Positions 1 through 64,000 of a stretch of 64,000 bases of DNA are shown here, one piece after another (positions within the stretch are counted from its first letter, which is position 1; every line of letters begins with the position of its first letter). The stretch is from assembly GCA_947502835.1 (NCBI GenBank), contig CANNBJ010000004.1, forward strand, positions 1 through 64,000. Reading direction: 5' to 3'. Origin of the DNA: Bdellovibrionales bacterium. Lineage in GTDB: Bacteria; Bdellovibrionota; UBA1018; CAIMNF01. The notes below the pieces were generated by a model. It had not been told where the DNA came from and did not search any database. It saw only the letters and a list, made by a program, of their open reading frames with translations. Position numbers and translations under genes: made by a program.

Positions 1-29
1 ATCCGAAAAAAGGTCCCCGAAGAAGGTTT

Positions 30-145
30 GGGGGTGTCTTTAGCGGCGGGGTCCCACCTGATTCCATTCCGAACTCAGAAGTTAAGCCCGCCTGCGGCGA
101 CGATAGTGCCGAGGTAGCTCGGTGTCAAAATAGCACGACGCCCCC
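30..145 (+). rRNA. rrf: 5S ribosomal RNA
   Basis: About 116 nt. The ends pair as a 9-bp helix I: bases 30-38 against 137-145, with one G-U pair. The loop region around 60-80 has the usual 5S pattern (CCGAACTCAGAAGTTAAGC). The rest of the rRNA operon would lie before the window. A strong hairpin terminator follows at once. Confidence 0.95.
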
Positions 146-157
146 ATTTTACATTAG

Positions 158-200
158 AAAACCCCCTGGTTGCTTCTTCACGGCAGCCAGGGGGTTTTTG
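158..200 (+). terminator. Rho-independent terminator after 5S rRNA
   Basis: An 11-bp GC-rich stem, AAACCCCCTGG (158-168) against CCAGGGGGTTT (about 187-197), with a run of T after it. It ends the rRNA operon. Because the stem is flanked by A's on the left, it can also serve the leftward genes that converge on it. Confidence 0.85.
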
Positions 201-204
201 CGTT

Positions 205-414
205 TTAGGGCTTTGAGCGCAATGACTTTAGGATTCTCCAAATCAAGATTCCGGACAAGAGCCCCGCGAGCATGACCCACCAAAAACGAACAAAGGTAAG
301 TCCCGTTTCTGAGATCCAAAGGATGATCCTGGGAAAGATGCGGAACAGGAAAGCGATCAGGAGCCCGCCCAGGATTATGGAAACAACTTGCGGCGAGTTA
401 TTTCTTTCCATCAT
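205..414 (-). CDS. Small two-helix membrane protein, unknown function
   Basis: This is a 69-residue protein that I do not recognise. Two hydrophobic segments (about residues 9-30 and 41-62) are joined by a short loop and followed by a basic tail (KSLRSKP), so it should sit in the inner membrane as a hairpin. Its start overlaps the end of the SPFH gene by 17 bp in the same direction, which suggests coupled translation and a shared role. SPFH genes are often paired with a small membrane partner (NfeD-like in many bacteria), but this one shows no NfeD motif. Confidence 0.7.
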   Translation of the reverse strand: MMERNNSPQVVSIILGGLLIAFLFRIFPRIILWISETGLTFVRFWWVMLAGLLSGILIWRILKSLRSKP

Positions 415-1219
415 TTTTCAGCGGGAGAATGAAGTTCGCGCCGCCACCTGATCCGGTAACCACCATGGGGGACTGGCCATTCCATTTTTCGACGATTTGG
501 AGCTGAATCAATCCGGGGTTCTGCTCGAGGGCCCGCCCCCGAATCTTGATTGCCTCGGCCTCGCCCTTTGCCTTGATGACGGCGATGTTGGATTCAACCT
601 CTGCTTTTTGCTGAATGAACTTCGCTTTTGCAGCCTCCTGCTCCTGAACCATCTTGGATTCAATGGCGTTTTCAAGCTCTTTTGAGAGTTCCACATTTTG
701 AATCACAATGTCCTCGATCTGAAGCAGGGTGCCGATCTTTGATCTGGAACTTTGCAGAGCCTTACTCTTGATTTCCTCGCGACGTTTAACGATTTGTTCA
801 GCGCTCTGAAGTGCAGTGACTTCCTTGAGCGCTTCCGTAACCCGGGGAGCGATCAGGCTTTCAAACGGATCACCCATGAACTCCTGATAAATTTTCACCA
901 CGCTTGATTCGGGGATCCGGTAGAGGATCTTCAATTCGATTGCGATTTGTTGAAGATCCGAGGAATAGCAATCGGCCTTTGCCCCACGAGTTTGTTGCCG
1001 GACTGCCACCGGAATCACCGAGGTGACGAAGGGGGCCTTCATGCCGAACCCCTCAGGTGCGAATTCCGGAGAGACTCTTCCCATGGTAACCAGAATTCCG
1101 CGGTGGCCCGGTTCGATGATGTAGGTGGAGGAGCTCATCAGAAGGAGGGCGAAGAACCCCAAAACTGAAAAAAGCACTGTTTTAGCCTTGGGCGAAAGGA
1201 CCTGAAAATTTTCCAGCAT
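398..1219 (-). CDS. SPFH/prohibitin-family membrane protein
   Basis: The protein has 273 residues. One N-terminal membrane segment (about 13-33) is followed by an SPFH (band 7) domain that opens with EPGHRGILVTMGRV, and then an Ala/Glu/Lys-rich coiled coil (about 185-235) typical of prohibitins. Such proteins form large rings at membranes and often hold proteases or organise lipid domains; the partner here is unknown. There is no Shine-Dalgarno sequence before the ATG. Instead a promoter, TGGACA-N18-TAAACT, ends 8 nt before the start, so the mRNA is probably leaderless. The 69-residue membrane protein follows in the same operon. Confidence 0.88.
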   Translation of the reverse strand: MLENFQVLSPKAKTVLFSVLGFFALLLMSSSTYIIEPGHRGILVTMGRVSPEFAPEGFGMKAPFVTSVIPVAVRQQTRGAKADCYSSDLQQIAIELKILYRIPESSVVKIYQEFMGDPFESLIAPRVTEALKEVTALQSAEQIVKRREEIKSKALQSSRSKIGTLLQIEDIVIQNVELSKELENAIESKMVQEQEAAKAKFIQQKAEVESNIAVIKAKGEAEAIKIRGRALEQNPGLIQLQIVEKWNGQSPMVVTGSGGGANFILPLKNDGKK

Positions 1220-1227
1220 ATGGATTC

Positions 1228-1257
1228 AGTTTACTTTTTCGAGCCTTCCAATGTCCA
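1228..1257 (-). promoter_or_regulatory. Predicted promoter of the SPFH operon (leaderless)
   Basis: On the minus strand, -35 TGGACA (1252-1257), 18-nt spacer, -10 TAAACT (1228-1233), then 8 nt to the ATG at 1219. The -35 and spacer match those at rnpB. Confidence 0.6.
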
Positions 1258-1330
1258 CTGTCAAAAACGGGAGGGGCTTGGATCCTAGCGATCTTTTGAC
1301 TGCGGGTTTCGTCTCTGGTCCTGCTCACCC

Positions 1331-1858
1331 ATGTTTTTATCTGCATTCGTCGCAAGTTGTTTCGGGGTCCATCAAGTTGCACCTCATCCGTTCCAGCCCG
1401 GCGAAACGGTTCTCTACAAGTCCCGCGGGGTAACCCATGGGCGAGCGCCTCTTTCTCATGCCTCTGGTTTGAAGCTTGGTGAGGTCACCGGGTTCCCGAG
1501 GGAGGGGCAGGTCCAAGTTACCCCTTGGGATTATCCCAATCGATTCTATCCGGGAGGAGTGGTGGGATTGGATGGAAGACCGAAGGACGGCAGTGAGGAG
1601 CTCCCCGAGTCCGAGGTTTTCCATGAAGTTCCATGTGTTCGCAACCAAAGTGGACGGGAGTTTAGGGTCGGATTCGACATGCGGCTCCAGGTGGGAAGAT
1701 CCAGGTTCGAGGCGAGACGGGCGATGAGGATTTTTGAGAATGGTTATGGTCTTTTCTTCAGGAACTCCGAGGATGAGGAGTCTTACTCTCGGCAGGGAAA
1801 TTCATTGTTTTTCGAGAAGGGGGCACCGACGTTAATCCGCTTCCTGCCGCGAGAGTAG
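1331..1858 (+). CDS. Hypothetical protein, possibly exported
   Basis: 175 residues, not recognised. The first 16 residues are hydrophobic (MFLSAFVASCFGVHQV), which could be a short signal or an anchor, though charge before it is lacking. The rest is soluble, rich in Gly, Arg, Glu and Phe, and without a family motif I know. It converges on the GT-C-like gene with 13 bp between their stops. There is no clear Shine-Dalgarno sequence; TTGACT lies about 35 nt upstream, without a good -10. The start is therefore uncertain. It is kept because no better gene covers this stretch and the composition looks like a protein. Confidence 0.5.
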   Translation: MFLSAFVASCFGVHQVAPHPFQPGETVLYKSRGVTHGRAPLSHASGLKLGEVTGFPREGQVQVTPWDYPNRFYPGGVVGLDGRPKDGSEELPESEVFHEVPCVRNQSGREFRVGFDMRLQVGRSRFEARRAMRIFENGYGLFFRNSEDEESYSRQGNSLFFEKGAPTLIRFLPRE

Positions 1859-1871
1859 AGGTTTCAGCCAC

Positions 1872-3086
1872 CTATTTCACGGCGAGCAATGTAAGGACCA
1901 GTGCACTGGCGAGATAAGTCCAGGCAATGTTCCTTGATTTTTTCGAGCCCAGAACCGGGTCCAAGGCCATGACGGCTGAGAAATTGGAAAGGGGCATCAG
2001 AATCCAAAAGGTATGTGCTGAGGCACCCTTGATTGAAAAAATGAATAACAATGGCGTAAGCAATGGGAGCAAGAGCTCGACTCTCGAAAAGGGGTGTTTC
2101 CAGTGTTTCCTGAGTCCGTACAGTCTTCGGATCGCAACTCCGACGATCACGAACGAGAATGCATAGGCGGAAAGGGCAGGAATAAAGGCCCATGGTTGTA
2201 ACATCAGATTGCTGATCATTCCCTGAAATCCGGCGCCATGGTCCGAGAGAAATCGGAAAATTTCAGCGGTGGGAAAGCTCAGATAGCGTAAAATTGTGTG
2301 AAAGTAATCCTGCAGGTTGCCGAGATGAAGCGCAACCACCCCGGCCGGGGCGTGTCCAGCTCCTCTTGCTCGCTCAATCAGCCACGGAATCAGAAACAAG
2401 CCCCCTGCAAGGACCCCTGTCATGCCGGAAAAAACAAATTGGAGAGGCTTTTGGATTCCGGGAAGAAATAGCAGTCCCGCCAATCCAAGAAGGGGGGTCG
2501 ACAGGTGAATCTGGAAGCAAAGGATCAAAAGCACCCCGAGGGTGAAAGCTTGGATGAAACGCCAACTTCCTCCCTTGCGAGCAATCGAATCGAGGATCCA
2601 AAAAAAAGGGACGGAAAGAACCGGAAGGAAGCTTGGATTCCAAATGGTTGAAAAGAGAATTGACCAAGGCGAAAAGGCCAGGAACACAGCGAGAAGCATC
2701 CGGTTCTCCGGTCGGACTCGGCGGTAGAGCCAGATAAAGAGAAAACCCATTGCGAGCCAATTCAAAAAAACGACCCACATTTGCAGGCCGAAAAGCGCTC
2801 CTTTGGAAAGGAAAAGGGGAAGGCCTGCGATTACGGCCTGGAAGCCGCCGGGAATGGATTCACCCGTATACACCAATTTGGGTCCATAGGCAGGAACCTC
2901 TCCCGTGAGGTAAAAGAGTTGGCCCATCTTGTAAATGGCTTCCTGGTCCGAGGCGTGTTCCAAACGACCGGAGGTCCAAAGACGCAAGGTCAGGGAGAGC
3001 GCGAAAACAAGAGAAAACAAAAAGGACCGGTTCCCCGGTCCCTTTGTGGATAAATGGTCGATCGAATGAACTTGATCAGTTGACAC
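1872..3086 (-). CDS. Polytopic membrane protein, GT-C glycosyltransferase-like
   Basis: 404 residues with about ten hydrophobic helices. The first helix (about 20-38) is followed by an outward loop with an acidic cluster (D47-Q-E49) just after it, the placement expected for the catalytic acid of GT-C enzymes (PMT/ArnT type), which use polyprenyl-phosphate sugars. No other family signature is clear, so the assignment is tentative. The start is GTG, chosen because GGGAG lies 7 nt upstream; an ATG 4 bp earlier is out of frame. It is preceded on the same strand by the small basic protein gene. Confidence 0.65.
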   Translation of the reverse strand: MSTDQVHSIDHLSTKGPGNRSFLFSLVFALSLTLRLWTSGRLEHASDQEAIYKMGQLFYLTGEVPAYGPKLVYTGESIPGGFQAVIAGLPLFLSKGALFGLQMWVVFLNWLAMGFLFIWLYRRVRPENRMLLAVFLAFSPWSILFSTIWNPSFLPVLSVPFFWILDSIARKGGSWRFIQAFTLGVLLILCFQIHLSTPLLGLAGLLFLPGIQKPLQFVFSGMTGVLAGGLFLIPWLIERARGAGHAPAGVVALHLGNLQDYFHTILRYLSFPTAEIFRFLSDHGAGFQGMISNLMLQPWAFIPALSAYAFSFVIVGVAIRRLYGLRKHWKHPFSRVELLLPLLTPLLFIFSIKGASAHTFWILMPLSNFSAVMALDPVLGSKKSRNIAWTYLASALVLTLLAVK

Positions 3087-3119
3087 TCATAGACTCCCGG
3101 TCAGGGATGAGGGTGTAAC

Positions 3120-3224
3120 TCAGGATTTCTTGGCGCTGATCTTGCGCTTGATTGCGGCCTTCTTCTTTGCCTGATTTTTGCGGTTTTTCATCTTTTGAGT
3201 GCGATTTTTTCTGCCTTTGCCCAT
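3120..3224 (-). CDS. 34-residue highly basic protein (ribosomal-protein-like)
   Basis: A 34-residue protein beginning MGKGRKNRTQKMKNRKNQ and ending ISAKKS. More than half of its residues are Lys or Arg and none is acidic, as in tiny ribosomal proteins (Thx, bS22/AURKAIP1 type, bL36). The pattern R-K-x-R-x-x-K-M-K is similar to the AURKAIP1/COX24 motif, but this is inference. Support for a real gene: AAGGAA sits about 7 nt before the ATG, and a near-consensus promoter (TTGACC-N17-TAAAGT) lies just upstream. It falls below common gene-length cutoffs and is likely to be missed by gene callers. Confidence 0.82.
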   Translation of the reverse strand: MGKGRKNRTQKMKNRKNQAKKKAAIKRKISAKKS

Positions 3225-3244
3225 GGAAAATTCCTTTCGTTTTT

Positions 3245-3285
3245 AAGACTTTAGTCTTGTTTTGGGGTCTGGTCAAGAATCTTGA
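3245..3285. promoter_or_regulatory. Two palindromes over the promoter (possible operators)
   Basis: AAGACTTTAGTCTT (3245-3258; 6-bp arms, 2-nt centre) covers the -10 box, and TCAAGAATCTTGA (3273-3285; 6-bp arms, 1-nt centre) overlaps the -35 box. The two are centred about 27 bp apart. They could bind a repressor, or form hairpins; neither is proven. Confidence 0.4.
3248..3276 (-). promoter_or_regulatory. Strong promoter of the small basic protein
   Basis: Minus strand: -35 TTGACC (3271-3276), 17-nt spacer, -10 TAAAGT (3248-3253). It is one of the best sigma70-type matches in the window and leaves a leader of about 20 nt carrying AAGGAA. Confidence 0.75.
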
Positions 3286-3304
3286 CGCATGGATTCAGGC
3301 TTCA

Positions 3305-3312
3305 GGGGGGGG
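3305..3312. repeat. G8 homopolymer upstream of the 3374 gene
   Basis: Eight G's in a row in the leader or promoter area of the next rightward gene. Such tracts can change length during replication. Confidence 0.9.
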
Positions 3313-3373
3313 CGGTCACTCATTCCCTTCAAGATTCGCAACCATCCTTCCGAAACGTCAGGGAGGAGAAGAA

Positions 3374-4171
3374 ATGCTTTTTGAGGCAAAAAAACTGGAT
3401 CTCGATGCAGCAGAGGAACTGTTCCAATGCCGCGTTTCGAGCGTCAAGCCCTTCGCGCTGATGCTGAGTCCCGTGTATGTCTTCATGAAGCGGAACCAGA
3501 AGTTTGTTTCCGTGAAAGCACCCCTCGATTTTTTTACCCCTGAGGAACTCGCGTCCCTTGCGCGACACGAGGAGTTCTTTCTTCCGAAGAGTGTCGTTGA
3601 GGTTTCCGAATTTCAAACTTCGGCACGTCTGGTTTGCGGGATTCTCGAGAGAGCCAAAAAGGGATTCCCGCCTGCTTCATTTGAGATTTCCAATGAATTG
3701 ATCAAAGTTCTTGCCCCTCTTTGGGGCAAGGAGATTCGTGTTTCACCTTTTTGTGCAGCAATCTTCGCAGACGAACTCTGCGGGCCTCTCGAGTCCGGAG
3801 AGCTGATTCTCGGGAGGGAAAGTGCCGTTGTAAAGCATGATCTGGGACTCCTTCTCTCGGGACTCCTCGTGTTTGTTCTTGTGCATTTGGGTTGGTTTGA
3901 TCGGGAGCTGCTCACAAAGATCCGCCTTGAGGTGTACGCGCGGACCATTCGGGGTGAGGAGTGGTCCGAGCCCCGGAATGATTGGGAGACCGTCAGCTCG
4001 GATCTCATTCGCATTCTGAATTTGAATCTTGATCTGGGGTCGGGAACTCTTGAAGAGTGCTCCTCGCAGTGGTCGTTTGCCCTCCGGGGAAGAATCCGCA
4101 GGATCCTCGAAACCTCCAAAATCATCAAAGAGCGGGGAGATCATCGGTTCTCGGGGGGGTTCAGTTGGTGA
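3374..4171 (+). CDS. Hypothetical protein coupled to a coiled-coil partner
   Basis: 265 residues, family not recognised. The start ATG has a strong GGGAGGAG just upstream; longer upstream readings have none. The protein looks cytoplasmic for residues 1-150, then has one hydrophobic stretch (about 157-174, GLLLSGLLVFVLVHLGWF) that could be a membrane helix or a buried core helix, then a basic C-terminus. A run of seven G's (4152-4158) sits just before the stop codon. Its TGA overlaps the GTG of the next gene, so the two are translated together and probably work together. Confidence 0.72.
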   Translation: MLFEAKKLDLDAAEELFQCRVSSVKPFALMLSPVYVFMKRNQKFVSVKAPLDFFTPEELASLARHEEFFLPKSVVEVSEFQTSARLVCGILERAKKGFPPASFEISNELIKVLAPLWGKEIRVSPFCAAIFADELCGPLESGELILGRESAVVKHDLGLLLSGLLVFVLVHLGWFDRELLTKIRLEVYARTIRGEEWSEPRNDWETVSSDLIRILNLNLDLGSGTLEECSSQWSFALRGRIRRILETSKIIKERGDHRFSGGFSW

Positions 4172-5646
4172 ACGGAAACACCCGAATCGGATTGTCCCAT
4201 GTGATTCCTGAAAAAGTCCCCGTGGTTCATTCCACGGTGAATAGTCGCAAGGCGTTCGGGAGAATTTCGGATCTCATGTGCGCATGGGCTATGGAGGAGT
4301 GCGGGTTGACAGCGCCGAATGCAGGCGCACTCAGGATTCTGATCTCCGCACTGCTTGAGTCCCTACCGGATGGAATCCATTCACCGACGCGTATTGAAAT
4401 GGCAATTCATGATCGTCAGGTGCTTCTCGCGGTGCGCATGGCTTGGGAAGGAGACGTCGCTCCCGGAGGTGCCGAGAAGGAGTTCACTCAGCATTGGCTC
4501 CATTCGGAACAAATGAGGATCCTCAGGCGCACAATCGATCCAAGGGATCGGATTGAGGTGAGATTCCATCACAAAACACGAGCACTTGAATGGAGGGTGG
4601 TGCGGAATCTTTCGAATGAGGAGATTGATCCTGCGTTGAGTTCCTTTTCGGTCTTCGAAGACCAAAGAGAGGACTTGAGTGAGCCAGAGACGGATTACAA
4701 GGATCTCGGGGACCTGCCGTTTCAAGAGTGGCTCGAAGAAAGTTACCGGGATTCCAGACGTGATTCCATGGGAGGGACCATTCGGGTCAAAGGCGAGGTC
4801 CTCCAAGGCGACTTGGAATTGGCGAGGATCAAGGTTTCCCGTGAGTTGGACGAAGTCGAAAGAGTGATCCCGGATCGTACAGGAGAACAGGTCGCAGAAG
4901 AGGACGACGTTCAGGGGGGCGCGACCGCGGGATTGGCGCTGATCGATGATTTGTTGCGACGCTTAAAAAAATCCGAGCTCATCGAGGGAGAGCTCGAATC
5001 CGTGGTGGAACAGTTGAAGGGGGAGCTCAGGGAAAGGCGAAAGGAACTCTCTTCCTGGAAAAGAAGATACCAGCAAGCAATTGACCTGTTGAATCGCAAG
5101 GAAATGGCTCTCTATGCCCAGGCAAATGAAATGCGAACAATCCAAGCCGGGAGGATGGACGCAGGGAAGGGTGATCAGGGTGCCCTTGAGCAGTTCCGTG
5201 AGAAGGCAATCCAGATGTTTGAAAAGCTGAAGAACGTGACTCTTCAAAATGATGCCCTGAGGAAAGAGCTGCATTCCCTCCGCGAGAATCCATCCGGAGG
5301 AGTTCGTGAGTTCGAATCCGCAACTTCCATCCGCACCAACACAGAGGATTTGGAGAAAAAACTGGATCGGGTGCAGAGGTCGCTGGAAGCGGAAAAGGCG
5401 AAAGCCTCAGCTCTGCTTGAGAGAGCGCTCAATGCGGAGAAGGATTCGCAAGGATCGGCCCATCTCATTACCGATCTCGAGACAAAAGTGGAGCATACGC
5501 TGAAGACTTCGATGCAGTACAAAAAGGAAATTGATTCCATGAAACAAAAGCTCGTGCAGGCGGATGCCGAAAAGAACAAAGTGAAGAACGAGCTTCTGAA
5601 GGCTCAAGCCCAGATTCAAACCCTGATGAAGAGACAAGCTGCCTGA
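4168..5646 (+). CDS. Hypothetical protein with long C-terminal coiled coil
   Basis: 492 residues from the GTG that overlaps the preceding stop (GTGA). Residues 1-150 form a globular part with a pattern (ALRILISALLES, later IHDRQVLLAVRM) faintly like GHKL ATPase or anti-sigma folds; I cannot confirm this. A charged linker follows, and about residues 255-490 are rich in Leu, Glu, Lys and Arg with heptads, i.e. a long coiled coil. No membrane segment or signal peptide is visible. A structural or signalling scaffold acting with the 265-residue partner is plausible. It converges on the agmatinase gene, stop to stop within 4 bp. Confidence 0.75.
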   Translation: MNGNTRIGLSHVIPEKVPVVHSTVNSRKAFGRISDLMCAWAMEECGLTAPNAGALRILISALLESLPDGIHSPTRIEMAIHDRQVLLAVRMAWEGDVAPGGAEKEFTQHWLHSEQMRILRRTIDPRDRIEVRFHHKTRALEWRVVRNLSNEEIDPALSSFSVFEDQREDLSEPETDYKDLGDLPFQEWLEESYRDSRRDSMGGTIRVKGEVLQGDLELARIKVSRELDEVERVIPDRTGEQVAEEDDVQGGATAGLALIDDLLRRLKKSELIEGELESVVEQLKGELRERRKELSSWKRRYQQAIDLLNRKEMALYAQANEMRTIQAGRMDAGKGDQGALEQFREKAIQMFEKLKNVTLQNDALRKELHSLRENPSGGVREFESATSIRTNTEDLEKKLDRVQRSLEAEKAKASALLERALNAEKDSQGSAHLITDLETKVEHTLKTSMQYKKEIDSMKQKLVQADAEKNKVKNELLKAQAQIQTLMKRQAA

Positions 5647-5650
5647 GGAT

Positions 5651-6742
5651 TCAGTCTTGCCACTTGGCAAGACCCTTTGAAGCAAGGGACAAAGCTGCGA
5701 GCTTGTAAAGCAAACGCATTCCCACGTTCGCGTCCCACTCGTCGGATGCTTGAATCGGCTCAAGCGGGGTGCCCTCGGTGGTCAGCGGTGGTGCAACTTC
5801 CACAACATCAAACCCGATGATCGTCCGACCCGAGCGGGCAAGGGCCTTCAGGATGTAAATTGCCTCCGCATACTCAAGTCCGCCCGGAACCGGAGTGCCC
5901 GTATGGGGGCAAAACCTTGGATCGAGTCCGTCGATATCAAAGCTGACCCAGACTTTTTCCGGGAGGTTTGCGACGATTTTTGCTGCAATCGAGGCGAAGG
6001 ATTCCCCGCCCATCTTGGCTTCCATGATTCGTTGGTCATAGAAGACCTCGAATCGGTTGCCTTGGGAACGGGTGAACTCAACCTCCTCTTCGCAGAAATC
6101 CCGGATTCCGACCTGAACAAACTTGCTGATTCCGGAAACACGATTTGCAGCGTTCCTCATGATGGAGGCATGGGAGTCGGTGAACCCCATGTAGGCGTTT
6201 CTGGTGTCGGAGTGGGCGTCAAAATGGAGAATTCCAAAAGATCCATGGATTGCGGCAGCTGCCTCAAATGCTCCAATGGGAATCGAGTGGTCACCGCCGA
6301 TCAGGCCCGGAATTTTTCCATCTTTCAGAATCCGCAGTACCTGTCCTTGGACAAATTGATTCAGTTTTGCAGAACACTCATTCACTTTCTTGAGATTTTC
6401 TTTCAGGGACGGATTTCCCTTCACATCTCCAAAGGCTTCCTTGATGGGATCCGCAAGACGTTTCGCCTGGTCATTGAGGAGTTGGATTTCCGGATCCGCC
6501 GGCAGGCAATGAAGGCCTTGAAGGTAAGGGTCCTTCACATCCAGATCAAAAAGATCGAGCTGTGAGCTTGCATTCAGGATTGCTTCAGGTCCGTAAACCG
6601 TTCCGCCCCCGTAAGAAGTGGTCGCTTCCCAAGCCACCGGAAGAAAGATCATCTTGGATTGTGAATAGTCATCCGGAAGGCCGAAAATCCCCGCGGAAGA
6701 ATCCGCGGGGGCATTCGGATCATATCGACTCTCAGTTCCCAT
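5651..6742 (-). CDS. speB: Ureohydrolase, probable agmatinase
   Basis: 363 residues of the arginase/agmatinase family, which hydrolyse guanidino groups with two Mn ions. The metal motifs are intact: GGDHS (149-153), FDAHSD (174-179) and SFDIDGLDP (267-275), supplying the His and Asp ligands. The protein is longer than usual (about 300) because of an N-terminal extension and an insert near residues 85-130. Agmatinase is favoured because a biosynthetic arginine decarboxylase (speA) is at 25 kb; together they would make putrescine from arginine. Substrate is not certain: formimidoylglutamase and guanidinobutyrase share these motifs. It follows the exported proline-rich gene with an 11-bp overlap. 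Confidence 0.85.
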   Translation of the reverse strand: MGTESRYDPNAPADSSAGIFGLPDDYSQSKMIFLPVAWEATTSYGGGTVYGPEAILNASSQLDLFDLDVKDPYLQGLHCLPADPEIQLLNDQAKRLADPIKEAFGDVKGNPSLKENLKKVNECSAKLNQFVQGQVLRILKDGKIPGLIGGDHSIPIGAFEAAAAIHGSFGILHFDAHSDTRNAYMGFTDSHASIMRNAANRVSGISKFVQVGIRDFCEEEVEFTRSQGNRFEVFYDQRIMEAKMGGESFASIAAKIVANLPEKVWVSFDIDGLDPRFCPHTGTPVPGGLEYAEAIYILKALARSGRTIIGFDVVEVAPPLTTEGTPLEPIQASDEWDANVGMRLLYKLAALSLASKGLAKWQD

Positions 6743-7565
6743 GGGTCATGTCCTGGATCTCTCCGGTTCCATAAAGGAAAAATTCCACTGAATTGAGCTG
6801 GTAGCGCGTCGTTGTGGGGCTGCTCCAGCTGATCTGGAGTTCCACGCCTGCGACAGGATCATCTTCACTTCCGAAATTCAGAGGATCAAGAAGTTCCGCC
6901 TTCACATCCAGGGTGCGATCGGTCCCAAGTCGAACAGCAGCCGGAACAAATGAAATCTGGCCGATGTACTTGCCTTTGCCTTGGTAATTTCCGCCGTAGA
7001 CGAAGTTGATTCGATAATCGAAACTCCCTGCGGTTTGCCCGAACATGTTGGTGAATTCAACCCGGTAAACCTTGGAGACCGGTTTTGACCAACCTCGAAG
7101 CTGAGTCCAGCTCGTGATGCCGCTGGGAACCACGGCTGCTTTCAGGGATTGGTAGGTGGCATTTGGTTTGTTGGAAACGATAAAATCCCAAACCTTTTGT
7201 CCAATCGTGATGATGTCACTCAGCGAGATCCCACCGGTGGTTCCAGGTTGAGGATTTCCGGTCTGCGGGTTTCCTCCGCCTGGAAGAGCGGGAAGGGGAG
7301 GAAGGGGGTCGGTCACGGGAGGAGTGATCGGAGGGGGTGTGCCGCCTCCGCCGGTGGTTCCACCACTGGCACCGGATTTGGTTCCGGGGAGCGGGGGAGG
7401 GGGCGTTGGAGTGGGATTGGATTCCGAAGATGCTTTGGAATATTCATGACTGACATCGCGAACGGACACTCGGAGCTCGTTTGCAGTGGTTCCCCGCACA
7501 CTCTGTCCGAAAGACGGTGACCCGATGATGATTCCTGCCAAAAATACCGGAATAAAATGTTTCAT
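6732..7565 (-). CDS. Exported protein with proline/glycine-rich linker
   Basis: 277 residues, not recognised. A signal peptide (about residues 1-20, cut after FGQS) is followed by a short segment, then a low-complexity Pro/Gly/Thr linker (about 48-105), then a probable beta-rich domain (about 110-277). It should be periplasmic or on the cell surface. GGAGAGGGG sits 5-13 nt before the ATG, and a promoter TTGCGC-N17-TAAAAC lies upstream, so this gene has a normal leader. The agmatinase gene overlaps its end and may be read from the same promoter. Confidence 0.75.
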   Translation of the reverse strand: MKHFIPVFLAGIIIGSPSFGQSVRGTTANELRVSVRDVSHEYSKASSESNPTPTPPPPLPGTKSGASGGTTGGGGTPPPITPPVTDPLPPLPALPGGGNPQTGNPQPGTTGGISLSDIITIGQKVWDFIVSNKPNATYQSLKAAVVPSGITSWTQLRGWSKPVSKVYRVEFTNMFGQTAGSFDYRINFVYGGNYQGKGKYIGQISFVPAAVRLGTDRTLDVKAELLDPLNFGSEDDPVAGVELQISWSSPTTTRYQLNSVEFFLYGTGEIQDMTHGN

Positions 7566-7597
7566 GATTCCCCTCTCCTATTCTAAAGCTCCGTCGC

Positions 7598-7626
7598 GTT
7601 TTAGCCGGAAATGACAAAAAGCGCAA
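7598..7626 (-). promoter_or_regulatory. Predicted promoter of the exported protein gene
   Basis: Minus strand: -35 TTGCGC (7621-7626), 17-nt spacer, -10 TAAAAC (7598-7603). The same -35 hexamer and spacing occur at the HD-GYP operon. A 12-bp palindrome GGCGGATCCGCC lies at 7684-7695 between this promoter and hemY. Confidence 0.55.
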
Positions 7627-7708
7627 TTTTTAAATTGAAATCATGGAGGGAGTGGCGTTGATTGGAAAATAACAATGAATTCAGGCGGATCCGCCAATCT
7701 TTGCCGAA

Positions 7709-8974
7709 TCAAAACCCCTTCAGGCTCAGAATCATTCCGCGAATGGAAACTTCCTTCGAATAGTTGGTGAAAACCACTGTGCCCGGCGTCTTGCAGAGTC
7801 CGCGTTCCAGAGCTTGTCGGGCAACTCGAACTTGTTTGGAATACACGGGAATGGCCCTCTTCCAGCGAGTGATCTCGATTGCCTCTGTGGGACCTCCCAA
7901 CCGGAAGAGGGTCTCAAGGTCATTCTCGATGATCTCCCGAAGCTCAAGATCACTCAAAGTCATGGCCGCAGGATCCGAAGTGCCTCCGAGCATCACGGTG
8001 TAGGAGTGAATTCCTTCGCTCTTGGTCCGATCAGGAAAGGCCGAGGAATTGAAAAGCACACCGAGGATCCGAAGCCCTTCTCCTCGAGGGATCAAAACGC
8101 CCACACCCCTTGGTGGATGGCTGGTGAATGATTCGCCTCGAATGAAGACGGTGCAGGTGATGAGCGGTGAGTACTCAATCGCGCGCACTGCTTTTGCAGA
8201 CTCCGGATCCTGCGCCTCAATCAAGGACGCAAGTTCTGGTGCCGGAACCGACAAAACCAGGTTCGAATCGGAAAGAGTTTCAAGTTTCTTTCCGTACTCG
8301 ATTTCAGGCGCGAGCCTTCCCTTCAGTTTTTCAATCAAATCGGCCATGCCCAGGCGTGGTGCCATCATGCGCGGTGGTTTAGAACGCTGAGTACCGCTCG
8401 ACTTTCGTTTCGAAAAAAGATTCCCGATCAGCGACTTTTCAGGATTCCCGGGCACAAGGCGCGGGAAGGCGGCTGAAAGCAAGAGTTCTTCCGGGCTTGC
8501 GGCGAATACACCGGTCACAAAAGGCGCAAGAAGATACTTGAGGGCTGCATCCCCCACATAAGTTCGGCACCACTCCGCAAGGGTCGCGTTTTCAGGGTCA
8601 ATCGGACGCGAGGGTCTTGAGAAAATCCGAATGAGGGTACGGATGGTCTCAAGGAAGGTGAGCGGAAACCTCCGCATCTTGCCTTTGCGGTAAATGTAGC
8701 GGGCGCTTGATTTCGGATGAACCTCGGAGAGCTCGACCCCAAGCTCCTGCAGGAGCGCCGAAATTTCCGGATTCACCATCAGGCTATGGGCTGCTGTTTC
8801 GATGGGGCCATGGATGGATGACTTGGTTTCAATCAGCCCACCTGCACGCGAGGACTGCTCAAGGATCCGGACCTGGTAGCCCTTTTTTTTCAGGGTGTAT
8901 GCGGCAAGAAGTCCGCTTACGCCTGCGCCCACCACCGTGACCGATTTGCGGGTTGGATCGAGTCCTCCGATCAT
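7709..8974 (-). CDS. hemY: Protoporphyrinogen oxidase, HemY type
   Basis: 421 residues, an FAD amine-oxidase-like flavoenzyme that oxidises protoporphyrinogen IX (or, in the coproporphyrin route, coproporphyrinogen III). The N-terminal dinucleotide motif GAGVSG (16-21) is followed by the acidic ribose-binding residue in LEQS and the RAGG pair. It is the last gene of the heme operon, 2 bp after hemN. As uroporphyrinogen decarboxylase and HemN are both present, the classical protoporphyrin route is likely. HemY enzymes mostly use oxygen, whereas HemN does not, so the pathway mixes both types. Ferrochelatase is not in the window. Confidence 0.85.
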   Translation of the reverse strand: MIGGLDPTRKSVTVVGAGVSGLLAAYTLKKKGYQVRILEQSSRAGGLIETKSSIHGPIETAAHSLMVNPEISALLQELGVELSEVHPKSSARYIYRKGKMRRFPLTFLETIRTLIRIFSRPSRPIDPENATLAEWCRTYVGDAALKYLLAPFVTGVFAASPEELLLSAAFPRLVPGNPEKSLIGNLFSKRKSSGTQRSKPPRMMAPRLGMADLIEKLKGRLAPEIEYGKKLETLSDSNLVLSVPAPELASLIEAQDPESAKAVRAIEYSPLITCTVFIRGESFTSHPPRGVGVLIPRGEGLRILGVLFNSSAFPDRTKSEGIHSYTVMLGGTSDPAAMTLSDLELREIIENDLETLFRLGGPTEAIEITRWKRAIPVYSKQVRVARQALERGLCKTPGTVVFTNYSKEVSIRGMILSLKGF

Positions 8975-8976
8975 GC

Positions 8977-10344
8977 TTACACCGTTTGTGAGAACAGTCT
9001 GGTTTCGGGTGCTTTTCGCGCAAGTCTCGCATCAAAGGCCATGCAGATGTTTCGAAGGAAGGCGCGACCGGCTTCGGTCACACGGCATCCCGATGCCATG
9101 ATTTCAAGCAGCCCGTCGCGCTCGAATTCCTGAAGCTTCCCGGGGACCGAGGCCAGGTATTCCACCGACTCTTGCGGGACATTCCAACTGGTTTCCATCC
9201 GGGTCATGAGATTCAGCACGTGCTTTCGCAAAATCAGGTCTTCCGCATTCAATACATGCCCCCGATAAATCGGAACCTCGCCACGCTCCACCCGCTCCAC
9301 ATAGGTTTCAAGGAGTTTCTCGTTTTGCGCAAAGGCACTCCAGGCATCCCCGATTGCGGAAACCCCGAGTGCAAGAATCGGATTCACATTCCGCGCAGTG
9401 TATCCCATGAAATTCCGATGGAGGGATTTTGATCCGACAGCCGTGAAGAGCGAGTCGGTCTTGAGCGCAAAGTGATCCATTCCGATTTCCACATAGCCCG
9501 CGGATTCAAGAAGTGTACGCCCTCGCTCATAGAGGGCGCGCTTTTGATCACTACCCGGGAGATCCGCCTCAGTGAACCTGCGTTGGCCTGGCTTGATCCA
9601 AGGCACATGGGCGTAGGCGTAAAATGCGATCCTGTCCGGCATTAATTGAACGACCTTTTCAATCGTGTCCTCGATGCTTGCGATGGTTTGGAGAGGAAGA
9701 CCGTAAATCAGGTCATAGTTGATGCTTGTGAAGCCAAGTGAGCGGGCATCATCAGTGAGGGTTTTGACCTGCTCAAAGGACTGCACGCGATTCACGATGT
9801 CTTGGACTTTTGGATCAAAATCCTGGATCCCGAGGCTGATGCGCTTGAACCTGCGCTCGCGCAGGATTTCCAGGTGATCGCGACGAGTGACTCTCGGGTC
9901 GACTTCGATCGAGAATTCAAAATCAGGCGTGGTCTCGCAATGGGCAAGGAGTCCATCGAGAAAGCGTGAAAGCTCGGCCGGAGTGAAAAAGGTCGGAGTC
10001 CCGCCACCCAGGTGCAGCTCGCTCAACTTCAGTTTTTCGATTCCGAGCTTCTCGCGGTAAAGGGCGAATTCCTTCAAGATGGTGTTGATGTAGGGATCTG
10101 ATACTCCATGATTGCGTGTGATGCGGGTGTTGCAGCCGCAGTAGGTGCAAAGGGACTCGCAGAATGGCAGATGCGCATATATCGCAGCCCCGGTGCCGGA
10201 AGCAGTGGCTTGCGAGATGGAGCTTTTCAGCGCCTCAAGCCACTGGGTTTCCGTTGGATTGGTGTCCCAATAGGGAACGGTGGGATAGCTTGTGTAGCGG
10301 GGGCCCGGCACGTTGTATTTTTTTAAAAGCTCTGAATCCATCAT
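8977..10344 (-). CDS. hemN: Oxygen-independent coproporphyrinogen III oxidase
   Basis: 455 residues, close to the usual HemN length. The radical-SAM cluster motif is C62-x3-C66-x2-C69 followed by G-C71, as in true HemN rather than HemW, and the opening Y-N-x-PGPRYTSYP is typical. It decarboxylates coproporphyrinogen III to protoporphyrinogen IX using a [4Fe-4S] cluster and S-adenosylmethionine in the cytoplasm. Its start overlaps hemE by 4 bp (ATGA). Its presence points to heme synthesis without oxygen. Confidence 0.93.
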   Translation of the reverse strand: MMDSELLKKYNVPGPRYTSYPTVPYWDTNPTETQWLEALKSSISQATASGTGAAIYAHLPFCESLCTYCGCNTRITRNHGVSDPYINTILKEFALYREKLGIEKLKLSELHLGGGTPTFFTPAELSRFLDGLLAHCETTPDFEFSIEVDPRVTRRDHLEILRERRFKRISLGIQDFDPKVQDIVNRVQSFEQVKTLTDDARSLGFTSINYDLIYGLPLQTIASIEDTIEKVVQLMPDRIAFYAYAHVPWIKPGQRRFTEADLPGSDQKRALYERGRTLLESAGYVEIGMDHFALKTDSLFTAVGSKSLHRNFMGYTARNVNPILALGVSAIGDAWSAFAQNEKLLETYVERVERGEVPIYRGHVLNAEDLILRKHVLNLMTRMETSWNVPQESVEYLASVPGKLQEFERDGLLEIMASGCRVTEAGRAFLRNICMAFDARLARKAPETRLFSQTV

Positions 10345-11399
10345 TTAAAGACCTCTTTTTGATAGCGCAGGAAGTTTCGTACATTTTGTTCCGGTGTCCA
10401 TTGCAAGACACCATGGCCGAGTCCGCAGATCCATCCTTTGAGCTCCGAACGGGGAAGCTTCAGGATGGGCGCAAAGAATTTTTCGATTTCCCGCATGCAG
10501 GCTTGTTCCGGAAGAAGCATGAGGTTCGGATCGAAATTGCCCTGAATGGACCACTTCGTACCGAAGGTGCGAAGAACCGTGGCAAGATCATGATTCCAAT
10601 CGATGCCAAGACATTCAAACGGAACACCTTCCAAATGCTGCCAGTGCCAGGGGCCGGTGCCCTTTGAGTAGTAGACCACCGGGGTTCCGGGATGGCGACG
10701 CCTAAACTCGATCAAAACTTCGCGTAAAGTTGGAATTACAACTTCACGATAGAGCGCAGGCTCAACATCTCCCGCGCAGGTGTCCATCACTGCAACCGCA
10801 TCTGCGCCGTTCTTTGCCTGGAGACACATGTTTTCAATGAGAAGGGGTTTTAAAACTCGATAAAATCCTTCATAGCGTCCGTCGGTAAGCCCGAGTTTTG
10901 CGTCATCGAGTGTTCCCTGATGCGAGCCTTCCACAGCGTAGTAAAAAAGTGTGAGGGGACCGCCTACGAATCCAAGGAGTGATTTCGAGGCAGGAAGGCC
11001 GCTCCGGATCAGCTGGAGTGCTTTTCCCTGGTAGGAGATTCCGTCCACGAGTTCGAGCGGAGATTTTCGCGAGGGATTCAGCTTTTCAAGATCGGATACC
11101 GACTTCAGGTGCCATCCAAGTTTCGGGCCCGGTGTGTACTCAAGTCCCATCCCCAGAACCTCGAGTGGAAACAGCAGGTCCGAAAAAAGGATCGCAGCAT
11201 CGAAATCAAAATCGCGGATCGGACCAAAGGTGGTTTCTGCTGCAAGCTCCGGCACTTTGCAAAGTTCCATGAAGGTGTGCTTTCGCTTCAAAGCCTGATA
11301 GTGCGAGTGATACCGGCCTGCCTGTCTCATGAACCAAACCGGAGGACGGCCCGAGTTTTTTCTGTGGACTGCATTCGTGTAAAGGGTTTCGGAAGTCAT
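10341..11399 (-). CDS. hemE: Uroporphyrinogen decarboxylase
   Basis: 352 residues, normal length. The RQAGRY signature is at 25-30, and the conserved stretch FGPIRDFDFDAAILFSDLL follows. It removes four carboxyl groups from uroporphyrinogen III to give coproporphyrinogen III. It overlaps the response regulator gene by 4 bp upstream and hemN by 4 bp downstream, so translation of the regulator and the late heme enzymes is coupled. Confidence 0.95.
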   Translation of the reverse strand: MTSETLYTNAVHRKNSGRPPVWFMRQAGRYHSHYQALKRKHTFMELCKVPELAAETTFGPIRDFDFDAAILFSDLLFPLEVLGMGLEYTPGPKLGWHLKSVSDLEKLNPSRKSPLELVDGISYQGKALQLIRSGLPASKSLLGFVGGPLTLFYYAVEGSHQGTLDDAKLGLTDGRYEGFYRVLKPLLIENMCLQAKNGADAVAVMDTCAGDVEPALYREVVIPTLREVLIEFRRRHPGTPVVYYSKGTGPWHWQHLEGVPFECLGIDWNHDLATVLRTFGTKWSIQGNFDPNLMLLPEQACMREIEKFFAPILKLPRSELKGWICGLGHGVLQWTPEQNVRNFLRYQKEVFK

Positions 11400-12094
11400 G
11401 ACGGATCCTTTTCGAGAACATAGCCCACACCACGAACGCTCCGGATGTGGACCGGATTCTCGGGATCGGGCTCGATGAGTTTTCTGAGACGTAAAATGAA
11501 GTTATCAATGGTGCGCGGAGTGGGGTACTCGTCCTCGCTCCACACCAGGTTCAGGATTTCATCCCGGCTGACCACTTGGCCTCTTTTTTCAAAGAGGAGT
11601 TTCAAGAGGGCGCACTCCTTGTGCGAAAGTGGCTGCTTCACCCCTTCGAGTGACAATTGGTATTCGGCAAAGGAAACATCAGCACGCCCGATCCGGACCG
11701 TGCTTGCCGGAGTCTCGTTTGATTCAACGAAACGGGCGCGTTTCAGAACATTCTGAATCCGAAGGAGCAGTTCCTTGAAATGGAAGGGTTTTACGATGTA
11801 GTCCTCGGCCCCGAGCTCTAGACCGTGAATCCGGTCTTCCGGTGTACCTGCCGCGGTGAGAAACATGATGGCAGTTCCCGGATGGGCATTCCGGATCAGG
11901 CGAGCCACATCGAAGCCGCTGCCGTCAGGGAGGTTCACATCCAGAAGTGCAAGATTGAATTTTTCGCCAAGCAGTACGATTTTCGCCTGCGCAAGACTCT
12001 GGGACCAAACCGCCTCAAAGCCCTCGTGGGTCAGGCGGTCCTTCAGGGTTGATCCCACATTGAGTTCATCCTCGACGAGAAGGACTTTAGGCAT
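11396..12094 (-). CDS. OmpR/PhoB-type response regulator in the heme operon
   Basis: 232 residues. The receiver domain has D52 as phosphoacceptor and K102; the C-terminal winged helix ends in the usual VRGVGYVLE. The start is the ATG preceded by GGAGGAG (6 nt); earlier codons in frame lack this. It overlaps the kinase gene by 8 bp and hemE by 4 bp. The placement between hemL and hemE suggests that it controls heme synthesis or respiration, perhaps its own operon. Its target sites are not known. Confidence 0.9.
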   Translation of the reverse strand: MPKVLLVEDELNVGSTLKDRLTHEGFEAVWSQSLAQAKIVLLGEKFNLALLDVNLPDGSGFDVARLIRNAHPGTAIMFLTAAGTPEDRIHGLELGAEDYIVKPFHFKELLLRIQNVLKRARFVESNETPASTVRIGRADVSFAEYQLSLEGVKQPLSHKECALLKLLFEKRGQVVSRDEILNLVWSEDEYPTPRTIDNFILRLRKLIEPDPENPVHIRSVRGVGYVLEKDPS

Positions 12095-13055
12095 CCGCTC
12101 CTCCGGTTTCTTTCTCAAGCGGGAAAGACAGGTCGGTTGTGAAGGTTCCGTCTTTCGGAGTGAAAGAGGCCTCGCCCTTCATTTTGTCCATCAAGGTCCG
12201 AATCAGGTACAGCCCGACCCCTGCTCCCTGTGAATTGGTTCCGCGATAGAACAGCTGCCCGAGCGATTCCGGGGATCCACTGAAATTCGAGTTCTCGTGG
12301 ATCACTTTGAGATCGAAATGCGAGTCTGTCTTCCTGCCGAAGAGTTGAATCCGGGTGGGCCCGCTTCCCGAATACTTGATCGCATTGTCGAAGAGATTAC
12401 GCAGGATCATGGTGAGAGCAGACGGGTCGGCAAGGACTCTTGCGTCCTCCACTGACAAATCAATGATCAGGCGGGATTCTCCAAGTGTGTGTTGTGGAAT
12501 GATCCGATTTTGGAGAAAGCTCCGGATCGGAAGGACCTGGGGACTCAGGGTTCCTCCGCCCTCGATTCGCGCCAGCTCAAGGGTTTGCTGGACCTGGCTT
12601 TCGAGTCGTCCGGCATCCTCAAGCAAGCGATTCAGATAGGGCGTATGCTTTGGATTGTCTTCGATGTCACGAAGCGCTTCGGCTTGCAGGCGGATGCTGG
12701 TCAGAGGAGTTCTCAGCTCATGGGTTATGGATGCAAAGAATGCTTCAAGGCTCCGGGATCTGCGAGTATCTCGTGCATAGAAGAAAAGGAGGATCCCATT
12801 GGTCACGAGGATCAAAAGAATGAATGCACCGGACTCGCCCTCGATCATGCGAAGATTCCGATCGAGCTTTGTCTGAACTTGTGATTCTGGCACTCCGAGC
12901 TGGGTTTGAAGGCCCGCGATCTCATCGCTTTGTTGCTTCAGCAAGGTCCCCCACCAAAGAGCAAGCACCACCAGAGTCACCACCCAGAGCCCCTGGATGA
13001 TGACAAGCAGCTTGAAACGCCGGTCCGGCTTTTTGATGAAATCACCTTCGCCCAT
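12087..13055 (-). CDS. Membrane sensor histidine kinase in the heme operon
   Basis: 322 residues. Two membrane helices (about 15-36 and 77-93) enclose a short outer loop of about 40 residues, too small for a large sensor domain. The HisKA box has H112 (THELRTPL), and the N box has N220 and N224. The ATP-lid G1 box, normally DxGxG, reads HENSNFSG (253-260), so its Asp is lost, while the F and G2 (GAGVGLYL) boxes remain. ATP binding or kinase activity may be altered. It sits 7 bp after hemL and overlaps the regulator gene, so they form one two-component pair. Confidence 0.88.
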   Translation of the reverse strand: MGEGDFIKKPDRRFKLLVIIQGLWVVTLVVLALWWGTLLKQQSDEIAGLQTQLGVPESQVQTKLDRNLRMIEGESGAFILLILVTNGILLFFYARDTRRSRSLEAFFASITHELRTPLTSIRLQAEALRDIEDNPKHTPYLNRLLEDAGRLESQVQQTLELARIEGGGTLSPQVLPIRSFLQNRIIPQHTLGESRLIIDLSVEDARVLADPSALTMILRNLFDNAIKYSGSGPTRIQLFGRKTDSHFDLKVIHENSNFSGSPESLGQLFYRGTNSQGAGVGLYLIRTLMDKMKGEASFTPKDGTFTTDLSFPLEKETGGADA

Positions 13056-13062
13056 TTTGCAC

Positions 13063-14358
13063 TTAAACCTTGATGGAGCTGAATACTTTCTTCGCCGCCT
13101 CGAGAACGCGGTTCAGATCATCTTCCGTGTGAGCCGTGCTCAAGAATCCCACCTCGTATCCACTGGGGGCAAGGTACACGCCCTGGTCCAGGAATCCGTG
13201 GAAGATTTTTGCATAATGGGCTTTTTGCTCGGCCGGAATCTTTTCAATGCGGCGAACGGTCTCGGTGCCGTTGCAAACCATCCAGGAAATGGATCCGAAT
13301 TTTTGAATCAGCACCGGGAATGGGAGGTGGGAGTTGGCAAGCTTTTGCAGTTCGCCTGTGAACCATTCGCCTGTTTTTGCCAGCTTCTCAAAAGGGCGCT
13401 CCCGGATGATTTTTTTCAACATCGCATGTCCTGCTTGCATTGCGACCGGATTCGCGGAAAGCGTGCCTGCCTGATACACAGGTCCCATGGGTGCCACGTA
13501 ATCCATGATGCGCTTTCTGCCACCATAGGCCCCGACCGGCATCCCGCCCCCGATGATTTTTCCATAGGTCACAAGATCCGGAGTGATGCCTGTGAGTTCC
13601 GCCATCCCACCGATCGCCGTACGGAAGCCCGAGATCACTTCATCAAGGATCAGCACTGTGCAGTACTGATGGCAGAGGGCCTCGAGCTTCTTCAGGAATT
13701 CCTGACGCTGAAGAAGCAAACCATTGTTTGCCGGAAGCGGCTCGATGATTGCGGCAGCAAGATTCGGTCCATGGAGCTTGAAGGCTTCTTCCAGTGCGGC
13801 CTCGTCATCGAGCGGGCACACGATGGTTTCGGACGCGGTTTTTGCCGAGATCCCGGCACTGTCAGGAGACGCCATTTCGGCAAGGCCCGAGCCTGCACGA
13901 ACGAGAAGCGAATCGACGTGACCATGATAGCAGCCATCGAATTTCAGCACGAGATCACGTTTGGTATACCCGCGTGCAAGGCGGATCGCCGACATGACGG
14001 CCTCGGTTCCGGAGCTTACGAATCGGATGTTCTCGATGAAGGGGATCGCACGCATCAGATCTTCAGCGAACTCAAGCGAGTATCGTTCAGCGGTGCCGTA
14101 AGACCAGCCCTTCGAGAGTGCAACCTTGATGGCTTCCCCGATTTCAGGATCCTGATGACCAAAAAGAAGCGGGCCCCAGGACATGCAGAAATCGATGTAT
14201 TCGTTGCCATCCACGTCTTTCAGGCGGGATCCTTTTGCCGATTCAATGAAGACAGGTGTTCCGCCCACTCCACGGAATCCTCGCACCGGCGAGTGAACTC
14301 CGCCCGGCGCTACTTTTTTTGCTCTTTCAAAAAGGGTTTCTGAGGTTTTGATGTTCAT
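13063..14358 (-). CDS. hemL: Glutamate-1-semialdehyde 2,1-aminomutase
   Basis: 431 residues from the ATG that overlaps the hemB stop (ATGA); an ATG 15 bp earlier also fits. This is a PLP-dependent class III aminotransferase fold. The PLP lysine lies in TYGKIIGGGMPVGAYGG, and the N-terminal PGGVHSPVR motif is typical. It makes 5-aminolevulinate, the second step of the C5 route begun by HemA. Confidence 0.95.
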   Translation of the reverse strand: MNIKTSETLFERAKKVAPGGVHSPVRGFRGVGGTPVFIESAKGSRLKDVDGNEYIDFCMSWGPLLFGHQDPEIGEAIKVALSKGWSYGTAERYSLEFAEDLMRAIPFIENIRFVSSGTEAVMSAIRLARGYTKRDLVLKFDGCYHGHVDSLLVRAGSGLAEMASPDSAGISAKTASETIVCPLDDEAALEEAFKLHGPNLAAAIIEPLPANNGLLLQRQEFLKKLEALCHQYCTVLILDEVISGFRTAIGGMAELTGITPDLVTYGKIIGGGMPVGAYGGRKRIMDYVAPMGPVYQAGTLSANPVAMQAGHAMLKKIIRERPFEKLAKTGEWFTGELQKLANSHLPFPVLIQKFGSISWMVCNGTETVRRIEKIPAEQKAHYAKIFHGFLDQGVYLAPSGYEVGFLSTAHTEDDLNRVLEAAKKVFSSIKV

Positions 14359-15335
14359 GTTCTTTCCATCCATTCTTTTGCGGAGCGGGCTCCGTAGGTG
14401 ATCACCATTTGCGCACCTGCCCTGAAAAATGCGGTCCAGGATTCGAGGTGTGCGCGCCTTGCATCCACAAGGCCCTTTTCGGCCATGATTTCGATTGCGG
14501 CAAACTCACCGCTGACTTCGTACACGGCCCAGGGAAGCGGAATCTCGCGGGTGAGATTCGAAATCACATCCAAATAGGGAAGTCCCGGCTTCACCATCAG
14601 AATGTCCGCACCCTCCTCCATATCGCGTAGGCTCGAGCGATACGCATCCATCGGGTTTGCAGGATCGATTTGATAGGTGCCACGATCCTTGATCTTGACC
14701 TCACCCTTCGGAGCAGAGTCTGCGGCAACCCGGAAGGGGCCATAAAACCCTGAGTGGAATTTCGCGGAATAACTCATGATGAGGGTTTCAAAAAAGCGAT
14801 TCTCATCCAAGGTCTCGCGTATCGCACGAATCCGGTGATCCATCATGTCGCTTGGGGCAACGCAATCCGCGCCAGCTGCGGCATAGGCAAGTGCCGCATG
14901 GGCCAGAGCATCCACAGACTCGTGGTTTAGCACGTGGTCCATGGAATCATTGAGGATCCCGCAGTGGCCATGGGATGTGTAGGAGCAAAGGCAAACATCG
15001 ACCGAAAGAAAAATGTCCGCACCGAATTGCTTTTTTAGCGATGAAAGTTGGGAAGAGGTGAAGGAGTAGTCAAACTTCGACTCTGATTTTCCGGCCGGAA
15101 CCCCAAACAAAAGAAAGCTCTTCACGCCTGCCTTGAGATCCGACTCCACTTGTTTCAATAAGCTTTCGGGAGTGTCACGGTAGACTCCGGTGAGTCCTGG
15201 AATGGATTCCTTTTCCTTGATCCCTTCCACCACAAAAAGGGGCTGGATGAGTTTGGAGGCATCAAAGGATACGCTTCGGGTGAGATTCCGGAGAATCGGA
15301 CTCTTTCGAATTCTGCGATTGGATTCAGGGTACAT
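14355..15335 (-). CDS. hemB: Porphobilinogen synthase (zinc type)
   Basis: 326 residues, normal length. The three-cysteine zinc site is complete (C115, C117, C125 in DVCLCSYTSHGHCG), and the two active-site lysines are K192 and K249 (MVKPG). It condenses two aminolevulinates to porphobilinogen. The gene follows hemC/D by 8 bp. Confidence 0.95.
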   Translation of the reverse strand: MYPESNRRIRKSPILRNLTRSVSFDASKLIQPLFVVEGIKEKESIPGLTGVYRDTPESLLKQVESDLKAGVKSFLLFGVPAGKSESKFDYSFTSSQLSSLKKQFGADIFLSVDVCLCSYTSHGHCGILNDSMDHVLNHESVDALAHAALAYAAAGADCVAPSDMMDHRIRAIRETLDENRFFETLIMSYSAKFHSGFYGPFRVAADSAPKGEVKIKDRGTYQIDPANPMDAYRSSLRDMEEGADILMVKPGLPYLDVISNLTREIPLPWAVYEVSGEFAAIEIMAEKGLVDARRAHLESWTAFFRAGAQMVITYGARSAKEWMERT

Positions 15336-15343
15336 CTTGCGTT

Positions 15344-16855
15344 TTACTCCATCGACAGCACGGTGGGGGAGAGACCAATCGAGGCCAGCTTCTCGCGGAC
15401 CACTTGGGCTGTGCGTCCGGGCCCACAGGCGTGTTTCTTTTTTAAGAAGATTTCGGGCCCAAGCTTACTCCAAAGTGCAAGAAAGGGTAAGCTGGAACTC
15501 CAGTAAATGGATTCACTTTTCAGGAATGCTTCAGGCACGCCGCGATACTCATGGGAGTACGTTCCAACCAGCTTCGCTCCCGGATTTTCAGGGCTTTCAC
15601 GGTGAGAAAGAAACAGGAGTTGATCCTCGGGAATCCTAAGCAGGTTCTTGCCCCGGAAGGGAGCAAACGCTTCAAAGCCCTGGCCATCGAGCGACCCCTC
15701 GATCCAAACCCCTTTTGCCGCGAGTTTGAACCAGCTTTTGGTCCCGGACACCCAGATGCGTTTCTTGGAGTCCGAATGGACGATCCCGGGATCAGTCAGA
15801 AATTCATGAGCGCGGGAGTGGGCAATGAAAACGAGGTTTGCAGCTCGAAGTTCGGAGGCATCCGTCAAGCCGAGTGGCTCCGACTTGAAATCAAAAACAT
15901 CCGAGGCCTCGATTTTCACGAAGGGCGTGGCTTCCGGAAGAGGGGCTCCGCGGGTTTCATTCACCCATTCACCCGATGGCTTCTGGCCTTGAATGAAGAG
16001 AACGCCCGAGGTCAGGGCGCTTGCACCTAGTTTTTGGTGGCAGCCTCCGCCCCATTCCTGAAGAATCGCGCGTTCCGCTTTCACACCTTTCAGGGTTTCC
16101 TCATGGTGCAGGGGTTTTAAGCATGTCAGGACGTCCGGTGTATCACTTCTGGATTCGATTGCGAGCGCACCTTGCGCCGGAGCAGAGGGACATGGTTTCA
16201 GGGGCAACACCATCTTGCGGGTGTTTTCCAAAAGCCTGAAAAGCTCCCTTGATCCAGCTTCATCCAAGGTGAGCCGCTCAAGTCCTGCAAACGCAAGCAC
16301 CACTCCATCGAGTTTGCGCTCCGATCCTTCCGGCTCATGCACCCTTGACAGCCTGGTGTTCACATTTCCCCGGATTTCAACGAAATGAAGCTTCGGTTCC
16401 TGGCCTGATCCGAATCGAGGGAGGGCGGACTTCAGGAATCCCGGGATCAGGGTGAGTCTGCGAGGAGAAGATGTCCCGATCCGGATGGGCAGATTCTGTT
16501 TCAGTCTTTCGATCACGGATTCATGAAACAAAATCACATCATGTTGGAGCTCTCGCTTTGGAACGGCCGCAAGGACGATGGGGTTCGGGCGGTCGAGAGC
16601 CAGATCCTTCATGGAGTGGACCGTGAAGTCCACTTCACGATTCAAAAGTGCGTGATCCAGTTCGGCGGTGAAGAATTCCTTTCCTTCGATTTGGCTCAGT
16701 GGCTTGTCCAAAATCACATCACCCTTGGTCTCAATGCCGACGAGTTCCACGCGCACGCCCGGATTCAGGCGCTCCACTTCGCGTGCAACCCAGGAGCTTT
16801 GTGCGATGGCAAGGAGGGACTTTCGGGTCCCCAGCTTCAAAGTTTGCTGTTTCAT
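15344..16855 (-). CDS. hemC: Fused porphobilinogen deaminase and uroporphyrinogen-III synthase
   Basis: 503 residues, far longer than HemC alone (about 310). Residues 1-310 are HemC: GTRKS (9-13), HSMKDL (80-85), and C272 in GGGCHQKLG, which holds the dipyrromethane cofactor. Residues from about 320 to 503 look like a shortened, divergent HemD: VFIAHSRAHEF, an SGTKSWFKLAAKGV motif like the HemD hinge, and a final ACGPGRTAQVVREKLASIGL like the family's closing motif. One chain would thus make and cyclise hydroxymethylbilane to uroporphyrinogen III. No separate hemD is in the operon, which supports this. The HemD part is assigned by pattern only. Confidence 0.88.
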   Translation of the reverse strand: MKQQTLKLGTRKSLLAIAQSSWVAREVERLNPGVRVELVGIETKGDVILDKPLSQIEGKEFFTAELDHALLNREVDFTVHSMKDLALDRPNPIVLAAVPKRELQHDVILFHESVIERLKQNLPIRIGTSSPRRLTLIPGFLKSALPRFGSGQEPKLHFVEIRGNVNTRLSRVHEPEGSERKLDGVVLAFAGLERLTLDEAGSRELFRLLENTRKMVLPLKPCPSAPAQGALAIESRSDTPDVLTCLKPLHHEETLKGVKAERAILQEWGGGCHQKLGASALTSGVLFIQGQKPSGEWVNETRGAPLPEATPFVKIEASDVFDFKSEPLGLTDASELRAANLVFIAHSRAHEFLTDPGIVHSDSKKRIWVSGTKSWFKLAAKGVWIEGSLDGQGFEAFAPFRGKNLLRIPEDQLLFLSHRESPENPGAKLVGTYSHEYRGVPEAFLKSESIYWSSSLPFLALWSKLGPEIFLKKKHACGPGRTAQVVREKLASIGLSPTVLSME

Positions 16856-16858
16856 AGT

Positions 16859-17779
16859 TCAGGTGAAGAGCGCCAAATCCTCCCATCCATGAGGGATGGA
16901 GATGGATCGTGAAAGAGACCGAAGGAGTGCCCGCTTCCGGCATGCATCCTGGGCCTGGTGGATTTGTTTTTCTCGTAGATTGGTTTGTTCCCGCTCGATT
17001 GAAAAAAGGTCGCTCAATGACAAAGCAGGCACGTCTGCCGATTCAAAATGCGAAATCTCGTGAGCCTGTCCTCCGAGGTGAAGGATCACGGGCCTGCGGT
17101 TCGCGGGGATCGGCGTAACGTGCTTGCAAATGCTTTCGTCGAGTGCGGAGGCCGCGGGGGTTGCGATCAGGATCAAATGTGAAGCCCGGATGAGGTCAGG
17201 GAGTTCGCTCTCGTTTGAGGTGTAGGTGATGCCGTGGTAGCCCTTTTTTTCTAGGTCGGATTTCAGCTCAAGCAAGCGCTCTCCGGTGCGATTGAAAAGG
17301 GTGAGTTTTGAATCCGCAAAATAGGGCGCAACACTTTTTGAGATCTGTCCTGCGCCCAGGATCAGCACGTTCGAAGACGGGTTCGGGCTGAGGAGCCTTC
17401 GCGAAAGAGCACCATAAGTATTGCCGCCGATCCCTTGCAGATACTGGGCACGGATTTCTTTTGTGTCCTCAAAGAGACGTGAAAAAAGCTTTTCCTGGTC
17501 TGCTTCCGGATGTTGTTCTGTGAAGGTTTTGATTGCGGTTCTGAGTTGCCCGAAAACATCCGTTTCGCCCTTGATCTCGCTTTCGAGACCCGAAGCAAAA
17601 CGCAGAAGAAACTCGTAGGCCTCGACCCCGCGGAAGGACCTGCGGCAATTTGAAACGGGCAATTCCTCCCAGGCCAGCAAAAATGATCGCTGACAGGTCT
17701 TTACTTCAAGGAGCGGACGCGAGAGTCTCTCCCGAGGCAAAGATGAATTGGCTTCAAATTCATAAAGATACAGATCCAT
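16859..17779 (-). CDS. hemA: Glutamyl-tRNA reductase, short form
   Basis: 306 residues, about 110 shorter than usual. The catalytic cysteine is C29 in KTCQRS (usually near residue 50 in STCNR), so the N-terminus is trimmed. The GLESEIKGE motif (64-72) and the NADPH-fold motif LILGAG (139-144) are present. The chain stops soon after the spinal helix, so most of the C-terminal dimerisation domain is missing. Neighbouring hem genes make the call firm. It is the first gene of the operon; a possible -10, TATTCT, lies 11 nt before the ATG and no Shine-Dalgarno sequence is seen. Confidence 0.88.
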   Translation of the reverse strand: MDLYLYEFEANSSLPRERLSRPLLEVKTCQRSFLLAWEELPVSNCRRSFRGVEAYEFLLRFASGLESEIKGETDVFGQLRTAIKTFTEQHPEADQEKLFSRLFEDTKEIRAQYLQGIGGNTYGALSRRLLSPNPSSNVLILGAGQISKSVAPYFADSKLTLFNRTGERLLELKSDLEKKGYHGITYTSNESELPDLIRASHLILIATPAASALDESICKHVTPIPANRRPVILHLGGQAHEISHFESADVPALSLSDLFSIEREQTNLREKQIHQAQDACRKRALLRSLSRSISIPHGWEDLALFT

Positions 17780-17927
17780 GGTCTGGATTCAGAATAGTCG
17801 AATCAGGGCCGGGATTTGTCATGAGAATGTCAAAGGGAGTGTGGCGGGAGAAGATTTCATGAAGATGGTTTCAATGAAGAACGTTGTCTCCCCGAAGAAG
17901 CCGCCAAGGTCGAAAGGGTTCTGATTC

Positions 17928-18641
17928 ATGTTGAGACAATTTCAAATCATCTCGGATGGAGCTTGCTCAAAGAATCCCGGCCCGGGTGGGTGGGGTTTGA
18001 TCGTGGCCACGCCCGATGGAAAAGTACAGGAGTTCGGTGGAGCGGAGGAAGATACCACGAACAACCGAATGGAGTTGTTCGGGTTCTATCGAGGCCTTCA
18101 AGAAGTCTATCGGTTTCTGAAGACTCACCCCGACGCCTCAGTCACTTCCATTCGGGTGCGGGTGGTTTCGGATTCAAAATATGTTCTCGAGGGAGCGGAA
18201 CATTCCCTCCCGAAATGGGTGGATCGAAACTGGAAAACAGTCGCAGGAGAGCCCGTCAAGAATCAGGATCTTTGGGAAATAATCCTGAAGGGCCAGGAGA
18301 TGCTGAAGGGCCTCGGAGTGGAATTCGAGTATGTGCTCGTCAAGGGGCATTCGGGAAGCGAGGCCAACGAACGCGTGGACCAGATTGCCGTCAGGTTTTC
18401 ACGGGGTGAGGCGGCAAAACTTTTTCAGGGGGATCTTCAGTCTTATTCGATCTCTCTTGATGTGGGCGCTCGATTTGAGCCGGTTTACCTGAGCTTTGTG
18501 AGCGGAAAACTAGGGCGTCACTCCACTTGGGACGCATGCAAAAAAGCGACCGAAGGAAAGCCCGGAGCGAAGTATAAAAAGGTGAAGAACCGGCTCGAGG
18601 AAGAGGAGACACTGAAATCCTGGGGAGCGTCACCGGCCTGA
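17928..18641 (+). CDS. rnhA: Ribonuclease HI with C-terminal viroplasmin-like domain
   Basis: 237 residues. Residues 4-160 are RNase HI, which cuts RNA in RNA-DNA hybrids: catalytic D10, E49, D82 and D151 are visible, with the NNRMEL and VKGHSG motifs. Residues about 186-233 (YLSFVSGKLGRHSTWDACKKA and the following AKYKKVKN) resemble the caulimovirus viroplasmin / RNase H1 hybrid-binding domain. In eukaryotic RNase H1 and many bacterial proteins that domain is N-terminal; here it is at the other end. The gene stands alone and diverges from the heme operon. Confidence 0.88.
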   Translation: MLRQFQIISDGACSKNPGPGGWGLIVATPDGKVQEFGGAEEDTTNNRMELFGFYRGLQEVYRFLKTHPDASVTSIRVRVVSDSKYVLEGAEHSLPKWVDRNWKTVAGEPVKNQDLWEIILKGQEMLKGLGVEFEYVLVKGHSGSEANERVDQIAVRFSRGEAAKLFQGDLQSYSISLDVGARFEPVYLSFVSGKLGRHSTWDACKKATEGKPGAKYKKVKNRLEEEETLKSWGASPA

Positions 18642-18672
18642 CGAGGTGGCCCGATTGCAGGGGATTTGGTTC

Positions 18673-18701
18673 TTCCGGATCGGAGGCCTTTTCAGTAAGA
18701 T
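18673..18701 (+). promoter_or_regulatory. Predicted promoter of the aldehyde dehydrogenase (leaderless)
   Basis: The -10 box TAAGAT (18696-18701) ends 6 nt before the ATG at 18708. A weak -35, TTCCGG, is 17 nt upstream. Confidence 0.4.
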
Positions 18702-18707
18702 TTGAAT

Positions 18708-20252
18708 ATGGATCTCATCATCAGTCGCAACCCGCGCAACGGTTCTGTTCTCCGTGAAATTCCGAAAACTCCCCCGGCGGATCTGGCAAGGATTTTTGAG
18801 CGTGCCGCATCCGCCCAGCAACTCTGGGCAAAGGTGTCGGTCAAGAAGCGGGCACAAAAACTCTTGCACCTGCGTGATGTTCTTTGCCGCAGGGTCGATG
18901 AGCTTGCCGAAGTGATCCATCAGGAAAATGGAAAGCCCGTGATCGAGGCCCATATCTGTGAGCTGCTCCCCTCCATCGAGCTGCTCGGCTTCTTCGCGTC
19001 GCTTGCGCCGAAGGCGCTCCGGGACAAAGGCATCACGATCCGCAATCCCTTCATGCGATACCGCAAGAGTTATCTGTCCTACTGGCCTCTTGGAACGGTT
19101 GCAGTGATTTCGCCTTGGAATTATCCGTTCTTTCTGGCGTTTGGCGATATTGCGGTCGCTGTTCTCACCGGCAATTCCGTGGTTTTCAAACCCAGTGAAT
19201 ACACTGCCCTTGTCGGGCAGAAGATCCAGGAACTTTTTGATGAGGCAGGATTTCCCCGGGATCTGGTCCAGACGGTCTATGGCGAGGGAGAGGTGGGAGC
19301 GGCAATCATCGACCAGAAGCCCGCCAAGGTTTTCTTCACGGGGAGTGTTCGAACCGGCAAGGCAATCATGAAGCAAGCTTCGCAGAATCTGACTCCGGTT
19401 ACCCTTGAGCTTGGAGGGAAGGATGCGATGATTGTCCTTCCGGACGCCGATCTCGATTACGCCACATCCGCCGCACTTTGGGGCGGATACACGAATTCAG
19501 GCCAGGTTTGCGCTTCCGTGGAGCGGCTGATCGTACACGAGTCGATCGCAAAACCCTTTTCAGAGCAGTTGAAAGCCAAGATCGCCCTCTTGACTCCGGA
19601 TGTGGAACTTGGAGTGGTGACCATGGACAAGCAAAAGCAGGTCTATGAAGATCACCTGAGGGAAGCGCGCGATTCCGGTGCCGAATTCATTTGTGGGGGA
19701 ATCCTGAGCGGGGATCGGACCCGCATGCTTCCGACCCTGGTGAGTGGCGCGAATATTGAGAGTCTCAAAATCTACAATGAAGAGACCTTCGGACCTGTAA
19801 TCGCGATGACCACTTTTAAAACCGTGGCGGAGGCAATCGAGAAAGCCAACCGCAGTGCGTATGGACTTCTTGCCAGTGTGATCACAAAAAATGTGGGCCT
19901 GGGTGAAGAGATTGCCCGTGAACTGCACGTGGGCAGCGTCATGATCAATGAAGTGCTTTTCTCGGCCGGACTCCCCGAGACGCCCTGGGGAGGCATCAAG
20001 GACAGCGGAATCGGTCGGAAGCATTCCGAGATTGGAATTTATGAATTCGTACATACACGCCATGTGAATCGCCCGAGATTTTCATTCATCCGGTTCAAAT
20101 CCTGGTGGTGGTTTCCTTACAGCGAGCTTCAGCGCGATTTCTTCCGCGCCTGGATCAAGCTGTACGAGGGAAGCATGATCGAACGACTCTCAAATGTTCC
20201 GCAGTTCCTTTGGGCCTTGGCTCAATTTTTGAAGAAGGATCGCAGGATCTAG
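18708..20252 (+). CDS. Aldehyde dehydrogenase with long C-terminal tail
   Basis: 514 residues. NAD(P)-dependent aldehyde dehydrogenase fold with catalytic C268 (SGQVCAS) and E234 (LELGG), plus the PWNYPF motif near residue 136. After the usual end (about residue 455) there is an aromatic, basic tail (WWWFPYSELQ, WIKLYE, FLKK) of about 50 residues, as in membrane-bound fatty aldehyde dehydrogenases; a fatty or aromatic aldehyde is therefore a likely substrate, by inference. The ATG is preferred over TTG 6 bp earlier. A ferredoxin-like gene starts on the next base after the stop codon. Confidence 0.9.
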   Translation: MDLIISRNPRNGSVLREIPKTPPADLARIFERAASAQQLWAKVSVKKRAQKLLHLRDVLCRRVDELAEVIHQENGKPVIEAHICELLPSIELLGFFASLAPKALRDKGITIRNPFMRYRKSYLSYWPLGTVAVISPWNYPFFLAFGDIAVAVLTGNSVVFKPSEYTALVGQKIQELFDEAGFPRDLVQTVYGEGEVGAAIIDQKPAKVFFTGSVRTGKAIMKQASQNLTPVTLELGGKDAMIVLPDADLDYATSAALWGGYTNSGQVCASVERLIVHESIAKPFSEQLKAKIALLTPDVELGVVTMDKQKQVYEDHLREARDSGAEFICGGILSGDRTRMLPTLVSGANIESLKIYNEETFGPVIAMTTFKTVAEAIEKANRSAYGLLASVITKNVGLGEEIARELHVGSVMINEVLFSAGLPETPWGGIKDSGIGRKHSEIGIYEFVHTRHVNRPRFSFIRFKSWWWFPYSELQRDFFRAWIKLYEGSMIERLSNVPQFLWALAQFLKKDRRI

Positions 20253-20558
20253 ATGAGTGTTGTTTTTTGCCGGGGACAGGAGGAGTTAGATTCCGGAATC
20301 TGCATGAAGGGGCTGAATCTTCTGGGGCACGCTCAAATGATCGAGCTTTCCATTGGCAGTGAGTGCGGGGGGCATGGCAAATGCGGGAGGGATCGAATCG
20401 TGATCTCCCCGGAAGACCGGCACAAGGTGAGCCCTCCCACTGCAATCGAGAGTGCCCAGTTGAGTGCGGCCCAGCTTGGAGCCGGAATGCGGCTTGGATG
20501 CCAGTGTTTTCCGGAATCCGATGGCCTTAGCTTGCGGGTTTTTCTTCCGGTCCGGTGA
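20253..20558 (+). CDS. 2Fe-2S ferredoxin-like protein with one changed ligand
   Basis: 101 residues. The middle holds C38-GGHGK-C44-GRD-RI, which is the C-x5-C-x2-C signature of adrenodoxin/vertebrate-type or activator ferredoxins, but the third cysteine is D47. The last ligand is in RLGC83, followed by C85. The C-terminal SLRVFLP also fits this fold. An Asp ligand, or use of C85, is possible, or the cluster may be lost. The gene abuts the aldehyde dehydrogenase, so it may take its electrons. Its last 32 bp overlap the convergent protease gene. Confidence 0.68.
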   Translation: MSVVFCRGQEELDSGICMKGLNLLGHAQMIELSIGSECGGHGKCGRDRIVISPEDRHKVSPPTAIESAQLSAAQLGAGMRLGCQCFPESDGLSLRVFLPVR

Positions 20559-21804
20559 GGGTTCGCCACTCCTCGGGAGTGACCTCCCCGCTTGCGCTGT
20601 TGCTCATCAAATCAGAGTCATTCGTCTCGTAGATGTAGAGACACCGGTCGGGATCCCACACCGTGTAATAGTGGTCATCAAAACCAAGCACATGTCCAAA
20701 CTCATGGGCAATGGAGCGGGTTCTGGTGCCGGGAAACAGGTGCATGGTTTTGTTGCCGGGCATGACATAGGGACGCTCCCCCGGTGAATCCGCGTGAAAA
20801 AATACCTCAAACAGGTCAAAGGGGTTCTGTGTTCTTTGCCAACCGAGTTCAATGCGAACCCCGTCCTTTGCCCAGATCGATTCAATGATGGATTTCATGA
20901 TTCCTTGTTCCGATTCGCCGAGTGCGCCCGGATCCATGGCAAGCCTCAGAACTGTTTGATTTCCTGAGGTTTCCACCTGGAGCCTTTTGTTCTCGCGAAA
21001 CCCGTGGTCGCCGAGGTCGGCTTCGAGACGCTTTTTGAATCGACCAATAAAATCGCGCCTCGATTCAATCTCATTTTGACCAAAAGACCGAATTGCTTGA
21101 TCGAAAAATCTGTACATCGGGATCGATTTGACTGCGAGAGCCGTATCTCCCCCGAATCGAGGTTCGGTGCAATTCGAATTCTTGATGCACTCCTCTACTG
21201 CCTCTTTGATGTGGGGAATATGCACGACGTTTTCATGGTCGATGCCGCGATTTGTGCCGTTGAGGACACGGATTTGGTCTTCCAACAGAAGCGATCGAAT
21301 GGATTGGTTGAGTTGGGTCCAAAATTGCGGGGGGGGCTGATCCACATTGGTTTTGTAGAAATCATGGACCGATTGCCACCCACGGAGCTCCGTATTCCAA
21401 CCCGTGGATCCCGGCTCGATTTTGGGGAGGTCCAGGAGATGGGATCCCTGGAAGGGGATCGTTTTGATTTCCATTGGGTTTCCCGGGCTTTGGCTTGCAG
21501 AGTTTGAGTTGTTCTGCCTCGATTCCTCCTCCAATTTGGCCGAATTTTCGTCCAATGCGATCACCAGTTTTCGTTTGATTGAATCCTGGGCCTGGTCGCA
21601 AGGATCCGCGGTCTTGTCATTTTGAATCTTGTCGAGTTTTTCGAGAAGCGGCCCCGGCGTGAGATCAACCACGCGGTCCGGGGTCACCTGCCCCGGTCTT
21701 GCATCCGAAGGGGAGCTTGCGTTCCGCAGGCTTTCGCTGCGACTGCACGCCGAGAGTGTCACGAACAAAAGCAGTAAATGGGCGAAATTGAGACCGGATT
21801 TCAT
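20527..21804 (-). CDS. Zinc metalloprotease-like lipoprotein
   Basis: 425 residues. A lipoprotein signal ends at LSAC (C20), so it should be membrane-anchored outside the cytoplasm. The zinc site is HEFGHVLGFDD: H367, E368 and H371, with D376 or D377 as third ligand, and a Met in DLMSNS (M400) could be the Met-turn of metzincins. The large N-terminal part (20-300) has no motif I know. It contains a run of eight G's on the plus strand (21329-21336), a possible slippage site. The substrate is unknown. Confidence 0.8.
   Translation of the reverse strand: MKSGLNFAHLLLLFVTLSACSRSESLRNASSPSDARPGQVTPDRVVDLTPGPLLEKLDKIQNDKTADPCDQAQDSIKRKLVIALDENSAKLEEESRQNNSNSASQSPGNPMEIKTIPFQGSHLLDLPKIEPGSTGWNTELRGWQSVHDFYKTNVDQPPPQFWTQLNQSIRSLLLEDQIRVLNGTNRGIDHENVVHIPHIKEAVEECIKNSNCTEPRFGGDTALAVKSIPMYRFFDQAIRSFGQNEIESRRDFIGRFKKRLEADLGDHGFRENKRLQVETSGNQTVLRLAMDPGALGESEQGIMKSIIESIWAKDGVRIELGWQRTQNPFDLFEVFFHADSPGERPYVMPGNKTMHLFPGTRTRSIAHEFGHVLGFDDHYYTVWDPDRCLYIYETNDSDLMSNSASGEVTPEEWRTLTGPEEKPAS
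21329..21336. repeat. G8 homopolymer inside the protease gene
   Basis: Eight G's (C8 in the coding strand) within the reading frame of the lipoprotein protease; a one-base slip would truncate it. Confidence 0.9.
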
Positions 21805-21883
21805 CGTATCTGCTCAAGCAAGGGATATGCCGGATTTTTCATGTGTTTTGAAGGGTTGTGGACCGGGCTGCTTGTAAATGAAA

Positions 21884-21913
21884 TGGACAGCTGTTGAAGG
21901 TTTGCGCTAGATT
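21884..21913 (+). promoter_or_regulatory. Promoter of rnpB
   Basis: -35 TGGACA (21884-21889), 18-nt spacer, -10 TAGATT (21908-21913, within GCTAGATT). The RNA's own 5' pairing places its first base at about 21919-21920, 6-7 nt after the -10, which makes this a useful calibration of promoter spacing here. Confidence 0.7.
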
Positions 21914-21918
21914 CCGTG

Positions 21919-22309
21919 CACCACATCAGACGGGCAATCGCTGGTTTACGCAAGTAAGCGGGAGGAAAGTCCGGGCTCCCCAAAGCGCGGTACCGGCTAA
22001 CGGCCGGGGGGGCGGGTGTAATGCCCGTTCCACGGAAAGTGCCACAGAGAACATACCGCCTGCATTCGCAAGAATGCGGGTAAGGGTGAAAAGGCGAGGT
22101 AAGAGCTCACCGCTCTTTCAGCAATGAGAGAGGCACGGAAAACCCTACCGGGAGCAAGACCAAATAGGAAGGAAGAGTGGCTTTGCTCGTTTGACCTTCG
22201 GGTATAGGTTGCTGATGAATGATCCGGGCAACCGGACGTCTAGAGGAATGATTGCCTCCGGCTCTGCAAGGAGACGAAGACAGAACCCGGCTTACAGTCT
22301 GATGTGGTA
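21919..22309 (+). ncRNA. rnpB: RNase P RNA, bacterial type A
   Basis: About 391 nt. The ends pair: ACCACATCAGAC (21920-21931) with GTCTGATGTGGT (22297-22308) forms helix P1. Conserved blocks are present: GAGGAAAGTCCGGGCTCC near 21961, CCACGGAAAGTGCCACAGAGA near 22032, the GAGAGGCACGG region, and the closing ACCCGGCTTACAG. It is the catalytic RNA that trims the 5' ends of tRNAs. Its 3' end lies 2 nt from the stop codon of the convergent HD-GYP-like gene. Confidence 0.97.
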
Positions 22310-22311
22310 TT

Positions 22312-23685
22312 TTAATTGCTTGCCTGGGCTTTGGCCGCGGCTTCCGCCTTGTCTTTCAGGATGGTTCCCAGCACTGCTTTGAACGCGGCCACCATGTTCT
22401 CGGAGTGATGCTGGAAAACCTCCCGCTGGAGTCGCTGGATCACAAGCGCATCGTTTTTTTCGGATTGGGAGATCTCGTAATAGGAGTTGATGAGGCTCAG
22501 GATCTCTGCCATCGGATGCAGTTGAGTGCCTCCGATCCGGTTCGGGAAGCCCGTCTTGTCCTTTCGTTCATGATGCTGCCGGATCACCTGGAGGGTGACC
22601 TGCGGGATGTCGGTGTGGGTTGCCACGAGGTCCGCGCTCAAGGTCGGATGCTGAAGATAGAAGCTCATTTCCTCTTTTTTCAGGGTTTCGAGCGAGCGAT
22701 CCGTAAGGTCCCCGAACGGGGTTTTGTACAACGAAATGTCCTGGAGAACACTCGCAAGGCCCAGGATTTCAAGGGTCGCGTTTTTCTCAAACCGGAGATG
22801 TTTTGCGACAAGCAGGGAGTAGGAAGCGCAGAACACCGAACGGTCCGTTTGCTTAGCCCTCTCGATCATGTTGTGGATGGCGCCTTCGTCGGAGTCGATG
22901 GACGAAATCAGCTTGAAGAGATCGCCGAGCATGCCCTTTGTGTATTCGATCAATTCATCATTGATCCCCGCACTTCGCATTTCGGTAAGCACCGCTTTCG
23001 TTTTTGAGAGTGATTCTGCGGTCTTCCACGGGCTGGAAATCGAAGACTCAAGGTAGTTGTCCTTCAGGCTCCTCACATCCTCCTTGTTCTTCTGGATGTC
23101 CTCCGTCTTGATGTACAGGAATTCATGATTCTCCGCGGCTTTTGCAAGATAGATCGGATCGATCTTCGACTTCTGGTGGGCGAAGAGGGTGGGATTCTTC
23201 TTCGGATCCATCAGGAACACGTCATGGGCGAACTCGGTGCCCGTGAAGAAGTCCGAAATCGGAACCGATACAAACCCGGCCTTCCGGTCCGGCACACTTT
23301 CATTTCTGCGCGGGGTTTCGGGTTGTTTGAGGTGCACCTTGAGTGAGCTGATGAGGGTGGAGTAGGGTTCGCTCCCAGAGAAAACTCCCCTGACATGGGC
23401 GCTTTTCATGAGTTTTTGAACTGCATCGGTATTGTTCATCATCTGGGGCTCGAATACGAATACCGGAAGTGCCGGGCGGTGGGTCAGGATGATCTCAAGG
23501 AATTGGAAAGCCGAGAAGTTCGCGTCGCTCGGATTCAGGAACACGCCTGAAAGTCGCATCTCTGGGTCCATCACCCATTTCAAGGCCTGGATCATGGAGG
23601 GGGTGACCAGGGCTTCCTGCCCGGATTCCCGGGAGAGGCGTTCAAGGATATCCCTGTCGGAGTGGATGATCAGCGGCCGGCTCAT
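22312..23685 (-). CDS. Pseudo-receiver plus degenerate HD-GYP protein (copy 2)
   Basis: 457 residues. Residues 1-120 look like a response-regulator receiver in which the acceptor Asp is replaced (VFLNPSD). The C-terminal part has the HD-GYP layout: HHER, TGFP (GYP changed to GFP), and the following helix, but the central HD reads QD (VLQDIS), and the later VADxyD Asp is lost (LINSYYE). HD-GYP enzymes break down cyclic di-GMP with metals; with these ligands missing, this one is probably a non-catalytic regulator or has changed activity. It overlaps its paralogue by 4 bp. Confidence 0.82.
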   Translation of the reverse strand: MSRPLIIHSDRDILERLSRESGQEALVTPSMIQALKWVMDPEMRLSGVFLNPSDANFSAFQFLEIILTHRPALPVFVFEPQMMNNTDAVQKLMKSAHVRGVFSGSEPYSTLISSLKVHLKQPETPRRNESVPDRKAGFVSVPISDFFTGTEFAHDVFLMDPKKNPTLFAHQKSKIDPIYLAKAAENHEFLYIKTEDIQKNKEDVRSLKDNYLESSISSPWKTAESLSKTKAVLTEMRSAGINDELIEYTKGMLGDLFKLISSIDSDEGAIHNMIERAKQTDRSVFCASYSLLVAKHLRFEKNATLEILGLASVLQDISLYKTPFGDLTDRSLETLKKEEMSFYLQHPTLSADLVATHTDIPQVTLQVIRQHHERKDKTGFPNRIGGTQLHPMAEILSLINSYYEISQSEKNDALVIQRLQREVFQHHSENMVAAFKAVLGTILKDKAEAAAKAQASN

Positions 23686-25004
23686 GGCAGATCCAGAAGG
23701 TTCAGGAGGTTGAACAGTGAGTGACTCGCCTTTTCCGAGTAATGGGAGCAGATCTCATCCGCCCGGTCGGCAAATCCCTCTCCCGCATCGAGATAGGCAT
23801 TGATCAGGCTCAGAATTTCGGACATGGGGTGCAGCTGCATTCCTCCGACCGCGTTCGGATACCCGCTCCTGTCGCGCCGCTCGTGATGTTGGCGCACCAC
23901 CTGAAGAATCACCTCCGGCAAGGTGGTGCCCTTCGAGAGGATGTCCGCACTCAGCACAGGATGCTGATCGTAATAAGCGCGTGCTTCGGGAGCGAGGGTT
24001 TCGCGGGCTGCATCCGACAAATCCCCGTAGGGGCTCCGGAAGAGCGAAATGTCTTGGAAAAAGCTTGCAAGACCCAGGATTTCCACAATCGAGTTGTGTT
24101 CCATCCGCATGACTTTCGCCATCATGATGGCGAGGATCGTACAGTGAAGGGTCCGGTCGCACTCCTTTGCCATTTCGATGAGCTTGGAGAGTTTGGAGGT
24201 GGAGTTGATGTTCGAGATGAGGCCATGCAGATCGCTTAAAAGGAGATGGGTATGTTCCACGAACCCGTCGGAAGCCCCGCCTTTTTGGAATTCGCGGAGC
24301 AGATTTTTAGCCTGGAACAAAAGCTCGGCTGTTTTCCATGCAGCGGGAAAATTCCCGATCTCGTGAAATTCGCTTCGGGTTCTTCGGATGGATTCGCGGA
24401 TCTCGAGGATCGACGACTCACTCACGAAGAGCCAAGGGTTTCTCGCGAGCAGAGAGGCGAGGTAGGAGGCATCGATGTTGCTGTTGCGCGCTCCCAAGAG
24501 GCGCAAGTTCTTTGATTGATCCTCCACAAACACGTCATAGGGAAAAAAGTGGAGTCCCTCAAAGTCCTGGACTGGAATGGCAAGGTAGCCTTCGTGGGCC
24601 CGTTCCAGGCTCTTTCGCGGAGGAAGCGATTCCGGCCCGTCCGGATCGAATGCGAGACCAAGGGGGGCAAGGTATTCCCGAAAAGATTCGCGGCCTTTGA
24701 AGATTCCCTTTACGTTCGAGTTGGTCAGGAACGGGTGCGTGGATCGGATGTCGATTTCATTCTCGGAATCGATCAAGAACACCGGGGTCGCGGGGCGACT
24801 CATGAGTGTGATCTCGAGAAAGTGGAGTGCACTGTACTGGGGAGTGTTCGGATTCAGGTAAATGCCGGAGAGGGGAATTTCGGGGTCGGAAATCCATTGA
24901 AGAGCCTGAAGCATGGAGGGGGTGGTCAGGGCTTGGTTTCCCGCTTCCTCCCTGATCCTGGAGGTAAACTCGAGGTCGTGGTGAATGAAAAGAATTTGAC
25001 TCAT
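23682..25004 (-). CDS. Pseudo-receiver plus degenerate HD-GYP protein (copy 1)
   Basis: 440 residues, a tandem paralogue of the gene after it. It has the same plan: a receiver-like N-terminus with Asn in place of the acceptor Asp (IYLNPNT), a helical middle, and an HD-GYP-like end with HHER and SGYP kept but HD changed to QD (FFQDIS) and the last Asp changed (LINAYLD). Both copies share these losses, so they predate the duplication and have been kept. The ATG is chosen over a TTG 6 bp earlier because the promoter's -10, TATAAT, ends 8 nt before it; the transcript is probably leaderless. Confidence 0.82.
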   Translation of the reverse strand: MSQILFIHHDLEFTSRIREEAGNQALTTPSMLQALQWISDPEIPLSGIYLNPNTPQYSALHFLEITLMSRPATPVFLIDSENEIDIRSTHPFLTNSNVKGIFKGRESFREYLAPLGLAFDPDGPESLPPRKSLERAHEGYLAIPVQDFEGLHFFPYDVFVEDQSKNLRLLGARNSNIDASYLASLLARNPWLFVSESSILEIRESIRRTRSEFHEIGNFPAAWKTAELLFQAKNLLREFQKGGASDGFVEHTHLLLSDLHGLISNINSTSKLSKLIEMAKECDRTLHCTILAIMMAKVMRMEHNSIVEILGLASFFQDISLFRSPYGDLSDAARETLAPEARAYYDQHPVLSADILSKGTTLPEVILQVVRQHHERRDRSGYPNAVGGMQLHPMSEILSLINAYLDAGEGFADRADEICSHYSEKASHSLFNLLNLLDLP

Positions 25005-25012
25005 ACCCAATT

Positions 25013-25041
25013 ATTATATTTTCTTTACAATTTGCGCGCAA
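25013..25041 (-). promoter_or_regulatory. Promoter of the HD-GYP pair (leaderless)
   Basis: Minus strand: -35 TTGCGC (25036-25041), 17-nt spacer, perfect -10 TATAAT (25013-25018), 8 nt to the ATG at 25004. The predicted start site is within 1-2 nt of the start codon. Confidence 0.7.
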
Positions 25042-25105
25042 GACAAAATTTCTTCAATCATTTCCTTTGATTACCAACGCAGGGCGTGATAAAGAGTCGG
25101 GTTCT

Positions 25106-27082
25106 ATGAGACCATGGAGCGTATCCGATTCCCTGAAACTTTATCAAATCGAGAACTGGGGAGGGCAATACTTCAACGTAAATCCTGCCGGCAATCTGAC
25201 GGTGCATCCGCGCCAAGGGCAGGGACCGGGCATTGACCTGACCAAAGTGATCCAGGAAGTGACCTCCCAGGGACTTGAGCTTCCTTTGCTCGTGCGGTTT
25301 CAAGACATTATTCGGCATCGCGTTATCCAGCTCAATGAAGCATTCGCAAAAGCGATCGAAGAGGCGAACTACGCAGGCGTGTATCGGGGAGTGTATCCGA
25401 TCAAGGTGAATCAAATGCGCGAGGTCGTGGAAGAGGTTGTGGATGCGGGACGTCCCTACGCCTACGGACTCGAGGCGGGCTCAAAAGCCGAGCTTGTGGC
25501 AGTGCTCTCGCAGGATCTTCATCCGGACGCACTCACGATCGTGAATGGATACAAGGATCATTCCGTGATTCGTCTCGCCCTCATGGGGATCAAGCTCGGA
25601 AAGAAAGTGATCATCGTGATCGAGAAGCTCTCCGAAGTGCATTCAGTGGTTCAGATCGCAAAGGAAATGGGCGTTGCCCCGATGCTCGGTCTTCGCTGCA
25701 AGTTGAATTCGAAGGGTTCCGGCAAGTGGGAAGGCTCGGGCGGGGAGCTTGCGAAATTCGGGCTCACGACTCCTGAGATGCTCTACTGCGTGAATTACCT
25801 GAAGGCCGAAGGATACGAGGACAGCATCAAGCTCCTGCACTTCCACATCGGTTCACAGGTCACAAACATTCGAACCATCAAGGAAGCGGTGAAGGAGGCG
25901 ACTCGCTTCTACGCGGAGCTTGTGAAGATGGGGTTCAATCTCGAATATCTGGATGTGGGCGGAGGTCTCGGGGTTGATTACGACGGCTCTCGCACCGATT
26001 TTGAAAGTTCCACCAACTACTCTCTTCAGGAGTACTGTTCCGATGTCGTGTACTCCATCCAGGAAATCTGCGCGAACGAAGAAGTTCCCCTCCCGACGAT
26101 CGTCTCCGAAAGCGGTCGTGCGATCGCGGCCCACCATTCGGTGCTCATCGTGAACATTTTCGGGTCGATCGAAGTGGGCACGACCCCGATTGATCTGCCC
26201 GAGACCGAAGACGAGCACAATGTGGTGAAGGAGATGCGCTATGCGTATCAGAACATCAGCTACAAGAACCTGATGGAGAGTCTGAACGAGGCGATCCAGC
26301 GGAAGGAGGAGGCCCTCTCGATGTTCAAGCTCGGCCTCCTGACCATTCAGGATCGAGCCAAGATCGAGCATCTTTTCTGGCAGCTTTGCCGCAAGGTCCA
26401 GCAATGGGCTCCCGACATGCGCTACATCCCCGAAGAGGTGGAAAAGATCACGAAGGCTCTTGCGGACCAATACCTTTGCAATTTCTCGATCTTCCAATCC
26501 ATGCCCGACCACTGGGCGATCCAACAGCTTTTCCCGGTCATGCCGGTTCATCGCCTGGATGAAGAGCCGGTCCGAAACGCGACCCTCGTCGACATCACCT
26601 GCGACTCCGATGGCAAGGTATGCAAGTTTGTCGATCTCCGGGATGTGAAGGACATGATCAAGCTTCATGCGCTGAAGGACAACGAAGCCTACTTTGTCGG
26701 GTTCTTCCTGACGGGTGCCTATCAGGACATCATGGGGGATTTGCACAACCTTTTCGGAAAGGTCAATGAAGTGCACGTGTTTCTGGATGAGACCGAACCG
26801 GGCGGATATTATGTTGAAGAGGTCATCAAAGGGAACAACATCGCGTCGGTCCTTTCCTGGATCCAGTACTCGCCAGCCCACATCGAGCAGGAAGTGAAGA
26901 GCTTGATCGACCGCAAGGTGCGTGAAGGCCTCATCAAGCCCCGCGAAGGCGTTGAACTTCAAAACTTTTACGAGAATGTCCTTCAGGGCTACACGTACAT
27001 CGACAACTTCAAGCCGAATCTGCAGCGTTCGATCGGATCCCACGTTGATTCGGAGCAGCCCTTCGGAGATCTTCTGCAATGA
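25106..27082 (+). CDS. speA: Biosynthetic arginine decarboxylase
   Basis: 658 residues, the usual size for SpeA. It is a PLP enzyme of the alanine-racemase/ODC fold III type: the PLP lysine lies in YPIKVN near residue 106, and the GVYPIKVNQ, EAGSKAEL and HFHIGSQ motifs are typical. It turns arginine into agmatine, which the ureohydrolase at 5.7-6.7 kb would convert to putrescine. ATG 25106 is chosen by likeness to the family; a TTG 39 bp earlier is possible and there is no clear ribosome site. It overlaps hpd by 4 bp, an unusual pairing. Confidence 0.94.
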   Translation: MRPWSVSDSLKLYQIENWGGQYFNVNPAGNLTVHPRQGQGPGIDLTKVIQEVTSQGLELPLLVRFQDIIRHRVIQLNEAFAKAIEEANYAGVYRGVYPIKVNQMREVVEEVVDAGRPYAYGLEAGSKAELVAVLSQDLHPDALTIVNGYKDHSVIRLALMGIKLGKKVIIVIEKLSEVHSVVQIAKEMGVAPMLGLRCKLNSKGSGKWEGSGGELAKFGLTTPEMLYCVNYLKAEGYEDSIKLLHFHIGSQVTNIRTIKEAVKEATRFYAELVKMGFNLEYLDVGGGLGVDYDGSRTDFESSTNYSLQEYCSDVVYSIQEICANEEVPLPTIVSESGRAIAAHHSVLIVNIFGSIEVGTTPIDLPETEDEHNVVKEMRYAYQNISYKNLMESLNEAIQRKEEALSMFKLGLLTIQDRAKIEHLFWQLCRKVQQWAPDMRYIPEEVEKITKALADQYLCNFSIFQSMPDHWAIQQLFPVMPVHRLDEEPVRNATLVDITCDSDGKVCKFVDLRDVKDMIKLHALKDNEAYFVGFFLTGAYQDIMGDLHNLFGKVNEVHVFLDETEPGGYYVEEVIKGNNIASVLSWIQYSPAHIEQEVKSLIDRKVREGLIKPREGVELQNFYENVLQGYTYIDNFKPNLQRSIGSHVDSEQPFGDLLQ

Positions 27083-28164
27083 AACTTCTGAACCAGGGTT
27101 TTGACCATGTCGAATTTTCCGTAAACTCGATTGCGCCGCACCAGGTGACCTGGGAGAAAATGGGGTTTGAAAAGATTGCGGATGTGAAGGTCCCCTCAAA
27201 GGGGGCTCGCCACGTGGTCATGGCACAAGGCGCGGTTCGTTTGCTGCTGACCGAGTATGATTCCACTCCTGAGGCGATGAAGCAGGAGGGATATCAATTC
27301 CTGAAAGCCCATGGAGAGGGGATTTGCGTTCTTGCAGCCGAGGTCGAAGATTCAGCTGCAACCTATCGCGAAGTTGTGAGTCGTGGAGCAAGGCCCGCCA
27401 TGGAGCCGACACCCTTTGAGACCCCCGAAGGTTCGGTGGTTCTGTCCGAGGTCTTCACTCCTGCCGATTTCCGCTACCGGTTTGTTCAGCGGAAATCGAA
27501 CTCAGACAAAAAGACGCGTGCGCTCTTCCTTGACTCGGTTGTTGTGGACCGTCTTGAAAGCCCCTCTCCGACGGGGATCTTTCGGATCGACCATCTTACC
27601 AACAACATCGACATGGGGCAGTTCGACACTTGGCTCAAGTTCTATACCGAGACCTTCGGGTTCAAGGCTGTTCGCAGATTCAATATCAAGACGGGCCGCA
27701 CAGGCCTTCTGTCGGATGTGGTGCAGTCGCCATGCGGACGGATCAAAGTGCCGATCAATGAGGCAACCGAGCCCGAGAGCCAGGTGCAGGAGTTTGTGAA
27801 TCGATTCAAGGGGGCGGGTGTACAGCATCTTGCATTCCAAACGACCGGAATCATCGAGGGGCTTCGCACCTACAGGAGTCAGGGCTTCAAGTTCCTCTCC
27901 GTCCCGCACTCGTACTACGAGGTTGTGCCGACACGCGTACCCGGTGTGACCGAGGATCTGGCGGTTCTCGAGGAACTCGGGATTCTTCTCGATGGGGAGG
28001 GTGGGGGATACCTCATGCAGATCTTCACCCAGGAGCTGGTGGGGCCTTTCTTCCTGGAGCTCATCGAACGAAAGGGAAATGACGGATTTGGAGAGGGGAA
28101 TTTCAAGGCGCTTTTTGAAGCGATCGAGCGCGATCAGATTCGGCGCGGCGTTTTGAAGGCCTGA
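27079..28164 (+). CDS. hpd: 4-Hydroxyphenylpyruvate dioxygenase
   Basis: 361 residues of the vicinal-oxygen-chelate fold. The Fe ligands are visible: His in FRIDHLTNN, His in GVQHLAFQT, and Glu in LELIER near residue 323, after the typical QIFT motif. It converts 4-hydroxyphenylpyruvate, from tyrosine, to homogentisate. Homogentisate feeds tyrosine breakdown or, in some bacteria, pigment or tocopherol-like products; no homogentisate dioxygenase is nearby. It starts in the speA stop codon (ATGA) and is followed 5 bp later by a peptidase gene. Confidence 0.93.
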   Translation: MKLLNQGFDHVEFSVNSIAPHQVTWEKMGFEKIADVKVPSKGARHVVMAQGAVRLLLTEYDSTPEAMKQEGYQFLKAHGEGICVLAAEVEDSAATYREVVSRGARPAMEPTPFETPEGSVVLSEVFTPADFRYRFVQRKSNSDKKTRALFLDSVVVDRLESPSPTGIFRIDHLTNNIDMGQFDTWLKFYTETFGFKAVRRFNIKTGRTGLLSDVVQSPCGRIKVPINEATEPESQVQEFVNRFKGAGVQHLAFQTTGIIEGLRTYRSQGFKFLSVPHSYYEVVPTRVPGVTEDLAVLEELGILLDGEGGGYLMQIFTQELVGPFFLELIERKGNDGFGEGNFKALFEAIERDQIRRGVLKA

Positions 28165-28169
28165 ATCCT

Positions 28170-29468
28170 ATGCTGAAAACCTCGGTTTCCACTCGATATG
28201 CCGAGCGCAGGAGCAGCCTCATGGGCCTTGCTCCGGAAGCGTGCTTTGTTTTTTTCGGAGCTCCCGAGCCGGAGGGGTCAGCGCATCGCCATCCGTTTCG
28301 ACAGAATCGGGATTTTTTCTATCTGACGGAATTCGATGAGCCCGAGGCAATTCTGGTTTTGTGCGGTGGCAAGAGTCATCTTTTCGTTCAGGATCGCGAT
28401 GAGTCCCGCGAGATTTGGACGGGCGAACGGTACGGCGCCGAACGGGCAGCCGGGATTTTCCGGGTCGACGAGGCTCATCGTCTGCTGGATTTTGATTCAA
28501 AGCTCGATTTGTTCCTGAAGGACAGCAAGTCGGTGTATTTCACCTTGGGTGAATCCCCGGCGCGGGACGCAAAGATCCTGAAAGCCATTTCAAATTCCAG
28601 CCGGCATCGAGGCAAAGGACGGTTTGGCAATCTTCCCGTGCATGATCCCTTCCCGCATCTGTCCTTGCTTCGCTCGGTGAAGGATGAGCTTGAGATCGAC
28701 CGGATGCGGAGGGCCTGCTCCGCAACGGCAAAAGCCCATCTTCATCTTTTGAAGCGGGTTCGTGCCGGGATGACCGAATTCGATGCCTCAAATGAGTTTC
28801 AGTATTGGCTCTTCAAGCAGGGCGCCACGGAATTGGGGTATGCTCCCATCTTCGCTTCCGGTTTCAACGCAACCACTTTGCATTATGTACGCAACAACGA
28901 TGCGCTCAAACACGGAGATCTGCTTTTGGTTGATGCCGCGGGCGAAGTGGAGGGCTATACGGCAGACCTGACCCAGACATTTCCGGTTTCAGGGACGTTT
29001 TCCCCCGAGCAAAGAAAAATCTATCAAGCGGTCCTCGATGTGAACCGCGAGATTACAAGGATGACGGCACCCGGCGTGAATTACCGGGCACTCCACTCCA
29101 GGAGTGTCGAGCTTCTCACGGAGTCGCTCCTGAGCCTCGGGGTTCTGAGCGGTGACTTGCGTGAGAACATCCACTCGAATGCCTATCGCCCGTATTTCCC
29201 GCATGGACTCGGCCATTACCTCGGGCTTGATGTCCATGATGCGGGAATCTATCACGAGGAGGGACGCGATTTCGAGCTTCAACCCGGAATGATTCTCACC
29301 AACGAGCCGGGTCTGTATTTCCGTGAGCGCGGATCTCCCTTTCATGGCATCGGGGTCAGGATCGAGGATGATCTGCTCGTGACGGCGAAGGGAGCCGAGG
29401 TGTTGACTCGCGAGTTGCCTCGCGATGTGGATGCGATCGAGTCGCTCCGGACGATTGCGAGTGCCTGA
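28170..29468 (+). CDS. pepP: Xaa-Pro aminopeptidase (M24B)
   Basis: 432 residues. The N-terminal creatinase-like domain (1-170) is followed by the pita-bread catalytic domain. The five metal ligands are present: two Asp in LLVDAAGEVEGYTADLTQ, His in HGLGHYLGLDVHD, Glu in TNEPGLYF and Glu in GVRIEDDLL. It removes the first residue from peptides with proline in position two. It lies between hpd and dus in one run of closely spaced genes. Confidence 0.92.
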   Translation: MLKTSVSTRYAERRSSLMGLAPEACFVFFGAPEPEGSAHRHPFRQNRDFFYLTEFDEPEAILVLCGGKSHLFVQDRDESREIWTGERYGAERAAGIFRVDEAHRLLDFDSKLDLFLKDSKSVYFTLGESPARDAKILKAISNSSRHRGKGRFGNLPVHDPFPHLSLLRSVKDELEIDRMRRACSATAKAHLHLLKRVRAGMTEFDASNEFQYWLFKQGATELGYAPIFASGFNATTLHYVRNNDALKHGDLLLVDAAGEVEGYTADLTQTFPVSGTFSPEQRKIYQAVLDVNREITRMTAPGVNYRALHSRSVELLTESLLSLGVLSGDLRENIHSNAYRPYFPHGLGHYLGLDVHDAGIYHEEGRDFELQPGMILTNEPGLYFRERGSPFHGIGVRIEDDLLVTAKGAEVLTRELPRDVDAIESLRTIASA

Positions 29469-29475
29469 GGAATCC

Positions 29476-30492
29476 ATGAAGCTCGGACCGATAGAAATCG
29501 ATCATCCTTTTTTGCTGGCTCCGATGGCGGGAATCACGAACTCGCCGTTTCGAAGACTCATGCGCCAGTACGGAAGCTCTGTGGTGATCAGTGAGTTGGT
29601 TTCTGCGAACGGGATCGAGTACGCATCCCAGCGCACGCTCGACCTGCTCAAATTTGTCGAGCAGGAGCGACCCGTGGGACTTCAGATTTTCGGGGAAGAG
29701 GAAGAAAATCTCGTGCGCGCCTGTCAGGTGGTCGAGAAGCTCGGAGCCGATTTTGTTGACCTGAACATGGGGTGTCCTGTGCCCAAAGTGGTGAAGAAGG
29801 GGGCCGGGGCTGCGATGTGCCGCAATCCAGTGGAACTTGGAAAGATCCTGAGTGCCATGGTGAAGTCGGTGAAAATCCCGGTCACAATCAAGATCCGGAC
29901 GGGATGGGATTCCTCGACCCGCAACGCACGCGAGATTGTGAAGGTTGCGAGCGAAGCGGGGGTGGCTTGGGTTGCGATCCATGGTCGAACCCGGGCCCAA
30001 GGGTACAGCGGGGATGCCGATTGGGAGTTCATCGGGAATGTGAAGGCGGGGAGCCCGCTACCGATCATCGGGAATGGGGATGTGAACACTCCGGATCAGG
30101 CCGTAAGTCGTTACCGGACCTTCGGTGTCGATGCGGTCATGATCGGGAGAGGCGCGCTTCGGAATCCTTTTTTGTTCGAGCAGTCAGCGGATCTGCTCGC
30201 GGGTCGCACGGTCCAGCCGGTCACCGCAGAAAGAATCCTTGAGCTCTTGCAAAAGCAAAGGGGATATTTGTCCTCGAGTTTCGATGCGAGGGGAGCCATG
30301 CTTCATGCCCGGAAGTTCTTGGCCTGGTATTCGAGCGGGTATCCGGGCGCTGCCGAGTTCCGGAAGAATGTGTTTCACCTCCCGGATGAACCCTCGCTCT
30401 GGGATGAGGCGCAACGATTCTTTTCGAGTGCCATCAAGAAGCGCGATTTCGGGTATCTGAGCGAGCCTTTCCTGATGGGCGGGCACGGCTGA
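29476..30492 (+). CDS. dusB: tRNA-dihydrouridine synthase (DusB-like)
   Basis: 338 residues. FMN TIM-barrel enzyme reducing uridines in the tRNA D-loop. Motifs: APMAGITNSPFR at the start, NMGCPVPKVVKKGAGAAM with the catalytic Cys near residue 100, HGRTRAQGYSG and GNGDV. The ATG is preceded by TGAGGAA, which overlaps the upstream stop codon. The gene ends 12 bp from the convergent chemoreceptor gene. Confidence 0.93.
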   Translation: MKLGPIEIDHPFLLAPMAGITNSPFRRLMRQYGSSVVISELVSANGIEYASQRTLDLLKFVEQERPVGLQIFGEEEENLVRACQVVEKLGADFVDLNMGCPVPKVVKKGAGAAMCRNPVELGKILSAMVKSVKIPVTIKIRTGWDSSTRNAREIVKVASEAGVAWVAIHGRTRAQGYSGDADWEFIGNVKAGSPLPIIGNGDVNTPDQAVSRYRTFGVDAVMIGRGALRNPFLFEQSADLLAGRTVQPVTAERILELLQKQRGYLSSSFDARGAMLHARKFLAWYSSGYPGAAEFRKNVFHLPDEPSLWDEAQRFFSSAIKKRDFGYLSEPFLMGGHG

Positions 30493-30504
30493 CCCCGATT
30501 CTTC

Positions 30505-32073
30505 TCAGCCCAGGAAAATGGTTCGCAGGTTGCTCATGGATTCACTCAGGGAGTCAGCTTGTTGCTTCAGTGCAATGGCCTCCTTTTGTGCGGAATTGGC
30601 AAGTCCCGTGTTCTGGTTTGTGGCCTGATTGAGCTGATTCACTGCCTGATTGATCTCCTGGATCCCTTTGGCCTGCTCGCCTGACGCACGGGATACGTCC
30701 TCCAAGCGGGAGTGTACTTCACTTGTTTTTCTTTGGATGTCCTCGAAGATTTCAGCACACCTAGTGCTTGCCCTGGATCCTTCCTCGATCTTGAGGCGTC
30801 CGTCCCGGATCAATTTCTCAATTCGCTCATTGTTCTGTTTCACAATGGCTTCCACCTGTTCCGTGCTCCCTTGCAGTTTGTCGAAAATCTCTTGCGCGGC
30901 ATTCCCGCTCATGGAGGCGAGCTTTCCCACCTCCTCGGCGACCACGGCAAAGCCTTTGCCGCTTTCGCCGGCGCGTGCCGCTTCGACCGAGGCATTGAAC
31001 GAGAGGAGTTTTGTTTGAAATACGATGTCGTTGATGACTCTGGTTTTGTCTGCGATTTCCTGAATGAGGCGTGACACGTTGGCGATTTCACGGTTCCCGG
31101 TTTGAACTTGGGTGATGATTCCCTCCTGGCTGTTTGAGATGGCGAGCATTGCATTCTTGAGCTCATCGATTGAATCGGCGCCGCGCTTGGAGATGCTTTG
31201 ACTTTCCTCGGAGATCCTTGCGGAGTGCATCGTTCCCTCCGAGCTCTTTTTGATCATCGAGGAAATTTGCTCGATCGCGGTTGCGGTCTCGGTGATGGCT
31301 GCGGCCTGCTCATTCGAGCTGGACGAGAGATCCTGACTGGTTCCTGTAATTCCGCCGGCGCTTTGATTGACCGAGTTCGAAATTTCGTCCACGTTCTGGA
31401 AAATGTCGAGAGCGCTCTTCAGGTTGCGAATCGAGATGAACAGAATCCCGCCGAGCCCGAGGAGCAGGGTTGCGACGAGTACCACGATGATCCGGATCCC
31501 GCTCGACTTTCGCTCTTCTTCGATTTGATCGAGAATCCCCGTTGATCTCGAGTCGATCAAGATCTTCAGTTTGTCGAAATTTCCATTCTGGATGATTCGG
31601 GCAGGGGCATACTTTGTGTTGAACACCCGGATTGCATCAGCGCTTTTTGCCTCGATCAGTGCGCCCACCTCGTTTTCGATGGTGTTCAAGGTGGTTGCAT
31701 CAAAATCCGACATCGTCTTGCTGAGGGCCAGAGCCTCAGAGTCATTTGCGATCAAGGTTGCGAGCTTCCCGGAAGCCTCTACGAACCGGTCATCCGCCTG
31801 CTTCTTTTTTTCCAGCTCTTCCTTGCTCTCCGGATTCAGGAGATAACCTCTCAGGGCCTCCGACATCTTGACCATCTCGAGTTCTGCGGTTGTGATCAGC
31901 TTGCTCATCTCGACTGCGCGGATGGCATCATCGTTTTCATGATGGGAATCATTGTAAATGTGGATGCAAACCCCGCAGGTAACCAAAAGCAAGGGCAGTG
32001 TGGACGCCGTAATTTTCTGGATCATGGAAAGTCGCATATTCATTGTTTCGGAGTTTCCCGAATCATTCTTCAT
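30505..32073 (-). CDS. Methyl-accepting chemotaxis protein
   Basis: 522 residues. The first membrane helix (about 17-35), a periplasmic four-helix-type sensor domain (about 36-190) and the second helix (about 193-215) are followed by the cytoplasmic signalling coiled coil. The hairpin tip is [20 protein letters not shown] with the later [15 protein letters not shown], close to the consensus but with T-K and S-F in place of T-N and A-L. There is no obvious HAMP domain and no C-terminal methylation pentapeptide. It implies chemotaxis and motility elsewhere in the genome. Confidence 0.92.
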
Positions 32074-32149
32074 CGTTAAATCCAGTGTGAGGAAAACTTA
32101 ATTTGGCGGGAATGGATCCGCGCCCGCCCGGTTTGCGGGTGACTAGTCT

Positions 32150-32179
32150 TTGACAAAAGGGCGGGAATCTCGGTAGCGT
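32150..32179 (+). promoter_or_regulatory. Promoter of the MbcA/ParS-like gene (leaderless)
   Basis: Consensus -35 TTGACA (32150-32155), 18-nt spacer, -10 TAGCGT (32174-32179), 7 nt to the ATG at 32187. No ribosome site fits in the remaining bases. Confidence 0.65.
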
Positions 32180-32186
32180 CCGGGTC

Positions 32187-32579
32187 ATGTCGAGCGAATC
32201 AAATGCCGAATCACCACACCTGATCGAATGGCTTCGAAAGATCCAGCTTGCTTGGGACCTTTCGCCCGTTGAGCTCTCCCGCATCAGTCATGCAGAGGAA
32301 GCTGATCTGAAACGGTATCTCGCGCTCTCGAACACAGAAGTGCTTTCACTTCCCACGATTCCCTCGGGCCTTGAGGCCGCAGTGGGACTTGTGGGTCTTT
32401 ACCGGCAGTTGCTGACGGTGTACCCGTCGAGGGAAGAGCAACTCAAGTGGCTTGAGTTGCCCAACCAGGTGCTCGAAGGGCGTCGTCCCCTCGAAGTGAT
32501 GGCGATGTCGCCAGCCCACCTTGCCTACGTGACCTATGCGGTGGAAAGCGGGCTCAGGCTTGGACCAAGGAAAGAGTGA
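32187..32579 (+). CDS. Orphan MbcA/ParS/Xre antitoxin-like protein
   Basis: 130 residues. The C-terminal half (about 68-126: LVGLYRQLLTVYPS, QLKWLELPNQVLEGRRPLEVMAMSPAHLAYV) matches the pattern of the MbcA/ParS/Xre toxin-binding domain, in which a W-L-x-x-P-N/H-x-x-L-x-G-x-x-P-x-x-x-L core is typical. The N-terminal half could be a small helix-turn-helix (VELSRISHAEEADLKRYL). Such proteins usually neutralise a RES-domain toxin encoded beside them; none is found here. It may be a solitary regulator. Confidence 0.62.
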   Translation: MSSESNAESPHLIEWLRKIQLAWDLSPVELSRISHAEEADLKRYLALSNTEVLSLPTIPSGLEAAVGLVGLYRQLLTVYPSREEQLKWLELPNQVLEGRRPLEVMAMSPAHLAYVTYAVESGLRLGPRKE

Positions 32580-32622
32580 CCCTGCGATGGTGATGTGACC
32601 TCGGGAGTATTCTGTTCCGGAT

Positions 32623-33093
32623 TCAATCTTCCTGAAACCGGACGGTTTTCCCCTCAATCGTGATCGAAAAACCGTCGCTGGTTTTTTCGAGATGCCTCAG
32701 GATTTCATAATAAGCCTGCGTGAGGAACTTTGCTTCCTCCCGGGTTCCCTCGTTTGGATGGGGCACCCGGCACGTGAGCCGCCCTCGATGGTAGCGAAGG
32801 GTTTCCGGCTCGAGCTCGAGGGTTCGTCCGTCATTGAGTTCAACGGAATATCCGATCATCGGGTCGCCCTCGAGCCTGACCACAAAATAGAGGGTGTCCT
32901 CAACGTGAACATACTTTTTTTCCTGCCCAAGCCGGATCTCGAAGCCCTCCTTGCAGCGAAAGAGGTTCCGCGCAAAGGCAATTTTTGTCCGCTCGTGCAA
33001 GATTTCCTCACCGTTGGAAAGCCAGATCCCGTTTCGAGTCAGGATCAGATCCTCGTAGATGCCGAAGAGTCCGGAATCGAGGTTTGCGCTCAT
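32623..33093 (-). CDS. DUF1285-like protein
   Basis: 156 residues, soluble. The order of beta-strand-rich blocks (GIWLSNGEEI, HVEDTLYFVVRLEG, VELNDGRTLELEPETL, then AKFLTQAYYEILRHLE) is like DUF1285 proteins, whose role is unknown. The match is by eye. It starts in the stop codon of the thioesterase gene (4-bp overlap), so the two are co-translated. Confidence 0.65.
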   Translation of the reverse strand: MSANLDSGLFGIYEDLILTRNGIWLSNGEEILHERTKIAFARNLFRCKEGFEIRLGQEKKYVHVEDTLYFVVRLEGDPMIGYSVELNDGRTLELEPETLRYHRGRLTCRVPHPNEGTREEAKFLTQAYYEILRHLEKTSDGFSITIEGKTVRFQED

Positions 33094-33593
33094 GAGTTCT
33101 TCTTCAATTCTTCTTTCTTGATTTCGGTCGCAAGCTGGATGCGGGATTCACGGCGCAATTTTGCAGCCTGATTCCTTCGCTTTTCGGCAGGGGTACCCGC
33201 CTCAATCGGTGGCACGGGGATGGTTCTGCCTTTTTCATCAAGTGCCACAAAGGTCAGATAGGCGCTGACGCTGTGATAGCGCTCGCCCGTTTTCGGGTTT
33301 TCGGCATCCACGCGGACCCCCACTTCCATTGAGGTGCGGCCGGTGGAGTTGACGGAGGCCTTCAGTTCCACGAAATGCCCGAGTTTGATCGGGGCAACAA
33401 AATGAAGGGCGTCGATGGAGGCGGTCACAACGGTTCCTCTGGCATGTTTGCCTGCACAAATGGCTCCAGCGATGTCGATCCAGGACATGACGGTCCCTCC
33501 AAAGATGGTTCCCAAAGCGTTGGTGTGTTGGGGGAGGACGATTTCGGTCATGGTTACCGCAGACTCGCGAGGGGTTTTGGATTTCATTTTCAT
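33090..33593 (-). CDS. Acyl-CoA thioesterase, hotdog fold (YciA-like)
   Basis: 167 residues from ATG 33593 (a TTG 12 bp earlier is possible). Hotdog-fold thioesterase with N-A-L-G-T-I-F-G-G and the W-x-D/D-x-A-x-x-x-C-A motif (SWIDIAGAICAGKHA), like YciA and related acyl-CoA hydrolases. The C-terminal 45 residues are basic and helical, beyond the hotdog core. It hydrolyses acyl-CoA esters in the cytoplasm; chain length cannot be told. Confidence 0.88.
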   Translation of the reverse strand: MKMKSKTPRESAVTMTEIVLPQHTNALGTIFGGTVMSWIDIAGAICAGKHARGTVVTASIDALHFVAPIKLGHFVELKASVNSTGRTSMEVGVRVDAENPKTGERYHSVSAYLTFVALDEKGRTIPVPPIEAGTPAEKRRNQAAKLRRESRIQLATEIKKEELKKNS

Positions 33594-33702
33594 GGCCCCA
33601 TTCAATCAAAGTTTTCCAAAGATTTCAGTTGCAAACTTTTTTGATGCGGTAGGATACTGTGGTCGGGAATGGGGGGATGCTCCAAGGATTCAGGAGTACC
33701 CA

Positions 33703-33957
33703 ATGGAGGAACCAATGAAGGAACCTGAATTGAAGGAAGGCGCTACTGTTCTGCAAGAGGTCGTTCGCATGACGGGCCTCTCGGAGGACTATTTGGACAC
33801 CGCCCTTACCGGTTTGCTGGGAAAGCCCGACTCCTCCGTCAATGAGATGACGCTCGGTGAGCTTCGTTCCCTTCTTTTGGATTGTCTCGAAAGCCTGAAC
33901 GAGGAAATGGAAAGCGGGCAGGTCATGCTCGGGAACACCGGATCAAACGTTCCCTAA
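33703..33957 (+). CDS. Small acidic hypothetical protein
   Basis: 84 residues, strongly acidic, no Cys, no membrane segment. Not recognised. AGGAG is 6 nt before the first ATG; a second ATG at 33715 also has GGAGG before it. It diverges from the thioesterase gene and lies 206 bp before clpP. Composition (many Glu, Leu, Met) suggests a small helical protein. Confidence 0.62.
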   Translation: MEEPMKEPELKEGATVLQEVVRMTGLSEDYLDTALTGLLGKPDSSVNEMTLGELRSLLLDCLESLNEEMESGQVMLGNTGSNVP

Positions 33958-34089
33958 GGCTGGCTTCCTTGGCCTGTGCGGGGATTGTTTTCCCTGACTC
34001 ATTTGTTTTTGTTGAGGATTTTCCGTGATGGTCCGGGTGCTTCCCATGCAACAGGGATGGCCAAAGGAAACCCCAAAGATGTAATTTCC

Positions 34090-34118
34090 TTGAGTGATGC
34101 TGTGATTTGTCCGATAAG
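34090..34118 (+). promoter_or_regulatory. Candidate promoter of clpP-clpX
   Basis: TTGAGT (34090-34095), 17-nt spacer, GATAAG (34113-34118). The surrounding CTTGAGT also fits a heat-shock -35 (CTTGAAA) in part, but the -10 does not match that class well. The 206-bp gap before clpP otherwise shows only a weak hairpin near 33981-33995. Confidence 0.45.
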
Positions 34119-34163
34119 ACCTTAAAGGTTTTGTGGACATCAATCACAAGGAGCACAAACTGA

Positions 34164-34841
34164 ATGCTGATTCGATCCCCGGGTATCCAAGTCCCCTCCA
34201 GTCTGATTCAACCCGATCTTGTTGGTTTTCAACCGGATTTGGCACCAAATGCCTACATTCCAAATCCGATCGTGGTGGAACAAACGGCGCGGGGTGAGAG
34301 GCAGTACGACATTTATTCGCGCCTCTTGATTGATCGGATCATCTTTTTGGGTACCGAGGTGAATGATGTTGTGGCGAATCTCCTGATCGCCCAGATGTTC
34401 TTCCTCGAGTCCAATGATCCGGACAAGGACATTCATTTTTACATCAATTCTCCGGGAGGTTCCGTGTACGCGGGACTCGGAATCTACGACATCATGAACT
34501 TCATCCAGTGTGACGTGGCTACCTATTGCATCGGGATGGCGGCCTCGATGGGTGCGTTTCTTCTTTCCGCAGGAGCCAAGGGCAAGCGGTTCTCGCTCCC
34601 GAGCTCGCGGATCATGATCCACCAGCCTCTCGGCGGTGCCCGTGGACAGGCATCCGACATCGAGATCCAGGCGAAGGAAATCCTCTATTTGAAGAAGCAG
34701 CTCAACGAGGCGCTTGCCCGCCACACAGGCCGGCCACTTGAGCAGATCGAAAAGGATACGGATCGGGACAATTACCTGAGCGCGGCCGAGGCGGCTGAGT
34801 ACGGGTTGATTGATAAAGTGGTGCAAAAAAGGGGAGCGTAA
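34164..34841 (+). CDS. clpP: ATP-dependent Clp protease proteolytic subunit
   Basis: 225 residues. Catalytic triad S128 (GMAASMG), H153 (MIHQP) and D202 (TDRDNY). The mature core begins near [18 protein letters not shown], so about 36 residues precede it, a longer leader than the 14-residue propeptide of E. coli. AAGGAG lies 11 nt before the ATG. It forms the barrel in which ClpX-fed proteins are degraded; clpX follows 3 bp later. Confidence 0.96.
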
Positions 34842-34844
34842 GGG

Positions 34845-36134
34845 ATGGATACACCGAAATACGGAAATAGCCTTGGAAACCTCACCTGTTCTTTCTGTGG
34901 AAAGAGTCAGCGTGAAGTAAAAAAGCTGATCGCGGGTCCCACGGTTTACATTTGCGACGAGTGCATTGATCTTTGCAATGACATCATCCGTGAGGAAGGG
35001 CAAAAATCCGGAACCTCCGGAACCGGTGCCGGCCAAGCCAGTGCAGCTCTGCCAAAGCCTGCCGAGATCAAGGCCTTTTTGGATGAGTATGTGATCGGCC
35101 AGGAAAAAGCCAAACGCATTCTTTCAGTGGCGGTGTACAACCACTACAAACGGATCAACCACCAAACGTCCCTCAAGAAAGGCGACAAGTCGGGGGTTGA
35201 GCTCGCAAAGAGCAATATCCTGCTCGTCGGTCCCACCGGTTCCGGGAAAACCCTTCTCGCCGAATCGCTTGCGCGGGTGCTGAATGTTCCTTTCGCAATT
35301 GCCGACGCGACGACCCTCACCGAAGCAGGGTATGTGGGTGAGGATGTCGAGAACATCATTTTGAACCTTCTTCAAAACGCCGAGAACAATGTGGAAAAGG
35401 CTCAGCGCGGGATCATCTATGTGGACGAGATCGACAAGATTTCCCGCAAGAGCGAAAATCCCTCGATCACCCGTGATGTGAGCGGTGAAGGGGTGCAGCA
35501 AGCGCTCCTGAAGCTCATGGAAGGGACTATTGCGAACATTCCTCCGAAGGGCGGGCGCAAGCATCCTCAACAGGAATTCATCCAAGTGGATACCCGGAAC
35601 ATTCTCTTCATTGTGGGAGGCGCATTCGTGGGTCTCGACAAGATTGTCGCACAACGAAGCGGAAAGCGTTCGATGGGGTTCAATGCCAACATCACCTCCA
35701 AAGAGGACCTCAATATCTCAAAGTTGTTTGCCAAGGCCGAGCCCGAGGACTTGGTCAAGTTCGGGATGATCCCCGAATTCATCGGCAGGGTGCCGGTCAT
35801 TGCGACCCTTGAGGAGCTCGATGAGGCGGCACTTGTCAACATCCTCACCCAGCCCAAAAACGCTCTGACGAAACAGTATCAAAAACTCCTTGAGTATGAC
35901 GGAGTACAACTTGAGTTCGAGCCGGACGCTCTGGATGCAATTGCAAAAGAGGCGATCAAGCGCAACACCGGAGCGCGAGGACTTCGTGCCATCGTCGAGC
36001 AGGCAATGCTCGATGTCATGTACGATCTGCCGGGAGATCAGACGATCAAAAAATGTGTGATCACCAAGAACTCGATCTCGGGAGGCGAAAAGCCACTCCT
36101 CCTATCCGGAACGGAAAAGCGCGAGACTGCTTGA
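34845..36134 (+). CDS. clpX: ATP-dependent Clp protease ATPase subunit
   Basis: 429 residues, normal. The N-terminal zinc finger has C15, C18, C37 and C40; the AAA+ domain has Walker A GPTGSGKT, Walker [10 protein letters not shown], and the [24 protein letters not shown] region typical of ClpX. It unfolds tagged proteins and feeds ClpP. A GGGAGCGTAAGGG ribosome site sits before the ATG. A strong terminator follows, so clpP-clpX is a two-gene operon; tig and lon, often adjacent, are not. Confidence 0.97.
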
Positions 36135-36157
36135 TTCGTCTTTGAATGGACTTTGTG

Positions 36158-36194
36158 AAGCCCCGGGGAATCTCTTCCCGGGGCTTTTTGTTTT
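36158..36194 (+). terminator. Rho-independent terminator after clpX
   Basis: A near-perfect 12-13-bp stem, AAGCCCCGGGGAA (36158-36170) against TTCCCGGGGCTT (36175-36186), with loop TCTC and a T-rich tail. Confidence 0.95.
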
Positions 36195-36327
36195 TCGGGA
36201 CTTGGATTCAATCAAAGAGCTTGATGGATCTCCCTCGTGATTAGTTTTTATACTTACTTGCTATAAATATTTGTTGACGATTCCAGTGGGGCCGGATACT
36301 GTGCGCTTTCGTTTTTGGAGCAAATGT

Positions 36328-36849
36328 ATGATGAAAAAAGCAGTTTTGATGGTTTGGTTTTTGGGTCTTATTTCGGGTTTGAATGCAAATGCCTCCCCTT
36401 TGTGCGAGGCGATTAAGCGGGGAGAGGGAAGTTCGATCGAACGAGGCGTGAAGGTGGTCGAACCGGTTTCCAAGATTGAGGAATATTACTGGTTCGGTGC
36501 GGATCAGAATGTCCGGGACCGCGCGGGAACCAAGTGTCAGGAAATCCTGGCTTCATCGTACTGCTCCAGAATCACGCCCAAGGCGAGCGATCAATACATG
36601 AACGTAGGGGATCCGGGATTCGGCCCTCGCCTCTACGTAAAGAAATCCACCGAAGCGGGGATTCTCCATATTTCTCTTCACGGGTATTCGAATCTCGAGG
36701 GGACCTATTACGCATTCTATTCGGGTTGCGAAGAGGCCCGGACCAAGGTTGCCTTGGATGCAGTCGAGCAGATCCAATATCAATATCAAAAGGCGAAATG
36801 CGTGGCTGAGGGGTTTCCCGAGTGGACTTGCCCTTGGGTCCTGTTCTGA
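36328..36849 (+). CDS. Small exported cysteine-containing protein
   Basis: 173 residues, not recognised. A clear signal peptide (about 1-22, ending NANA) precedes a mature part with about seven cysteines, so it is probably a disulfide-bonded periplasmic or secreted protein. GGAG lies 7 nt before the first of two adjacent ATGs; the upstream reading without it is rejected. It converges on the metzincin-like gene with 4 bp between stops. Confidence 0.75.
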   Translation: MMKKAVLMVWFLGLISGLNANASPLCEAIKRGEGSSIERGVKVVEPVSKIEEYYWFGADQNVRDRAGTKCQEILASSYCSRITPKASDQYMNVGDPGFGPRLYVKKSTEAGILHISLHGYSNLEGTYYAFYSGCEEARTKVALDAVEQIQYQYQKAKCVAEGFPEWTCPWVLF

Positions 36850-36853
36850 GCGG

Positions 36854-37447
36854 TTAATTCCCCGAGACGAGGAGTCTCAGGGTCGCTTCATCAGCCTTGA
36901 GGTTCTCAATGGTACCTCCGGGCATGGCGTCCGGGTACATGATGTCTCCGGGGTCTTGGTTGTGATTCAGTCCGATGAAGTGGCCGAGCTCGTGGGCAAA
37001 GGTTTTTCGTGAGCTGATCCGTCGGTCGCCAAGGCAGTCCCCCGAGCAAAAGGAGTTTGTTCCGTTGATCATGACCATGGCAGCGACGGGACCATCCGCT
37101 CCGTTCTGAACAGTGGTCATTCCCACATATTTCCCGGAATGTGGCCATGGATTTTGAAAAAAGATCACATTGCCAAGAATCGCATCGGGCTTCGCCGGGT
37201 TCCCTGAATAGGGGGATCCGTATGACCACTCACCCTTCAGATCGAAGATGCGGCGACCCGCTTTTTCTTCCCAGTACCTGAAGGCGTCTTGAAGATCGTT
37301 CATCGCCTGAGCCGACTTCATGATGGTGGAATCAGTGTAGATCGGAACCGGAAGTGACTTCCACCCGAGGTGTCCGGATCCACCGCAAGCTGTGATCAAA
37401 AACAACAGGAACAACGAACCGAGACGCCATCCATGGCACATACTCAT
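36854..37447 (-). CDS. Matrixin-like zinc metalloprotease lipoprotein
   Basis: 197 residues. A lipoprotein signal ends at LITAC (C21). The zinc motif HELGHFIGLNH (HExxHxxGxxH) and the Met-turn DIMYP twelve residues later are full metzincin signatures; the short length fits matrixins (M10). An upstream block (FQNPWPHSGKYVGMTTV) may hold structural parts of the fold. It is likely a surface-anchored or periplasmic protease. AAGGGAG lies 3 nt before ATG 37447, or 9 nt before ATG 37441; either may be used. Confidence 0.85.
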   Translation of the reverse strand: MSMCHGWRLGSLFLLFLITACGGSGHLGWKSLPVPIYTDSTIMKSAQAMNDLQDAFRYWEEKAGRRIFDLKGEWSYGSPYSGNPAKPDAILGNVIFFQNPWPHSGKYVGMTTVQNGADGPVAAMVMINGTNSFCSGDCLGDRRISSRKTFAHELGHFIGLNHNQDPGDIMYPDAMPGGTIENLKADEATLRLLVSGN

Positions 37448-37528
37448 GCTCTCCCTTGACGATTATTCCATAATTAAAATTTAAAATCGGAAAAAATCAT
37501 GAAATCGGGGATGTATGGTTCTTTGACA

Positions 37529-38494
37529 TCAAAAGATGTATCCCATCCCGAAGGAGTACAGGGTTGCGGATCTGCCGAGATGCCGCCCGAAATCGGTCTG
37601 GAAATAGGTTCTGCCCAACCGCCACCGGGAAAAGAGGGAGACGGTCGCCGTCAGTGATTTGTCTTGTTCGATCGAGTATCCGGCCTGGGGTGGTTCTGTG
37701 AGGCTTTGCTTGATGTACAGGACGCTCCCCCGAAGGCCGAGTTCCGAGCCCGAACTTGAAACCACTTTCGCAGCACCAAACGCAACCTTTGCGCCATAGG
37801 CCGGCACATTGGCCTGTTGATAGGTTACGAGTCCTTGTACCGCGCTGACCCCGCCGGATCCGTAAATTCCGCTAAAGTCGGCGCTGAAGGCCATGAGCTT
37901 GTTCTCATAGGAGACGCCGAACCCCGGACAGAACCCGAGGTTGGTGGTGAGCAAGGAGGTATCCTCGAAGGGGCCCTTCAGCGTGGCTTCGGTCTGCCAG
38001 CTGATGAGCTCAAGAGAGAGGCGTTTTCTGATCCGGAACACCCTTGCTTCAAGCTTGCTCAAGTGGCCCCTGACACGGTCCGAGAGTTCATCCACGCGCT
38101 TTTCTTCGTGTTCGAGCTTTTCGAGTGCTGATTTTGAAAATTGCGCCTCCTCACGGTCCCGGGCGGTCAAGTCCCGGAAGTTCCGGGTAGTTAAGATTCT
38201 CTCAGCCTGATCCACATAAGATTGGAACAAGTTGGCTTGGAAAGACTTGGAATAAAGCTTCGCGTTCACATCCTTGGAATTCGCAACTGCGTATCGAAGA
38301 GCCACCATTTCCTTCGGGTAGCGTTGATAGAGCTCCGCTCCGGGACCGGTGTAGGGCGCGAGGGTCGCCTTTCCCGTCGCACTGGGTTTCTTTCGTTGTG
38401 ATTTCGCTCCCGAGGGTCTCGGGGCGGCACCTGCAAGATTCGCTGTTGCGAGGAAGAACAGCGCAAGCGGGAAAATCCTTTTCGTTAGAGCCAT
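37529..38494 (-). CDS. Exported coiled-coil/beta-barrel-like protein
   Basis: 321 residues. Signal peptide about 1-23 (ending LAGA). A basic linker (24-45) is followed by a helical part (about 60-165) with heptads (LEKLEHEEKRVDELSDRVRG) and a C-terminal beta-rich part (about 170-321) with alternating strands, ending in GMGYIF, an aromatic end typical of outer-membrane barrels. Last gene of the six-gene leftward operon; it overlaps the gene before it by 10 bp. Family not recognised. Confidence 0.75.
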   Translation of the reverse strand: MALTKRIFPLALFFLATANLAGAAPRPSGAKSQRKKPSATGKATLAPYTGPGAELYQRYPKEMVALRYAVANSKDVNAKLYSKSFQANLFQSYVDQAERILTTRNFRDLTARDREEAQFSKSALEKLEHEEKRVDELSDRVRGHLSKLEARVFRIRKRLSLELISWQTEATLKGPFEDTSLLTTNLGFCPGFGVSYENKLMAFSADFSGIYGSGGVSAVQGLVTYQQANVPAYGAKVAFGAAKVVSSSGSELGLRGSVLYIKQSLTEPPQAGYSIEQDKSLTATVSLFSRWRLGRTYFQTDFGRHLGRSATLYSFGMGYIF

Positions 38495-39651
38495 ACATGC
38501 GTCTGGAGCAGGAGCATCCAGTTATCCTGAGTGGTTGAGTTATCATCGAAAACGCGTGTATTGAAGAGATCCGCCCTGAGTTCGATTTTTTGAACCGGAA
38601 ACCATTGGACACCGGGTCCCCATCGCAGGGCGGAGTTGTCCGAGGACAAATCCGTTTTTCCGTAATCAATATTGGCGATCAGATACAGCCCTTGGGTGGC
38701 TCTCGAAAAGGTCTGGAGCAAGCCGTACCTCGAAATCCGTCGACCCGCTCCTGAATCAGGATTTCTGTGGGTCTGTCCCAGTTCCATCAAGAGTGCGGAT
38801 CCGTCATTGAAGTTGATTCTGCCGTGGGCTGCATAGGAGGTGATCCCCACATAGTCGTTCGAAGAGCGCAATGCGGAGACCCCGATCCGGTGTTCTCCCG
38901 CATCCCGTTCCATTTGAAGGCTCAATCCCTTTTGCCTGAGGTCGCTCGCCTGGAAGAGGTTGCCCATGAATCCATGAACTGCCCCCTCGAACCCGCCGGC
39001 AAGAAAATGAGCCATCACTCCGTGCGTTTGGTCATTTTGAGCGTTGTCCGAAAAGACCCTGCTGAAGGCGATGTGTTCTGCAACACGCAGACCGTATGCC
39101 TTGTCCATGAATCCCGCGTAGATTCCGAGCTCCGGGCTGATTCTGTAGCCCACATAGTGTTCACGGGATCTGAGGCTTTTGTCGGCCTGACCCGAGGCTC
39201 TGGCCTGGCTTGACTCGGGATTGTACCCGAGCTCCCCGACCATGGTGAGGCGATCGTCGGTCAGGAATTTCAGAATCAGCTGTCCACTGGCCTGCATGGT
39301 AATCCAGGTTGATTGCGAGGCGCTTGAACCGAAGCCTTGAACCATGTGCATTCCGCGGAAATTGGCCTGTGTCCGAACATGCTCTTGTTTCGGAGTCCGG
39401 AACAGAAACCCGGAGAGAGCCCCGATCTCCTCCTCGGACCATTTGGAAGGGTAGAACGCACGGGAGGCAATTCCAGTGGCACCCACGGTGCGTCCATAGT
39501 CGGTCAGGGGGCCATTTCCCATCGGATTGAAATGGCAATTCAAGCACGAAGGATACCCATGGGCAATGAACTGGGGGTATGCGATCGCGGAATCAGGCAT
39601 CCATGTTGAAGCGAGAAGGGAAAACGCAATCCATGCAAAAAGATGTTTCAT
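38485..39651 (-). CDS. Monoheme c-type motif fused to a predicted outer-membrane barrel
   Basis: 388 residues from the ATG that overlaps the stop before it (ATGA). Signal peptide about 1-24 (ending AIA). Then the single heme-binding motif CLNCH (residues about 34-38), with a following PMGNGPLTDYG. The rest (about 70-388) has alternating polar/hydrophobic strands, many Gly and aromatic residues, and ends THVWL, as a barrel porin does. The combination suggests a porin carrying one heme at its periplasmic mouth, i.e. electron transfer at the outer membrane. This is inference from pattern; porin-cytochrome systems usually use separate proteins. Confidence 0.75.
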   Translation of the reverse strand: MKHLFAWIAFSLLASTWMPDSAIAYPQFIAHGYPSCLNCHFNPMGNGPLTDYGRTVGATGIASRAFYPSKWSEEEIGALSGFLFRTPKQEHVRTQANFRGMHMVQGFGSSASQSTWITMQASGQLILKFLTDDRLTMVGELGYNPESSQARASGQADKSLRSREHYVGYRISPELGIYAGFMDKAYGLRVAEHIAFSRVFSDNAQNDQTHGVMAHFLAGGFEGAVHGFMGNLFQASDLRQKGLSLQMERDAGEHRIGVSALRSSNDYVGITSYAAHGRINFNDGSALLMELGQTHRNPDSGAGRRISRYGLLQTFSRATQGLYLIANIDYGKTDLSSDNSALRWGPGVQWFPVQKIELRADLFNTRVFDDNSTTQDNWMLLLQTHVWL

Positions 39652-40046
39652 GGGATATTTTCGATCCAAGATCTCAGAATCTGATATTCGGCATCGGTGA
39701 TGTCCGCACCGATGGGCATGTTGCTGTTTGAATCATTGCCGAACCTCCGCAGTCTCCGGATGAGCGTGGAATTGTCAGGGTTGCCCTTCACAACCTGGCC
39801 TGTATCGACCCATTTCTGGCTCGTGTTCAGGGATGAAAAGTAGTCATGATAGGGGTGACACCAGATGCATTTTGTGTCGAGGACATTGAATGCTTGTTCA
39901 AAATTGGGATCGTTTGGATCACCGGTGAGCACGCGATATGCATCTGCGTCGTTGCTGTTGGAATTGTAATTTGCACAGGAGCCCGAAAAAACAACCAGGA
40001 TGAATACAAAAAGAATGGATGACATCCGTCGTGTTCCGGAGTTCAT
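39648..40046 (-). CDS. Monoheme cytochrome c lipoprotein-like
   Basis: 132 residues. N-terminal hydrophobic segment followed by SGSC (C24), a possible lipoprotein site. The heme motif is CIWCH (about 60-64), and MPIGADITDAEYQILRSWIENIP at the end is the methionine-containing closing helix of small cytochromes c. It should sit in the periplasm, tethered to a membrane, and pass electrons. It is joined by 4-bp overlaps to YceI before it and to the CXXCH-barrel gene after it. Confidence 0.85.
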   Translation of the reverse strand: MNSGTRRMSSILFVFILVVFSGSCANYNSNSNDADAYRVLTGDPNDPNFEQAFNVLDTKCIWCHPYHDYFSSLNTSQKWVDTGQVVKGNPDNSTLIRRLRRFGNDSNSNMPIGADITDAEYQILRSWIENIP

Positions 40047-40537
40047 TTGTTCGAAACCTCCATTTGCGTTTCGATATTCACTTCATCCAGAACCGAGATA
40101 CCGAGATACTTCTCGGGGGGAAGGTTGAAGAGTTTTGCGCTGGTCTTGATGTTCGCTTGAACACGGCTGCCTTCCTCCTTGTAGGAGATTTCGACCGGCT
40201 TCTTTACTCCGTTCACTTCAAGGACTCCTGTCCCGCGTCCACCCGACGCCTTGAGGTCCGTAAGGATGATTTTCTGGATGGAGGGATGTTTCAGGTATTT
40301 CCAGAAGTGTTCATCGCGCAAATTGATGCCTGTCTTGAAGGTATCAATGGTGACGCTCAGTTTTTCCGAGGTGAAGTTTGCGCCGTCCCGGATCACGGTG
40401 CCCTTCAGTTTTTCGCTCTTGGCTTTGAATGAACCCGCAGGACTCAGTTTCACATACACAGTGATGGAGCCATCCGCCCAAGATGCGGATGCACCCATAA
40501 ACGCGGCAATAAACAGGCATTTTTTTACAAATTCCAT
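40043..40537 (-). CDS. YceI-family periplasmic protein
   Basis: 164 residues. Signal peptide about 1-21 (ending SWA), then the lipocalin-like YceI barrel with the NLRDEHFWKYLKHP motif. Known members bind polyisoprenoids or quinone-like chains; some accompany cytochromes b561. GAGGGGG lies 5 nt before the ATG. Its place just upstream of two CXXCH proteins suggests a carrier for a quinone-like electron donor; this is inference. Confidence 0.92.
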   Translation of the reverse strand: MEFVKKCLFIAAFMGASASWADGSITVYVKLSPAGSFKAKSEKLKGTVIRDGANFTSEKLSVTIDTFKTGINLRDEHFWKYLKHPSIQKIILTDLKASGGRGTGVLEVNGVKKPVEISYKEEGSRVQANIKTSAKLFNLPPEKYLGISVLDEVNIETQMEVSNK

Positions 40538-40577
40538 AAGTTCCCCCTCGAAAAAAAGCGTATCCCCCGGACAAATC

Positions 40578-41162
40578 TCAGTCCAGACCCCCGAACACCC
40601 AGTGCAGGTAGATCGACGGAATGATCATGTTGCGAGTGTAGCTCACAACCGATGTGGCGCCCGTCGAATCAGTGGCACTGGAGTAACTTCCCAAATGATA
40701 CAGAAGTGAAATCCCGGGGGAAAGGTTTTTAAACACCTCGGGTGCGAAAGTCAGCTCGAATTCAAAGCCGCTCCCGCTGAGCTTGGTGACGGTGCCGGTG
40801 TCGGCGGTTTGGGTAGCATTATGGACGGGGAGGTATGTGGTAGTGAAGCTCGTCCAGCGATTTTTCGTGAGAAAGATCCCGAATCTGGGACCCATCTCCA
40901 GGCCCGTAATTTTGGCGGTTCCAGCCGATCCCTCTTGCGAGTCGGCATGGGTGGTTGTTTTCCAGCCGATGAAAAAACGCTTTGGAATGCTCGCACCCAC
41001 CGAGATCGAAAGATTGTATTTCGAATAGGACTCGTTGCTTGCGGTCTTCGACTGCGAATCCAGATAGAACAGGTGATTGTCGATGATCAGACCCGCATGA
41101 GCGAGTGCAGGAATCAGTAAACTGAATCCCAAAATCCCCGACAGCAGCCTAGGTTTCCGCAA
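40578..41162 (-). CDS. Exported beta-barrel-like protein
   Basis: 194 residues if TTG 41162 is the start. This start is chosen because AAGGA lies 8 nt before it and a signal peptide then begins at once (about 1-22, ending AHA); an ATG at 41228 would place 22 polar residues before the signal. The mature part has alternating strands (TTTHADSQ, FTTTYLPVH, GISLLYHLGSY) and ends SIYLHWVFGG, a barrel-like pattern of 8-10 strands. Not assigned to a family. It overlaps the hydroxylase gene by 14 bp. Confidence 0.68.
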   Translation of the reverse strand: MRKPRLLSGILGFSLLIPALAHAGLIIDNHLFYLDSQSKTASNESYSKYNLSISVGASIPKRFFIGWKTTTHADSQEGSAGTAKITGLEMGPRFGIFLTKNRWTSFTTTYLPVHNATQTADTGTVTKLSGSGFEFELTFAPEVFKNLSPGISLLYHLGSYSSATDSTGATSVVSYTRNMIIPSIYLHWVFGGLD

Positions 41163-42384
41163 GCGCTCGATCCTTTTCGCCCATTCCAAACCAGACCCAG
41201 AGAATCGAGGCTGCTGATACTGTGGCAAGGCTCGCAGTCCAGAGGAAGGAGAAGTGGTGGATGTTGAAGAGCACGTTCAGGCTCAAGAAGGTGAGGCAAA
41301 TCCTGAAAGTTTCGCCCATCCTGGCCCAAGGCTTTGATTCGAGGATTGCAGCCCACAACGTGACTCCAAACCACAGGAGCATGGACACCCAGATTTTTTC
41401 TGAAATCCTGAGAGGGGATTTGTCATTGATCACGAATTGCAGAACTCCCATGAAAACGGCGAGATTTGCGAGCAAATAGCTCGTGGATCCCGGGATTGCC
41501 TTGGTGACGAACTTGATCTGGTCCTTTGCGCAGGTGTGAGGACTTTTGTTCTCGTAGGGGGGAAGATTGCGCGGGCGCCATCCTGGAGGCATGAACCAGA
41601 GTTTGATCTTGTCCACAAAGTGAGTCGCCTGCTTCATGTCGTTCCAAAGCACCATGAACCAATGGCAGTTGAGATAGGTTGGATCCCAAGATTTCGGATG
41701 GATGGTGATCCCGTAATACACCTCTTCCACCTGATGCTGAAAGGTTCCAAACAAGCGATCCCAGATGATGAAGGTTCCACCGTAGTTTTTGTCCCAGTAC
41801 ACGCGGTTTGCGCCATGGTGAACCTGGTGGTGATAAGGCGTATTCAGCCAAGAATCGATCCACTTGGGGAATTTCCCGACCACGCGTGTGTGGGGGACGA
41901 ATTGGTAAACGAGGTTCGCGGCAACAACAGGGATGATCATTTCAGGTGAAAAGCCCATCCAAGCAAGCGGCCAGTAAAAGAGAAAGGAGGCCGCCCTTTG
42001 GGTAAAGCTCGTGCGCATCGCAACCGCATAATTGAGTTCCTCGGCGGAATGGTGTGTGGCGTGTGCGGCCCAGAGAAAGTTGATCCGGTGGCCGGCTCTG
42101 TGGAACCAGTAAAACAGGATGTCGCTTCCGAGGTAGCAAAGTACGTAGTTCAGGAGGGTCGGTTCTAATTTTGTGAGCGAGTATTTTTCGTAGATGAGTC
42201 CGTAGACGTAGAACACGGCCACCGACACGGCGACATTCACGCACTGGGCGATGATCATCGTGCCCATTCCCATCAGGCTGTCTTGGAAGGAGTAGTATCC
42301 GTTTTTCTTCCGGATGCAGTAAATGAATTCGGAAAGAGTAAGGAGGAGTACGGCAGGAGCAACAATTGCGTATACATTGATCAT
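41149..42384 (-). CDS. Fatty acid hydroxylase family, AGMO (TMEM195)-like
   Basis: 411 residues, membrane di-iron enzyme of the sterol desaturase superfamily. The eight-histidine clusters are present: HRAGH, HATHH, and HHQVHH. The wording around them (WAAHATHHSAEELNYA, NTPYHHQVHHGANRVYWDKNYGG, IIWDRLFGTF) is close to alkylglycerol monooxygenase, and so is the extra C-terminal block of about four membrane helices (about 290-400). AGMO cleaves ether lipids with tetrahydrobiopterin. It is first in the operon; -10 TAGGAT ends 6 nt before the ATG, with no ribosome site. Confidence 0.88.
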   Translation of the reverse strand: MINVYAIVAPAVLLLTLSEFIYCIRKKNGYYSFQDSLMGMGTMIIAQCVNVAVSVAVFYVYGLIYEKYSLTKLEPTLLNYVLCYLGSDILFYWFHRAGHRINFLWAAHATHHSAEELNYAVAMRTSFTQRAASFLFYWPLAWMGFSPEMIIPVVAANLVYQFVPHTRVVGKFPKWIDSWLNTPYHHQVHHGANRVYWDKNYGGTFIIWDRLFGTFQHQVEEVYYGITIHPKSWDPTYLNCHWFMVLWNDMKQATHFVDKIKLWFMPPGWRPRNLPPYENKSPHTCAKDQIKFVTKAIPGSTSYLLANLAVFMGVLQFVINDKSPLRISEKIWVSMLLWFGVTLWAAILESKPWARMGETFRICLTFLSLNVLFNIHHFSFLWTASLATVSAASILWVWFGMGEKDRALAET

Positions 42385-42390
42385 GAGTCA

Positions 42391-42419
42391 ATCCTACCCG
42401 TTGAATCAGGTGGAATCCA
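42391..42419 (-). promoter_or_regulatory. Predicted promoter of the AGMO/cytochrome operon (leaderless)
   Basis: Minus strand: weak -35 TGGATT (42414-42419), 17-nt spacer, -10 TAGGAT (42391-42396), 6 nt to the ATG at 42384. Confidence 0.5.
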
Positions 42420-42441
42420 GCCGAAATTCCCTTCTTTTCAA

Positions 42442-43347
42442 CTAAAGATCCCGGAAAAACGGCCCCTCGGGGGTGGGTACCGCTCGAGCGTCAAAAAGAA
42501 CCCCTGTGCTCTTCTTGATTCGAAGAAGGCTTGCGGGCCACGGGAACTTCCGGTTTGCCCCGGTGATCAAATCTTGTGCTGCAAGCTCGGTCCAGAGATG
42601 CATTTTTTCAGGATCCCAAAAGTCCACCGGGAATCCGCCCCGGGAGAGATCTTGATCCCAGCGGGAGGGGATCGCAGAAAGAATCTTGAGAATCTTCACG
42701 CGTCTTCCGGTGAGTGGTCCTCCCACCCATTTTCGCGGAACGACTCTGTAGGTGCGCCAATTTTCCTCAAATTCGGGTGCTTGCAGTCCGGCAAGTTCCA
42801 AAAAGCTCATGCCGTAGGCGCTGCAGCCCGCGCTTTGGCGAAGCAGCGGTCTTGCGTTCAAGCCCGCATAGATTTTGTGGTAGCCGAGTCGCTCATATTC
42901 GCTCAGGTATTCGGTGAGTCTGGAGCAGGTGGTGGTCGAAATATTAAACCTTACAAAATTGCTTCTTCCGGTTTCAAACATGGCAGCAAGGTCTTTTTTG
43001 ATGAACTCCTGGGAATCGAATTTGCCCCTGTAATTCTTGAACACGACCCCCATCCCGTAGCCTTCGAGGAAGATCGCCCTCCTTTCCTCGCTGTTCCCGG
43101 TAGAGGTGACGCCCGAGTAGGTGAGCGAGTTCCCGCATTGCAGTTCCACGAAAACATGCCCGATGGAATGGCGGGCGCCACCCGGAACCTTGGCCACCTG
43201 GTTTCGAAGGGCTGAAAGAGTGAGGCTTCTCGGGCTCGTCCAGCGAGTCGGTGTGGGGGCTTTGATGAAATGCAGGGTGATTTGGTCGGAATAAGCTCTT
43301 GGGCTCAGGAACGGGGAAAGCAAAAGAATCACGAAAAAAGCGCGCAT
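42442..43347 (-). CDS. Exported protein, possibly papain-like fold
   Basis: 301 residues from ATG 43347. Signal peptide about 1-21 (ending RAYS). Not assigned to a family. A His in SIGHVFVEL and a later Cys in SAGCSAYGMSFLEL are arranged as in permuted NlpC/P60 or LRAT-like hydrolases (His first, Cys later), but this is a guess. Five or so cysteines and many aromatic residues fit an exported enzyme. -10 TAGCAT ends 7 nt before the ATG and no ribosome site is present. Confidence 0.68.
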   Translation of the reverse strand: MRAFFVILLLSPFLSPRAYSDQITLHFIKAPTPTRWTSPRSLTLSALRNQVAKVPGGARHSIGHVFVELQCGNSLTYSGVTSTGNSEERRAIFLEGYGMGVVFKNYRGKFDSQEFIKKDLAAMFETGRSNFVRFNISTTTCSRLTEYLSEYERLGYHKIYAGLNARPLLRQSAGCSAYGMSFLELAGLQAPEFEENWRTYRVVPRKWVGGPLTGRRVKILKILSAIPSRWDQDLSRGGFPVDFWDPEKMHLWTELAAQDLITGANRKFPWPASLLRIKKSTGVLFDARAVPTPEGPFFRDL

Positions 43348-43354
43348 TTCATTG

Positions 43355-43383
43355 ATGCTAAAGACCTTCAATTTGCCTGTGCA
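43355..43383 (-). promoter_or_regulatory. Predicted leaderless promoter of the 42442-43347 gene
   Basis: Minus strand: -35 TGCACA (43378-43383), 17-nt spacer, -10 TAGCAT (43355-43360), 7 nt to the ATG. Confidence 0.45.
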
Positions 43384-43668
43384 GATCATATTTATTTGAC
43401 GTGGGTGGAGTCGGCAGTCTTTGCCGGTGGGGCGTCCCTTGGGGTAGGGAGCGCGAACACCCTTGCACGGGGTGGCTTCCCTGAAAAGTCAATTCTTTTC
43501 ATTGGGCCTGGAAGGGTTCCTTGTGCATTCGAGTTGCGTCACAAACAAAAATCCCCGATCCGGAAACTCTCTCTCCCATTTGCCATTCGGTTGTGATGAA
43601 CTATGGAACAGGAAGGAGTGGTAGTGCAGGAGCCCTTCTGGCAAAACCCCGCACTACCGGATCTCATC
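43384..43668. other. Intergenic region and leader upstream of lon
   Basis: This stretch of about 285 bp lies between divergent genes. No small gene with a ribosome site is evident. Weak promoter candidates for lon are TTGCCA-N16-TATGGA (43580-43607) and a heat-shock-like GTTGCG-N14-CCCCGATC (about 43536-43563). Neither is convincing. Confidence 0.4.
43620..43658 (+). promoter_or_regulatory. Inverted repeat in the lon leader
   Basis: Perfect 8-bp arms GGTAGTGC (43620-43627) and GCACTACC (43651-43658), 23 nt apart, ending 10 nt before the ATG at 43669. It could be an operator or an mRNA hairpin that hides the start of lon. It is unlike CIRCE or HspR sites. Confidence 0.45.
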
Positions 43669-46134
43669 ATGAGCAAGCAAGCGAAAACAGAGAAACTGAC
43701 GGTGCCGGTACTTCCTCTTCGGGAAGTGATCGTGTTTCCGCATATGGTGGTTCCTCTCTTTGTAGGACGTGAAAAATCGATTCACGCTCTTGAAGAGTGC
43801 GTTGAGAAAAAGAAGGAGCTTTTTCTTGTGGCCCAGAAGGCTGCAACCACTGTAAATCCGGGCGAAAAGGATATTTTCCAGATCGGCACACTCGGAACGA
43901 TTCTCCAGATCCTGAGACTTCCGGACAATACCGTAAAAGTTCTGATCGAAGGCAAGCGCCGCGCGAAGATGCTGAAGTTCAGCGACGGCGAGCACATGAT
44001 CGAAGCTGACGTGGAAGTCGTCGTCGAAGCAAGCGAGAAGGGCGTGGAGAGTGAAGCTCTTGTTCGTTCCCTCAAGGCGACCTTCGAGAACTACGTAAAA
44101 CTCAATAAGCGGATTCCGCCTGAGATGCTGATGAGCGTGAACGGGATCGAAGATCCCTCCCGTCTCGGAGACGTGATCGTGGCCCACCTCAATCTTCGTT
44201 TCGAAGACAAGCAGATGGTGCTTGAGATCACTGACCCGACCAAGCGTCTGGAAAAGTTGCTTGAGCTCATGCAGGGCGAGATCGAAATCCTGCAGGTCGA
44301 GCGCCGCATCCGCACTCGCGTGAAGAAGCAAATGGAGAAGTCTCAGAAAGAGTACTATCTCAACGAGCAGATGCAGGCGATCCAGAAGGAGCTTGGCGAA
44401 AAAGACGAGTTCAAAGCTGAACTCATGGCAATCGAAAAGCAGATCAAGTCCAAGGCCATGAGCAAGGAAGCCAAGGAAAAAGCGACAAAAGAGCTGAAAA
44501 AGCTCAAGATGATGTCGCCGATGTCGGCCGAAGCCACAGTGGTTCGCAACTACATTGACTGGCTCATCAGTCTTCCTTGGGGCGAGTTCACCGAAGACAG
44601 TCACGATCTGAAAGTCGCAGAAGACATCCTGAACGACGATCACTACGGACTTGAAGATGTGAAGGAGCGCTTGCTCGAGTACCTTGCGGTGCGCACCCTG
44701 ACCGAGAATTCCAAAGGCCAGATCCTTTGCTTCCTCGGGCCTCCGGGTGTGGGGAAAACCTCGCTTGCGCGCTCGATTGCAAAGGCGCTGAACAAGAAGA
44801 TCGTTCGTGCCTCGATGGGCGGAGTCCGGGATGAAGCCGAGATCCGCGGTCATCGTCGGACCTACGTGGGAGCACTCCCCGGGAAGATCATCCAGAGCCT
44901 GAAAAAGGCCGGATCCTCAAACCCTGTGTTCCTTCTCGATGAGGTCGACAAGATGAGCATGGACTTCAGGGGTGATCCTTCTTCGGCCCTTCTGGAAGTG
45001 CTCGATCCTGAGCAGAACATGAACTTCGGCGATCATTACCTTGAAGTCGATTACGACCTCTCGAAGGTGATGTTCGTTCTCACTGCAAACTCGATCAGCG
45101 GGATTCCACGCCCGCTTCTCGATCGTATGGAAGTGATCACGATCTCGGGTTACACCGAAATCGAGAAGTACAACATTGCCAAGAAATACCTGCTCACCAA
45201 GCAAATGGAGCAGCATGGTCTGAAGGCCGAGGACATCGCAGTCGATGACGATGCTCTTCGCAATGTGATCCGACTGTACACCCGTGAGGCGGGTGTGCGG
45301 AACCTGGAGCGCTTGATGGCGACTCTTTGCCGGAAGGTGGCGAAGAAGCTTGTCGATCAGCGGCTTGAGGCGGTGAAGAGCAAGAAGTCCGACAAAATTG
45401 GCGTGATCCGCGTGAAGAGCGAGGATCTCGAAGAAATGCTCGGGCCACCACGCTACCTTGCCAACAAGCTCGAAGAGAACAACGAAGTCGGTCTTACAAA
45501 CGGTCTTGCCTACACCGAAATGGGTGGCGAGATGCTTCAGATCGAAGTCTCTGTTGTTCCGGGCAAGGGCGCGGTCAAGATCACCGGTAAACTCGGCGAT
45601 GTGATGCAAGAGTCGGCAACGACTGCGATGTCTTATGTGCGTTCGCGCGCAGAGGCCTTGGGTCTGAGCCCTGACTTCTATCAGAACATCGACATCCACT
45701 TGCATGTGCCTGAAGGGGCGGTGCCGAAGGATGGTCCTTCTGCCGGGATCACGATGACGACTGCGATCACAAGTGCGCTCACCAAAATCCCTGTAAAGCG
45801 GGATGTGGCGATGACCGGAGAGGTGACTCTTCGCGGTCGAGTGCTTCCGATCGGTGGTCTGAAGGAGAAACTCCTTGCCGCGAAGATTGCGGGCATTAAG
45901 ACCGTGCTGATTCCGAAGGACAACGTTGCGGATCTGAAAAAGATCCCGATCGACATCAAGGAAGGGATCAAGATCATTCCTGTCGATCACGTGGATCAGG
46001 TGCTTCGCTGTGCGCTCCAGCTTGAGAAGCCCGAGGAGTTCCTGGCCAAGGCGGGTGGGGTAGGTGATATCCCTGCTGCGATCCTTGAGAAGGCAACCAG
46101 CAAGACCAAAGGTGCGAGTGCTGTAAAGCACTGA
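43669..46134 (+). CDS. lon: ATP-dependent protease Lon
   Basis: 821 residues from ATG 43669; an in-frame ATG at 43603 would add 22 residues that do not look like Lon. The N-terminal substrate domain begins [23 protein letters not shown]. The AAA+ domain has GPPGVGKT and FLLDEVDK. The protease domain has the Ser in [11 protein letters not shown] and the Lys in [10 protein letters not shown]. It degrades damaged and regulatory proteins. It is single, with a terminator after it; an inverted repeat lies just before the start. Confidence 0.96.
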
Positions 46135-46171
46135 GTTTTCGGGGGCTTGCCCCCATAAAGCATAACCATTG

Positions 46172-46205
46172 AACCCCCGGAGGAATTTCTTCCGGGGGTT
46201 TTTAT
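46172..46205 (+). terminator. Rho-independent terminator after lon
   Basis: Stem AACCCCCGGA (46172-46181) with TCCGGGGGTT (46191-46200), then TTTATT. A smaller hairpin (GGGGGCTTGCCCCC, 46141-46154) precedes it. Confidence 0.93.
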
Positions 46206-46283
46206 TAGGGCTTGGCAAAAAGAAGAGTGATTTGGTTTTTAAAGATTGACTAATTTAATCAAAAAAGAGAAAAGATCCGTCTC

Positions 46284-48326
46284 ATGAAGAAAACAATCCT
46301 TTCGGTCATGAGTCTTTCCGCTCTTTTTAACCTCCCCCTAAATGCTGTTTCCGAGGTCCAGGAGGCAGATGATTTGATTGCCCAAATCCTTCGCGAAAAA
46401 GAAGTGACTCATATTTGCACCGAACTTGAGCTTAACTATTCCGGCTGGCGTTTGAAGGCGAGGATCAAGCAGGGAGAGGGGTTTTTGCTGAACCCGGAGA
46501 GTAAACGAGCGGCACTTCCTGTGGCTGACGGCAAATGGATCTGCGAACATTTTTTGGAGAAAGAGAAAAAGGCAGTAGACCCCGATTTGAATGGTTTGTC
46601 CGAGAGGGACAGGAACTTCAAAATAGCAAAAAGCAATTTGGAGTATTCCGATCGCTTGCAAGGTTTGATTGCGGCTTTCAAGGATTCTCACTTGAGTATC
46701 TGGAGAAGGACACTTCGAGCAGAGGTTTTTTACGGATTTTCATTAAAGGAAATAGCCGGAAACTTCTATATTTCAGATATCGGTAAAGCCACTGAAGCTC
46801 TCTGGAGTAAATTGGGCTCGAATGCGCCGAATGTCGGCGATCAGGTCATCTCGTGGAATGGTCAAGACCTTGAAAAGGCTTTGAAGCCCATGATGAGGCT
46901 AGTATCTGGCTCCACCGAGCGGGCAATTCGTGCGGAGGCCCTAAGGGCACTCACGAGGAGGCGGTTCTCTTACCCGGACTCAGCCGAGGTGGAAATTGTG
47001 TTTATTCCTCAGGGGCAGAGCCATCAAAAACAAGCAACCGCGTCGCTTTTTTTTGATGAAGGACGCTCTGACGAAGTTTCCAAATCATCGAATGTGGCTC
47101 GAAGCTTGGATGATCTTGCGTATTTGGATCACATCAAAGCCATCAATTACAAATCTTTGAAACAGGAGCAAAAGCCGGAAGGCGACTCTGATAAGGTAAG
47201 GCTCCTGATTAAAAGGAGTTTTTTGGAAGACTATCGCAACGAGTTGGCCGACAACCTCATGGAATGGACCCGTTATTGCAACTCAGACCATGAAACGATT
47301 GCGATCACCGGAAGATTGAAGTCGGATCAAAGTGTTGCTTACCTGAAGATTCATGGATTCAGCGATCGAAGGAGTTTTTGGACAGTTGCCTCAAAGGGAA
47401 ATTCAGAGTGCGGACATGGAGCAAGTGTTCAAAAAAGCGAAGAGGATCTGAAAGAACAGTTGAGGATTTTTTTGACTGAATTTTCGAGAAGAATCCTGAA
47501 AGAATCTACTCCAAGGGTGATCCTTGACCTTCGCCATAATGGAGGAGGGAACTCTGAAAATGTGAATAAACTGGTTTCCCTCTTTTTGGAAAGCGGAAGA
47601 TCCGCGAAGGGATCGAGAGATTATCATTTTCTCTCGTATCTCACCAACCAGGTAAAGGCCGGTGTGATCCATCAGGAACTGGGATATGACCACTCCGCTG
47701 ATTATGAGAATGAAGCGCTTGCAAAATGGCGGGAACAGCTTGCAACCGAAAGGCGCTTCTCAGCGAATGCCAGAGAGGAAGACAAAATCTTCATTTCACC
47801 CCCGGCGCCGCAGAAAAAAATCGAATCCGCAGGGGTTTTCTCTTCAAATCCTGATCTTTTGGTTTGGACCGGTTCGGGTTGTGTGAGTGCTTGTGAGGAG
47901 GCTGTGATGGTTTTTTCTGACAATCGGCTCGCCAAAGTCATGGGGACTCCCACCGCAGGAACCGGAATGGGGATGTACTCGGATTCGGATTTTTCAACTC
48001 TCTCCAAAACCCATGATATTTACTATGCCTTAAGTTTCTTCGGTCCACCCGTTGTGAATTCATCGTGTGAAAATGCGAGTGTCGCAACACACACGCCTGC
48101 ACAGATCCTCGAGTGCAGGATTCAAGGAATTTCAGAAAATCGACCTGCCAAAATCGATCTTCCCTATGAGGAAACCCTCGAAGACTTGCTGAAGAACGGA
48201 AAAGGCTGGATCGATCAGAGTCGATCGTATTTCTCCCAGGGTTCGAAGGAAGGGGCTGTACCTGGCGAGAGTCATGATTCTGGCGGCAGTAGTCCGATCG
48301 CAGAGCCCGCCCCGGCCAAACATTGA
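46284..48326 (+). CDS. Exported S41-family peptidase-like protein
   Basis: 680 residues. Signal peptide about 1-22. The C-terminal half has the S41 (tail-specific protease) layout: VILDLRHNGGGN near residue 413, and the nucleophile region SGCVSACEEAVMVF, in which the Ser before A-C-E-E would be catalytic, followed by GTPTAGTG. The N-terminal 350 residues have a possible PDZ-like part (VGDQVISWNGQDLEKAL). It is much larger than CtpA proteases. It would act in the periplasm or outside. A weak promoter, TTGGTT-N16-TTTAAT, lies at 46232-46259. Confidence 0.82.
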   Translation: MKKTILSVMSLSALFNLPLNAVSEVQEADDLIAQILREKEVTHICTELELNYSGWRLKARIKQGEGFLLNPESKRAALPVADGKWICEHFLEKEKKAVDPDLNGLSERDRNFKIAKSNLEYSDRLQGLIAAFKDSHLSIWRRTLRAEVFYGFSLKEIAGNFYISDIGKATEALWSKLGSNAPNVGDQVISWNGQDLEKALKPMMRLVSGSTERAIRAEALRALTRRRFSYPDSAEVEIVFIPQGQSHQKQATASLFFDEGRSDEVSKSSNVARSLDDLAYLDHIKAINYKSLKQEQKPEGDSDKVRLLIKRSFLEDYRNELADNLMEWTRYCNSDHETIAITGRLKSDQSVAYLKIHGFSDRRSFWTVASKGNSECGHGASVQKSEEDLKEQLRIFLTEFSRRILKESTPRVILDLRHNGGGNSENVNKLVSLFLESGRSAKGSRDYHFLSYLTNQVKAGVIHQELGYDHSADYENEALAKWREQLATERRFSANAREEDKIFISPPAPQKKIESAGVFSSNPDLLVWTGSGCVSACEEAVMVFSDNRLAKVMGTPTAGTGMGMYSDSDFSTLSKTHDIYYALSFFGPPVVNSSCENASVATHTPAQILECRIQGISENRPAKIDLPYEETLEDLLKNGKGWIDQSRSYFSQGSKEGAVPGESHDSGGSSPIAEPAPAKH

Positions 48327-48421
48327 ATCTGCTGCAATGTTAAATTTGATGTGAGCTGCTCCTGCGTTGGAAAGAAAACGGCTTTTCTACAGTGATTTCG
48401 AGGTCTAGCCGAAAAGGGGAC

Positions 48422-49753
48422 ATGGGGTCATGGATCTCCTTAAAACCTTTCAAATTCCACGCAATGCTCTTGGCATCGCTCCTGATCGGAGCAGACGTCC
48501 TCGCTCAGGGTACGAGACCCGAGGGCAAGCCAGAAGAAAAGGAAGAGGAATCCGTCGAGCTTTGGGTCCCTCTTTCGGGTTTGACGGCAGGCTCAGGTCT
48601 TGAACGGTTTCGTGGGGACTATCGGAATGAGGCGAATCAGAATTGGTTTCAGAGTCAGGGGCTGAGTGGACCTCCCCAATCACAAACTTTGAAATTTGAT
48701 GGGGCCTTACGCTCGAAAGGTTTCGAGCTGAACAGAGGAGTCCGCGAGCTCACTCGACAGCCCCAAGGTCTCCTTGGGAAATATGATCTTCTGACGTTGA
48801 TGGAGGGAGGGCTCGGGGGCGGGTTGAGCCTGTCCAGGATTCAAAACATGGATGTGCAGTTTCAGAGCGATAATCCTGACGCACAAACCTCAGGCCCTTT
48901 GGGCAATGCCGTCGTGAATAGCCTTCAACAAGGGATCTGTGCCAGCTCTGAAAACTACGTAAATGGGTTTGCAGCGGTTCAAGGGGTTGTAAATTTACTT
49001 CCGGTTATGGTCTCTCTGAACCAGGGGGTTATGAAGGGCTGTGAAATCGGACCCTCGCTCACATTTGGAGCCAATGCTCAGGTCCAGACTTCAGAGAATC
49101 CCCTATTTACAATTCAAAAAGAGAGCTTTCAACATAACAGGGTAGACCCAAAGACCGGAAAGGTATTGGGCGAGGCCTCTATGCCTTGGATGCGGGATCC
49201 ACAAGGAATTCTGGCCGATGCATCTCCGGGTACGGGCGGAGTGAATGCGAATCTCGGAGTTCAGTATGGGGCTGGGGGATTTGTAAAATTCAACGGCGAT
49301 CCAAGGAAGGTGAAGCTGCTCTCCGTGGCCGCCGGTGGAAGAACCGAGGCTTTCGTGAGTCCAAAATCGATTTCTCCGGGGGTGAAGGTGGGGAAGTTCT
49401 TTACAGCTGAATACTTGTCGGGTTCCTCGAAGGTAAAGGTCGACTACCTCGTTCTTCCTGAGGCAAAGCTATTTGGTTCAGATATGATTCCGGATGGCTT
49501 GAATTCCAGGGGAAGTGAGGCTGCCGAGGGGGCGCAACGAATCCTGACTTGCGAGTATCAGGGGCCAGCGGTGGGTGGGAAGCGCATTCAGGTTTTCCCC
49601 ATGGTGAAGGTTCGGGTTTCTAGAAGCCGTCTCAAAGAAGGCTCGCTTTCGCTCGAGGAGCTTCCGAGTCATTTTTTTCTGCCGGCAGGTTCTCGTGATT
49701 TTAATTCTGAGTTCTTGGAAGTCGGATTGATGATCCGCTTCGGAAAACGATGA
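48422..49753 (+). CDS. Exported protein, outer-membrane-like C-terminus
   Basis: 443 residues, not recognised. AAGGGGA lies just before the ATG; a GTG 30 bp earlier is less likely. A signal sequence (about 12-29, ending VLAQ) is followed by an acidic stretch, a Gly-rich central region and a C-terminus with alternating strands that ends FLEVGLMIRFGKR, as in barrel proteins. It is followed 12 bp later by another exported protein of similar size and ending, so the two probably form one operon and a shared envelope function. Confidence 0.7.
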   Translation: MGSWISLKPFKFHAMLLASLLIGADVLAQGTRPEGKPEEKEEESVELWVPLSGLTAGSGLERFRGDYRNEANQNWFQSQGLSGPPQSQTLKFDGALRSKGFELNRGVRELTRQPQGLLGKYDLLTLMEGGLGGGLSLSRIQNMDVQFQSDNPDAQTSGPLGNAVVNSLQQGICASSENYVNGFAAVQGVVNLLPVMVSLNQGVMKGCEIGPSLTFGANAQVQTSENPLFTIQKESFQHNRVDPKTGKVLGEASMPWMRDPQGILADASPGTGGVNANLGVQYGAGGFVKFNGDPRKVKLLSVAAGGRTEAFVSPKSISPGVKVGKFFTAEYLSGSSKVKVDYLVLPEAKLFGSDMIPDGLNSRGSEAAEGAQRILTCEYQGPAVGGKRIQVFPMVKVRVSRSRLKEGSLSLEELPSHFFLPAGSRDFNSEFLEVGLMIRFGKR

Positions 49754-49765
49754 GGAGCGAGCTTG

Positions 49766-51160
49766 GTGAAGAGTTGCCAAAAAATTCTATTCTCGCTGGC
49801 ATCGCTCCTGATGGCTTCACTCTCTTTTGCCGAGGAGGCAAGGGGTCAGGATGCGAGCCCGGATGCGGTGACCAATCATTTGATCCAGCAAGTTCTCAAG
49901 ATCAACAAACAGGAAGCGGCCTGTTCCGCAAGTCCAACCCCCAGCCAAAGTCCTGCTCCCCAACCCCAGGTAACGAATGTCGAAACGGTGGAATATGTCT
50001 GTACTTCATCCACACCGGATCCGAAAGATTCGAAGGTCCAACCGGAACGCTTCCTGCTTGAGATCTCTCACGTCAATGACAATCACCTCCTGGGCCTGCT
50101 CAAGTCGGGCGATGATAAAGGCATGACCTCGGGCTTTGATTTGAAGGGGACTTTCAAGGTCAAATCGGACCTCGAATTCACGGCGCTTCTTCAATCGGAA
50201 CTTTATACGAAAGCGCTGACTCCGGATGATTTCTTGCAGGTTACGATACCCGGTTCCACGATCCTGAATCAGGTAATTGATCCGGTTACAGGGCAGTTGA
50301 TCTCCGAGTCGTTCCGACAGAATCAATCTGTTGTTTTGCAACCATCTCCAGATGGCCCCGCGGCGGGTAGCGGGGAGCCTGTTCGATTGATTGATGTGGC
50401 TCGTTTTCTTGCTCAACTCAAGAAGGGAAAAGACCTGTATTTTCTAGTTGACCTTGGAGTGGAGAGCAGAAAAAGAACCCCGTGGCTTGGGGCAGGGATA
50501 CAAGATCCTTGGCACAAGCTGATCAACGCGAATCAATACAACTACCTGTCGCCCGAGGGTGGTGTAGGCGGGATCGTAGAATATCAAGAGACAGGGAGAC
50601 AGAACCCGGGGGAAGGTCTTAATACCAGCGGAAATATCCATGATTTCACCCTCACCACCTATCAATGGGAAGGATCCAGGCTCGGAAAAGAAGTGCTGAA
50701 GCGGCCCATAGCATCTTGGGCGGGGCTTCTCGGGATCGGAGCGGGAATAGAAAAAACCTTGCTTCAAGCACCATGCAAATGTGAATTGGTGGCCAAAGCA
50801 AGTTCAAAACTGAATCTGGTCATCGAAAAGAACGGACTGGGAGAGAACAGCAGACTCGAAAACGAGGTCGTCCTCAAGATGAAGGTGAAACGCATCTCTC
50901 TCACGGGTGCCTTCGAGATGGAGTACTTTTTTGTGAAAGATGAATCACAGCCGGGTTCCGAGCAGGAAACCTCACCGGGGAATCAGGTGGGAAAGGGGGC
51001 GAGCATTGAACTCTCCCTTGCTCCTTCCGCGAAGTCAAAGGGGAAGGTTTTTGTGACCCCTTTCATGAAGCTCGGAAAAAAAGACGGCCGATTGATGTTC
51101 GAGCAATTCAATGATCCGGATTCCCTGATGACCCTCGGTTTCAGAATCGGCTTCAGGTGA
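49766..51160 (+). CDS. Exported barrel-like protein, weakly LpxR-like
   Basis: 464 residues from GTG 49766 (TTG 49763 also possible); GAGGAG lies 9 nt upstream. Signal peptide about 1-22, then a Pro/Ser linker (about 50-75). The mature part contains HVNDNHLL, DDKGMTSGFDL and LLQSELYTKALTPDD, an order that recalls the LpxR lipid A 3-O-deacylase barrel (N-D, then D-x-x-Y-T-x-G, then Y-T-P), and ends LGFRIGFR. The likeness is faint and the enzyme function unproven. Confidence 0.68.
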   Translation: MKSCQKILFSLASLLMASLSFAEEARGQDASPDAVTNHLIQQVLKINKQEAACSASPTPSQSPAPQPQVTNVETVEYVCTSSTPDPKDSKVQPERFLLEISHVNDNHLLGLLKSGDDKGMTSGFDLKGTFKVKSDLEFTALLQSELYTKALTPDDFLQVTIPGSTILNQVIDPVTGQLISESFRQNQSVVLQPSPDGPAAGSGEPVRLIDVARFLAQLKKGKDLYFLVDLGVESRKRTPWLGAGIQDPWHKLINANQYNYLSPEGGVGGIVEYQETGRQNPGEGLNTSGNIHDFTLTTYQWEGSRLGKEVLKRPIASWAGLLGIGAGIEKTLLQAPCKCELVAKASSKLNLVIEKNGLGENSRLENEVVLKMKVKRISLTGAFEMEYFFVKDESQPGSEQETSPGNQVGKGASIELSLAPSAKSKGKVFVTPFMKLGKKDGRLMFEQFNDPDSLMTLGFRIGFR

Positions 51161-51199
51161 ATCCCTGAATCACAAGTCTGGAGGTCTCCTGTCTTTCAT

Positions 51200-51205
51200 G
51201 ATACA
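51200..51205 (+). promoter_or_regulatory. Candidate -10 box of the ABC-F gene (leaderless)
   Basis: GATACA ends 8 nt before the ATG at 51214. No good -35 and no ribosome site can be seen. Confidence 0.35.
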
Positions 51206-51213
51206 ACCAAGCG

Positions 51214-53025
51214 ATGTCCGTTCTATTGAGTATTCACGAGCTGAAGTTCGCCTTTTCCCATAGGGTCCTCTTTGAGGGGCTGACCTTCAGTATTTCCCAG
51301 GGCGAAAAGATCGCGCTCATTGGTAGGAATGGAGCGGGCAAATCGACCTTGCTCAAAATTCTCTGCGGACAAATGGATGCGGATTCGGGCACGGTCGCTC
51401 GTTCCCGAGGACTCATCACAGGCTACCTCCCGCAGACTCCCGAGCTTGATCCTGCCTTGAGTGTGCGGGATACGGTTTATCAGGGCGTGAGTGGCGACGA
51501 AGACTGGGCCTCGGTGGGGGCAGCGGAAGAGGCGATTTCACGATTGTCATTGCCCGCGGATGCATTGGTGGGGTCGCTTTCGGGCGGCTGGAAGAAAAAG
51601 GTGGCTCTCGCCCGCGAGCTTGCGCGGAATCCGGATGTGCTTTTCCTCGATGAGCCGACCAACCACTTGGATGTCGAGAGCATTTTGTGGCTTGAGGATT
51701 ATTTGCGGGGAAGCTCAAAGAGTCTTGTGATCGTAAGTCATGACCGGGCATTCCTCAATCGCATCGTGAATCGTACGATTGAGGTCGATCGAAGAAACCC
51801 TGGCGGGATTTTAAGCGTGGACGCCGGGTATGATGAGTTCTTCAAAGTAAAGGAAGAGTACCTTGAGGCGCAAGCCTCGCGAGAGGAGTCGCTCAGGAAC
51901 ACTCTCAGGCGCGAGATCGAGTGGTTAAAGCGGGGAGCAAAGGCACGCACCACAAAGCAAAAGGCAAGGATTGATCGTGCTGAGGCGCTGAAGGTTGAGG
52001 TCCAGGACCTTGGAGTCAAAAACCGCGAACACTCCGTGAAGCTCGAGTGGGAAGGTGCTGATCGGAATGCTAAAAAGCTTGTGGAGCTGAAGTGCGTTTC
52101 AAAGAGCTATGGGGATCGCGTGATCCTGAGGGGCACGGATTTGCTGATCACTCCGAAATCACGCATCGGCTTGATCGGAAAGAACGGAACCGGAAAATCA
52201 ACGCTCATCAAGCTGATCGCGGGAGCCGAAGTCCCCGATTCAGGAGAGATCCGACGCGCGGATTCCTTGCAAGTGCTGTATTTTGAGCAAAACCGCGAGT
52301 CGCTCGATCCTGATTTGAGTGTTCTCAAAACCGTATGCCCTTATGGCGAGACGGTAGAGTTTCAGGGGAAGAAGCTTCATGTCAGGTCGTATCTTGACCG
52401 GTTTTTGTTCAGCGGGAGTGATGTCGATGTATTGGTCGGCAAGCTTTCAGGCGGCGAACAGGCGAGACTCCTGCTTGCGAGGCTCATGCTGAAGCCTGCG
52501 AATCTCCTCGTGCTCGATGAGCCCACCAATGACCTTGATTTTCAGACGCTCGGGGTACTTGAGGATTGTCTTGAGGAGTTTCCCGGGGCTGTCATTCTGG
52601 TCACCCATGACCGACGTTTTATGGACGAAGTCTGCAATCAGGTGATTGCGATCCCGGAGTTCATCACATTCTCCGACATGGCTCAGTGGGAGAAGTGGTT
52701 TCGGGCAAACCAGAAGGATGCGGTTGCCGCAGCCAAAGCACAGGCTTCTCAGGAGGCGCTTCAGTCAAAAACCGAGCAACGTAGCACCCGCAAAAAGCTC
52801 TCCTACAAGGAGCAGCTCGAGTTCGACAAGATGGAAGGCGTGATCCTTGAAAAAGAATCACGCATTGCGGAGCTTGAGGCGGAATCGGTGAAACCCGAAC
52901 TCCTTGCGAATTCTGTTAAGCTCACTGAGCTGACACGTGAAATGGGGGATCTCCAATCCGAGGTGGAGAGGCTCTATGCCAGATGGGCGGAGCTCGAAGC
53001 GAAAGTGGATCTGAAGGAAAAATGA
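51214..53025 (+). CDS. ABC-F ATPase (Uup-like)
   Basis: 603 residues with two ABC ATPase domains and no membrane part. Domain 1 has GRNGAGKST, LSGGWKKKVALAREL and VLFLDEPTNHLD; domain 2 has GKNGTGKST, LSGGEQARLLLARL and LLVLDEPTNDLD. The linker (about 225-280) and a C-terminal coiled coil (about 540-600) match Uup. ABC-F proteins act on the ribosome or on branched DNA structures. It is followed 33 bp later by an OpgB-like gene. Confidence 0.93.
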   Translation: MSVLLSIHELKFAFSHRVLFEGLTFSISQGEKIALIGRNGAGKSTLLKILCGQMDADSGTVARSRGLITGYLPQTPELDPALSVRDTVYQGVSGDEDWASVGAAEEAISRLSLPADALVGSLSGGWKKKVALARELARNPDVLFLDEPTNHLDVESILWLEDYLRGSSKSLVIVSHDRAFLNRIVNRTIEVDRRNPGGILSVDAGYDEFFKVKEEYLEAQASREESLRNTLRREIEWLKRGAKARTTKQKARIDRAEALKVEVQDLGVKNREHSVKLEWEGADRNAKKLVELKCVSKSYGDRVILRGTDLLITPKSRIGLIGKNGTGKSTLIKLIAGAEVPDSGEIRRADSLQVLYFEQNRESLDPDLSVLKTVCPYGETVEFQGKKLHVRSYLDRFLFSGSDVDVLVGKLSGGEQARLLLARLMLKPANLLVLDEPTNDLDFQTLGVLEDCLEEFPGAVILVTHDRRFMDEVCNQVIAIPEFITFSDMAQWEKWFRANQKDAVAAAKAQASQEALQSKTEQRSTRKKLSYKEQLEFDKMEGVILEKESRIAELEAESVKPELLANSVKLTELTREMGDLQSEVERLYARWAELEAKVDLKEK

Positions 53026-53058
53026 TCATCAGAAAAAGAGAGGCTGGAGGAATCTGAG

Positions 53059-54483
53059 ATGGGAGCATGGTTTGCTTTCTGGCATGCGTTTGGATGGTTT
53101 TTATTCGCGCATCTTCGTTGGCTGGTTCAAAGCTTCGGGAAAACATCTGTGGATCAGATTCTTTATCACCTAACGTTTGAGTCCCAGGGGGTTTTTCAGG
53201 CCGACTTCAAAATCATTCGAGGATATCTGATACAGGCCGTGGCGTTTCCTGTTTTTGGGATGCTCATGGTGGCTCTGATTCTTCGAAGACTCAATCAATC
53301 GAAACCCGAAGGAGTCCGGAAATGGGCGGCATCAGTTCCACTCACTTTGTTTCTCCTGAGCGCGATTCTGGCGGAGTCGGGGATCGGAGTCTCCAGGTAT
53401 TTGAGTGCGATTCGTGGAAAGGATTACATCGCTGAGCATTACTTGAAGCCGACAAGGTTCGAGAAGAGGACCACTCGCGGAAAGAATCTGGTGTTGATCT
53501 ATGCCGAGGGGATGGATGCAAGCTATGCCTCAAAGTCCTTGTTTGGCCGTAATTTGATCGAAAGTCTCACCGGGTTGGGTGGGGAGAGTTTTTCGGATTT
53601 CAGGCAAGCTCCCGGCACCGAGTGGACCATGGCGGGAATCGTCGCCAGTCAGTGCGGACTCCCCTTGAAGGCGGTCACCGTAGGCGAAATGAATGACCAA
53701 ATGGGGACGATCAAGTCTTTTTTGCCCCGTGCCACCTGCCTCGGGGATACCTTGAAGGGCTTCGGGTACCGAAATGTCTTTCTGGGGGGCGCATCGTTGA
53801 AGTTTGCCGGGAAAGGAAACTTCTTCATGTCCCATGGCTACGAAAAAGCATTTGGAAAAGAAGAGTGGCTGTTGACGGGAAGATACCGGGACTCTGATCT
53901 GAATGAATGGGGTCTTGGGGATGATGATCTGTTCAAGGAGGCTCGCTCGCAAGTGGACAGCCTCGCGGCCTCCGGGGCACCTTTTCATCTCACCATCCTA
54001 ACAGTGAATACCCATCCTCCCGAGGGCTTCTCGACGAGAAAATGCAAGTCGGCCGGGAAGAATTCCTTCGAGGACCGCATCACCTGCTCAGCGAATGAGA
54101 TCGCATCTTTTGTTACCTACCTTGGGGAGCGTGGTTACCTCGAGAATACCAATGTGGTGATTCTCGGGGATCATCTTTCGATGACCAATCCCCTCTCAGA
54201 TCGCTTGAGTCAGGTCCCCCGGAGGACCATCTTCAATCGTTGGATTGCGAGAGAGGGGGTCCGGAAAAACCAGGAGACGCTGGTTCATTTTGATTTCGCG
54301 GCCAGCATTCTTGACTTTATTGGAATTCACCCGGAATCGGGACGATACGGACTTGGATATTCCGCATTCTCACCAAGCAACCCGTCCGAATCCGAGTGGA
54401 GACTCACTGAACTTCAGGAGAATGTTCTGAATCGATCTCCTTTTTATTCGGATTTGTGGAAGCCGGTCAACACACCCTTCTAG
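53059..54483 (+). CDS. Phosphoglycerol transferase, OpgB/LTA synthase-like
   Basis: 474 residues. Three N-terminal membrane helices (about 5-25, 50-75, 88-110) and a large outer alkaline-phosphatase/sulfatase domain. The nucleophile region GTEWTMAGIVASQCGLPL is close to OpgB (MdoB) with Thr as nucleophile; metal sites include ILGDHLSM. It likely transfers phosphoglycerol from phosphatidylglycerol to periplasmic glucans or a surface polymer. GGAGG lies 8 nt before the ATG. It converges on serA with 17 bp of overlap. Confidence 0.86.
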   Translation: MGAWFAFWHAFGWFLFAHLRWLVQSFGKTSVDQILYHLTFESQGVFQADFKIIRGYLIQAVAFPVFGMLMVALILRRLNQSKPEGVRKWAASVPLTLFLLSAILAESGIGVSRYLSAIRGKDYIAEHYLKPTRFEKRTTRGKNLVLIYAEGMDASYASKSLFGRNLIESLTGLGGESFSDFRQAPGTEWTMAGIVASQCGLPLKAVTVGEMNDQMGTIKSFLPRATCLGDTLKGFGYRNVFLGGASLKFAGKGNFFMSHGYEKAFGKEEWLLTGRYRDSDLNEWGLGDDDLFKEARSQVDSLAASGAPFHLTILTVNTHPPEGFSTRKCKSAGKNSFEDRITCSANEIASFVTYLGERGYLENTNVVILGDHLSMTNPLSDRLSQVPRRTIFNRWIAREGVRKNQETLVHFDFAASILDFIGIHPESGRYGLGYSAFSPSNPSESEWRLTELQENVLNRSPFYSDLWKPVNTPF

Positions 54484-55666
54484 TGCGAATCGCGGTCTTC
54501 AGTTGCTCGATCGAGTGGATGAGGTCGTCCGTAATGGGCTGGTTCAAATCCACAATCAAGTAACCTAGATCCTGATCGGTGTGAAGGCTCTGGGCTTGGA
54601 TGTTTGCGCCGTACTCGGACAAAATCCGGTTGATGTCCTTCAAGACCCCCTTCACGTTTTGGTGGACATTGGTGAGGCGGGTGTTGCCACGATCAAGAGG
54701 CACGTCGACTTGCGGGAAGTTCACGGCACGCAATGTGGATCCGGTTTGGGCGAAACGAATCAGGGTCGAGGCCACCTCGCGACCGATGTTTACTTGCGCC
54801 TCTTCGGTGGCTCCTCCGATATGAGGGGTGAGGATCACGTTTTCGACGCCTTGGAGAGGTGACGGATAGCCGGGTTGATTGTTCTCGGGCTCCTCGGGGT
54901 ACACGTCAAGTGCGCAGCCACCCAGGTGTTTTGAACGTACTGCTTCTTCGAGCGCCGGAATCACGACCACATCCCCGCGGGAGGCATTGATGAGGCAGGC
55001 GCCTTGTTTCATTTTGGCGAGTTCTTCTTTTCCAATCATGTTTCGGGTTGCATCGGTCGCCGGCACATGAAGAGTCACAAAGTCAGCCGTTTCGAGCACT
55101 TCTTCGAGTGTCGACATGGGCTTTGCATTTCCAAGAGGCAGTTTTGAAATGATGTCGTAGAAGACAACCCGCATCCCGAAGGCCTCGGCAAGATACGACA
55201 CTTGCGACCCGATGTTGCCATAGCCTACGATGCCAAGGGTTTTGCCACGCACCTCAAAGCATTGGGCTGAGCTTTTGTTCCAGATGCCCTGATGCATCTC
55301 GATATTCCGGGTGCCGAGTTTTCTGGACAGCATGACGATTTCGGCAAGCACCATTTCGGCAACACTTCGGGTGTTGCTGAAAGGAGCATTGAAAACGACC
55401 ACTCCGTGATCGCGCGCAGCTTTCAAATCGACCTGGTTGGTGCCCACGCAAAAGCATCCGACGGTCGAAACGCTTTTTGCAGCCTCAAAAACCTTGCGTG
55501 TGAGATAGGTTTTGCTTCGGATTCCAAGAATGTCGTAGCCCGGGAGCTTGGCAATGAGCTCGTCTTCGGTCAGTGCGCCCTTTAATGAATCCACTTTAAA
55601 GCCGTCTTTCAAAAACAGATCTCGGGCCAAGGGATGAATGTTTTCGAGGAGAAGAACCTTTTGCAT
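54467..55666 (-). CDS. serA: D-3-phosphoglycerate dehydrogenase
   Basis: 399 residues from ATG 55666. 2-Hydroxyacid dehydrogenase fold: GKTLGIVGYGNIGSQVSYLAE (NAD site), catalytic Arg, Glu and His in ASRGDVV, EEPENN and TPHIGGAT. A C-terminal ACT domain (about 325-399) suggests feedback by serine, as in E. coli SerA. First step of serine synthesis. No ribosome site; TACCCT lies 7 nt before the start. Confidence 0.94.
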   Translation of the reverse strand: MQKVLLLENIHPLARDLFLKDGFKVDSLKGALTEDELIAKLPGYDILGIRSKTYLTRKVFEAAKSVSTVGCFCVGTNQVDLKAARDHGVVVFNAPFSNTRSVAEMVLAEIVMLSRKLGTRNIEMHQGIWNKSSAQCFEVRGKTLGIVGYGNIGSQVSYLAEAFGMRVVFYDIISKLPLGNAKPMSTLEEVLETADFVTLHVPATDATRNMIGKEELAKMKQGACLINASRGDVVVIPALEEAVRSKHLGGCALDVYPEEPENNQPGYPSPLQGVENVILTPHIGGATEEAQVNIGREVASTLIRFAQTGSTLRAVNFPQVDVPLDRGNTRLTNVHQNVKGVLKDINRILSEYGANIQAQSLHTDQDLGYLIVDLNQPITDDLIHSIEQLKTAIRTRRVC

Positions 55667-55824
55667 GTAGCCAAGGGTATCACAAGGCAGGGTAAAAAGG
55701 GACACACTTTTCCTTATGGATTCAGGGGGTTATTCTGGGGGAGTATGAGCATAGGGGCGGAACTGGCGATTGTTTTATCGGCTCTCGGGACTGCGGTGTC
55801 TTTGGTGATCTCCTGAAAGATTTT

Positions 55825-55833
55825 TGCTAGTCT
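55825..55833 (+). promoter_or_regulatory. Extended -10 of uvrB (leaderless)
   Basis: TGC-TAGTCT: -10 TAGTCT (55828-55833) with an upstream TGn extension, ending 6 nt before the GTG at 55840. A usable -35 is not clear (TTGGTG is 20 nt away), as is common for extended -10 promoters. Confidence 0.5.
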
Positions 55834-55839
55834 CTCGGG

Positions 55840-57954
55840 GTGGCATTCTTCACTGAAAAACCATTTTCCTTGGCTGCGGGATTTCAACCCACGGGCGATC
55901 AACCGGAGGCCATAGAAAAACTCGTCCGCGGGATCAATGCCAAATCTGCTTCTCAAGTCCTTCTCGGGGTTACCGGATCCGGAAAGACCTTCACCATGGC
56001 AAACGTGATCTCCCGGGTGAATCGCCCGACACTGATTCTTTGCCACAACAAAACCCTGGCGGCCCAGCTCTATACCGAGTTCAAGGAATTCTTCCCTGAC
56101 AATGCGGTGGAGTATTTTGTCAGCTATTACGATTACTATCAGCCCGAGGCCTACATTCCGACCACCGATACCTACATCGAAAAGGATTCCCAGATCAATG
56201 ACGAGATCGACAAGCTCAGGCACTCGGCGACGCGGTCGCTCCTTGAGCGAAATGATGTGATCATTGTTTCGTCCGTGTCCTGCATTTATGGTCTTGGAAG
56301 CCCCGAGGCCTATGAGGGATTGATTCTTCATATTGAAACGGGGAAGGAATACAACCGGCAGGAGGTACTGAAGAAACTCCTTGAGATTCAATACAAGCGC
56401 AATGACATTGATTTTCATCGGGGGACGTTCCGGGTGCGGGGAGAGGTGGTCGAGATCTATCCTGCGTACGAGGAGGAAGTGGCGATTCGCCTTGAGTTTT
56501 TCGGCGATGAGATTGAGGCGATTTCGACCTTTGATCCATTGCGTGGGATTCGCTACGAGAAGATTCCGAAAGTCACGATTTACCCCGCCAGTCACTATGT
56601 GACAACACTCGACAACCGGAAGCGCGCCATGGATTCCATCCGGGAGGAATTGCGGGAGCGGCTTGTCGAGTTGAATGCTCAAAACAAGTTGCTTGAGGCT
56701 CAAAGGCTTTCACAGCGAACGCTCTTTGATCTTGAGATGATGGAGCAGGTCGGGTTTTGTCAAGGAATTGAGAACTATTCGCGCCACTTGACGGGACGCA
56801 ATCCCGGAGATCCACCGCCCACGCTGATGGACTATTTTCCGAAAAACTGGCTTTGTTTTGTGGATGAGAGCCATGTGACGGTTTCACAAATCGGCGGGAT
56901 GTACCGGGGCGATCGCGCACGCAAGATGAATCTCGTGGAGCATGGATTCCGGCTGCCAAGTGCACTTGACAACCGGCCGCTCAACTTCGAGGAGTGGGAG
57001 AAGATCCTGGGCCAGTGTGTTTATGTTTCCGCAACTCCCGGCGATTATGAGCTGAAGCTGACAAACGGCGATGTTGCGCAACAAGTGATCCGGCCCACCG
57101 GACTTCTCGATCCGATCGTGGAAGTGCGGGGCGCGCAAACACAGGTGGATGATCTGCTGTCCGAGATCAGGATTCGTGTGGAACGCAACGAGCGGGTATT
57201 GGTCACGACCCTTACGAAGCGGTTGGCCGAGGACCTCACGCGATACTACACCGAAAAGAAAATCAAAGTGAAATACCTGCACTCCGACATCGAGACCCTC
57301 GAGCGAGTCGAGATTCTTCGGGATCTCAGGCTTGGAACGTTTGATGTCCTGATCGGGATCAATCTTCTTCGGGAAGGCTTGGATCTGCCGGAAGTATCAC
57401 TTGTGGCCATCATGGATGCCGACAAGGAGGGCTTTTTGCGATCGGAGCGATCGCTCATTCAGACCATCGGTCGGGCTGCGCGGAATGCGAATGGATTTGT
57501 GATTCTCTATGCAGACAAGATCACGGGCTCCATGCAAATCGCCATGCGCGAAACCTCGCGCAGACGGGAGATCCAGGAGACATACAATCGAGAACATGGG
57601 ATCGTCCCGCAAACCATCCGGAAAAAGATTGCGGAGAGGATTGAGGCCGAAAGCGATTCGGTACTGGGGCAGGGCCTATGGCCATCTGCCGCGGCAAGAA
57701 GTGCCGGAGTGGCCGCCGGCAAAAGCGCAGCTTCGGATCCTGCACTCATGCTGGATTATGTCGATGAGGCATCGAGGATTGACGCGATCAAGATTCTGCT
57801 CGGAGAGCGGTTCAAGAGCATTGAAAAAATCCCTGCAGTGCTGAAGAAGCTCGACAAGGAGATGAAAGAGGCCGCGTCGAATCTGGAGTTCGAAAAGGCC
57901 GCTGAACTCAGGGATTTGATCAAGAGGGTGAAATTTCTGTCACTGGAGATCTAG
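55840..57954 (+). CDS. uvrB: Excinuclease ABC subunit B
   Basis: 704 residues, normal length (about 670) plus a small insert near 615-640. Motifs: [14 protein letters not shown] (Walker A), YYQPEAYIP and [11 protein letters not shown] of the beta-hairpin, FVDESHVT, and the QTIGRAARN motif VI; the C-terminal UVR motif ([14 protein letters not shown]) contacts UvrC. It verifies DNA damage in nucleotide excision repair. The start is GTG, with a -10 box 6 nt before it and no ribosome site, so the transcript is probably leaderless. Confidence 0.96.
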
Positions 57955-57974
57955 AAAAGCGAGCTCATGGATGC

Positions 57975-59978
57975 CTAGGGGCGCGCAAGCTCCCAGGCTT
58001 CGCGGATCGCGCGTTTCGCATCGATTTCGGTCGCAAGTTTGGCTCCCCCGATCACGCGAAATGGGATTCCGTTTTTCTCGCATACCTCTTTCAAGGCGAT
58101 TTCCGATTCCTGTCCTGCGCACAAAATCACCTGTTGCGCAGGGATGAGTTTTTTTGTTCCATCCTTCAACACCACCGAAACGCCTTCGGGGGTGATTGAC
58201 TCATAGCTCAAGGAATTGAAATAGCGAACCCCCGAGCGTTTCAAGTCAAGACGGTGAATCCAGCCCGTGGTTTTTCCGAGCCCCCGTCCCATGCCTCCCG
58301 AGCTTCGTTGCAGAAGGGTCAGGGACAGCCTGGTGCGCGCCGGTTTGAAATTCGGAATGAGGCCGCTCTTCTGGGTCGGATCAATTCCCCAGTGTTTGAA
58401 ATAGGCTTTCGAGTCGAGATCAAACTCGGAGTGCTGATGCAGGATGTAGCTTGCGGTATCGATTGCGATTCCGCCCGCGCCGATGATCACGATGATGTGT
58501 TTCGGGGCAACCTTGCCGGACAGGATCTCATCATAGCGGTGTACATGGGGAAGATCGGAGCCCGGGATCGAGGGGATGCGGGGCTTCACGCCGGTTGCAA
58601 GAATCACTTCGTCAAATCCCTTGATCTCGAATGCGCCCTTGATCTCGCGATTGAGACGGATTTGTCCGCCCAAGCGCTTGATTTCGGAAACCCAGTGATC
58701 AATCGACCCCTGATACTCGCCCTTGCCCGGAATTCGCGCGGCAAGGTTGAACTGACCTCCAAGAGAACCTGATTTTTCGAATACGGTGACCGTGTGTCCG
58801 GCTTCGAGGAGTCGGATTGCAGCGTTCAAGCCCGCGGGCCCTGCGCCAATGACGGCGAATTTCTTCGGGTTTTTTGCTGGAGTGAGGATCCAGTCCTGCT
58901 CTTCGCAGGCTGCTGGATTGACGAGGCAGGAAGCCTTCTTGTTTTCAAAGATGTGATCGAGGCATGCCTGATTGCAGGCAATGCACGGATTGATTTCGGA
59001 AACCCGATTCTCAGCAGTCTTCAGGACGAAATATGGATCCGCAAGAAACGGGCGGGCCATGGAGACGAGATCGGCATCGCCCCGGGCGATCACTTCCTCT
59101 GCGGTGAGTGGATCGTTGATCCGGTTGGTGGCAATGACGGGAATCCGGACGGCTTCTTTGAGTTCTGCAGTGACCTTGGTGAATGCGGCCCGTGGTACCA
59201 CGGATGCGATCGTGGGGATTCGTGCCTCGTGCCAGCCGATTCCTGAATTCAGGATCGTGACGCCTGCTCGCTTCAATTCTTTTGCAAATTTTACGATCTC
59301 CTCCGGCGCAGCTCCCCCCTCGACGAGATCAAGGATGGAAATCCGGAAGATGAGAATGAAGTCCGGGCCCACGCGCTTTCGGGTTTCACGCACGATCTCG
59401 AGGGCGAATCGCATCCGGTTTTCGAGGGATCCGCCGAATTCGTCGGTCCTGCGGTTGGTGCGTTCCGACCAGAATTGGTGGATCAGGTAGCCTTCCGACC
59501 CCATGATCTCAACGCCGTCATAGCCTGCGAGTTTGGCGTTCTCGGCGGCTTTTGCAAAATCCCCGATTGTGGAGCGAACCAGAAATCCGGGCATGGCAAA
59601 GGGTGTGAAGGGGGAAATGGGAGACTTCAAACGCGAAGGGGCGACCAGGAAGGGGTGATAGGAGTAGCGTCCCGCATGGAGCAGTTGCAGGCAGATCTTG
59701 GCTTCATGCTCATGAACGGCTTTCGTTAAATCTTGATGGGCGCGGGCCAGGGACTTCGAGTGGAAGGAGCCTCCTCCCGGGGTCAGGCGTCCCAAACGGT
59801 TCGGGGAATACCCTCCCGTGATGATGAGCCCGACGCCGCCCTTTGCGCGCTCGACGAAGTAGCGGGTGAGGGCCGGCAGGTCGCGCTTGTGGTCCTCAAG
59901 GCCCGTATGCATGGAGCCCATCACAAAGCGGTTTTTCAGGGTTGTGAATCCGAGGGAGAGCGGAGCCAAGACTTTCAT
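57975..59978 (-). CDS. fadH: 2,4-Dienoyl-CoA reductase / NADH:flavin oxidoreductase
   Basis: 667 residues from ATG 59978. N-terminal OYE-type TIM barrel with FMN (GSMHTGLE, HQFWSERTNRRTDEFGGS), a four-cysteine Fe-S site (C-x2-C-x3-C, then C about 11 residues on) near residue 335, and a C-terminal FAD/NAD module (VIGAGPAGLNAA near residue 380). FadH reduces 2,4-dienoyl-CoA in unsaturated fatty-acid breakdown; related enoate reductases look alike, so the substrate is not certain. -10 TAGACT ends 8 nt before the ATG. It diverges from the peptide-binding protein gene. Confidence 0.92.
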   Translation of the reverse strand: MKVLAPLSLGFTTLKNRFVMGSMHTGLEDHKRDLPALTRYFVERAKGGVGLIITGGYSPNRLGRLTPGGGSFHSKSLARAHQDLTKAVHEHEAKICLQLLHAGRYSYHPFLVAPSRLKSPISPFTPFAMPGFLVRSTIGDFAKAAENAKLAGYDGVEIMGSEGYLIHQFWSERTNRRTDEFGGSLENRMRFALEIVRETRKRVGPDFILIFRISILDLVEGGAAPEEIVKFAKELKRAGVTILNSGIGWHEARIPTIASVVPRAAFTKVTAELKEAVRIPVIATNRINDPLTAEEVIARGDADLVSMARPFLADPYFVLKTAENRVSEINPCIACNQACLDHIFENKKASCLVNPAACEEQDWILTPAKNPKKFAVIGAGPAGLNAAIRLLEAGHTVTVFEKSGSLGGQFNLAARIPGKGEYQGSIDHWVSEIKRLGGQIRLNREIKGAFEIKGFDEVILATGVKPRIPSIPGSDLPHVHRYDEILSGKVAPKHIIVIIGAGGIAIDTASYILHQHSEFDLDSKAYFKHWGIDPTQKSGLIPNFKPARTRLSLTLLQRSSGGMGRGLGKTTGWIHRLDLKRSGVRYFNSLSYESITPEGVSVVLKDGTKKLIPAQQVILCAGQESEIALKEVCEKNGIPFRVIGGAKLATEIDAKRAIREAWELARP

Positions 59979-59986
59979 GGCTTTCG

Positions 59987-59992
59987 AGTCTA
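59987..59992 (-). promoter_or_regulatory. Candidate -10 of fadH (leaderless)
   Basis: Minus strand TAGACT within CGCTAGACT, 8 nt before the ATG at 59978. The -35 is weak. Confidence 0.45.
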
Positions 59993-60027
59993 GCGTTTTT
60001 TTTGCTCCTTCGATACAGTTTTGCGCA

Positions 60028-61566
60028 ATGAAATCCAGAATTGTGTGTCTCGGTTTTGCCCTTTTTTTCCCAGTGTCCATCGCCTCATCCGCCACCTTCA
60101 AGTTCAGGCTCCTGGCTGAACCCGCGACCTTCGATTGGAACCTTGCGAGCACGCTCGTGGAGACGCCGATTGTGATGAATGTGATGGAGGGGCTCACGGA
60201 GGTCGATCAGAAGTTGAAGCCCGTGCCCTGCCTTGCCGAGAAGATCGATATTTCGAAGGACCAGAAAGTGTACACATTCCGGCTCAGGAAAAATGTGAAG
60301 TGGTCGGATGGAACGCCACTCTCCGCGCGCGATTTCGTGGAGGGATGGAGGCGCTTGCTCACTCCGGCAACGGCCGCGCCCTACGCATATCTCTTGTATG
60401 ATGTGGCGGGGGCGGAGGCGTTTCACAAAAAGGAGGAGAGTGATTTTTCAAAGGTGGGGGTCGTGGCAAAAGACGACGCCACCCTTCAGGTGACGCTCAA
60501 GCATCCGGTGGCGTATTTTCAGTATCTCACGGGATTCTGGCCGCTCTTTCCGATTCGGAAGGACGTGATCGACAAGGAAGGTGCGGGCTGGGCAAAGCCC
60601 GGAAAGATGGTGACTTTAGGACCGTACATTCTTGACAGCTATCAGATGCAAACGAAGATTGGCCTGAAAGCGAATCCATTTTATTGGAGAAAAACGGGGA
60701 ATGTGACCGAGGCCACGGCACAAATCATCAAGGACAGCTCCACTGCGCTCAATGTTTTCAAGTCAGGCGGAATTCAGATGATGCAGGATCTTTCGCCCAA
60801 CGATCTGAAGGTTGCGCGGCCCATGCCGCAGTTCAAGACCTTTCCCTATCTGAAGACGTATTATCTCGCCTTTCGCACCAAGGGGTCGGTTGCCGAGAAC
60901 ATGAACCTCCGTCTTGCGATCGCGCATGCGATCAACCGGAAGCCGATTCCCTCGGTTCTGAATGGAACCCAAAAGGTCGCCTCAACGATGATTCCCCCGC
61001 GTGTGATCGGACATGATCCGAAGATGGCGGTGCCCTTTGATCCTGAAAAGGCGAAAGAGTATCTGAAAAAATCCGGACTTGATCCGAAGACCCTGAAGCT
61101 CGAGCTTGTGGGACGAAACAGTGAACGCCCCCAGATCATGGCCCAATACCTTCAAAGCGAGCTCAAGAAAAACCTCGGAGTGGATTTGCAGATCCAGCTG
61201 TTTGATCACAAGGTGTTCCGCTCCCAGTTGACCACGGCGAATTTTCCGATGATGCTCATGGTTTGGGCCGCGGATTACCCTGATGGAGACACCTTCATGG
61301 GGCTCTTTGAAACGGGTACTGGCAACAACATGACCCGGTACTCGAACGCGAAGGTCGATGAAAACATCAAGAAGGCGCGGGAGGATTGGAACTCGGTGAA
61401 GCGCGATCTTCTTTATAAAGAGGCACAGCGGATCCTTCAAGTCCAGGAGGCTGCCGTTCTGCCCCTCTACTATGAGGAAAACGAGGCACTTGTTGCTTCG
61501 GGGGTGAAGGGGTTCTCCATCAATCCGATTGGGTATTTCTTCCTGAAAGACATTTCCGTTCAATGA
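60028..61566 (+). CDS. Peptide ABC transporter substrate-binding protein
   Basis: 512 residues, solute-binding protein family 5 (OppA/DppA type). Signal peptide about 1-21 (ending IASSA). Typical family motifs: FRLRKNVKWSDGTPLSARDFV near residue 80 and AIAHAINRKPI near 300. It binds oligopeptides in the periplasm. The permease and ATPase genes are not beside it. The ATG is used; a longer upstream reading crosses the divergent promoter. TACAGT lies 8 nt before the ATG, with no ribosome site. Confidence 0.92.
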   Translation: MKSRIVCLGFALFFPVSIASSATFKFRLLAEPATFDWNLASTLVETPIVMNVMEGLTEVDQKLKPVPCLAEKIDISKDQKVYTFRLRKNVKWSDGTPLSARDFVEGWRRLLTPATAAPYAYLLYDVAGAEAFHKKEESDFSKVGVVAKDDATLQVTLKHPVAYFQYLTGFWPLFPIRKDVIDKEGAGWAKPGKMVTLGPYILDSYQMQTKIGLKANPFYWRKTGNVTEATAQIIKDSSTALNVFKSGGIQMMQDLSPNDLKVARPMPQFKTFPYLKTYYLAFRTKGSVAENMNLRLAIAHAINRKPIPSVLNGTQKVASTMIPPRVIGHDPKMAVPFDPEKAKEYLKKSGLDPKTLKLELVGRNSERPQIMAQYLQSELKKNLGVDLQIQLFDHKVFRSQLTTANFPMMLMVWAADYPDGDTFMGLFETGTGNNMTRYSNAKVDENIKKAREDWNSVKRDLLYKEAQRILQVQEAAVLPLYYEENEALVASGVKGFSINPIGYFFLKDISVQ

Positions 61567-61599
61567 AAAAAGTTGATTTTTAGGTCCTTGGCTTTTCTT

Positions 61600-61628
61600 T
61601 TGCTCCGAGTGGTTTTGTCAATTACACT
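61600..61628 (+). promoter_or_regulatory. Promoter of the lipoprotein gene 61647
   Basis: -35 TTGCTC (61600-61605), 17-nt spacer, -10 TACACT (61623-61628), then a leader of about 12 nt carrying AAGGGAG. Confidence 0.55.
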
Positions 61629-61646
61629 GTCTCAAGGGAGTGTTTC

Positions 61647-62828
61647 ATGAAGAAATCGGGGCAATGGGTGCTTTTTGTGGTGGTGGGACTGGCTCTTTCG
61701 GGGTGTCTGAAGAAACGCCCTGAGGTTTCCCCATTGGCAAGTTCGTGTGTGGCCAACAGCACGAGTTTTTCAGGCTGTACGCTGTTTGCGTCTTCCTCTG
61801 ATTGCGTGGCGGTTTATGGACCGGGCTGCACGAATGTAGCCTTGATGGATCCGCTCACAGGAGCTGCGAGTGTTTGTTCGGGTTTTCCAGCAAGTGGGTG
61901 TTCAGGTCCACTCACCATCGGGCAAAATACCACGGGTGGGGGAGGCGGGAATAACAACGGGAACAACAATGGAAACACCTCGGGTACGACCGGTCCCGTT
62001 CCGACGACCTGCGGAGGGGCTCCAAGTCTGAGCATTGTGGAATCCCAGAACTTGAATTTCGGGAAGCATTTCGTGGGCACCTCTGATTATTTCAGGACGT
62101 TTACCTTGAAGAACCAAGGGTCAGGGACCTGTCCCGCGGTCCTTGGGAATTTCGGAGTGGGGAGTTCTCCGGATTTTGAAGTTACCTCGGCGGGAAGCTG
62201 TGATTCCGGCACTTCACTTGCCGTGAACGCCCAGTGCACGATTCAGGTCAAGATGAAGAGTGTCAGCGCGGGAAGCAAGTCAGCACAGATCTCGGTTCCT
62301 TATTCCTACGAGAGCTACTTCCCGGCACCTGCAAGCTTCTCCCTGAGCTCCTTGATTCTTGCAGATGATGTCGCGTTTCCCGGCGTGACCTTCCCCTCGG
62401 GGCAGACAAGTAGCGGTGGGTTTCAAAACGAAGTGCTCTGGACGATCGACGAGGCCAGCAATCAGTGCGTCCTGGCGAATTCAGACTCTGCCTCTTATTA
62501 CGAAGGCGTGACTGTCACCACTGCGAACTCGATCAGACTCTCTGTGAGTCTGGAAGCGTATAGTGGTGTGTCTGTGGTCGGGAACATCGCTTATTTCGGG
62601 AAGAAGACCGGCGTGGCGACGTGTTGGTCCTCTTCTTCGTGTTTTAATAACACTCCCCTTGTGATCACGGGGACCGAGACGGTTTATTTCAAGAACATTT
62701 CCAACGGAAGTGTGCTCCCCGGCACTCCGGCTCGACGGAGGGCTCGAATTTCTTACCGTTCCTCGGATGCTCCCTTGGATGCTCCAAACAAGGTGAAAGA
62801 CATTGGCCTTGTGACGTGGTGCAATTGA
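61647..62828 (+). CDS. Lipoprotein with Gly/Asn linker and Ig-like domain
   Basis: 393 residues. Lipoprotein signal ending LSGC (C20). A cysteine-rich segment (about 30-90), a low-complexity Gly/Asn/Thr linker (about 92-117) and an Ig-like beta-sandwich of the ASPM/choice-of-anchor D type (about 125-225, LNFGKHFVGTSDYFRTFTLKN) follow, then a C-terminal part. Likely a surface adhesin-like protein. AAGGGAG lies 8 nt before the ATG. Its full function is unknown. Confidence 0.75.
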   Translation: MKKSGQWVLFVVVGLALSGCLKKRPEVSPLASSCVANSTSFSGCTLFASSSDCVAVYGPGCTNVALMDPLTGAASVCSGFPASGCSGPLTIGQNTTGGGGGNNNGNNNGNTSGTTGPVPTTCGGAPSLSIVESQNLNFGKHFVGTSDYFRTFTLKNQGSGTCPAVLGNFGVGSSPDFEVTSAGSCDSGTSLAVNAQCTIQVKMKSVSAGSKSAQISVPYSYESYFPAPASFSLSSLILADDVAFPGVTFPSGQTSSGGFQNEVLWTIDEASNQCVLANSDSASYYEGVTVTTANSIRLSVSLEAYSGVSVVGNIAYFGKKTGVATCWSSSSCFNNTPLVITGTETVYFKNISNGSVLPGTPARRRARISYRSSDAPLDAPNKVKDIGLVTWCN

Positions 62829-62919
62829 TACGGCTAACGCGCCGCGCTCCGCGAATTTGAGAAGCCAGACCCCATAAAACGCACCCCGCCGGATTCCTGC
62901 GTCAATTCTTTGAATTGAT

Positions 62920-62949
62920 TTGCCGACTCGTGGACCCCTGCGCTAGACA
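62920..62949 (+). promoter_or_regulatory. Promoter of the TatT-like gene (leaderless)
   Basis: -35 TTGCCG (62920-62925), 18-nt spacer, -10 TAGACA (62944-62949, within GCGCTAGACA), 8 nt to the ATG at 62958. Confidence 0.55.
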
Positions 62950-62957
62950 CTGAGTCT

Positions 62958-63776
62958 ATGAAAACGAATTTAGTTGTATTCCTGACTATTGGACTTGCAC
63001 TGAATTCCTTCGCAAATGTTCCCGGGCAAGAAAGCTCGATTCATGCGCAGGATCCATCCCTGGGCCAGTGCGATCAAATGTATTCGGAGCGTGGATCGGC
63101 AAAGCTTCTCGAGGCTGCAGCCTGTTACGGAGTACTCTCGCAAAGTGTCGCGGCAGAAGAGGTGAAGCTGGTTTTGTTTGAGCGCACCATGATCGCGCTC
63201 TCGGCAGTGGTGAATGATGATCCCAAGACCAATGCCGAAGGCGAGGCGATTGCGAGAGCTCTCCGGATTCTCGGGGAGATGAAAAAGAAGTCTCCCGAGA
63301 CGGCGGACTTCTTTTACTGGCGAGCGGTTTTCACAAGCTTCGATGCGATCCGGAAGGATCGTGGATCGGTGCTCCCGCGACATCTGTTCGCCGTGATCCG
63401 GTCGCTTCAAGACGATCTCAGGCGTGCCATCGAGCTTGATCCAAGGATTCATATCTACGGACCGCACCGCGTGCTCGGAATCATGCACACCCAGATGCCG
63501 GGAATCGTGGGTGGAGACAAGGTGCTTGCAGAGAAGATGCTCCTGGAAGCCTATACCAAGGCTCCTGAAATCAGCCTCAACCACGTGGCCTACGCGCGAA
63601 TCCTTCAGGTGAATGGAAAGGACATGAAGGCAAAAGAGGTTCTGACCCGGTTCCTTGCAAAGACCGATGCGGAACTTGACCCTTATCCGGGTGAGCCGCT
63701 TCGCAATGTGAAGCCTGAGCTCAAGAAGGATCGCGGGGAAGCGGCAAAGTTGCTTGAAGAAATCGATGGAGAATAA
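62958..63776 (+). CDS. Exported helical-repeat protein, TatT-like
   Basis: 272 residues. Signal peptide about 1-19 (ending SFA). The mature part is all-helical with repeats of TPR type; the block YGPHRVLGIMHTQMPGIVGGDKVLAEKMLLEAYTKAPE is like TatT, the partner lipoprotein of some TRAP transporters. No TRAP genes are in the window. It is followed 6 bp later by another exported protein gene, probably in the same operon. Confidence 0.7.
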   Translation: MKTNLVVFLTIGLALNSFANVPGQESSIHAQDPSLGQCDQMYSERGSAKLLEAAACYGVLSQSVAAEEVKLVLFERTMIALSAVVNDDPKTNAEGEAIARALRILGEMKKKSPETADFFYWRAVFTSFDAIRKDRGSVLPRHLFAVIRSLQDDLRRAIELDPRIHIYGPHRVLGIMHTQMPGIVGGDKVLAEKMLLEAYTKAPEISLNHVAYARILQVNGKDMKAKEVLTRFLAKTDAELDPYPGEPLRNVKPELKKDRGEAAKLLEEIDGE

Positions 63777-63782
63777 ATTCCT

Positions 63783-64000
63783 GTGAGGGGAAATGCGGTA
63801 CTCAAAGGATGGATGGCACTCGGGGGTGTGCTTCTCGCTGTAAACGCGAATGCACAGGTGCTGTCCACCTTTGTCCGTGAACAGGTGGGAACCCTTCCCA
63901 AAGGGCGCTTCATGGTGTCCTACCTCTCCCTGAATGCCTCGATCGATTCGATGTATGGCCGCGACGGAAATTCAAAGAGTCTCTCCGGCAATCTCAACCA
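63783..64000 (+). CDS. Exported protein, 5' part only (cut by window end)
   Basis: The first 72 residues, from a GTG 6 bp after the stop before it. A signal peptide (about 1-25, ending NANA) is followed by LPKGRFMVSYLSLNASIDSMYG, with alternating strands as in the N-terminus of an outer-membrane barrel (FadL-like openings look similar). The reading frame is still open at the end of the window. Confidence 0.65.
   Translation, partial: MRGNAVLKGWMALGGVLLAVNANAQVLSTFVREQVGTLPKGRFMVSYLSLNASIDSMYGRDGNSKSLSGNLN

Follow-up and report, generated by a model that had tools for sequence, protein, structure and literature searches.

Most of what is known of fused cytochrome-porins comes from Cyc2, a marker of iron oxidation. 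In the definition of Keffer et al., Cyc2 joins a monoheme cytochrome to a 16-strand porin and carries the motif AXPXFAR[Q/K][T/Y] before CXXCH and PXL four residues after it (PMC8406198). In the MtrCAB and Pcc systems, instead, a separate barrel of 26 strands has a multiheme cytochrome threaded through it. For homologues of the YceI protein studied here, ubiquinone-8 or other isoprenoids are known as ligands (PMC9113575). The YceI protein BcnA and the cytochrome b561 LcoA are genetically linked, in some cases as a fusion, and counter lipid peroxyl radicals (PMC9113575).

The locus compared with these systems here lies in a 64,000-nucleotide stretch of DNA from a Bdellovibrionales bacterium (the whole stretch is called the window), in which a run of six genes had been predicted to form an electron-transfer operon:

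AGMO, 41149-42384, - strand: AGMO-like FA_hydroxylase membrane protein (PF04116, 3.4e-27), outside the conserved core
B1, 40578 to about 41162, - strand: exported, putative barrel-like protein with a probable TTG start; accessory, clade-restricted
YceI, 40043-40537, - strand: periplasmic lipocalin-like protein of the YceI family (PF04264, above cut-off)
CytLip, 39648-40046, - strand: putative monoheme cytochrome c lipoprotein with a lipobox Cys, CXXCH and a distal MP motif
CytBar, 38485-39651, - strand: signal peptide, N-terminal CXXCH domain (residues 36-40) and 16-strand porin barrel
B2, 37529-38494, - strand: signal peptide, helical region (about residues 53-150) and C-terminal 8-strand barrel

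The nearest known system is Cyc2, the fused monoheme cytochrome-porin, which the original prediction had overlooked. Its statement that the set does not match MtrABC or Pcc was upheld, both heme count and barrel size being different. Like those systems, the locus combines a (putative) heme protein with an outer-membrane barrel; identity with them was rejected, as CytLip and CytBar carry one CXXCH each and that of CytBar is fused to a barrel of 16 strands.

Gene organisation

All six ORFs were found where they had been placed, on the - strand and reading leftward. The ATGA overlaps of 4 bp reported on both sides of CytLip were seen at the YceI/CytLip and CytLip/CytBar junctions, and CytBar and B2 overlap by 10 bp. 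The description of the run as tightly overlapping does not hold throughout, because a 40-bp gap parts B1 from YceI. The likely start of B1 is a TTG at 41162, from which the protein would begin with a signal peptide and the gene would overlap AGMO by 14 bp; both the signal peptide and an AAGGA element, read from the sequence, agree with this start. Judged by eye, signal peptides are present in B1, YceI, CytBar and B2 and a lipobox-like end in CytLip, while AGMO is by sequence an integral membrane protein. A promoter and terminator scan gave signals no higher than in shuffled sequences, and a plasmid search gave no match.

In Pfam, scores above cut-off were obtained only for AGMO (FA_hydroxylase, 3.4e-27) and YceI (4.4e-8; 34.1 bits against PF04264, gathering score 23.7), with no such match for B1, CytLip, CytBar or B2; in NCBIfam none of the six ORFs matched above cut-off. 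AGMO scored 12.7 bits (0.13) against the AGMP_C domain, under its cut-off of 28.3. CytLip had a sub-threshold match to PSCyt1, and resembles PSCyt1 and cytochrome cbb3-III-like small cytochromes c in its single CXXCH and C-terminal MP motif, but differs from them in falling under the Pfam cut-off, in its predicted lipid anchor and in a conserved Y/F-N-S-N segment after the lipobox Cys.

Two further genes border the run. A Matrixin-like, lipoprotein-like metalloprotease (36854-37447 in the window) adjoins the module here and in several genomes of the same genus, downstream of B2 in two genomes and upstream of YceI in three. Upstream of AGMO, on the same strand and 57 bp away, lies a gene (42442-43389) with no Pfam or NCBIfam match, provisionally labelled DUF4105; it stays next to AGMO in two same-genus genomes.

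Predicted structures of CytBar and B2

CytBar has 388 aa, with a single N-terminal CXXCH behind the signal peptide. The AlphaFold2 model (pLDDT 91.2, pTM 0.85) places helices around CXXCH (residues 26-78), followed by 16 strands between residues 92 and 387, in agreement with the barrel predicted earlier for the CXXCH protein. Foldseek matched the model to 16-strand porins (E 8.5e-12), Vibrio OmpT, Omp32 and OprP among them, while a family profile searched against solved structures gave weak matches to OmpK36 and none to a heme protein. B2, originally put forward as a second barrel-like protein, was indeed modelled (pLDDT 89.7) with a helical part of about 100 residues and, after it, an 8-strand barrel whose structure matches the Ail/OmpA/OmpX class.

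In a broad set of 40 CytBar homologues, with identity to the window protein down to 19-20%, the invariant residues are C36, C39, H40, G45, G47, Y52, R54, M119, G180, H193 and G321, and the family has a motif of its own, C-x-x-C-H-x(4)-G-x-G-x-L-x-x-Y-G-R. The two Cys and the His of CXXCH are invariant in these 40 and in 78 closer homologues, so a chance occurrence of the motif can be dismissed. D183, G187 and H193 are likewise invariant in the 78, with H193 at 100% and G187 at 97% in the broad set. H193 sits in the loop that connects strand 5 to strand 6. As loop lengths alternate in the manner of porins, residues 183-208 of the model would by analogy be the inward-folding loop L3, and an invariant His in L3 makes H193 a candidate distal heme ligand. 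M119, in strand 2, was thought less likely in that role because by its parity it belongs to the hydrophobic face, which points outward.

Since the barrel resembles ordinary diffusion porins and its conserved polar residues alternate along the strands, CytBar might be a solute porin in which a structural or sensory heme gates or stabilises the plug, with neighbours serving envelope maintenance. This is considered very improbable: repeated pairing with a second cytochrome c and YceI, and the association with oxidase genes (both below), would be unexpected for a plain porin.

Conservation of the gene neighbourhood

Scanning of a genome collection yielded 80 CytBar loci besides the window, all from the near subfamily. 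By record title these were mostly Bdellovibrionales, Bacteriovoracaceae, Halobacteriovorax or Oligoflexia; a few carried vague or evidently mislabelled MAG names, and the contigs were all of Bdellovibrionota type. Clustering of neighbours placed a B2-family gene directly downstream of CytBar at 76 of the 80 loci (77 of 81 including the window), and YceI and CytLip were found within 5 kb of CytBar at 57 and 59 loci, respectively. YceI was followed directly by CytLip on the same strand at 46 of the 80, with 4-bp overlaps in 22 of the YceI-CytLip pairs, and in the CytLip homologues at these 46 loci the lipobox Cys, CXXCH and the MP motif recur. All three genes were contiguous in the order YceI-CytLip-CytBar at 21 of the 80 loci; elsewhere the YceI-CytLip pair often lies divergently, across from CytBar-B2, and in many loci this pair is divergent or separate from CytBar. 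AGMO, in contrast, was within 5 kb at only 2 of 80 loci (adjacent in the nearest relatives only) and B1 at 1 of 80, with homologous fragments in only two same-genus genomes. The conserved unit therefore consists of four genes, YceI, CytLip, CytBar and B2. The co-occurrence looked for in relatives thus exists, and for these four genes it spans the phylum; the six-gene version of the operon was rejected, as AGMO and B1 are seldom found with the others and are regarded as local additions.

In a hand count of 30 near genomes, YceI was present within 3 kb at about 24 of 32 CytBar-family loci. These genomes hold 1-6 YceI matches each, and chance pairing would therefore be expected well under once. 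Among members of the wider family, YceI is often the gene immediately upstream of CytBar, in some cases preceded by a diheme cytochrome, and the cytochrome partner of CytBar is often diheme or was not found. At one locus (L042:9716-10654) a single gene immediately upstream of the CytBar homologue encodes a fusion of YceI and a lipoprotein-like CXXCH cytochrome.

This linkage, with its one fusion, recalls BcnA-LcoA (PMC9113575), and the locus could accordingly serve protection of the envelope against lipid radicals or through quinone redox chemistry, YceI collecting oxidised lipid or carrying ubiquinone, the two cytochromes passing the electrons on and the porin acting as their outlet or inlet. 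The AGMO-like lipid hydroxylase in the window would suit such a lipid theme, but AGMO is not conserved in the CytBar neighbourhood. Further, the cytochromes here are predicted to be monoheme, c-type and outer-membrane or lipid-anchored and are accompanied by a porin, whereas BcnA-LcoA has a cytochrome b561 and no outer-membrane component; no b561 was found by Pfam among the six genes of the run, and an aldehyde reductase (PsrA) was not seen next to the core genes. A protective role is thus judged unlikely.

Several loci depart from the common arrangement. The locus of one same-genus genome (L064, G008:C85) lacks YceI, CytLip and the CytBar heme half and has a split B2, while AGMO and the flanks are kept, which has the look of decay or mis-assembly. 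Some loci, exemplified by L115:6933-7799 (PF01252, 7e-18), encode a signal-peptidase-II-like protein directly upstream of CytBar, and at L129, L133 and L136 it is apparently fused in frame to CytBar, in open frames of about 650 aa that contain an internal signal-peptide-like stretch. Recurrent neighbour sets (L115:3396-6930, L098:4342-7780, L090:10009-14021) may form a second linked module; they comprise an RRDFL-type (Tat-like) exported protein of about 490-580 aa and a one-CXXCH protein of about 390-480 aa, often with a lipoprotein of about 230-270 aa, and those scanned gave no Pfam match above cut-off.

Distribution in Bdellovibrionota and association with oxidase genes

Relatives of CytBar were found in 40 of 77 genomes by a single-protein search, and a profile search detected the family in 197 of 290 genomes of the phylum (165 of 235 of good quality); these counts come from MAG-rich data in which related genomes are included. 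CytBar occurred in 196 of 279 genomes positive for COX1 (heme-copper oxidase) versus 1 of 11 negative ones (Fisher p about 7e-5, ignoring phylogeny and MAG gaps), the sole COX1-negative genome with CytBar being a MAG that is 86% complete. The genome from which the window derives carries COX1 and a cytochrome-c assembly gene. The association fits a coupling of CytBar to the aerobic chain.

Comparison with Cyc2

CytBar shares with Cyc2 of Acidithiobacillus, Mariprofundus and Gallionellaceae a signal peptide, one N-terminal CXXCH, a 16-strand barrel and a similar length, its 388 aa and C-terminal barrel fusion agreeing with the Cyc2 length criterion (at least 365 aa) and architecture. Both published motifs differ, however. 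The window sequence before CXXCH (AYPQFIAHGYPSCLNCH) departs from AXPXFAR[Q/K][T/Y], which is also missing from the aligned members examined, and PXL is not found four residues after CXXCH in the window, where the sequence is CHFNPMGNGPLTDYGR; CytBar has instead its own motif and the invariant His in the putative L3. It is also tied to other genes, YceI, CytLip and B2, where Cyc2 is tied to Cyc1, rusticyanin and oxidase genes. On both motifs, and despite the agreeing architecture, CytBar was rejected as a member of Cyc2.

A motif search of the phylum supplied Cyc2-like comparators, which are not characterised Cyc2 proteins: cytochrome-porins with the published AXPXFAR at L153:1432-2721 and L154:370-1614, standing apart from the CytBar family and showing CHxxxPKLN. 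A homology search with one Cyc2-like protein gave matches in 14 of 241 genomes, mostly short and weak and over the cytochrome segment. Between CytBar and the Cyc2-like proteins of the phylum (again, not characterised Cyc2), blastp gave E 0.015 and hhalign probabilities of 85 and 53; neither program detected full-length homology, and the alignment is meaningful over the cytochrome segment only. An A-x-P in CytBar lies 12 residues before the first heme Cys, in the same register as in the Cyc2-like proteins, and a distant common origin of the two cytochrome segments is plausible.

The shared register, length class, single N-terminal CXXCH and 16-strand barrel, together with the association with COX1, could point to CytBar being a divergent Cyc2, that is, an Fe(II) oxidase feeding electrons inward to a terminal oxidase. 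Given that both motifs are absent, that the hhalign probabilities rest on the cytochrome segment and that none of the published iron-oxidation partner genes was seen near CytBar, this is regarded as improbable; moreover, CytBar is present in about 70% of good-quality genomes of a phylum in which few members are expected to oxidise iron. Sequence and model together suggest that CytBar works like a cytochrome-porin, yet it is no Cyc2 by the published definition.

A proposed envelope electron-transfer module

With a barrel predicted, the heme motif invariant and the four-gene neighbourhood conserved, the findings that would have spoken against the original interpretation did not arise, and it is supported in part, AGMO and B1 falling outside the system. 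YceI, CytLip, CytBar and B2 probably encode an envelope electron-transfer module (probability somewhat below 0.6), best read as a monoheme outer-membrane electron conduit or oxidase. Family memberships, predicted folds, the invariant heme motif, the neighbourhood and the oxidase-gene association are computational results; heme attachment, outer-membrane location, physical contact, and electron flow with its direction and substrate are what we infer. The association with COX1, the ligands of YceI proteins and the BcnA-LcoA precedent lead us to favour one-electron exchange, with radical protection as the main rival. The loci where YceI-CytLip does not adjoin CytBar, the diheme or missing cytochrome partners in the broader family and the lack of published iron-oxidation partner genes near CytBar weigh against the module.

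In the proposed mechanism, the N-terminal monoheme domain of CytBar would plug or enter the barrel from the periplasmic side, and a small soluble donor or acceptor could, in the manner of Cyc2, pass into the pore and give one electron to the heme or take one from it. One heme cannot span the membrane, so that transmembrane transfer would require entry of the substrate into the pore; otherwise none takes place. CytLip may be the electron relay that links CytBar with the part of the respiratory chain in the periplasm, and YceI may bind an isoprenoid quinone or membrane lipid, giving or taking redox equivalents at the membrane surface. B2 would be an outer-membrane accessory, probably scaffolding or stabilising CytBar. 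A more far-reaching and tentative version, on balance doubtful, is a phylum-wide outer-membrane redox system in which the L3 His holds the heme in the pore and YceI is wired in through the tethered cytochrome.

In the open-access literature searched, no paper was found joining YceI, a c-type cytochrome, an operon and a porin, nor one joining YceI, cytochrome c and Bdellovibrio; judged on that literature, the four-gene module is probably a route not previously described in Bdellovibrionota. CytBar would represent a second, sequence-distinct family with the architecture of Cyc2, found in roughly two thirds of the Bdellovibrionota genomes sampled. Such a family, tied to YceI, would widen the known single-heme redox routes at the outer membrane, add a cytochrome partner for the widespread YceI proteins and caution against naming iron oxidisers from architecture alone. 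Many Bdellovibrionota are predators and some are genetically tractable, and many CytBar-bearing relatives are open to testing. In the far-reaching version given above, the CytBar system could trade electrons with the cell's surroundings or, where the bacterium is a predator, with the envelope of its prey.
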